27,276 nt of DNA from a virus, in the IMG/VR virus record IMGVR_UViG_3300030116_000491, positions 6,997 to 34,272 of that record. One strand, given 5' to 3'. The position numbers and the translations under genes are program-made. Below are positions 1 through 27,276 of the stretch, in pieces. Under the pieces are notes generated by a model. It did no database searches. It worked only from the letters and a program-made list of their open reading frames with translations, and was not told where the DNA came from. Each line of letters starts with the position of its first letter. The stretch's first letter is position 1.

Positions 1-122
1 GTCGCCCTTGGTTTAAAGGATGGACTTCTAGTAGAAAAATTGATGGTCAATATGCAGCAGAGTGGAACGCTGATTACACTTACCTTGCAGGAACAGGACA
101 GATAAAACCTTATGAAATATAA
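1..122 (+). CDS. 3' end of an unidentified protein (partial)
   Basis: An open frame enters at the left edge (codons starting at base 3) and ends at TAA 120-122. It gives about 39 residues rich in Trp, Tyr and Gly, ending in 'GQIKPYEI'. It overlaps the next gene, whose ATG is at 112, by 11 bases, as other genes in this unit do. The frame starting at base 1 is also open to a TAA at 103-105, but its translation looks less protein-like, so I prefer the frame starting at base 3. The fragment is too short for a functional call. A structural protein or an enzyme is equally possible. Confidence 0.45.
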   Translation, partial: RPWFKGWTSSRKIDGQYAAEWNADYTYLAGTGQIKPYEI

Positions 123-2493
123 AGTAGTTACATGTTTTGATGAAACATTATTAAAACTTAATGGATCAAAACTAATAGAGCAGTTTGCCTCAAGCTGGCA
201 ACCTAGCATAGAATTTCACTGTTATTATTATAATTTAGATTTATCTAATTATTCTTTACCTAAGAAAAAGAATATTCACTATCATAATCTAAATAATATA
301 GATGGCTTCCCTGAGTTTATGGAGCGCAACAAAACTCATGATGGTACAGAGGGCGGCAGTGTTCAGTATAATTCTATCATTGATGTTATATCAGAGGGAC
401 CAAAAGTATTTGCTATAAGTGAAGAGGCATTTAAAGATAACAACTCTTGGTTATTCTGGCTAGATGCTAACTGTTGTACGGTAAGAGACATAAGATTAAA
501 TAGTTTAAAAGCTATATTTAGTGACGACTCTAATGCATTGTCTCTAGCTTTAGTTGAGCATAGAAACCATTTTGCTGGTTTTAATTTACAAAGCCAATCT
601 GTTGTAGAACTTCTTGCAGACGTAAAAGGAGCGTATATTACAGATAGATTTACAGATTATAGAGAGTGGGGATTTAACTTTATACTAGGTTCAATACTAC
701 CTATCTATCAAGCACGAGGTTTAAATTATAAATTATTTACAGAAAATGGTATTAGTGTATTAAATAATTTATTCGTAGATTTACGTGACCCTGCATCTAG
801 AAAACTTAGAGATGCAAAAGGTAATAGAATAGTTCCTCTATCTGATAAAGAAACATCACCAGATATCTTACCGGGAAGATACAAACAACTTGCAGATATA
901 GTTAGGCATTACAAGCCACAGACTATCTTAGAGACAGGAACATGGAATGGTGGTAGAGCTATAGAGATGTCTCTTGCTGCCTTTGAAAAGTCAGATAAAG
1001 TTCATTATATTGGTTATGATTTATTTGAAGATGCTACACCAGAGATAGATCAGGAAGAGTTTAACTCCAAAGCTCACAATACTTTAGCTGCTGTTGAAGC
1101 TAGACTAACAGAGTTCCAAGAGTTTGTTAAAAAAGAAAGACAAAAAGATTTTAGTTTTGAATTAACTAAGGGTAATGTCAAAGATGCACTCAATATTAAA
1201 GCAGATAATAATATTGATTTTGCTCTCATTGGTAGTGGTAATAGCTTCAATACCGTAGAGTATGAATATAATACTTTAAAAGATATACCTGTTGTTGTTG
1301 CAGATCATTACTTTACAAAAGATGAAGCAGAAGAAATACCACCTGATGCCTATCAAGGTGTCAACCAAGTATTTAAAGCTGTCCCTACAAAAGAAGTAAA
1401 GTCAGATGAAGTACCAGACGTAGATGGATGGGTTACATTTGATGATGCAGCTACTACTAGAAAATATGTATTACCTTCTAGTGATAGAGTTCTTGGTGGT
1501 GGCACTACACACTTAGCTGTATTCTTACATGATCCTGATTTAAAAGATCTTCCAGAAGATGTTAAACGTGTTCCTATCGTAGTTCATCCTAGAGATTGTG
1601 TACCTAAAGATTATATTGTAAGTAATATACAAACCAATATAAAAATGATAGGAGAAGACAACTGGGTATCTAAACACCCCCCTCACAGAGAAGTAGGTAT
1701 CGTTGTATCTGCTGGCCCTTACTTAGATTATATAGCTCTAAAAGAGTTTATGCATACGTATTTAGCAAGAGGTATTAGACCTAAAATACTAACTGTTAAA
1801 CATGCTTATCCTAATCTATTAAAAAATGGTATAATACCGTGGGGATGTATTGTTCTTGATCCTCGTTCAATAGAAGGTAAGAGCACACACAATATTGTAC
1901 GTAAAGATTTGTTTAAAGATATCAATAAAGAAACTTTATTCTTTGTTGCCTCTATGACAGATCCCTCTGTTACTAAACATATTAAAGATGGTGACGGTAA
2001 AATATGGGGATGGCATGCTTTTACAGATTTCATGAGAAAAGAACAAGAGCGAGGCACACAGATAGTAAATCAAACTGTGCAGCTTAATGAAGAGTTAGGT
2101 ATACCACAAGGTGCTACATTAATTACAGGTGGAACTTGTGCAGCTATGCGTGGTATTGGCTTAATGCACACGATGGGCTTCAGAGAGATACATCTCTTTG
2201 GCTTTGATTGCTGTCGTGAAGAACCAACAGCAGAAGAAAAGACAGAAACTACAGGTGATATAGAAGGTGGTGAAACACCTAAACCTAAATACATACAGGT
2301 CAATGTAGGAGACGTTACTTACTGGACTACAGGTGAGCTTTTAGCTATGGCACAAGACTGTGAAAAAGTATTTGATGATCCCGGCCTTGATGGTGTATTA
2401 GAGTTTCATGGTGAAAATACAATGATATCAGCCTTGTGGGATATTAAACAGAGTAAGGAGAAACGTCCAGCGTTTAAAGATTATTATGCTTGA
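112..2493 (+). CDS. Three-domain fusion: glycosyltransferase-like, SAM methyltransferase-like and DUF115/MptE-like
   Basis: The 793-residue protein reads as three modules. Residues 1-225 look like a sugar-transferase region, with 'FWLDAN' at 115-120 in the place of a DxD-type nucleotide-sugar motif. Residues about 255-425 have a class I methyltransferase pattern: 'ILETGTWNGG' (272-281) as the SAM glycine motif, acidic 'GYDLF' (301-305) at the end of strand 2, and 'DFALIGSGNS' (369-378). Residues about 525-775 resemble DUF115 (MptE-like, also found in flagellin-glycosylation Maf proteins), with 'VGIVVSAGP' (528-536), 'ITGGTCAAMRG' (671-681) and 'REIHLFGFDC' (691-700). The likely role is glycan synthesis or modification, by inference from family context. 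The gene starts inside the end of the upstream gene and overlaps the following methyltransferase by 8 bases, so the two are probably translated together. The N-terminal assignment is the weakest, the DUF115 part the strongest. Confidence 0.7.
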   Translation: MKYKVVTCFDETLLKLNGSKLIEQFASSWQPSIEFHCYYYNLDLSNYSLPKKKNIHYHNLNNIDGFPEFMERNKTHDGTEGGSVQYNSIIDVISEGPKVFAISEEAFKDNNSWLFWLDANCCTVRDIRLNSLKAIFSDDSNALSLALVEHRNHFAGFNLQSQSVVELLADVKGAYITDRFTDYREWGFNFILGSILPIYQARGLNYKLFTENGISVLNNLFVDLRDPASRKLRDAKGNRIVPLSDKETSPDILPGRYKQLADIVRHYKPQTILETGTWNGGRAIEMSLAAFEKSDKVHYIGYDLFEDATPEIDQEEFNSKAHNTLAAVEARLTEFQEFVKKERQKDFSFELTKGNVKDALNIKADNNIDFALIGSGNSFNTVEYEYNTLKDIPVVVADHYFTKDEAEEIPPDAYQGVNQVFKAVPTKEVKSDEVPDVDGWVTFDDAATTRKYVLPSSDRVLGGGTTHLAVFLHDPDLKDLPEDVKRVPIVVHPRDCVPKDYIVSNIQTNIKMIGEDNWVSKHPPHREVGIVVSAGPYLDYIALKEFMHTYLARGIRPKILTVKHAYPNLLKNGIIPWGCIVLDPRSIEGKSTHNIVRKDLFKDINKETLFFVASMTDPSVTKHIKDGDGKIWGWHAFTDFMRKEQERGTQIVNQTVQLNEELGIPQGATLITGGTCAAMRGIGLMHTMGFREIHLFGFDCCREEPTAEEKTETTGDIEGGETPKPKYIQVNVGDVTYWTTGELLAMAQDCEKVFDDPGLDGVLEFHGENTMISALWDIKQSKEKRPAFKDYYA

Positions 2494-3166
2494 GTATACA
2501 GAAGAATATAGTAGAGATAATACATCTCAAAGATATAAAGATCTCTTAAAAGAGTATGAGAAGTTACATGCACTTGATGAGGGTATGTTTAACGGTAGAA
2601 GTTTAGTAAGATTTGCTGGACCACTTGAACAAATAATTAACAAACATGATTGTGAAACACTACTAGATTATGGCTGTGGTAAAGGACATCCTTATACAGA
2701 TAAGTTTCATACAGTTCCTGACTCTGATTTCTTAGATAAACCAATACATGAGTTTTGGGGTATAAAAGATATCACTTTATATGATCCCGGTGAAGAAGAA
2801 CATAGTAAGTTACCAACTGGTGTTTATGATATTGTAATATGCACTGATGTTTTAGAACATGTGCCACATGAAGATCTTACTTGGGTTATTGAAGAGATAT
2901 TTAAATACTCTACAAACGTAGTATTTCTTAATATATGTTGTCTACCTGCCATGAAACATTTCCCTAATGGTGAGAATGTTCATGTGTCATTGTACCCTGT
3001 TAAAGAGTGGCTACAATTCATTGCTAGATTATCTATAGATTATCCGTATTTAACTATCTATGTTTACGCAGATGATAAAGACAATGATAAGTATCGTTTA
3101 AATGCTTATAAAATAATACCAAGACCTACAATTATACCACTAAAAACTAAGCCTGAAAAAGAATGA
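2486..3166 (+). CDS. SAM-dependent methyltransferase (class I)
   Basis: The 226-residue protein has the class I methyltransferase motif order: 'LLDYGCGKG' at 59-67 (SAM-binding motif I), an acidic 'LYDPG' at 98-102 after strand 2, and 'YDIVICTDVLEHVPHED' at 114-130, the post-I/motif II region typical of Methyltransf_11/23-type small-molecule enzymes. The substrate cannot be read from the sequence. It starts 8 bases inside the preceding fusion gene and its TGA overlaps the ATG of the SET gene (ATGA), so the three modification genes form one coupled block. Joint action on a glycan or other surface molecule is an inference from this context. It is not a DNA methyltransferase as far as I can see: no DPPY/NPPF motif is present. 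Confidence 0.85.
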   Translation: MLEYTEEYSRDNTSQRYKDLLKEYEKLHALDEGMFNGRSLVRFAGPLEQIINKHDCETLLDYGCGKGHPYTDKFHTVPDSDFLDKPIHEFWGIKDITLYDPGEEEHSKLPTGVYDIVICTDVLEHVPHEDLTWVIEEIFKYSTNVVFLNICCLPAMKHFPNGENVHVSLYPVKEWLQFIARLSIDYPYLTIYVYADDKDNDKYRLNAYKIIPRPTIIPLKTKPEKE

Positions 3167-3483
3167 CTGTATTAAGATATAATAGATTTTATTATGACCC
3201 TCTACCTAGTAATGTTAAGATAAAAAAGAGTGATATACACGGATATGGTATCTTTGCAAAAGAAGATATTAAATCTAAAACAGATCTAGGATCTACACAT
3301 ATTAAATATCCTATGATTGTAGGCTATGTAAGAACCCCTATGGGTGGTTTTATAAATCACTCAGAGAAACCAAACTGTCATTTAATTATATCTCAAGATT
3401 GGGATGACTTTATAATTTATAATGTGGTAACACATAAAAAAATATTAAAAGATGAAGAAATACTTTTAGACTATGAGGTATAA
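3163..3483 (+). CDS. Small SET-domain protein, putative protein-lysine methyltransferase
   Basis: This 106-residue protein is almost entirely a minimal SET domain. 'HGYGIFAKEDI' (26-36) is the N-terminal SET motif that contacts SAM. 'GGFINHSEKPNC' (61-72) is the NHS-x-x-PN pseudoknot motif. 'DEEILLDYEV' (97-106) gives the C-terminal motif with the expected catalytic-type Tyr104. No pre-SET or post-SET cysteine cluster is present. The size is close to the viral vSET enzyme of chlorella virus (about 119 residues, from memory). Known SET enzymes methylate lysine side chains of proteins, sometimes non-histone ones. The target here is unknown. It is coupled to the upstream methyltransferase by an ATGA overlap. 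The family call is confident, the activity is inferred. Confidence 0.8.
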   Translation: MTVLRYNRFYYDPLPSNVKIKKSDIHGYGIFAKEDIKSKTDLGSTHIKYPMIVGYVRTPMGGFINHSEKPNCHLIISQDWDDFIIYNVVTHKKILKDEEILLDYEV

Positions 3484-3494
3484 TAACTAATACA

Positions 3495-3749
3495 ATGTTA
3501 CAAGCAGAAAAAAATAATAATATAACTAACTTAGTTGATAGATTAGATCTTCTTAATGATACTTTAACAGATCTTACAAGTGAAGTTAAAAATCTTCATA
3601 TTATGGTAGGACAAATAGATGGTCTAATTTCTGGAGATTGGGAGTGTCCAATATCAGGAAAAAATGCAGGTATTAGACCCTTAGTTGATGTATTAGAAAA
3701 ATTAGTTAATCAAATTAAAACTAATAAAAATGTAGAGGGAGTAACATAA
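3495..3749 (+). CDS. Hypothetical protein with a coiled-coil N-terminal half
   Basis: The 84-residue protein has a heptad-like stretch of Leu/Val/Ile over residues 10-45 (for example 'LDLLNDTLTDLTSEV'), then 'GDWECPISG' and a second amphipathic helix ending in Lys/Asn. There is no signal peptide or membrane segment. No family is recognised. The ribosome site is weak: 'GAGG' from the end of the SET gene lies about 18 bases upstream of ATG 3495. The stop overlaps the start of the holin gene as TAATG. A small oligomeric accessory to the lysis gene that follows is conceivable but unproven. Confidence 0.65.
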   Translation: MLQAEKNNNITNLVDRLDLLNDTLTDLTSEVKNLHIMVGQIDGLISGDWECPISGKNAGIRPLVDVLEKLVNQIKTNKNVEGVT

Positions 3750-4153
3750 TGTTAGGACTAGCAGATAGTGTTATAGGTGTAGCTGGTAAAGTTCTTGATA
3801 AGTTTGTAGAAGATAAAGACCTCAAGACTAAACTAGAGGCTGAACTAAAACAACAGATGATTAGCCTTGATCTTGCTCAGACACAAGCAAATATAGAACA
3901 AGCTAAACACCCTTCTATCTTTGTAGCTGGAGCTAGACCTGCCATCATGTGGATATGTGCTCTAGGTCTTGGTTGGCAGTTTATTCTTGCACCTATATCT
4001 TCATGGATTATTATAACTTGGTATCCTACGGTAACATTACCTATGTTAGAAACAGGAGAACTAACAAGTCTTGTTCTTGCTCTTCTTGGTCTTGGTGGTA
4101 TGCGTACAGCAGAGAAGTGGAAAGGTGTTCAAAGAGATAATATGAAACATTGA
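3749..4153 (+). CDS. Putative holin, GTA_holin_3TM-like
   Basis: The 134-residue protein begins with an amphipathic, charged helix (1-52), then has 'HPSIFVAGARPAIMWICAL' at 54-72, the signature stretch of the 'holin of 3TMs for gene-transfer release' family as I remember it. Hydrophobic segments lie at about 64-91 and 104-118, and the C-terminus is basic ('MRTAEKWKG'). In gene transfer agents and related alphaproteobacterial phages these proteins permeabilise the inner membrane so that endolysin can reach the wall. It has a good ribosome site (GGGAG, 8 bases before ATG) and TAATG coupling to the coiled-coil gene. The peptidase it would serve is on the other strand at 6215-6601. Confidence 0.75.
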   Translation: MLGLADSVIGVAGKVLDKFVEDKDLKTKLEAELKQQMISLDLAQTQANIEQAKHPSIFVAGARPAIMWICALGLGWQFILAPISSWIIITWYPTVTLPMLETGELTSLVLALLGLGGMRTAEKWKGVQRDNMKH

Positions 4154-4245
4154 TAATAAAAATAATAGGTGGATCTATATTATTATGGATCTTATATATA
4201 ATTAGTGTTGGGATTATTCAAACATTTTGTGAGTGTTTAGTTTAA
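4150..4245 (+). CDS. Possible 31-residue single-pass membrane peptide
   Basis: A short frame with a TTG start at 4150 overlaps the holin stop by four bases (TTGA) and ends in TAA 4243-4245, which overlaps the cupin ATG as TAATG. The product is a lysine-containing start followed by one strongly hydrophobic stretch ('SILLWILYIISVGII', residues 9-23) and a short Cys-containing tail. It fills the otherwise empty gap between holin and cupin exactly. Against it: TTG is a rare start and only a weak purine stretch lies about 13 bases upstream. It may be a holin regulator or spanin-like peptide, but no family is recognised. Confidence 0.35.
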   Translation: MIIKIIGGSILLWILYIISVGIIQTFCECLV

Positions 4246-4595
4246 TGAAAGCAGGAAAAGTTTGGGGCCAGACCTCTACTATATTTCAAAACGGTGTATT
4301 TGAATTTCATCATATTATATTTAATAAAGGTAGTAAATGTAGTAAACATAAACACAAGTATAAGTGGAATGGTTTCTATGTAACTAAAGGTCAGCTTATT
4401 ATCAGAGTGTGGAAGAATGACTATGATCTTGTAGATGAAACTATTCTAAGTAAAGGTGAATGGACAACAGTAAAACCCGGAGAGTATCACCAGTTTGAAG
4501 CCACGTTAGATGGTGAGGCTCTTGAATTATATTGGGCAGAGTTTGATCACAATGATATTGAACGTGAGACAGTAGGAGAATCTAGTGGCTCTTAA
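4245..4595 (+). CDS. Cupin-fold protein
   Basis: The 116-residue protein shows cupin motif 1 as 'GSKCSKHKHKYKWNGFYVTKG' around 29-49, with metal-ligand candidates His35 and His37 and the closing Gly49. Cupin motif 2 is 'VKPGEYHQFEA' with His82. The usual motif 1 glutamate is not in its normal place. Cupins of this size are often sugar-phosphate isomerases or epimerases, or simple binding proteins, and small cupins recur near packaging genes in marine phages as I recall. I chose ATG 4245 because it forms a TAATG with the preceding micro-ORF. An in-frame GTG at 4233 would add four residues. It could serve the glycan-modification block upstream. Confidence 0.75.
   Translation: MKAGKVWGQTSTIFQNGVFEFHHIIFNKGSKCSKHKHKYKWNGFYVTKGQLIIRVWKNDYDLVDETILSKGEWTTVKPGEYHQFEATLDGEALELYWAEFDHNDIERETVGESSGS
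4574..4579 (+). promoter_or_regulatory. Ribosome binding site for the terminase small subunit GTG start
   Basis: AGGAGA lies five bases before GTG 4585, inside the end of the cupin gene. This is the main reason for accepting a GTG start, since no ATG occurs near the N-terminus of the conserved domain. Confidence 0.65.
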
Positions 4596-5052
4596 TGAAA
4601 AGCAAGAGAAGTTTGCACAGTCCTACATATTACATCGTAATGCTACAGAGGCTGCAAAGAACGCTGGTTATGCTCCTGACTCAGCAGCTAATCAGGGTTA
4701 CCGTCTTATGCAGAATCAAGAGGTTGTTGATAGAGTCCACGAACTAGAGCAACAACTTGAAACAGATGTAGATGTTATAGGTGAATTAGAAAAGCAGTAT
4801 GAGTTTGCTAAAAACAACGGTCACTCAAATAGTGCGCTCAAAGCACTAGAATTATTATCTAGAATACGTGGTGCTAATAGTGATGTTAATTCGGGGTTAG
4901 ATAAAGACACATTAGAAACAGCTATTGTTGGGTGTCTTAATACATTAGGGGAAGATAAAGTTATTAATCTATTACAGAAGTGTGACTTTGCAAGTAACAT
5001 ATTTGAAGAGGGGGATGTAGAAGAAGATGCCAAGGAAATGGAAGGTGTATGA
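4585..5052 (+). CDS. terS: Terminase small subunit
   Basis: The 155-residue protein opens with 'LNEKQEKFAQSYILHRNATE' followed by 'AAKNAGYAPDSAANQGYRLM'. This is the conserved DNA-binding helix-turn-helix of Terminase_2-type small subunits (about residues 3-50). An oligomerisation helix ('VDRVHELEQQLETDVDVIGELEKQ') and an acidic C-terminus ending in 'EEGDVEEDAKEMEGV' follow. TerS recognises the packaging site and regulates the TerL motor. The start is GTG with a good AGGAGA site. It overlaps the cupin gene by 11 bases. Unusually, no TerL follows and the gene is on the strand opposite to the capsid and tail genes. Confidence 0.85.
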   Translation: MALNEKQEKFAQSYILHRNATEAAKNAGYAPDSAANQGYRLMQNQEVVDRVHELEQQLETDVDVIGELEKQYEFAKNNGHSNSALKALELLSRIRGANSDVNSGLDKDTLETAIVGCLNTLGEDKVINLLQKCDFASNIFEEGDVEEDAKEMEGV

Positions 5053-5161
5053 TTCTGATGGTAATATAGTTATTATTACTACATATAAAGAAGCAGCCAT
5101 ATATATGTTAAAAAAATTAAAAGATAAGAAAAAAAGAGGGGCAAAGATGACCGCTGAGTAG
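5027..5161 (+). CDS. Small basic hypothetical protein (44 residues)
   Basis: An ATG at 5027 lies inside the end of terS in another frame, and the ORF runs to TAG 5159-5161. The product starts 'MPRKWKVYDSDGNIVIITTY' and ends in a Lys-rich tail ('LKKLKDKKKRG'). The first half looks like a small beta-hairpin ('WKVYDSDGNIV') followed by a helix. 'GAGGGGGATG' in the end of terS supplies purine-rich ribosome binding sequence about 10-20 bases upstream. It has normal codon use for the region and fills the space up to the convergence point. No family is recognised. Confidence 0.5.
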   Translation: MPRKWKVYDSDGNIVIITTYKEAAIYMLKKLKDKKKRGAKMTAE

Positions 5162-5232
5162 CCATCTCGCCCTTTTAGGTTACTAACCTACCAGAAAGGT
5201 GTAGATTGCTCTGTATGAGCAGATATACCCCC
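5162..5232. terminator. Convergent intergenic gap with two small hairpins
   Basis: The two transcription units meet here. TAGGTT-ACT-AACCTA (5176-5190) is a perfect 6-bp hairpin, and TGCTC-TGTAT-GAGCA (5207-5221) a perfect 5-bp one. Neither has a clear U-tract on either strand, so intrinsic termination would be weak. Their position between converging operons is the main reason to suspect a bidirectional terminator. Confidence 0.3.
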
Positions 5233-5478
5233 TTAACGTGGATTTCGCCCTAACTTACCCGCCTGATAAGCAGCCGCACCAAAGTAAGCTGCAATTAAAC
5301 CTGATAAGGCTAGATAAGCCATCTCCATAACATTATTATTACCATAACGATCTGGCACTATTATAATAGCTATAGTCATAGCAAGTAACATTCCCATCAC
5401 AAGCCAAGCCATACGTCTTCTATTAGTCTGATATACAGATTTATCTGGTATCATATCTTCTTTTTTATCTTCACTCAT
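5233..5478 (-). CDS. Two-TM small membrane protein, holin candidate
   Basis: The 81-residue protein has a charged N-terminus with 'RRRM' just before a first membrane segment (about 23-41), a short polar loop ('PDRYGNNN') and a second segment (about 50-70), then a basic tail 'KLGRNPR'. This is the size and topology of class II holins. It lies at the end of the lysis block, 10 bases after its neighbour, with an AGGGAG ribosome site before ATG. A second holin candidate, of another family, is on the opposite strand at 3749-4153, so one of the two may be a regulator. No specific family is recognised. Confidence 0.6.
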   Translation of the reverse strand: MSEDKKEDMIPDKSVYQTNRRRMAWLVMGMLLAMTIAIIIVPDRYGNNNVMEMAYLALSGLIAAYFGAAAYQAGKLGRNPR

Positions 5479-5488
5479 AATATACTCC

Positions 5489-5965
5489 CTATTCTGTAGG
5501 TATATTTAGATATACCACTGTACCTATCACTATTATTACAGCAGCAAATAAAGTTATTAAAGCAGCTAGTCCAATGTTTTTTATTTTCTCTAATCTCTGA
5601 GCTTGTTTTTTTGCTGCATTTTGTTTTGCTTTTTTTAATTCAAGTCTTGCCTCTCTCTCCAAAGCTAGAAACTGTTGCCAACTACCCGGAGTTCCATAGA
5701 GTTGCATAAACTCACGGAGTTCTTCTCTTTGTCTTTGAACAGTCTGAGTATGTAACAGACGCTTCATAGCAGTCTCTGAACTAGAACTGCCCATAAGTTT
5801 TGTTCTATTGTTTTCTTCTTGTACTTGTGAACAGCCTTTAGCCCAATCAGTTAGCTGCTTACCACAATCTGCAACTGTTCTACCATTCTGAAGAAGCTGT
5901 TTTACTTCTTTAAATGCTTTGTTAGCTAATGCTATGCCACTAATAACTGTGACTGGATCAACCAA
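5489..5965 (-). CDS. C-tail-anchored membrane protein, lysis-block hypothetical
   Basis: The 158-residue protein starts 'MVDPVTVISGIALANKAFKE', has a central helical region including 'EFMQLYGTPGSWQQFLALE' (85-103), a Lys/Ala/Gln-rich helix (104-128), and one membrane segment at about 131-153 with a short C-terminus. The start codon is TTG, supported by GAGGGG about five bases upstream. It sits between the M15 peptidase group and the 2-TM protein. A role in lysis such as spanin or holin control is possible. The topology (helical domain first, TM last) is not that of a classical i-spanin. No family is recognised with confidence. Confidence 0.65.
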   Translation of the reverse strand: MVDPVTVISGIALANKAFKEVKQLLQNGRTVADCGKQLTDWAKGCSQVQEENNRTKLMGSSSSETAMKRLLHTQTVQRQREELREFMQLYGTPGSWQQFLALEREARLELKKAKQNAAKKQAQRLEKIKNIGLAALITLFAAVIIVIGTVVYLNIPTE

Positions 5966-5987
5966 AATTACCCCTCAATCTATCAAC

Positions 5988-6230
5988 TCATACAAATATC
6001 TCTTTTGTACTGTTTGATTTACCAACTTCTACTTCTTGACCATGCCTATCATACAATGTGGTGGAGGACTCAGATACTCTTACAACAGGACCATCCATTG
6101 TGTATTTACGTGTTATGTAAGTAAGTTCGTCTCCACCAGATTGTATCGTATGTCGTGTGTATACTTCTATGGGAGCCATGCTCATGCCCATAATATGTGA
6201 TTGTACAGGCTCCACTACTTGTAACTCCAT
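5988..6230 (-). CDS. Hypothetical protein, 80 residues
   Basis: The product is a beta-rich soluble protein with alternating hydrophobic residues ('IEVYTRHTIQSGGDELTYIT') and a C-terminus 'KSNSTKEIFV'. It has no membrane segment or signal peptide. It starts 16 bases inside the preceding M15 peptidase gene, in another frame, and ends 23 bases before the next gene, so it belongs to the same message. The function is unknown. Position suggests an accessory of the lysis block or a late structural protein. Confidence 0.6.
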   Translation of the reverse strand: MELQVVEPVQSHIMGMSMAPIEVYTRHTIQSGGDELTYITRKYTMDGPVVRVSESSTTLYDRHGQEVEVGKSNSTKEIFV

Positions 6231-6601
6231 ACTGTTGGTCTAGGTGTACGATCTGAGTCATCCATATCATCTATATGAATAAACCTTCTATTATGTGCTC
6301 CACGTTGAGCTACACCTATACCTGTAAATTTATGTTCTATTGCTAGTCTAATAAGATCGTAAGCATCTGATCCTGTTACAGCTACATCTACTGCACGTCC
6401 TTGTACATGTGCTGAATTAGGAGAGCCGCCTATTGCACTGTTGTGTGCTTGACTTCTATAACCTGATGTGATAATCATTGGTCTATCGTAACACTCACGA
6501 AGACACTCTAATTTTTCCATGAACTGTTCGTCCATTAAACACTCATCTGTACCTTTACATCTCATTTCTTTTTCTGTAAAGTAAGTCCAATGTGTTGACA
6601 T
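6215..6601 (-). CDS. M15-family peptidase, putative endolysin
   Basis: The 128-residue protein matches the Peptidase_M15_3 (D-alanyl-D-alanine carboxypeptidase-like) pattern: 'TSGYRSQAHNSAIGG' (45-59), then 'SAHVQGRAVDVAV' (63-75), which is the SxHxxGxAxD zinc motif with His65 and Asp72, and 'RFIHIDD' (106-112) with His109 as third ligand. The N-terminal 'FTEKEMRCKG' with nearby cysteines is also typical of phage members. It would cut peptide cross-links in peptidoglycan. No signal peptide is seen, so it needs a holin. It begins at the stop of the upstream TM/coiled-coil gene and overlaps the 80-residue gene. Confidence 0.85.
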   Translation of the reverse strand: MSTHWTYFTEKEMRCKGTDECLMDEQFMEKLECLRECYDRPMIITSGYRSQAHNSAIGGSPNSAHVQGRAVDVAVTGSDAYDLIRLAIEHKFTGIGVAQRGAHNRRFIHIDDMDDSDRTPRPTVWSYK

Positions 6602-6846
6602 TATCTACAAATCCTTTCCATCATATTATCTAGTTTATTTTCAAGTTTATCAAAACGATCTATAAGTTTTTCTATATCTCGTTCAACTTCATCTTTACGT
6701 GCATACTCTTTTGCTATCTCTTCTCTAGTCTTACTAACTAATATACGTGCTTCATCTAGTTTTGTATTTACACCACGTATCCACCATATTACCATACCAG
6801 CAAAGCCGCTAAGTATAAGATTCCATATCATTGCGCTCTCTGGCAT
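6601..6846 (-). CDS. Small membrane protein with coiled coil, XhlA- or spanin-like
   Basis: The 81-residue protein has one N-terminal membrane segment (about 6-24, 'MIWNLILSGFAGMVIWWI') and then a long charged coiled coil (about 28-78) ending 'MERICR'. This topology is shared by XhlA-type haemolysin/holin accessory proteins and by inner-membrane spanins. It lies directly upstream of the M15 peptidase and overlaps both neighbours by a base, so a lysis role is likely from context. Which of the two families it belongs to cannot be decided by eye. Confidence 0.6.
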   Translation of the reverse strand: MPESAMIWNLILSGFAGMVIWWIRGVNTKLDEARILVSKTREEIAKEYARKDEVERDIEKLIDRFDKLENKLDNMMERICR

Positions 6847-9800
6847 TACTCTTCTCCTTTTGGATTTAAAGTAGTATTTACAAGTTCCTTATTTACATTT
6901 TGTAATTTAACGATTAAATCACCAAGTATACCTACATCATTTGATCTTTCTTGAACAAATTTTTGTAGTTTGTCAGTATCAATATCTTTTGGAACAAATA
7001 GTTCTTGTTTACTATCTTGAAGAGCTTGATTTGCAAATGCTCGTTCAACTTCAGGTGCTGTATTATAAGCATAGTTATTTGTAACAGCTTTAAGAACTCC
7101 CTCTGTTCCAAGTGTAAGTTTTTCTGTATCAGGTTTATTATTTTTATTTAAGAATTTTCTAGTGTAACTAAATTTAGAATATAAATCTATATTCTTATTA
7201 AGATCAGACAATCCTTTAACTTTTCTAAGTTGTAATTCTTTATATCTATCAACAATATTATCAATATCTTCTGGTGTAATTTGTTTAATAGGTAGCTTTC
7301 TAAGCTCATCATAGAACATAGAATCAACCTCACCTATTGCTTTTAAATCATTAAATGTTTTATATCCTATAGCTCTTTCAGGAAGAACGGTTTGCGATCT
7401 TATACCAGATAAAGAAAATAAAGCATCTTTTTTAGTCATAGGAAAACCACTAGCTCTCATACCAAGACCTTCACCTAGTAGTTCTTCAGCATCAGCCGCT
7501 AAAATATAATCTCTAACAAGTTTTACAGAACCACCTTGATAACCTTTTAAAAATTCTAGTGCTCGTCTTATTAAATTTTCTGCTGTTGTTGCTCCTACAC
7601 CCTCATCTAATATAGAACGACCTTGCTCATCTCTACCTGTAAATGCATTTATTAAATGTTTAGCAGCAAATTTAGGAGAGGTGAAAGAATTAGTTAATAA
7701 TTTAGCAGCATCTGAAAAAGCATTATCTATATCAGTTTCACTAATATCTACAGCAAGAGGATTTTTTGCACCTAGTATTCTTGCAGTTATTAATCTAACA
7801 GGAGCCATAATATAATCATAAGCATGTGCAGAGCTACTGCTTACATAACGACCTCTTATTTGAGGAACATAATTTTCTTTTTGTTCTGGAGTTAGACCTT
7901 CTCCTATTTCATCTAATACAAAACCACCATCAAAAAATAATTTAGTGCTGCCTTTACCAAAATCAGGATCTATAGAATTTAAAACTTTTCTTTCATTTGA
8001 TCCAATTCCATTTGCCTCATTATTTGAACTTACCATATATTCAGCACCAGCACCTATTGATCCTAATCCTACAAGTCTTTCTGTAAATCTTTTAAGATGG
8101 TAAGCTCTTTGAGCTTTTGTTTTTCCTTTTCTAAATGCATCTGGAAGATCTTTAAAAAATGCATATTTAAGTATATTTTTAGTAGTTCTTAAAACTTCAG
8201 AGGGAAATAACACATAGTTTCCAATAAAAGGAGTACGACTAATAAAACGAGCTAATGGAGCAGCTTCTCCATATGTAGGCATAGTATCTTTAACATACGT
8301 AGCTGCTCTTCTAATAGCTTCATCATCTGATAATTTAGGAAAATACTTTTTAATATCTGCGTATTCTGCCTCAAAAGCAATTAATTTTGCATATGCATCT
8401 GGTTGTCCATAAGCGGAACCAAATTTTTGCATAACTCTACCATATCCCCTAAAAAATGCATTTTTAGGTGTATCTCCAAAAAGATTTGCATTTCTTGCAA
8501 TCATTTCTCCTGTTACATCTTGTTCAAGTACACCTAATCTTCTAAGTGTAGCAAGTTTTTTAACAGCTTTAGGATCTTTTAATCTTATTTGTTCTGCCAG
8601 TGTTTTTAATTCTGTAACAGCAGCTTTATAAGCACGAGGTTTTAACATCATACCATTTAATGTTAAAGCCTGACCTGCACCATACAAGTTTAATAAATAA
8701 GCAGGAGCATCTAAAATGGTTTCTTTTGCTTGTGCAAGTGCTGCGGCTCTACCAAGAAAATTTTGTAGACCTTTACCCTTATTGTTACCTATATCTAAAC
8801 CAGCATTAAGAAGTTCTCCAACTTCTTTACTAGCAAATACATTGTTAAGAAGTTTTTTATTATCTCCTCCAAATCTACCAATAGAATTTTTTACAATCTG
8901 TTCTAAATTATAATCTAATTGATCAGTTTCTCTTGCGCTAAAAGTTGTCTTGGTAGATAAACCCGGTACAAAACTTTTTAATGGAACATCTTTATCTATA
9001 CCAGCCCTAGCTAGTTTATCTACTTCTGTAAGATAATTTAACTCACTAAGAAGTTTGTTTTGCTGTTGTAATGTAACAGCTATTTTTTTAAAAGGATCAG
9101 TCTCTTCACCTAAAAGTTCTAAGATGTTTTTATCTAAATCTTTTTTTTCTTTTAAAATTTTAATTGCACCCTGACTAGCGGAAAAGCCTTGGCCCACTGG
9201 TTCAAAAAAACTTTCAACAATATTTTTTTCAGAACCCCCTAATTTTTTAACTAAGAGTTTTATATATTCATCAACATCTTGCTCTGCTACACCCTCTTTA
9301 AGAAAATAATTACGAGCATTTTGAACTCTTGCTATAAACTCAGCATCAACTTTAGGAATGTAATCTTCACCTAGTCTTCTTCTTTTAGCTAATTCATCTA
9401 CAGTTTTTCTAATTTTATTTACATATCCAACATTATTATTAGCTTCAAATGTACGAGTAAAATAAACAGTGCCATCAACTGCACGACCAAATCCAATACG
9501 ACTTTCACCCTCTAAACCAAGAAAATCATTTATTTTATTCTCATTGTTTTGAATTAAATTTTTAATATTAGAAACTTGTTCTAAAGTTTTAGGACTATTA
9601 TCTAATCCAGACATATCATTTTTATTTATTGCATTAGATAAAGCTTCACTACTTACTCCTTCTTCTTTTTGTAATCTATCTAATTTTTTTACTTCAGATT
9701 TAATTTCTATTTTAAAACCTTTATCAGCATTAAATCTTTCATTTATAAGATCTACATACTCTTTAGGTAAACTACCATCACTTCTTAAAAGTCTACCTGT

Positions 9801-11105
9801 TTTTAAATCAGGTAAAATTCTAACAAGTTTTTCTCTAATAGTGTCTTTCTTAACAATAGTTCCTTCTTTATTTTCATTTACTTTAGAACTTATAACAACA
9901 TCATTTTCAGTTGGTGGAGGTACATCTAACTCTCCACTTTTCTCTGCGTCATTTAATTGCTTAGATTTATTTTTTAATCTATTAGATAATGATACAGTTC
10001 CTTTTACACCATATTTAGCTGTTGTAACAAGACCTGCTGCAATAGTAGACAGTGCTAAATTAAAACCAATAGCATCTTTAAGTCTTCTTATTCTTTTCTG
10101 CGCTTCTGTATCATTAGGACTATCAACTAAAGTTTTTGCAGCATCCATTATAATACTATCTTTTACAAAAGGCTCTAAAGTTTGTGCAACACTTCCTATA
10201 GCACCTTCTTCTTTTGATAGTCTTTCTATATTTGTTATAAATTCAGACATTAGAGGATCATCCTCTTCTGCCATTTGTACATCTAATTGAACAACAGTTG
10301 CACCTCCTCCAGCTAAACCAGTAGTTTTAGCAATTCGTTTTTTTAATTTAGAGGGTGGCTTTGGTGTGCTTGTTTCAATTTTAGTTACTGAATCTTTTTT
10401 ACGAATAACTTTTGTATCATCTAGTTCTTTTACTATTTTAGCTATTTTATTAGCTCTCTTTTTACCAACCTTTAAAGCAAGATCTTGAATAAGTTTTGTA
10501 ACACCAAGACCACCAGCAAGGTAAGTTAATAATTCACCAGCAATTTTTTCATTATCTGTTATATCAGGATTTAAATTCTTTTTAAAATTTTCATATGATT
10601 TATTAAGTTCTGATTTTTCAAGTTTATTAAAAAGTTCAGGAGAAGTAAGTGCAGTAACTGTTTTAGCAGCCTCTATAGGAAAGGTTGCTGTTTCAGTTAC
10701 TGCTTTACCAAATATACGACCTGCACTTTCTTCTGCTTGTTTTTCTCCTTCTCTAGCTATTTGTAAAGAAGAGCCAAGAGTTTCAGCACCTGCCATTAAT
10801 TTATCTAGAATATTAAGTTCCTTTTCCTCCATCTCACCTAGAGGATCAGCATCTACAGAATAAGGTTCTACAGGAATCTCTTCTTCCATTTCAAGCAGAG
10901 GATCTTGTTCTTCTGAGTATCCTTGAAATGGAGTTACATTAAGACTTTTATAAAACTGATCCTCATCTAAATCATAAAGTTGATTTATATCTTTTTCATA
11001 AGTTTTATCTGCAAATTCTTGATCAGATAAATTTCTATAAGCATCGCCTATTCTTAAATCATCTAGATCTTTTTGTATTTTTTCTCTGGTAAGGGCTTCT
11101 ACCAT
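6846..11105 (-). CDS. Very large internal virion / DNA-ejection protein candidate
   Basis: At 1419 residues this is the largest gene of the window. The N-terminal part is acidic and contains two copies of a short element ('DPLLEMEEE' and 'DPLGEMEEK', about 68-95). Two hydrophobic, Ala/Gly-rich patches lie in the first third (such as 'AGELLTYLAGGLGV'). The middle is long helical, Lys/Glu-rich. A conserved-looking part around 'AYGQPDAYAKLIAFEAEYAD' followed by 'RFISRTPFIGNYVLFPSEVL' reminds me of the large polyvalent-protein associated domain LPD38, from memory only. I see no transglycosylase motif. Size, place after the nozzle candidate and pairing with a 699-residue helical protein match podoviral internal core or ejection proteins. 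The ribosome site lies in the end of the upstream gene. Confidence 0.6.
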   Translation of the reverse strand: MVEALTREKIQKDLDDLRIGDAYRNLSDQEFADKTYEKDINQLYDLDEDQFYKSLNVTPFQGYSEEQDPLLEMEEEIPVEPYSVDADPLGEMEEKELNILDKLMAGAETLGSSLQIAREGEKQAEESAGRIFGKAVTETATFPIEAAKTVTALTSPELFNKLEKSELNKSYENFKKNLNPDITDNEKIAGELLTYLAGGLGVTKLIQDLALKVGKKRANKIAKIVKELDDTKVIRKKDSVTKIETSTPKPPSKLKKRIAKTTGLAGGGATVVQLDVQMAEEDDPLMSEFITNIERLSKEEGAIGSVAQTLEPFVKDSIIMDAAKTLVDSPNDTEAQKRIRRLKDAIGFNLALSTIAAGLVTTAKYGVKGTVSLSNRLKNKSKQLNDAEKSGELDVPPPTENDVVISSKVNENKEGTIVKKDTIREKLVRILPDLKTGRLLRSDGSLPKEYVDLINERFNADKGFKIEIKSEVKKLDRLQKEEGVSSEALSNAINKNDMSGLDNSPKTLEQVSNIKNLIQNNENKINDFLGLEGESRIGFGRAVDGTVYFTRTFEANNNVGYVNKIRKTVDELAKRRRLGEDYIPKVDAEFIARVQNARNYFLKEGVAEQDVDEYIKLLVKKLGGSEKNIVESFFEPVGQGFSASQGAIKILKEKKDLDKNILELLGEETDPFKKIAVTLQQQNKLLSELNYLTEVDKLARAGIDKDVPLKSFVPGLSTKTTFSARETDQLDYNLEQIVKNSIGRFGGDNKKLLNNVFASKEVGELLNAGLDIGNNKGKGLQNFLGRAAALAQAKETILDAPAYLLNLYGAGQALTLNGMMLKPRAYKAAVTELKTLAEQIRLKDPKAVKKLATLRRLGVLEQDVTGEMIARNANLFGDTPKNAFFRGYGRVMQKFGSAYGQPDAYAKLIAFEAEYADIKKYFPKLSDDEAIRRAATYVKDTMPTYGEAAPLARFISRTPFIGNYVLFPSEVLRTTKNILKYAFFKDLPDAFRKGKTKAQRAYHLKRFTERLVGLGSIGAGAEYMVSSNNEANGIGSNERKVLNSIDPDFGKGSTKLFFDGGFVLDEIGEGLTPEQKENYVPQIRGRYVSSSSAHAYDYIMAPVRLITARILGAKNPLAVDISETDIDNAFSDAAKLLTNSFTSPKFAAKHLINAFTGRDEQGRSILDEGVGATTAENLIRRALEFLKGYQGGSVKLVRDYILAADAEELLGEGLGMRASGFPMTKKDALFSLSGIRSQTVLPERAIGYKTFNDLKAIGEVDSMFYDELRKLPIKQITPEDIDNIVDRYKELQLRKVKGLSDLNKNIDLYSKFSYTRKFLNKNNKPDTEKLTLGTEGVLKAVTNNYAYNTAPEVERAFANQALQDSKQELFVPKDIDTDKLQKFVQERSNDVGILGDLIVKLQNVNKELVNTTLNPKGEE

Positions 11106-11109
11106 TTAA

Positions 11110-13209
11110 TTAATCCCCTACAATATTAGCTATGTCACTTTTAGAAAGTTTACCTTTAAATTCTTTTGCTAAAAAGAGTTTTAAATCTGTTTTAAATCCT
11201 TCAGTAGTTTTTGATAAAAACTCTTTTGAAAGTGCTTTCTCTAATACTTTTGCAACAGGAACAGCTTGTCTTAATGCTTCCCCTAAATTTTGTCCTACAG
11301 TTTGCGCTTTCGCTATATTTGCTTTTGCTTGATCTGCACCTCTTCCATAAATTTTATCATTTACTTTAACAGTTTTAGTTACTGAACCATCTGCATTTGT
11401 AGTGTCAAGTATTGTAATACCTTTAACTTTATTTAGATAATCTGCTGAAAAATTTCTAACTTGATTTATTATTTGATTATCAGTAAGTTTTCCTTTACGT
11501 GGATCAGGTCTCATCTTATCTACTGCGATTGCTTCATTTTTATTTATTTCACTTTGTGTCTTAGCTGTGTCTATAAGAGTCTTAGCAAACTTTTCAGCAG
11601 CCTCTACCTCTTGTGTTGGAGCATTAGCTTTTAATTTTTCCAAGTCATCGCTTGCTTGATCTACCTCTTTAGTTAATTTTCGTTCAAGCTCTAAGTCACC
11701 TTTTTCTCTTGCATTTCTAAGTTCAAGACGTTTACCTTCTATCTCTGCTCTTTTAAAAGTAATATCTCTAACTGCTTTTGATTGTTCTCTTTTTTCTTTA
11801 TCAGACGCATCAAAGAAAGCATTAATCGCACCTCCTAGTTGACCCACTGCTCCCATTCTTTGAGCCTGTTCACTTAAAAGAGATTTACTAGCAGCAGTTA
11901 ATCCTTTACCAGTTGGATTATATTCACCAGCAATTTTATCAGGATCTGTTGCATCCATTATTGGCTTATTAACTTTTTTATCAAACTCTTCAAGAAACTT
12001 TTTACTTAGACCTTTACTACTTTTTATATATTCATCTGCTTGTTTTTTTGTTCTCTCTGACCGTAATCTTTGTATTTCTTGTAGATCATCTCGTCTTTTT
12101 CTTTCTATTGCTGAACGTGTAGCAACAGCTTTTCTTTGGCTTTCATTTAAACCTAAACCTGCTAAACCTTGTTCAAGAAAAGAAGGTTGTTTTGATCCTA
12201 CTGTTCCTGCTTGTCTCTTAACAAGAGGGAGAGCATCTTTTAAACTACCACCTTTTTTAAATCCAAATGGCGATGGAGATCCAAATCCTCTAAGTCCACT
12301 CAAAGCTCCACCAAAATCACCTTTGGATGCTCTTAACCCTGCTAGACCAAGAGAGGCTATTTGACTAAAAGGACTTGCCTGTGGTGTTTGTTCTGTTTTT
12401 GTTTTAGTTAATGCCTTAGTAAAAGGACTACCACCAACAAAACCAGAAAGTCTAGCAAGTTCTGTAGGAGCAAATTCTCTTTCCTCTATAAATCTTGCAT
12501 ATTCTTCTGCAAGTTTTTCTTGATCTCTTTGTCTTTGTTCTTGACCAATTTGTTGTAGTAAACCAAACTCTGCAAGGCCAGTATCTAAACGTCTTTTACC
12601 TACATCTAGTAAATCACCAGCCAATGCTCTTCTTCTTTGACCTTCTTGTAAAAATTTATTATATGCATCTTCAAAAGCTTTTTGTTGGCCCACTGCTTCA
12701 ATATCTCCAAGCTGCCTACCAAAAGCATCGCCAAGTAATGCAGCTTGCACACCAGCACGACTACCAAGACCAGACAATCCTCCAGCATCTATAGCTTGTT
12801 TTTCAAATTGTGGTAAGACTCTTTGTTCAAAGTCTTCTTGAGCTTTTCTTTTTTGAACTTCAAGAACAGAATCAATATACGGACTTCTAAATTTTTTAGC
12901 TTGTTCAGCAGTAAACTCAACAGGTATATCTTCTTTTAATGTTTTTTCAAACGCATCAACGTATGGTTTTTGACCTCCAACTAAACCTTTTAAACCACTT
13001 ATAGCTTTTTTTTCATCTTCAGTTAAATCAGCAATAGTTGTTTTACCAAAAGGAACATAGCCCTCTTCTATTCTTTCTTCATAAAGTTTTAAAGCATCAT
13101 CTATAACTCGTTTAGCTCCCGGTTTTATCTCTTCAGGTAGCTCTGTTACTTGCCTAGTTGTAGTGGTTGCTTGTTTTGGAGAACCAAATAAAAAACTAAA
13201 TATACTCAT
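11110..13209 (-). CDS. Helical internal virion / ejection protein candidate
   Basis: The 699-residue protein is mostly alpha-helical with high Lys, Glu, Gln and Ala. 'FRSPYIDSVLEVQ' followed by 'AIDAGGLSGLGSRAGVQAAL' (about residues 106-160) resembles the 'SGxxxSR' helical-hairpin element common in podoviral DNA-transfer proteins. The centre is Gly/Ser/Phe-rich and contains 'SPFGFKKGGSLKDALP', with the KKGG motif also found in the basic cassette. The C-terminal third is charged and coiled. It starts with AGGATA shortly before ATG and is followed after four bases by the 1419-residue gene. An ejection role is inferred from position and composition, and no catalytic domain is seen. Confidence 0.55.
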   Translation of the reverse strand: MSIFSFLFGSPKQATTTTRQVTELPEEIKPGAKRVIDDALKLYEERIEEGYVPFGKTTIADLTEDEKKAISGLKGLVGGQKPYVDAFEKTLKEDIPVEFTAEQAKKFRSPYIDSVLEVQKRKAQEDFEQRVLPQFEKQAIDAGGLSGLGSRAGVQAALLGDAFGRQLGDIEAVGQQKAFEDAYNKFLQEGQRRRALAGDLLDVGKRRLDTGLAEFGLLQQIGQEQRQRDQEKLAEEYARFIEEREFAPTELARLSGFVGGSPFTKALTKTKTEQTPQASPFSQIASLGLAGLRASKGDFGGALSGLRGFGSPSPFGFKKGGSLKDALPLVKRQAGTVGSKQPSFLEQGLAGLGLNESQRKAVATRSAIERKRRDDLQEIQRLRSERTKKQADEYIKSSKGLSKKFLEEFDKKVNKPIMDATDPDKIAGEYNPTGKGLTAASKSLLSEQAQRMGAVGQLGGAINAFFDASDKEKREQSKAVRDITFKRAEIEGKRLELRNAREKGDLELERKLTKEVDQASDDLEKLKANAPTQEVEAAEKFAKTLIDTAKTQSEINKNEAIAVDKMRPDPRKGKLTDNQIINQVRNFSADYLNKVKGITILDTTNADGSVTKTVKVNDKIYGRGADQAKANIAKAQTVGQNLGEALRQAVPVAKVLEKALSKEFLSKTTEGFKTDLKLFLAKEFKGKLSKSDIANIVGD

Positions 13210-13213
13210 TTTA

Positions 13214-13822
13214 TTATCCTATTGCTGATCTTAAAGAAGCCAAACCGTTTATTTGATTAGGTTGTTCTGTTGTGCCAAAAGCTTTTTGTCTTATTTCTTT
13301 TACTACTTTATCCATTACATCTGCACCTGCATCTGCGCTGCCATTTCCAAGAGCAGCCATCGTATACGCATCTACTATATATTCATCAGGACTAACGGCA
13401 AGAGTTGCAACTTGATCACCTTTTTCCATTATAGGCATTTGAATATTATCTTGCATACCATGTCCTTCACCGGGAACAGGACCACTTCCAAAACTCATAG
13501 TCATACCCTCTGTTCCAGCCTTTGCTTGCATTGTAGGTTGCATCCTTTGAGCTAATACATTATCATATGATGATGGTGTTTCAAAAGCTTTTATCATACC
13601 TTGTATTTTATTAAATTTTTCTGGATCTGCTGGCCTTACATTCATTGGCCTTTGATTTGGAGTTATAGGTTGTTGCATAGGTATAGGAGGCATTGGTGCT
13701 GGTGCTGGTGGTGGATTAATTACATTAGATGCTAATTGCATTTCCTCTGCACTAATCTTAGCATTTTCTGCTAGTTTATTTAAACCAGTAAGTTTTAATA
13801 CCTGTAATATATTTTCACTCAT
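13214..13822 (-). CDS. Virion-associated protein with Pro/Met-rich linker
   Basis: The 202-residue protein has an N-terminal helix (5-33), a Pro/Met/Ala-rich linker ('PPPAPAPMPPIPMQQP', 37-52) and a compact C-terminal region: 'GSGPVPGEGHGMQDNIQMPI' at 112-131, then 'VATLAVSPDEYIVDAYTMAA' and 'DAGADVMDKVVKEIR'. The C-terminal pattern is one I recall from other marine phage structural operons, without a known function. It is coupled by ATGA to the small upstream gene and lies just before the ejection candidates. An internal virion or assembly role is likely from context. Confidence 0.55.
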   Translation of the reverse strand: MSENILQVLKLTGLNKLAENAKISAEEMQLASNVINPPPAPAPMPPIPMQQPITPNQRPMNVRPADPEKFNKIQGMIKAFETPSSYDNVLAQRMQPTMQAKAGTEGMTMSFGSGPVPGEGHGMQDNIQMPIMEKGDQVATLAVSPDEYIVDAYTMAALGNGSADAGADVMDKVVKEIRQKAFGTTEQPNQINGLASLRSAIG

Positions 13823-14004
13823 GGCTGCTTACCTTTTAAAAAGTCATTCATCATATTAGAATAGTTTAACTTTTTCATTTTCATAAACTCTTGTTTTTGA
13901 TCAAGACGATATCGTTCAGGATCAATAGCTTGTCCAGTATTAATATTATTTAATAAAGTACTTTCATTAATAAATTGAAAATGATCTAGTAAATTTTTTT
14001 TCAT
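13819..14004 (-). CDS. Hypothetical protein, 61 residues
   Basis: A short, helical, Lys/Asn/Met-rich protein starting 'MKKNLLDHFQFINEST'. I chose the ATG at 14004 because it overlaps the upstream stop as TAATG, a junction used several times in this operon. An in-frame ATG at 14022 would add six residues and neither has a good Shine-Dalgarno sequence. Its end overlaps the next gene as ATGA. No family is recognised. Confidence 0.5.
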   Translation of the reverse strand: MKKNLLDHFQFINESTLLNNINTGQAIDPERYRLDQKQEFMKMKKLNYSNMMNDFLKGKQP

Positions 14005-14279
14005 TAGTTTAAATTCTGCCATGAAGTTTCTGCACCAAGACTAACATATCCTTTAAATTTACCTGAACTTACAGAATATGCTATGTCACCTTTTTGTGGG
14101 CGACCTATTTGAGTTACTGTCGTTACAGTAAATACAGTTGCTGCCGCCGCATTATCTATATCTAAATCTCTTGCATCTAACTCTTGAACTAAAACATCTC
14201 CCCATGTTCTTACTTGATTGTACATATCTACCAAGTCTTCATTTGTTAGTGCAAAAGGTAAAATAGGATATGTTGCCAT
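14004..14279 (-). CDS. Hypothetical small tail-region protein, 91 residues
   Basis: The protein starts with a helical part ('NEDLVDMYNQVRTWGDVLVQ') and ends in a beta-rich half ('GDIAYSVSSGKFKGYVSLGA' with a final 'SWQNLN'). The helix-then-beta layout looks like small tail-fibre-associated proteins in which a trimeric coiled coil leads into a sheet. It is coupled by TAATG to the nozzle candidate upstream (base 14279). A minor tail role is inferred from location, and no family is recognised. Confidence 0.55.
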   Translation of the reverse strand: MATYPILPFALTNEDLVDMYNQVRTWGDVLVQELDARDLDIDNAAAATVFTVTTVTQIGRPQKGDIAYSVSSGKFKGYVSLGAETSWQNLN

Positions 14280-16447
14280 TATCTCTCACCATCACCTTGT
14301 ACTGCTAAACGAACTGATCCCCATCGCCAACTAGCATTATTTGATGCACAAGATACTCTAATTTTAGCTTGCCTTCCTCTAGCTCTTATATTAATCTTTT
14401 CTGTATTATCAAAAATATCAAACTCTTTTGTAGTCTGTTCTGTACTTTCAGGATATTTTTTTGTTATTATTTTAAATTTAATCTGTCCTCCTGATAAATC
14501 ATAGTCAGGTATAATTTTATTCATAAACATAACTTGATTACCATCATTAATATCAAAGTCTCCAGACTCTACAAAAGACGTTAATGTTTCTCCACTGCCT
14601 GTAAATACATTTGGTGGTTCGTTGTCATAAATATTATTACCAGCTACAGTTACACCAGTTGTTATAGTATTTCCAAATACACTACGATCAGTAAATGTAG
14701 TAAATATCATTTCACCGTATACCCAGTATCTTTCTTCTGGATTATAAATAACATATTTATTACATTCTGTATTACCATTAGAAACATATAGCCATATTAT
14801 TTCTCTAAACTCAGAATTAATACCACAGTAAACTTTATCATAATAAGATGTATTAAGATCATCAAATATAAATCTACGAACCGTACAATCTAAAACTTGA
14901 ACTGAACCAGCATAGACATAAAAATTATCATAACCCATCCAATATGTAGTACCGTTATAATCTATGGCTGCATGTTGTCCTATAAGTCCACAGTTAGTTC
15001 CTACTTGTTGAAACTTAAATACAAAGTTACCACCAACAAATTGCATAAGCCAAAGAGCATTATCTGTCCAAATATTAATAGCATTTCTTGCACGAACAGC
15101 ACCAACTATTCTAGTTCCATCTGTTAAAACAACCTCACCAGCATCTGTTGCAGCAGTTGGATTCCATTCATTTCTATCATCTTGATCAGACCAACGAACA
15201 AGCATAGGATCAAATGTACCACTAACTGTAGCAGTAGCTTCAAATCTATTTGTACCAAGACAGATAAGATGTCTATCATTAGGAGATACAATAATAGAGT
15301 TTGTACTTACAGGTGATGTTGTAACAGATGTTGCTCTTACTGGTTCTGTGCTTGCATCAGAATCATAATAAAATAATCCACCACCTTTTCTATTAGCTAC
15401 AACATCATCACCCCAGTTATCAAAACTCCATTGTGATATATCTAAAAATAAATCACTAGCACTTGCAGATGCAGCTTGATTCCATCCTCTTGTTTTAGCC
15501 GCTGCTCCACCACCTGTCTGTGGATATATAAGAGCAGTCATATTTATATCAGATGTAGTATCTCCTGATGCAGATGCTGCTGTATTTACACTAACAATTA
15601 TCTGTGTTCCATTAACAGATACAATAGTAAACTGAGGACCACCAATATCTATACTATTATCTGTTGGCTTTGTTAAAACTAAATTACCACCTACAGTAAC
15701 AGGAGTTACAGAAGTATTAGATGGTAAGAAATATACAAAATCATTTGCCACGCCCCCATGTGCGGCTGCACAAGATATTGTAACTAATGTATTACCACCA
15801 GTTGTAGTTATTTTACTAATACCTACAGATGTAGGCTCTGCTGCATTATAAGGTGCTGCTGCCCAACCTAAACCTGCCGCTGCAACAGAGTTACCTGTTG
15901 GTATATAATAATTAAATGTCGCACTTCCCACATCACTACCAGTTGCATTAGCAGCGGTTGTTACATTAATTGTAAAAGCATTTGCACTTTCAACAGATAC
16001 AACTTGATATGTATTACCTTGTAAACTTACAGCATTAAATGCTGCTGAAGATGTAAATAAAACATAGTCTCCCACTACTCTACCATGTGCATTGTCAGAA
16101 CAACAAACTCTAACTTCACCAGAACTTGTACCAAAACAATTTGTTAAAGTAGTTTTTTCTGTTATTGGTGTTACATCATATAACTCATCACCTTCATGAA
16201 TATAAAGTTTTTCAGGTGTACCAAATATTGCAGTAGAAATATTATCAGCAGGTTTCCATGCTAATAATGCTCTAGCTGATCCATCAAACTTATCTCCTTG
16301 TGCTCTTGTTTCATAGCCTCTCATATTCTCAGGCTTGCCTTCACGAAACCTCACACGGTTCCCATCAAACCACTTACCCTCTTCTGCATATTGGGTAGAC
16401 TCTCTGTGGAAACCCGGAGCCAGTTTAAATGTTCGTAACTCTGCCAT
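14279..16447 (-). CDS. Large tail protein, gp10/nozzle-like candidate
   Basis: The 722-residue protein starts 'RTFKLAPGFHRESTQY' and 'EEGKWFDGNRVRFREGKPEN' (residues 5-41), a conserved N-terminus of podoviral tail proteins of the P22 gp10 / tubular B kind as I know it. Residues about 95-320 hold two similar beta-rich inserts with conserved Cys/His-Gly starts ('CCSDNAHGRVVGDYVLF' and 'SCAAAHGGVANDFVYFL'). Residues about 385-600 contain propeller-like blades, such as 'VRWSDQDDRNEWNP', 'NIWTDNALWLMQFVGG' and 'GTTYWMGYDNFYVYAG'. It probably forms the distal tail tube that seals DNA. It comes right after the tail-collar fibre gene. Confidence 0.6.
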   Translation of the reverse strand: MAELRTFKLAPGFHRESTQYAEEGKWFDGNRVRFREGKPENMRGYETRAQGDKFDGSARALLAWKPADNISTAIFGTPEKLYIHEGDELYDVTPITEKTTLTNCFGTSSGEVRVCCSDNAHGRVVGDYVLFTSSAAFNAVSLQGNTYQVVSVESANAFTINVTTAANATGSDVGSATFNYYIPTGNSVAAAGLGWAAAPYNAAEPTSVGISKITTTGGNTLVTISCAAAHGGVANDFVYFLPSNTSVTPVTVGGNLVLTKPTDNSIDIGGPQFTIVSVNGTQIIVSVNTAASASGDTTSDINMTALIYPQTGGGAAAKTRGWNQAASASASDLFLDISQWSFDNWGDDVVANRKGGGLFYYDSDASTEPVRATSVTTSPVSTNSIIVSPNDRHLICLGTNRFEATATVSGTFDPMLVRWSDQDDRNEWNPTAATDAGEVVLTDGTRIVGAVRARNAINIWTDNALWLMQFVGGNFVFKFQQVGTNCGLIGQHAAIDYNGTTYWMGYDNFYVYAGSVQVLDCTVRRFIFDDLNTSYYDKVYCGINSEFREIIWLYVSNGNTECNKYVIYNPEERYWVYGEMIFTTFTDRSVFGNTITTGVTVAGNNIYDNEPPNVFTGSGETLTSFVESGDFDINDGNQVMFMNKIIPDYDLSGGQIKFKIITKKYPESTEQTTKEFDIFDNTEKINIRARGRQAKIRVSCASNNASWRWGSVRLAVQGDGER

Positions 16448-16448
16448 A

Positions 16449-17663
16449 TCAAGTTTTGATAATATAATTTAAGATAAAGGTTGGCTGTACGTTGTTATGT
16501 GCTGATCCACTACCAGTAGTATTAATAAGATTTTGATTACCTCCTGAACTTGTTCTATATGATGCAGTACCATCAGTAAAATTGTCTTGCTGTTCGTTAA
16601 CTATATTAAATCTAGAACCAGTATCATCACCACTACTCAAAGGATTAAGAGCACCATGACTATGTGAAGCAAGTTGTGCTTCAGTTAGTGTATGTGTTTC
16701 AGCACCACCAGATCCACCAAGAGTATCACCATCAACACCACCTGTTTGTCCAGTTAATCTATTAGCACTTGAACCACCCATATCATCTTGACCAGCAACA
16801 ACACGTCCACGTAAATCAGGAAGATTAAATGTGCTTGAACCGTCTCCATCACCATATATGCTTGTAATAACTGAAAATAATCCAGAGTATGTAGAACGAC
16901 TTACTGCCTGACCATGACACAATAAAAATCCAGAAGGAGTTCCAGCAGATGTACCAGCAAAAGGCATAATACCTCCAGTTGGAAAAGTAGTAATACCTGT
17001 TAAGTTAGAGCCATCACCATGAAATGCAGAGGCACACACTTTAGCATTTGCTGCTTGCACATTAGCACCTGCTATTGTAACTGTCCCAGAAAATGTTGCT
17101 GAACCGCCTACAACTAATGCACCTGAAACTGAAACATCATCTTCAAATTCTGCTTTACCAGTAGTATTAAGAGTTCCTCCTACAGAGGTATTACCAGTTA
17201 CATCTAAAGTTCCCCCAACAGTTAAAGAACTAAATTCTGTTGGAGCAACATTAAAAACACTTGTTCCATTAGTTATTACAAATTGATTTTCTGATGGCCT
17301 TATAGTAACACCAGTTTGTCCAGCAACTTTTAATATAATATCTGCACCAGCAGAGGCATAAGATACAGCATTACGTACTACATAACTTTTAGAATTATTA
17401 GGTATAAGAATATTAATAGCACTATGAGTTCCACCTACACTACCTTGAACTTCAAGAAAAGCAGAACGAGCCTGATCACCACTACCTTGATTTTCAGTTA
17501 ATGTAACATTAGCAGTAGTTCCTACTGTTATAGTTGTATAACCAGCAACTGCATCATCAACAAGACTAATAACACCATCATTGAGAACTTGTCCCCAACT
17601 ATTAGGGTTGTCCCCATCACCTTGTTTATTAAGTCTAAGGTTAGTGGTAAAAGTACTAGACAT
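16449..17663 (-). CDS. Tail fibre protein with phage tail collar domain
   Basis: The 404-residue protein has an N-terminal region (1-145) for attachment to the tail, a repetitive middle ('TLDVTGNTSVGGTLNTTGKA', 'FEDDVSVSGALVVGG', 150-205), then 'VCASAFHGDGSNLTGI' (209-224). A tail collar domain follows: 'GIMPFAGTSAGTPSGFLLCH' (231-250), 'GQAVSRSTYSGLFSVI', and 'YGDGDGSSTFNLPDLRGRVV' (270-289). Collar domains cap receptor-binding fibres. The His/Gly-rich end ('LASHSHGALN') is typical of metal-binding fibre tips. The middle repeats and the GDGSN element are almost the same as in the neighbouring 961-residue fibre, pointing to exchange between the two genes. Confidence 0.85.
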   Translation of the reverse strand: MSSTFTTNLRLNKQGDGDNPNSWGQVLNDGVISLVDDAVAGYTTITVGTTANVTLTENQGSGDQARSAFLEVQGSVGGTHSAINILIPNNSKSYVVRNAVSYASAGADIILKVAGQTGVTIRPSENQFVITNGTSVFNVAPTEFSSLTVGGTLDVTGNTSVGGTLNTTGKAEFEDDVSVSGALVVGGSATFSGTVTIAGANVQAANAKVCASAFHGDGSNLTGITTFPTGGIMPFAGTSAGTPSGFLLCHGQAVSRSTYSGLFSVITSIYGDGDGSSTFNLPDLRGRVVAGQDDMGGSSANRLTGQTGGVDGDTLGGSGGAETHTLTEAQLASHSHGALNPLSSGDDTGSRFNIVNEQQDNFTDGTASYRTSSGGNQNLINTTGSGSAHNNVQPTFILNYIIKT

Positions 17664-17674
17664 TTTATTTTTCC

Positions 17675-17923
17675 TTACTCTTCAAGTTTAGGTTGTGATG
17701 CTTTATAAGAAGCTATTACTTCATCAGTCCATACTGCATTAGCTATCGCACTAACTCTTGCATCTTGTCCATCAAGACTATCACCGGGAACTAAAAAGTG
17801 CCTATGAAAGCTACGAGTAAGTTCTACATCATCTTTTTTAATAACTGTAGCAGTGCGAACATTCACAATGCCTTTTTCCCCAACTTCAATTTTATCTACA
17901 ATTTGTTCTTCTGTGAGTGACAT
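17675..17923 (-). CDS. Small conserved-looking fibre-associated protein, 82 residues
   Basis: The product starts 'MSLTEEQIVDKIEVGEKGIV', continues 'VRTATVIKKDDVELTRSFHR' and ends in an Ala-rich helix 'AIANAVWTDEVIASYKASQP'. I recall similar 80-residue proteins beside tail fibre genes in other marine phages. No function is known to me. Its place between two fibre genes suggests a chaperone or small fibre subunit. The ATG follows a purine-rich 'AAAAGGAATAAAAA' ribosome site just upstream. Confidence 0.6.
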   Translation of the reverse strand: MSLTEEQIVDKIEVGEKGIVNVRTATVIKKDDVELTRSFHRHFLVPGDSLDGQDARVSAIANAVWTDEVIASYKASQPKLEE

Positions 17924-17942
17924 TTTTTATTCCTTTTAATCA

Positions 17943-20828
17943 TTAAGAATTTGTATGATAGGTTACAGAAAAATATAAAGATCTACCTGTTCCTGCTGAG
18001 TGTTGCATTGATACCCATACATTTGCACCATCAAGGGTTCCATAAAATCTTAGTAATGTTGCTGATGCAAAAAATGGAGAAATATTTGCTGTGTTAGAAT
18101 TAACATTAAAGGTTATGTAAGACATAACATTACCTGTTGGAATAGTAAGATTTGGAGCAAAAGGCCATCCAGTAATTTGAACTATTCCACTCGCACCTGT
18201 TGTGTCTACACTAGCAAAAAGCGCATGAGCAAATACAAGATTACCAATTTTAGTATAAGCACCTTGTTGAGTTACAGCGGAGTTTGGATCTGATGTTCCA
18301 CCATCAAGAGACGCAGTCCATGTACCTTGCTCATAGTCATCAAGGGCATTAGCATCTGCGGTATCACCATTAAATGTTAGACCACCTCCAGAGAGAAAAC
18401 GTCCTTTTTCACCACCATTAACATTAAATCTCATGCTATTGCCGTTGTGAGCATAAACAATTTCACCGGGAGTATTTGAATCTGGATCACCAAAAGCAAT
18501 CGTACTATTATAGTTAGCAGCAGCCTTCAAAAGCATCTGAGTATTACCGCTAGATCCCACATGAAGTGGATATCCATTTTCACTACCAGTTGTTCCTATA
18601 TTTACTCGTTGACTGCTATCAATACGTAAAGCCTCAGTATCAGAGGTTTTAAACCGTATGATACCCGCATCTCCGTTTGCTATCTCAAAATCTGGTGCAA
18701 AACTTGCGGCTGTATATCCAATTTTTACCCCATTGCTTACGTCACTGTCACCACTATCAAAAGAAATTCTAGCCATTGGATTTGCACTGCCAGAATCTTT
18801 GATAGTTAACAAAGCATCATTGGTTGGACTTGTTGTTCCAATTCCAACTGCACCTGCTATATTAACTGCACCACTTACTGACACAGCACCTTCAAAAGTT
18901 GCTGCACCTGCTACAGTTACAGTGCTATTAAGTTGAGTAGCACCTCCTACAATTAATGCTCCACTTACAGATACGTCATCTTCAAACTCTGCTTTACCTG
19001 TAGTAATTAATGTGCCACCTATGGAAGTATTACTATTTACATTTAAAGTAGAAGCAAGACTTGTAGCTCCAGCTATCGTAACTGTAGAACCAAAGTTAGA
19101 TGCTCCACCTACACTTAATGTAGATGCAAGACTAACTGCACCTGCAACTGTTACTGTTCCTCCAAAATTACTATTACCACTAACAGATACATCATCTTCA
19201 AACTCAGCTTTTCCTGTAGCTAAGAAAGTACCACCTACAGAAACATTACCAACTAAATTAGAATTACCACTTACAGATATATCACTGTCAAACTCTACCT
19301 TATCTCCAAATGTTTTATTAACAAGAGTATTAGTTGTAGATGTCCCTACAAGAGTAACAGTTGTATTAGGAAGAGTAATTGTTATATTACCAGCATAAGA
19401 AGCATGAGGTGGAGATCTTAATTCTGCATAGTGAGCATTATTTGATTCACAATAAAATCTAATATTAGCAGGATCAGATGCACTTGTTTTAATTGTTATA
19501 CGTCCACCTGATACAGATATTTCACCACCAACTGTTAAAGCACTTACAGATATATCACCTTCTATAGATGTCGTAATGCCAGATAAGTTAGACCCATCAC
19601 CATAATAAGCACTAGCACACACTCTAGCATTTGCTGCCTGTACATTATTACCAGCAATAGTTACAGTGCTTAAAAAGTTTGCAGCACCTCCTACACTTAA
19701 TGTAGAGGCTAGGCTAACTGCACCAGCAATAGTAGTAGTGCCGCCAATATTAACATTACCTGATACGGATACATCGTCTTCAAATTCAGCCTTACCTGTT
19801 GCTAAAAAAGTACCACCTATAGAAGTATTACCAGTTACATCTAAAGTTGATCCTAAACTTGTAGCTCCTGCTATTGTAGTAGTACCCCCAATTCTAAGAT
19901 TACCTGATACTGAAACATCATTTTTAAATGTAGAAGAACCTACTGCATTAAATGTGCCACTTACAGAAACTGCACCTCCAGCATTTATAAATCCAGAAAC
20001 AGATATATTTGTTGTAACACCTAATTCTGCTTGTATATTAGTTAAATTAGATCCATCACCATGAAATGCAGAAGCACATACTCTAGCATTAGTAGCTTGA
20101 ATATTTGTACCAGCTATTGTAACTGAACCTCCTACATTTAAACCGCCTGATACAGATACGTCATCTTTAAATTTAGCAAGACCTCCTATACATGCAGAAG
20201 TAGCTACATCTAATCTACCACTTATAGAAACATCATTATTAAATGTTGCTTTAGATGTAAATGTACTTGCACCCTCTACATTAAATGTACCACTTACAGA
20301 TACATTATTATTAAATATAGCTTCGCCTTCTACAGTTACTGTGCTACCAAAATTAGCTGCCCCTGATACAGATACGTCATCTTTAAATACAGCTTTACCT
20401 TCTACTGTAACTGTAGAACCAAAGTTTGCTGCACCACCTACTGTAACAGTTGATTTTAAATGTGTAGCTCCTACTATAGTTGCAGTACTAGATACTTGTA
20501 ATGTACCACCTACTACAGCATTACTAACTGATATATTACCTGCTATTACAGCAGTAACACCTGTTATGTTTGAACCGTCTCCATAAAATGCAGAAGCACA
20601 TACTCTGTTATCTACATGAAGATTACTATCAAAAGAAACAGAACCAGCAACTCCTAAAGCACCACTAACTTGTACAGCATTAGTTGCTACTTTAAGTGCT
20701 GTATTAGTACCATCTCCTGTTTGTATAGGTTTAAGAGATGTGTCTACACCTTCATTACTAACAGCAGAACTTACAAGTATAAGCTGTTTATAAGTATTTG
20801 AAATAAGTTTTCCTGTTAAATCTGTCAT
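17943..20828 (-). CDS. Long repetitive tail fibre / tail spike protein
   Basis: The 961-residue protein is built of many short beta repeats over residues about 50-665. The typical unit is 'DDVSVSGxxxxGGxxTxAG' with 'ASTLSVGGAANF'-type followers, and a 'RVCASAFYGDGSNITGV'-like element appears three times (about residues 75, 249 and 402). Such repeats predict a trimeric beta-helix shaft. The C-terminal 300 residues look like a globular tip: 'GIGTTSPTNDALLTI', 'ALDDYEQGTWTASLDGG', 'YTKIGNLVFAHALF'. No S74 chaperone domain is seen. I chose ATG 20828, which overlaps the upstream TGA as ATGA. A TTG at 20840 would add four residues. It likely binds the host receptor. Confidence 0.85.
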   Translation of the reverse strand: MTDLTGKLISNTYKQLILVSSAVSNEGVDTSLKPIQTGDGTNTALKVATNAVQVSGALGVAGSVSFDSNLHVDNRVCASAFYGDGSNITGVTAVIAGNISVSNAVVGGTLQVSSTATIVGATHLKSTVTVGGAANFGSTVTVEGKAVFKDDVSVSGAANFGSTVTVEGEAIFNNNVSVSGTFNVEGASTFTSKATFNNDVSISGRLDVATSACIGGLAKFKDDVSVSGGLNVGGSVTIAGTNIQATNARVCASAFHGDGSNLTNIQAELGVTTNISVSGFINAGGAVSVSGTFNAVGSSTFKNDVSVSGNLRIGGTTTIAGATSLGSTLDVTGNTSIGGTFLATGKAEFEDDVSVSGNVNIGGTTTIAGAVSLASTLSVGGAANFLSTVTIAGNNVQAANARVCASAYYGDGSNLSGITTSIEGDISVSALTVGGEISVSGGRITIKTSASDPANIRFYCESNNAHYAELRSPPHASYAGNITITLPNTTVTLVGTSTTNTLVNKTFGDKVEFDSDISVSGNSNLVGNVSVGGTFLATGKAEFEDDVSVSGNSNFGGTVTVAGAVSLASTLSVGGASNFGSTVTIAGATSLASTLNVNSNTSIGGTLITTGKAEFEDDVSVSGALIVGGATQLNSTVTVAGAATFEGAVSVSGAVNIAGAVGIGTTSPTNDALLTIKDSGSANPMARISFDSGDSDVSNGVKIGYTAASFAPDFEIANGDAGIIRFKTSDTEALRIDSSQRVNIGTTGSENGYPLHVGSSGNTQMLLKAAANYNSTIAFGDPDSNTPGEIVYAHNGNSMRFNVNGGEKGRFLSGGGLTFNGDTADANALDDYEQGTWTASLDGGTSDPNSAVTQQGAYTKIGNLVFAHALFASVDTTGASGIVQITGWPFAPNLTIPTGNVMSYITFNVNSNTANISPFFASATLLRFYGTLDGANVWVSMQHSAGTGRSLYFSVTYHTNS
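18848..20600 (-). repeat. Degenerate coding repeats in the tail-fibre shaft
   Basis: The DNA encoding the shaft consists of imperfect repeats with units around 20-25 codons, recognisable on the plus strand by recurring blocks such as 'acagatacatcatcttc' and 'ctccacctactgtaac'. A further copy of the same kind of block occurs in the neighbouring collar fibre (about 17000-17200). The repeats differ at many synonymous sites, so they are old or diversifying. Confidence 0.7.
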
Positions 20829-21100
20829 ATTAGCTGCCAAAATTTTTCTGTTGAATCATATGTGCTTGCTGCTTGATCCCATGTTAAATTTCTGCCTGTA
20901 TCATCTGGTCTTGGATTTAGTATTGCAGGATTATCTCTAACATCAGGTACTTTATTTTGTGGATGATTTTTTAAATCGTATTGTCCTTCATAATCTTCTG
21001 GGCATACTAACATACCATAGCTATTTAATCTCATTACACGATGTGGGTAAACAAACCCACAAATGTCACACATAGCTAAAGCATTTTTAGTACTTGCCAT
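20825..21100 (-). CDS. Small Cys-rich structural-operon protein, possible zinc ribbon
   Basis: The 91-residue protein has 'CDICGFVYPHRVMRLNSYGM' (11-30) and 'LVCPEDYEG' (31-39), i.e. a CxxC pair, a third Cys33 and possible fourth ligands His20 or Asp36. Three cysteines only, so metal binding is uncertain. The motif, followed by 'QYDLKNHPQNK', is one I recall from short proteins next to gp4-like adaptors in many phages. It is coupled to the adaptor upstream by TAATG at base 21100 and overlaps the tail fibre by ATGA. A head-tail or tail assembly role is inferred from position. Confidence 0.7.
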   Translation of the reverse strand: MASTKNALAMCDICGFVYPHRVMRLNSYGMLVCPEDYEGQYDLKNHPQNKVPDVRDNPAILNPRPDDTGRNLTWDQAASTYDSTEKFWQLI

Positions 21101-21774
21101 TAAATATATCCTAACCTTGGAACCACATGCATAGAGGCTCTTTGTCTATCTTCCTGCATAGCTCTTGCAAGAAGTTCTTCATAATTAAGTTTTAAAAATT
21201 GTATTTTATCTGCTGGAACACCGGGACGTTTCATTGACATATAGTAAGAAAGTCCCATTGTTAAACATGGTAAAAATCTTTTAGGTACGTCAGCATTTTG
21301 CACTGCTGATTTATTTACATCTTGTAATTCTTTTACTAATTCTAATTTAAGAACATCAGTTGAGTTATCTGGTAAAGGCCATACACGTAAAACAGGATTA
21401 TCTCTTTCTCTACGAATAGAGTATTGATTAGGTCTGCCTTTTTGTGTTTTATTTGGTATAAGTAAATATTCTTCTGAGCTAATTCTTTCTAGTTGTAAAT
21501 CTGTATCGTCTCTATTAATAACAACTTCAAGAGCATCTACAGTAGAACTATCTAAAGAATATGTAGCAGTGCTTGCTGTTACAGTTAAAGAAGAAACAGA
21601 TGTACTCCAAAGCATCACACCACGATTCTGCCAATCTTTGAGCATAAGATTAATAGAACGTCTAGCAGATGCTGGTTCATGACCAAGTGTATTTTCACCA
21701 CCAATCATCTCTGTAGCTTCTTGAATAACTTCATCTATGTCTAGATTAAAGTTATATGTTCCTGAAACTGCCAT
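21100..21774 (-). CDS. Head-tail adaptor, P22 gp4-like
   Basis: The 224-residue protein shows the usual layout of gp4-like tail accessory factors: N-terminal helix with 'DIDEVIQEATEMIGGENT', 'ARRSINLMLKDWQNRGVMLW' (41-60), then a beta-rich middle ('SSLTVTASTATYSL', 'SIRRERDNPVLRVWPLPD') and C-terminal helices ('FLPCLTMGLSYYMSMKRPGV'). Such proteins bind below the portal and stabilise packaged DNA. It is coupled by TAATG to genes on both sides. A second adaptor-like gene lies at 25502-26182, so the joint may have two layers. Confidence 0.75.
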   Translation of the reverse strand: MAVSGTYNFNLDIDEVIQEATEMIGGENTLGHEPASARRSINLMLKDWQNRGVMLWSTSVSSLTVTASTATYSLDSSTVDALEVVINRDDTDLQLERISSEEYLLIPNKTQKGRPNQYSIRRERDNPVLRVWPLPDNSTDVLKLELVKELQDVNKSAVQNADVPKRFLPCLTMGLSYYMSMKRPGVPADKIQFLKLNYEELLARAMQEDRQRASMHVVPRLGYI

Positions 21775-22064
21775 TACTTCTTAGTCCTTCTTCTTACAGC
21801 TTTCTTTCGCTTCTTGAAAGTCCTGACCATCGTAGGCTTGCCTCCTACGCCTTGTGCTTTTGCTCTCTTCCTTGCAACAGCACTCTTGATCTGACCTTTG
21901 GTCATGCGCTTCGCAGTGGCTCTTGGTACGCATTTTGGATATTTCCTCTTACTAGTTTTAGTAGACTTACGACCACAGGCTTGGAACTTGCCCTTTTTCT
22001 TTGGAGCACCAATATCAACCCAATCACCCTTTGGGCCTTTTCCAAACCATTCTTTTAAACTCAT
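21774..22064 (-). CDS. Basic Cys-containing small protein, 96 residues
   Basis: The protein starts 'MSLKEWFGKGPKGDWVDIGA' and has 'KFQACGRKSTKTSKRKYPKC' (26-45), giving a conserved-looking CGR...YPKCVP pair, then 'MTKGQIKSAVARKRA' and a tail with 'FKKRKKAVRRRTKK'. It is strongly cationic. I recall the W-x-DIGAPKK...KYPKCVP pattern from small proteins in marine phages and large DNA viruses, without known function (possibly a DUF58xx/63xx-type family). By hand count its GC is about 45%, well above neighbouring genes. It ends as TAATG at the adaptor gene and starts as ATGA in the preceding gene. Confidence 0.7.
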   Translation of the reverse strand: MSLKEWFGKGPKGDWVDIGAPKKKGKFQACGRKSTKTSKRKYPKCVPRATAKRMTKGQIKSAVARKRAKAQGVGGKPTMVRTFKKRKKAVRRRTKK

Positions 22065-22243
22065 GCGTACTTACCACCACGTTTTTTATAGGTACGTACT
22101 AACCATGCATTTGCGTATGCGCTTGGATATACCTTGAACTTACGTTTAGCCTCTGACTTTACTCGTGAATAAAGACTAGGATTAAGCGGTCTAGGCGATC
22201 CTTTTTTTCTTTTTGTTTTTGGCTTTGCTTTTTTGATTGCCAT
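22061..22243 (-). CDS. Basic small protein, 60 residues
   Basis: The protein has a Lys-rich start ('KKAKPKTKRKKGS') followed by 'LNPSLYSRVKSEAKRKFKVY' and 'PSAYANAWLVRTYKKRGGKY'. The second half is a recurring small module in marine phages as I recall it ('YPSAYANAWLV..YK.RGG'). The function is unknown to me. GAAGG lies shortly before ATG 22243. The first 53 bases overlap the end of the 107-residue gene in another frame, so the same A-rich DNA encodes lysine-rich sequence twice. Confidence 0.7.
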   Translation of the reverse strand: MAIKKAKPKTKRKKGSPRPLNPSLYSRVKSEAKRKFKVYPSAYANAWLVRTYKKRGGKYA

Positions 22244-22514
22244 CTTTTAATACCTTCTTTGCTTGTTTAGCTATTCGTACAACTTCATTCTTACCCATAA
22301 CTTTTGCACGTTGTTCCATAACTGTAAGTATTTGTATTTTACGTGCATATGGTTTTTTAATTCGTTTAACTTTAGCCACAGTAGCCCTTGCATCTGCTGG
22401 AGTAGCAAACTTTATACTAACTGTATCTTTTGGATTTTCATCAGTATAAAGTCTGCGTCCAGAGCCTTTAGGTTTTTTACCTGTTCCTACTTTTGGATCT
22501 TTTCTTTTTACCAT
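22191..22514 (-). CDS. Basic protein, 107 residues
   Basis: The protein begins 'VKRKDPKVGTGKKPKGSGRR' and 'LYTDENPKDTVSIKFATPAD', followed by a helical middle ('KKPYARKIQILTVMEQRAKV') and a Lys-rich end ('KSKAKNKKKKRIA'). The N-terminal 'GTGKKPKGSGRRLYTDENPK' stretch is one I recall from proteins of marine phages and algal viruses, role unknown. It is cationic throughout except the central helix. It overlaps the gene on each side, by 38 and 53 bases, in different frames. A nucleic-acid-binding or DNA-compaction role fits the charge but is unproven. Confidence 0.7.
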   Translation of the reverse strand: MVKRKDPKVGTGKKPKGSGRRLYTDENPKDTVSIKFATPADARATVAKVKRIKKPYARKIQILTVMEQRAKVMGKNEVVRIAKQAKKVLKDGNQKSKAKNKKKKRIA

Positions 22515-22620
22515 TACCTAAAACTTTCTTTAATGTTTTAGCTTGTCCTGCATGTAGTTTAGTGGCTTTTTTTAAACCTTTAATAACCTTTTTAACTTTA
22601 GCTCTATTTTCTGTTTTCAT
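22477..22620 (-). CDS. Basic small protein, 47 residues
   Basis: Starting at ATG 22620, the frame reads 'MKTENRAKVKKVIKGLKKAT' and 'KLHAGQAKTLKKVLGNGKKK', ending in 'RSKSRNR' with TAA at 22477-22479. It is almost all amphipathic helix with Lys on one face. It starts two bases after the upstream stop (22623) and overlaps the next gene by 38 bases. The 'KLHAGQAKTLK' helix is familiar to me from short marine phage proteins. Without it, 22515-22622 would be an unexplained gap in a fully packed operon. Confidence 0.65.
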   Translation of the reverse strand: MKTENRAKVKKVIKGLKKATKLHAGQAKTLKKVLGNGKKKRSKSRNR

Positions 22621-22622
22621 AA

Positions 22623-22835
22623 TTAACGTCTAGCTCGTCCACCACGAGAACGATACTTAGTAGCTTTACCACCACCCATGCGTCTTACTGTGCCACCACG
22701 AGAGCGATATTTAGTAGCTTTACCACCACCCATTCTTCTCAAAGCACCACCTCTAGACTTATACTTAGTAGCTTTACCGCCACCCATACGTCTTACTGGT
22801 CCACCTTTAGACTTCATCTTCGTTCTTTTCATCAT
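22623..22835 (-). CDS. Basic tandem-repeat protein (three 18-residue repeats)
   Basis: The protein of about 70 residues is a short Lys/Arg start ('MMKRTKMKSKGGPV') followed by three near-identical 18-residue units of the form 'RRMGGGKATKYRSRGGTV', ending 'RARR'. It is extremely basic and Gly-rich, with no hydrophobic core, so probably disordered alone. The composition resembles histone tails or protamine-like peptides, by analogy only. I chose ATG 22835, which has AGGAG ten bases upstream inside the 231-residue gene. An ATG at 22856 has none. It overlaps that gene by 29 bases. Confidence 0.65.
   Translation of the reverse strand: MMKRTKMKSKGGPVRRMGGGKATKYKSRGGALRRMGGGKATKYRSRGGTVRRMGGGKATKYRSRGGRARR
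22639..22816 (-). repeat. 54-bp tandem repeats
   Basis: Units begin at 22639, 22693 and 22747, with a partial fourth from 22801, each exactly 54 bp apart. The core 'ttagtagctttaccaccacc' (plus strand) is nearly invariant. Differences are mainly at silent or Lys/Arg-swapping sites, so protein sequence is under selection. The unit length is a multiple of three, so copy number can change without breaking the frame. Confidence 0.85.
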
Positions 22836-23502
22836 CTGGATCACACTCCTCTGCATATAAGTTGTTGAAAGTAATATTAGGATTCATATAACTATTATCT
22901 ATCTCTGCTGAATGTACATATTGACTTGGTGTAAAATCTGGTGCTCCTTCTCCAGTAACCCACAAAGCAGGATTAGTTACTCTTACTCTGTTATTAGGTA
23001 ACGCTACGATGTTACCTGTAAATTCATCTGCATCTATAAGTTCTAATACATGTGATTGTTTATGTTGTGCTGGATCATCAGAAATATAACTGTCTGTATA
23101 ATCTACTGTAAACATATAACGACCTGTATAAAACTCTCCATTTATTTTACAAAGCCACGGACTAGAAGATATTCTGTCCATAACTATTACACTATGATTT
23201 CTAGCAGAGCAGTCCCAAGGTTGGGCAAAATGTGTAGGCATTAACTCAGGCCATTCATCTAACTCTGTGTCTGCTACTAATGCAGCTATTGGCATCCTAG
23301 CCCACATAGCTCCACCATGTACATTTTCTTCTTCATCACATCCAGTAAATACTACTTGAAAACTTAATGATCTATCTGGTATAGTATTAACTGCAAAAGC
23401 TAAAGCGTGTAAGTATTCTCCTTGATATTCTTCATGATTAGTTGTAAACTCTTTACGCACCCAACATTTAAAATGAGGGATGTTTGATATTAAGTAGGAC
23501 AT
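22807..23502 (-). CDS. Conserved-looking structural-operon protein, 231 residues
   Basis: The protein starts 'MSYLISNIPHFKCWVRKEFT' and contains 'GGAMWARMPIAALVADTEL', 'HFAQPWDCSARNHSVIVMDR', 'FTVDYTDSYISDDPAQHKQS' and 'ALWVTGEGAPDFTPSQYVHS'. The C-terminus is acidic ('EECDPDDEKNEDEV'). I recall close relatives in several marine phage groups, always unnamed. It is a beta-rich, probably globular protein and, at 231 residues, the one large non-basic protein inside the basic cassette. GGAG lies about 13 bases before ATG. The acidic tail may neutralise or chaperone the basic neighbours, which is only a guess. Confidence 0.7.
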   Translation of the reverse strand: MSYLISNIPHFKCWVRKEFTTNHEEYQGEYLHALAFAVNTIPDRSLSFQVVFTGCDEEENVHGGAMWARMPIAALVADTELDEWPELMPTHFAQPWDCSARNHSVIVMDRISSSPWLCKINGEFYTGRYMFTVDYTDSYISDDPAQHKQSHVLELIDADEFTGNIVALPNNRVRVTNPALWVTGEGAPDFTPSQYVHSAEIDNSYMNPNITFNNLYAEECDPDDEKNEDEV

Positions 23503-23508
23503 TTGATT

Positions 23509-23814
23509 TTAGCATCTCCATCTTCTACGTGCTTGTCTCAAGCGGCTATTAGGATTCTTAGCTGCTTTTGGAAACTTTTTCATTTGCCCCGCTGATCTTG
23601 CACAGAAAGACTTTCGCCTTGCTGCTCTTTTTGCTGTTCTAGGTTTTGCTTCTGTTACGGCTGTTTGTAATTTAGAACCGGGATTTTTACGTCTGTATGC
23701 AGCTACACCTTTAGCAGTCATACCTGCACCAGATTTAGTAGGACGTTTATGACCACCTTTAATGGTCAGTCCTTTCATACCTGTTCCTTTTCTTTTTCGT
23801 TTACGTACAGCCAT
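23509..23814 (-). CDS. Basic protein with 'MTAKGVAAYRRKNPGSKL' motif, 101 residues
   Basis: The protein is cationic from end to end: 'MAVRKRKRKGTGMKGLTIKG', then 'GAGMTAKGVAAYRRKNPGSK', 'AKRAARRKSFCARSAGQM' and a C-terminus 'NPNSRLRQARRRWRC'. The TAKGVAAYRR...RRKSFCARM...DPNSRL pattern is widespread in phages as I know it (I believe it carries a DUF63xx-type name, but cannot check). The two cysteines lie at conserved-looking places. The function is unknown. It starts one base after the 47-residue gene upstream ends. Confidence 0.7.
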   Translation of the reverse strand: MAVRKRKRKGTGMKGLTIKGGHKRPTKSGAGMTAKGVAAYRRKNPGSKLQTAVTEAKPRTAKRAARRKSFCARSAGQMKKFPKAAKNPNSRLRQARRRWRC

Positions 23815-23815
23815 A

Positions 23816-23959
23816 TTATATCTTTACATAAGTATCTTTATATTTTTGAATTAAATAGTAACATAAGTCAGTCCAATATATTTTAAAGTCTGTATAGTCT
23901 TCACGATTAGGTTTAACTATATCATAGTTTATTTTACTATTATCAATATCTATAGCCAT
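23816..23959 (-). CDS. Small acidic/Tyr-rich hypothetical protein, 47 residues
   Basis: ATG at 23959 overlaps the stop of the 228-residue gene as TGATG, and the frame runs to TAA 23816-23818. The product begins 'MAIDIDNSKINYDIVKPNRE' and has a Tyr/Lys-rich helix 'LCYYLIQKYKDTYVKI'. It is not basic, unlike its neighbours. The 144 bases between the two basic genes would otherwise be empty. No family is recognised. Confidence 0.6.
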   Translation of the reverse strand: MAIDIDNSKINYDIVKPNREDYTDFKIYWTDLCYYLIQKYKDTYVKI

Positions 23960-24645
23960 CAATACATCTTGTTAGAATAAGTAGCTTTACCAAAACCTTT
24001 CATGGCTTGACCTACACCACGAACTTTACCACCTACGTTACGTTTTACTTTACCACCTAACTTACGTATTTCAAAACCACCCATATCCATAATTTCTTTT
24101 TCAGTGGGTGGTACACCTCTAGCAGTAAGTCCCATACGATCTGCTACATCTTGTCTAGCTGGTGCAAATTCACCTGTCTCTACAAGGCGACTCTTACCAC
24201 CTTTACCGGGACGTACTTTTGCTTTACCTTGAGCTACAAGACTACGCCTACGTGCAGGAGAAACCTTTTCAGGAAGTTTAGCTTTAGATAGAAGTGGCCC
24301 TTGTTCTACCTCTTGTCCCTCTGGACCTGTCTTACGTCTACCAGCTAAAACATTAGAACCTCTTTCATCTGAGATTTCATCTCGTTTTTGAGATTTAATT
24401 AAACGATTAAGTTCGCTTTGTTCAGCCCTAGTTCTTTTTACTTTAGGGGTTTTTGATTTTTTAGGTGCAGCTTCTTTGATAGCTTTTTTTAACTCAGCAT
24501 CAGATTTCTTTTTTGCTTCTGTTAAAGAGATACCTAATGCTTTTGCACCTTTCTTCTGAAGTTCAGTAGCAGCTTTTCTTCCACGAGGTTTTCTTTTTCT
24601 ACCTCTTTTTAAAGATTCTTTAAGTGCTGATTTTACCACAGACAT
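23959..24645 (-). CDS. Large basic protein, 228 residues
   Basis: The protein starts 'MSVVKSALKESLKRGRKRKP', almost the same N-terminus as the 201-residue protein at 24894-25499. The middle is Lys/Arg/Ala-rich helices ('TRAEQSELNRLIKSQKRDEI'), followed by 'PARRRSLVAQGKAKV' and a Gly-rich C-terminus 'LGGKVKRNVGGKVRGVGQAM' ending 'ATYSNKMY'. Overall it is strongly cationic with low complexity. The first 14 residues and the GGKV repeats are shared cassette features. It is coupled to the following 47-residue gene by TGATG. DNA binding inside the head is a possibility, nothing more. Confidence 0.7.
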   Translation of the reverse strand: MSVVKSALKESLKRGRKRKPRGRKAATELQKKGAKALGISLTEAKKKSDAELKKAIKEAAPKKSKTPKVKRTRAEQSELNRLIKSQKRDEISDERGSNVLAGRRKTGPEGQEVEQGPLLSKAKLPEKVSPARRRSLVAQGKAKVRPGKGGKSRLVETGEFAPARQDVADRMGLTARGVPPTEKEIMDMGGFEIRKLGGKVKRNVGGKVRGVGQAMKGFGKATYSNKMY

Positions 24646-24647
24646 GA

Positions 24648-24824
24648 TTAACTCTCCACTTTAAAAGCTTTACCTTGAGTATAATCTTCATCTACTATAA
24701 CATCTTGAGGTGGTCCTTTTACATCTGGACCTTTACGTGCAGCACCATAACCTTGTCCAGTAGGTCTGCCTACAATTTCATCTAAATTATGTGGACGTTT
24801 AATTAATGTATGAGGTCCAATCAT
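24648..24824 (-). CDS. Small hypothetical protein, 58 residues
   Basis: The frame begins at ATG 24824 and ends with TAA 24648-24650, two bases before the 228-residue gene. The product starts 'MIGPHTLIKRPHNLDEIVGR', continues 'PTGQGYGAARKGPDVKGPPQ' and ends 'YTQGKAFKVES'. It is Gly/Pro-rich and probably extended. Strong AGGAGA at 24830-24835 sits five bases before the ATG. The gene overlaps the 26-residue polycation upstream by ATGA. No family is recognised. Confidence 0.65.
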   Translation of the reverse strand: MIGPHTLIKRPHNLDEIVGRPTGQGYGAARKGPDVKGPPQDVIVDEDYTQGKAFKVES

Positions 24825-24901
24825 TTCTTTCTCCTCTTTTTCTTTCGTTTCTTTTTAGGTGGTTTAGTTATCTGTTGTCTAACACTTGATCTACTAATCA
24901 T
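24821..24901 (-). CDS. 26-residue polycationic peptide
   Basis: ATG at 24901 lies in the last codons of the 201-residue gene and the frame ends at TGA 24821-24823, overlapping the next ATG as ATGA. The product is 'MISRSSVRQQITK' followed by 'PPKKKRKKKRRKK': 14 of 26 residues are Lys or Arg. The last codons (AGG AGA) double as the Shine-Dalgarno of the next gene, so part of the Arg content may be forced by that. Whether it is a real product or a translational relay is open. Confidence 0.4.
   Translation of the reverse strand: MISRSSVRQQITKPPKKKRKKKRRKK
24830..24835 (-). promoter_or_regulatory. Ribosome binding site inside the polycation ORF
   Basis: AGGAGA on the minus strand, five bases before ATG 24824. 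It is the strongest such site in the cassette and supports the 58-residue gene. Confidence 0.65.
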
Positions 24902-25499
24902 CGTACATCATAGATACGATTTGACCACCTTTCATAGCAGCAACTATTCTACCACCTTTTTTAGCTACAGCAAATCCCATATCTTTAGCTGCTTGTTTAC
25001 CTTTTGGTCCTGAAGCTACAAGTGCTCGTATACCTTTTCCTTCACTACCTTGAGGTATAGCTTTACCACCACCAGCTTTTGGAATGTTTTTACCTCTTAC
25101 TTTTGATCGTCCACCCGGACCACCCCTAGATTTCATATCTTTAATAGAATTTCTTAAAGCCGTAATACGTTGTTTATTTTTATTTATAAATTTTAACTTT
25201 GCTGTTCCTGATAAATTATCAACTTGTTCTTTATATTTTGCTAATTTATCTTCCTTTATTTTTAAAGCTTTATCAAACTCATCTGCTTGTTTAGCTGTTA
25301 CTTGAGAGGATCGTATTTTAGTGTCAGCAGCTTCAGCAGTTGTTCCGGGTGTTCCCATTGCTGGTTGTTTTACATCAGCAGCAGCTTTACCTTCAGCTTT
25401 TCTTACTTTTTTAGCAGCAGGAGTATTTTGTTGTTTTACTCCTAAATCTGAAGTTTTTCTTTTTAAAGATTTTTTAAGTGCTGATTTTAATATAGACAT
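24894..25499 (-). CDS. Basic protein, 201 residues, paralogue-like N-terminus
   Basis: The protein starts 'MSILKSALKKSLKRKTSDLG', matching the 228-residue protein. A helical, Ala/Lys-rich middle follows ('QADEFDKALKIKEDKLAKYK'), then 'SRGGPGGRSKVRGKNIPKAG' and a C-terminus with 'AVAKKGGRIVAAMKGGQIVS' ending in 'MMYDD'. The K-G-G-x-I/V element occurs twice here, and similar GGKV/GGSL elements occur in the 228- and 699-residue proteins. It is the first gene of the basic cassette, three bases after the adaptor stop. Function unknown. Virion-internal or assembly roles are guesses. Confidence 0.7.
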   Translation of the reverse strand: MSILKSALKKSLKRKTSDLGVKQQNTPAAKKVRKAEGKAAADVKQPAMGTPGTTAEAADTKIRSSQVTAKQADEFDKALKIKEDKLAKYKEQVDNLSGTAKLKFINKNKQRITALRNSIKDMKSRGGPGGRSKVRGKNIPKAGGGKAIPQGSEGKGIRALVASGPKGKQAAKDMGFAVAKKGGRIVAAMKGGQIVSMMYDD

Positions 25500-25501
25500 A
25501 A

Positions 25502-26182
25502 TTAAGATGCTCCTCTTTGAATTGTATTTGGCCCACCAGCAGGAGAAGCAGCAACTGCCATATCATCCTGTCTTGTTCTTCTAGCCTGATTACGTAGTGC
25601 TTGAACTTGATCAACATATTGTTGAGTCCAATACTGTAGATTACTCCAATCTTTATTAAACATTGTAGCTTCCATTAGAGAAGCATAAAATAAAGCGTTA
25701 TAACAATACTCACTAAAATAGTTAGTTGTTGTTACACTTGTACCTGTAGCAGATGCTAGAGGTAATGGTTGAGATTGAGTTTGTATTTCTGTCGTGATAA
25801 CAGATGATGGTGTTGGAACTATTTTTAATGTAAGATTATCTTTTCTAGAATAATAACGTGGTGTGCCAGTAGAAGCACTAACAGGCCAATAGTCCTTGAC
25901 ATATTCAAAAGTACGTGGTAATAAGTTAGTAACGGTGGTTCCAGTACTAACTACATAGTTTACATTGCGAACTACACGTACACGATCATTAAGAGTTACT
26001 GCACCAGCATTTCCAGAAGATACAGAAACATTTGTAAATTCATCTAATCCAAAATCATCAAGATCTTTTATAAGACGAAACTCTGCTCGTTGTATAAAAC
26101 CAGTAATAGCACTGGTGAACTCAGTGCCATCATTTTCAGAAGTCTCTTGGATATCTGATTTTAGTTGAGCAAAATTAGGCAT
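25502..26182 (-). CDS. Head-tail adaptor-like protein
   Basis: The 226-residue protein begins 'FAQLKSDIQETSENDGTEFT' and 'AITGFIQRAEFRLIKDLDDF' (helix bundle, 1-50), has a beta-rich middle ('LPRTFEYVKDYWPVSASTGT', 'RYYSRKDNLTLKIVPTP') and C-terminal helices ('YFSEYCYNALFYASLMEATM', 'WTQQYVDQVQALRNQARR'). This helix-beta-helix layout fits SU10/gp7-type phage adaptors, the disc below the portal. It lies close after the capsid gene as expected. It is a distant look-alike of the gp4-like protein at 21100-21774. Confidence 0.6.
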   Translation of the reverse strand: MPNFAQLKSDIQETSENDGTEFTSAITGFIQRAEFRLIKDLDDFGLDEFTNVSVSSGNAGAVTLNDRVRVVRNVNYVVSTGTTVTNLLPRTFEYVKDYWPVSASTGTPRYYSRKDNLTLKIVPTPSSVITTEIQTQSQPLPLASATGTSVTTTNYFSEYCYNALFYASLMEATMFNKDWSNLQYWTQQYVDQVQALRNQARRTRQDDMAVAASPAGGPNTIQRGAS

Positions 26183-26183
26183 A

Positions 26184-26546
26184 CTAACCTACATATAATG
26201 TAATCGTAGGAGCATCAACTCCTGATACAGATACACTTACAATACCATGAACAGGAACACCCATGTCACCTATGTACATATCATTTGAGTCTGTAGCACC
26301 TACCCGATAGTGGATAGCATTACCTTTTGCTGTTTTATTTGTAATTTGTTTACTACCTGATATTGCAATTTCACCTGCAACAGTAGAAAAAGTATGTATA
26401 GCAACAATACGATTAACTGTAGGCAGAGGATTAGATCCATCGCCTTCACCACCTAGTGTTACTGTTGGTGCATCTACAAATCTAAATCCTGTTATGATTG
26501 CACCATCACTGCTTACATTGTGTGCTACTTTAATATTTGAAGCCAT
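26184..26546 (-). CDS. Small beta-rich structural candidate, 120 residues
   Basis: The protein consists of alternating hydrophobic/polar beta strands: 'IITGFRFVDAPTVTLGGEGD' in the first half and 'GIVSVSVSGVDAPTITLYVG' at the C-terminus, with 'VDAPTVTL' and 'VDAPTITL' forming a repeated element. It follows the major capsid gene after a terminator, with GGAG about seven bases before ATG. The size, beta content and position fit a head decoration or minor head protein, but no family is recognised. Confidence 0.6.
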   Translation of the reverse strand: MASNIKVAHNVSSDGAIITGFRFVDAPTVTLGGEGDGSNPLPTVNRIVAIHTFSTVAGEIAISGSKQITNKTAKGNAIHYRVGATDSNDMYIGDMGVPVHGIVSVSVSGVDAPTITLYVG

Positions 26547-26560
26547 TTATATTCTCCATG

Positions 26561-26595
26561 TAATAAAGGAGGAGGTGACATAATGCCACCCCCTC
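26561..26595 (-). terminator. Intrinsic terminator after the major capsid gene
   Basis: On the minus strand an 11-bp stem (26595-26585 with 26579-26569, two G-U pairs) closes a five-base loop and is followed by C-TTTATTA (26568-26561). It lies eight bases past the capsid TAA and before the ribosome site of the next gene. It probably reduces, rather than stops, transcription into the downstream tail genes. Confidence 0.7.
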
Positions 26596-26602
26596 GCTCT
26601 TA

Positions 26603-27276
26603 TTAAGAACCAGCACTTCCAAAGAAGCCACGCCAATCAGATACACCAAAGCTATATCGCTCTCGTGCCTTAAAGCGCAAGTTACCAGTATCAAAGTCAG
26701 GCTCCATCTTTGTTTGAAGTGGAGAACGGACAAACATTTTCGTACCATTAGGAACGTCTGTCTTAATGAAATACGAGTTCGTATCCGTAAACCTGCGATT
26801 GATAAAGTAACCTTCTGGAATCATGCCCAAGTGACGAGTAGCGTTTATAGCGTTCGTATTTGGGTTTGCCGCTGCCGCACTCGTTTGAGTGTTGCCGGGG
26901 CTTGCCAAGATACGATCTGTAATCGCCCATGAGTCAACAGGAACATGAAGTGAAACAGCACTTGCACCAATCAAAATACCACGATCATCTTTGAGTTTCT
27001 GAATCGTAGTAAGAGCAGTTTCAAGTGTTGCTTCTGTAAGGTCAGCCGCCGCAAGAAGGTTAGACTGATTACCATCAGAGATTGTGGGGTGTGCGGCAGA
27101 AAAGAACGCAGCACCATCACCAATAGTGTCAGAGAAACCATTATTGAAAAGGTTAGCAGCTTTCACCTGTTTGGTATTTGCCATTGCACGAGCAAGGCCA
27201 CGAGCACGAAGCTTGGCAAACGAATCATATAGATTGTCTTCCATCGCTTCCTCTGTGACAGCGAAGGCAAGAGCCA
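26603..27276 (-). CDS. Major capsid protein (5' part outside the window)
   Basis: The frame is open through the right edge: the last in-window residues upstream are 'ALAFAVTEEAMEDNLYD', so the ATG at 27244 is internal and the true start lies beyond the window. The following text matches an HK97-fold capsid family I know from podoviruses and Mu-like phages: 'DGAAFFSAAHPTISDGNQSN', 'DDRGILIGASAVSLHVP', 'DVPNGTKMFVRSPLQTKMEP' and the C-terminal 'FKARERYSFGVSDWRGFFGS'. About 224 residues are visible. GC is near 47% by hand count of sample lines, higher than most of the window, as expected for a strongly expressed gene with its own codon preference. Confidence 0.85.
   Translation of the reverse strand, partial: ALAFAVTEEAMEDNLYDSFAKLRARGLARAMANTKQVKAANLFNNGFSDTIGDGAAFFSAAHPTISDGNQSNLLAAADLTEATLETALTTIQKLKDDRGILIGASAVSLHVPVDSWAITDRILASPGNTQTSAAAANPNTNAINATRHLGMIPEGYFINRRFTDTNSYFIKTDVPNGTKMFVRSPLQTKMEPDFDTGNLRFKARERYSFGVSDWRGFFGSAGS

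Follow-up and report, generated by a model that had tools for sequence, protein, structure and literature searches.

Two modular proteins from an uncultured marine podovirus-like phage bear matched, exchangeable N-terminal leaders

Two genes in the head/adaptor region of an uncultured marine podovirus-like phage, here called slots 1 and 2, encode basic proteins that begin alike and then differ, and their common leader is a separable module that, among relatives, is replaced on a constant body and, within genomes, is matched between the two slots. The slot proteins are modular, each consisting of a leader, a body and a C-terminal tail, and the leaders are exchanged in concert. The window analyzed (27,276 nucleotides, positions 6,997 to 34,272 of IMG/VR record IMGVR_UViG_3300030116_000491) contains both genes, along with the other features listed in Table 1.

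Table 1. Positions of the slot genes, their parts and relevant neighbors in the window
Feature	Position	Strand	Remarks
Slot-1 gene, 201-aa basic protein	24894..25499	-	Leader, helical-hairpin body (residues 55-125, AlphaFold2 model) and C-terminal tail A
Slot-2 gene (P0001), 228-aa basic protein	23959..24645	-	Leader, body with helical segment 28-59, and C-terminal tail B
Slot-1 leader MSILKSALKKSLKR	25458..25499	-	
Slot-2 leader MSVVKSALKESLKR, matching slot-1 leader	24604..24645	-	
Tail A KKGGRIVAAMKGGQIVSMMYDD	24897..24962	-	Near-constant slot-1 C-terminus in 14 close genomes
Tail B GGKVKRNVGGKVRGVGQAMKGFGKATYSNKMY	23962..24057	-	Constant across unrelated slot-2 bodies, including SLT transglycosylases
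Conserved 58-aa gene between slots, used as anchor	24648..24824	-	Invariant GRPTGQGxGAARKGP
SU10-type adaptor gene, immediately upstream of slot 1	25502..26182	-	PF24175
DNA ejection protein homologue, 699 aa	11110..13209	-	phrog_4287; exchanged with slots among near-identical genomes
1419-aa protein adjoining 699-aa gene, putative large ejection protein	6846..11105	-	Family tracks slot-2 body class

The original prediction, made from the sequence alone, was that the 201- and 228-residue proteins share an N-terminal leader and are otherwise different, and both open reading frames lie where they had been placed, on the minus strand. The leaders MSILKSALKKSLKR and MSVVKSALKESLKR are identical at 11 of 14 residues, and the pair is unique in the 34-kb record: among 1128 pairs (48 proteins), the next best reaches 7/14, and no residue shuffle of 200,000 attained 11/14. 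Their DNA is identical at 38 of 42 bases, the codons of the 11 shared residues show no synonymous change, and the 24 bases upstream of the two starts match at 11 positions. Past the leader, bodies and C-terminal tails are unrelated, and the two proteins differ from whole-gene paralogues in having no full-length homology. Both leaders are basic (net +5 and +3), but their description as amphipathic was not borne out, the hydrophobic moment of each being no higher than that of shuffled leaders (P = 0.24 each).

A search for the leader in related phages, as suggested with the original prediction, found it replaced by unrelated leaders, yet the slot-1 and slot-2 neighbors usually match. Scans of IMG/VR recovered orthologues of both slot genes, the relatives being at least those listed; in close contigs, slot-2 bodies are ~90 to 96% identical and the first 14 to 35 residues are those of another leader, with the corresponding leader on the neighboring slot-1 gene. 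Five leader types were distinguished, as follows: (i) type I, MSILKSALKKSLKR/MSVVKSALKESLKR, in the window and also in 3300029319; (ii) type II, with the pairs MAKSLVGNIAKRAG/MAKTLTKEIAKRAG and MAKRLIRSIAKRAG/MAKRLISTIAKRAG; (iii) type III, MARQKLSKTLRGKSTSSLSGRSER/MTKKLSKVLRGKSASSLSGRSER; (iv) type IV, a weaker pair, ...STRGSARGRR/...TTKGAARGRR; and (v) type V, MAGRKIASTVGKQIGK/MSSRKVATEVTKRVGR, from a more distant clade. The slot-1 body does not fix the leader type: one such body occurs with leaders of types I, II and IV, and two different ones (those of the window and L048) both bear type I. Seven contigs have exactly two leader copies each, and a third carrier, sought in all seven, was not found. 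Slot-1 and slot-2 leaders are without a match in L204, L235 and L247, and matched leaders occur on tail-bearing or slot-region pairs in L040, L256, L194 and L191. As a separate observation, three consecutive tail-bearing genes at L191:3116-4319 start with MSNIKK, and two of them share 39/42 leader bases.

This pattern bears directly on the suggestion that the two genes descend from an old duplication, with the N-terminus as its last recognizable remnant. Both proteins are basic and similar in size, as such a history would have it, but it is already contradicted because leaders are replaced on constant bodies: close relatives retain the bodies and change both leaders, slot-1 bodies change while the leaders still match, and the bodies and tails of the two proteins differ. 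We find this origin scarcely credible.

The pairing of leaders was evaluated statistically. Among 62 distinct slot-1/slot-2 pairs, from a scan in which the gene finder mis-called some slots (other small ORFs, truncated SLT starts), the top seven leader scores all come from the P0001 slot-2 body class; L007 scored low because its match starts at residue 13/10. Permutation of slot-2 leaders among 17 genomes, hand-picked from the P0001 class, gave P = 5e-5, which is the floor of the test; a single genome from each of the 13 leader families gave P = 1.5e-4 to 1e-3. Upon removal of the six closest pairs, the result is not significant (P = 0.07 to 0.47), so the strength of the pairing rests on types I to III. 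The 17 genomes exclude near-duplicates (L011, L233, L240-L244 and L250) and those whose slot-1 gene was not identified or whose layout is different (L187, L207, L246, L251, L253-L262 and L172/L176, the last two noticed after the choice had been made). A wider comparison of 11,805 gene pairs from 274 loci yielded 22 pairs with at least 8/14 identities. Slot or tail-bearing proteins make up most of the best among these, with L040, L256, L194, L191 and L172 as new cases; the remaining high-scoring pairs are lysine-rich small proteins, likely paralogues or a recurring head-region gene pair.

Within pairs, leader DNA is 78 to 90% identical in most cases (63% in L026 and 54% in L238), and identity ends at the coding start, the upstream 24 bases matching at 6 to 13 positions. 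In L004, both slots use the same codons for the first six leader residues, and these differ from the slot-2 leader of L026, a near relative; the comparison points to copying of the L004 leader from slot 1 to slot 2. Type III pairs have 3 to 5 synonymous differences where their residues agree, so likeness in protein outlives identity in DNA; moreover, slot-specific residues of this type are kept across three genomes, and copying is thus not continuous.

Matching could be neutral, a by-product of two A-rich gene starts recombining with each other, which would homogenize similar 5' ends with no selection for matching. The high DNA identity within most pairs, the absence of synonymous differences from the window pair, the apparent slot-to-slot copying in L004 and the highly recombinogenic nature of the slot region all fit such a process, but the end of identity at the coding start, the persistence of protein likeness beyond that of DNA in type III and the predominance of slot or tail-bearing proteins among the top matches of the 11,805 pairs argue against it, and we think it rather unlikely. 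Alternatively, the two gene starts might have in common a translational-control element that acts as RNA and not as protein. The likeness does lie at the start codon, and the DNA shows it strongly; nevertheless, it is absent upstream of the start, and L238 and L026 retain the protein pattern at the low DNA identities given above, making an RNA element highly improbable.

At their other ends, the slot proteins behave differently. Over 14 close genomes, the median identity of the last 22 residues is 0.95 in slot 1 and 0.82 in slot 2, versus a background of 0.07 to 0.14 for the N-termini and bodies of the same genomes; slot bodies are swapped between genomes while C-terminal tails stay constant. 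Tails are modules too, as is evident from slot 2 of L024, which bears tail A. The constant, address-like element across relatives is therefore the C-terminal tail rather than the leader. The original prediction had read the leader as a sorting or docking signal: as a class of explanation this stands, the leader being separable and matched in five types, but the part of constant address falls to another element. A plausible version of the idea moves it accordingly, with the tail as the constant address and the leader as a matched, exchangeable module. Among the bodies themselves, some of those in slot 2 are SLT transglycosylases (PF01464) matching phrog_342, and a LysM body is present in the slot region of L040.

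AlphaFold2 models (17 and 9 sequences) are of low overall confidence for both slot proteins; the confident parts are the small helical segment of the 228-aa protein and the helical hairpin of the 201-aa protein (Table 1). Both termini of both proteins score below 50, which fits short linear motifs and also poor alignments, and no confident structure was obtained for either leader. Foldseek returned no structural neighbor for the 228-aa model, and the P0001 family gave no match among PDB sequences. For residues 15 to 59 of the 228-aa protein, an AT-hook together with a SAP-like motif was considered, a reading dropped because it was unsupported by Pfam and Foldseek. The slot-1 proteins of L024, L047 and L043 have, just before the tail, a segment like LDVNKDGKLEASDFEEL that resembles an EF-hand or dockerin loop, and in L047 a near-copy of the 58-aa protein motif is inserted within the slot-1 body.

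Genes exchanged together with the slots point to what these proteins may do. Between the window record and G007, most compared genes are 93 to 100% identical, and the slots and the 699-aa and 1419-aa genes are replaced, the fibre and nozzle genes of G007 lying outside the stretches compared; relative to the 56-kb genome G001, fibre and nozzle proteins diverge as well. The 1419-aa protein, for which no useful family match was found, lies 13 kb from the slots and belongs to one of three families that are swapped between otherwise near-identical genomes. Slot-2 body class is associated with the family of this putative large ejection protein: P0001-class bodies occur in 8/9 genomes of the first family versus 0/7 of the others (Fisher P = 0.0014, a post hoc test uncorrected for kinship), the exception being G013, which has the E1 family of the large protein and no P0001-class body. 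Without two weakly placed genomes, P = 0.0047, and in the close clade alone, 0.018; the sample excludes G019, G020 and G022, whose region lies outside the stretches compared or which gave no 699-aa match. Leader type does not track large-protein subtype (Mantel r = 0.04, P = 0.39, 8 genomes). Co-exchange with ejection genes and the SLT and LysM bodies suggest that both slot proteins are part of an ejection or entry module, and the interchangeable tags probably sit on proteins that help the phage enter its host.

Several known systems resemble parts of this arrangement. As with P22-type ejection proteins (gp7, gp16 and gp20), the slots are exchanged with a phrog_4287 homologue and the adjacent large protein, but the slot proteins themselves match no ejection family, whereas the neighboring 699-aa protein does. 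Those slot-2 bodies that are SLT transglycosylases resemble the T7-like internal virion proteins that carry an SLT domain (phrog_342), although the window's slot-2 body has no such domain. Encapsulin cargo-loading peptides resemble the slot tails in that bodies unrelated to each other end in the same constant C-terminal peptide; however, there is no encapsulin here, and the slots also bear a matched N-terminal module.

The closest parallel in layout is with capsid targeting in T4, and the original prediction had suggested that the leader might direct proteins into the prohead. Under this explanation, a common propeptide would direct basic internal proteins to the prohead, to be cut off afterwards by the prohead protease. 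Cleavage of the T4 type occurs at a hydrophobic-x-E consensus, and such a site stands at the leader end in only 1 of the 14 slot leaders scanned. According to PMC9026906, T4 IPI, IPII and IPIII are basic proteins whose mature parts diverge and that have a ~10-residue targeting propeptide (CTS) in common, and the likeness lies in a short N-terminal sequence shared by several basic, divergent and variable proteins of one phage. The short N-terminus common to divergent proteins of one genome is found here as well, and the slots are located in the head/adaptor region. Against this, slot leaders vary between near-identical genomes, including those with 95 to 100% identical capsid proteins, and a constant C-terminal tail is also present. 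Among eight head-region proteins of G001, none was recognized as a separate prohead protease, although a diverged one could be missed, and the match between the capsid protein of that genome and phrog_4523 ("major head and protease protein") involves its capsid part alone. Because cleavage sites are not conserved and a separate protease was not recognized among those eight proteins, we do not file the leaders as a CTS system; delivery into the prohead appears improbable, and the T4 signal may serve as a good analogy, one of layout. The literature searches brought up nothing describing matched, genome-specific leaders or slot tails.

We propose that the slot proteins are accessory ejection or virion proteins of leader-body-tail make-up whose leaders are copied between exchangeable slots and kept matched for the same partner, a reading to which we give an even chance. 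The constant part, the C-terminal tail, would tie each protein to the constant virion, and the body would supply the swapped function. The leader would be a short separable module that short-tract recombination copies from one slot to the other within a genome, its match being retained because both proteins have to fit the same partner; this may be part of the ejection machinery, or the two proteins may fit each other. Such a need to fit one partner would probably be the reason why leaders are homogenized between slots. A virion location, docking and a partner of this kind are what the arrangement of the sequences suggests. More tentatively, the leaders may constitute a genome-specific code, in which each lineage has its own address peptide on two or three different ejection or virion proteins, recognized by a cognate partner, and changes it on all of them together; we hold this possible but doubtful. 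If true, it would amount to a system of docking tags evolving in concert, with independent swapping of cargo and C-terminal anchor. Leaders and tails give a sequence handle on uncharacterized proteins, possibly of the entry machinery, of uncultured marine phages, and if the matching is functional, covariation could serve to find leader-partner pairs, and tails could list virion cargo in many contigs.

Pfam, at E values up to 1, has no match for either slot protein, and PHROG gave noise-level matches only (best E = 0.037). Searches of phage isolates with P0002 returned just two weak Mycobacterium phage matches (E = 0.2 to 0.3), and those with P0001, the 58-aa protein and the tails returned no match; the slots are not recognizable in the annotation tables, the only source used here, of HTVC027P, CRP-901 and ctpbd312, isolates with a related adaptor. 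The 58-aa family has no relative in the genome_contigs collection. The 58-aa protein itself, absent from the isolates searched, is present at a minimum of 568 viral loci, of which 80 were kept. Two further genes near the slots deserve mention. At 22807-23502 (minus strand) lies a phrog_3704 protein that is widespread in marine phages and whose annotation elsewhere as ferredoxin or PurM looks doubtful. Positions 22623-22856 (minus strand) encode a short protein with near-tandem KSRGGxxRRMGGGKATKYRS repeats, which is one of a number of small, very basic proteins there (DUF6321, DUF5872).
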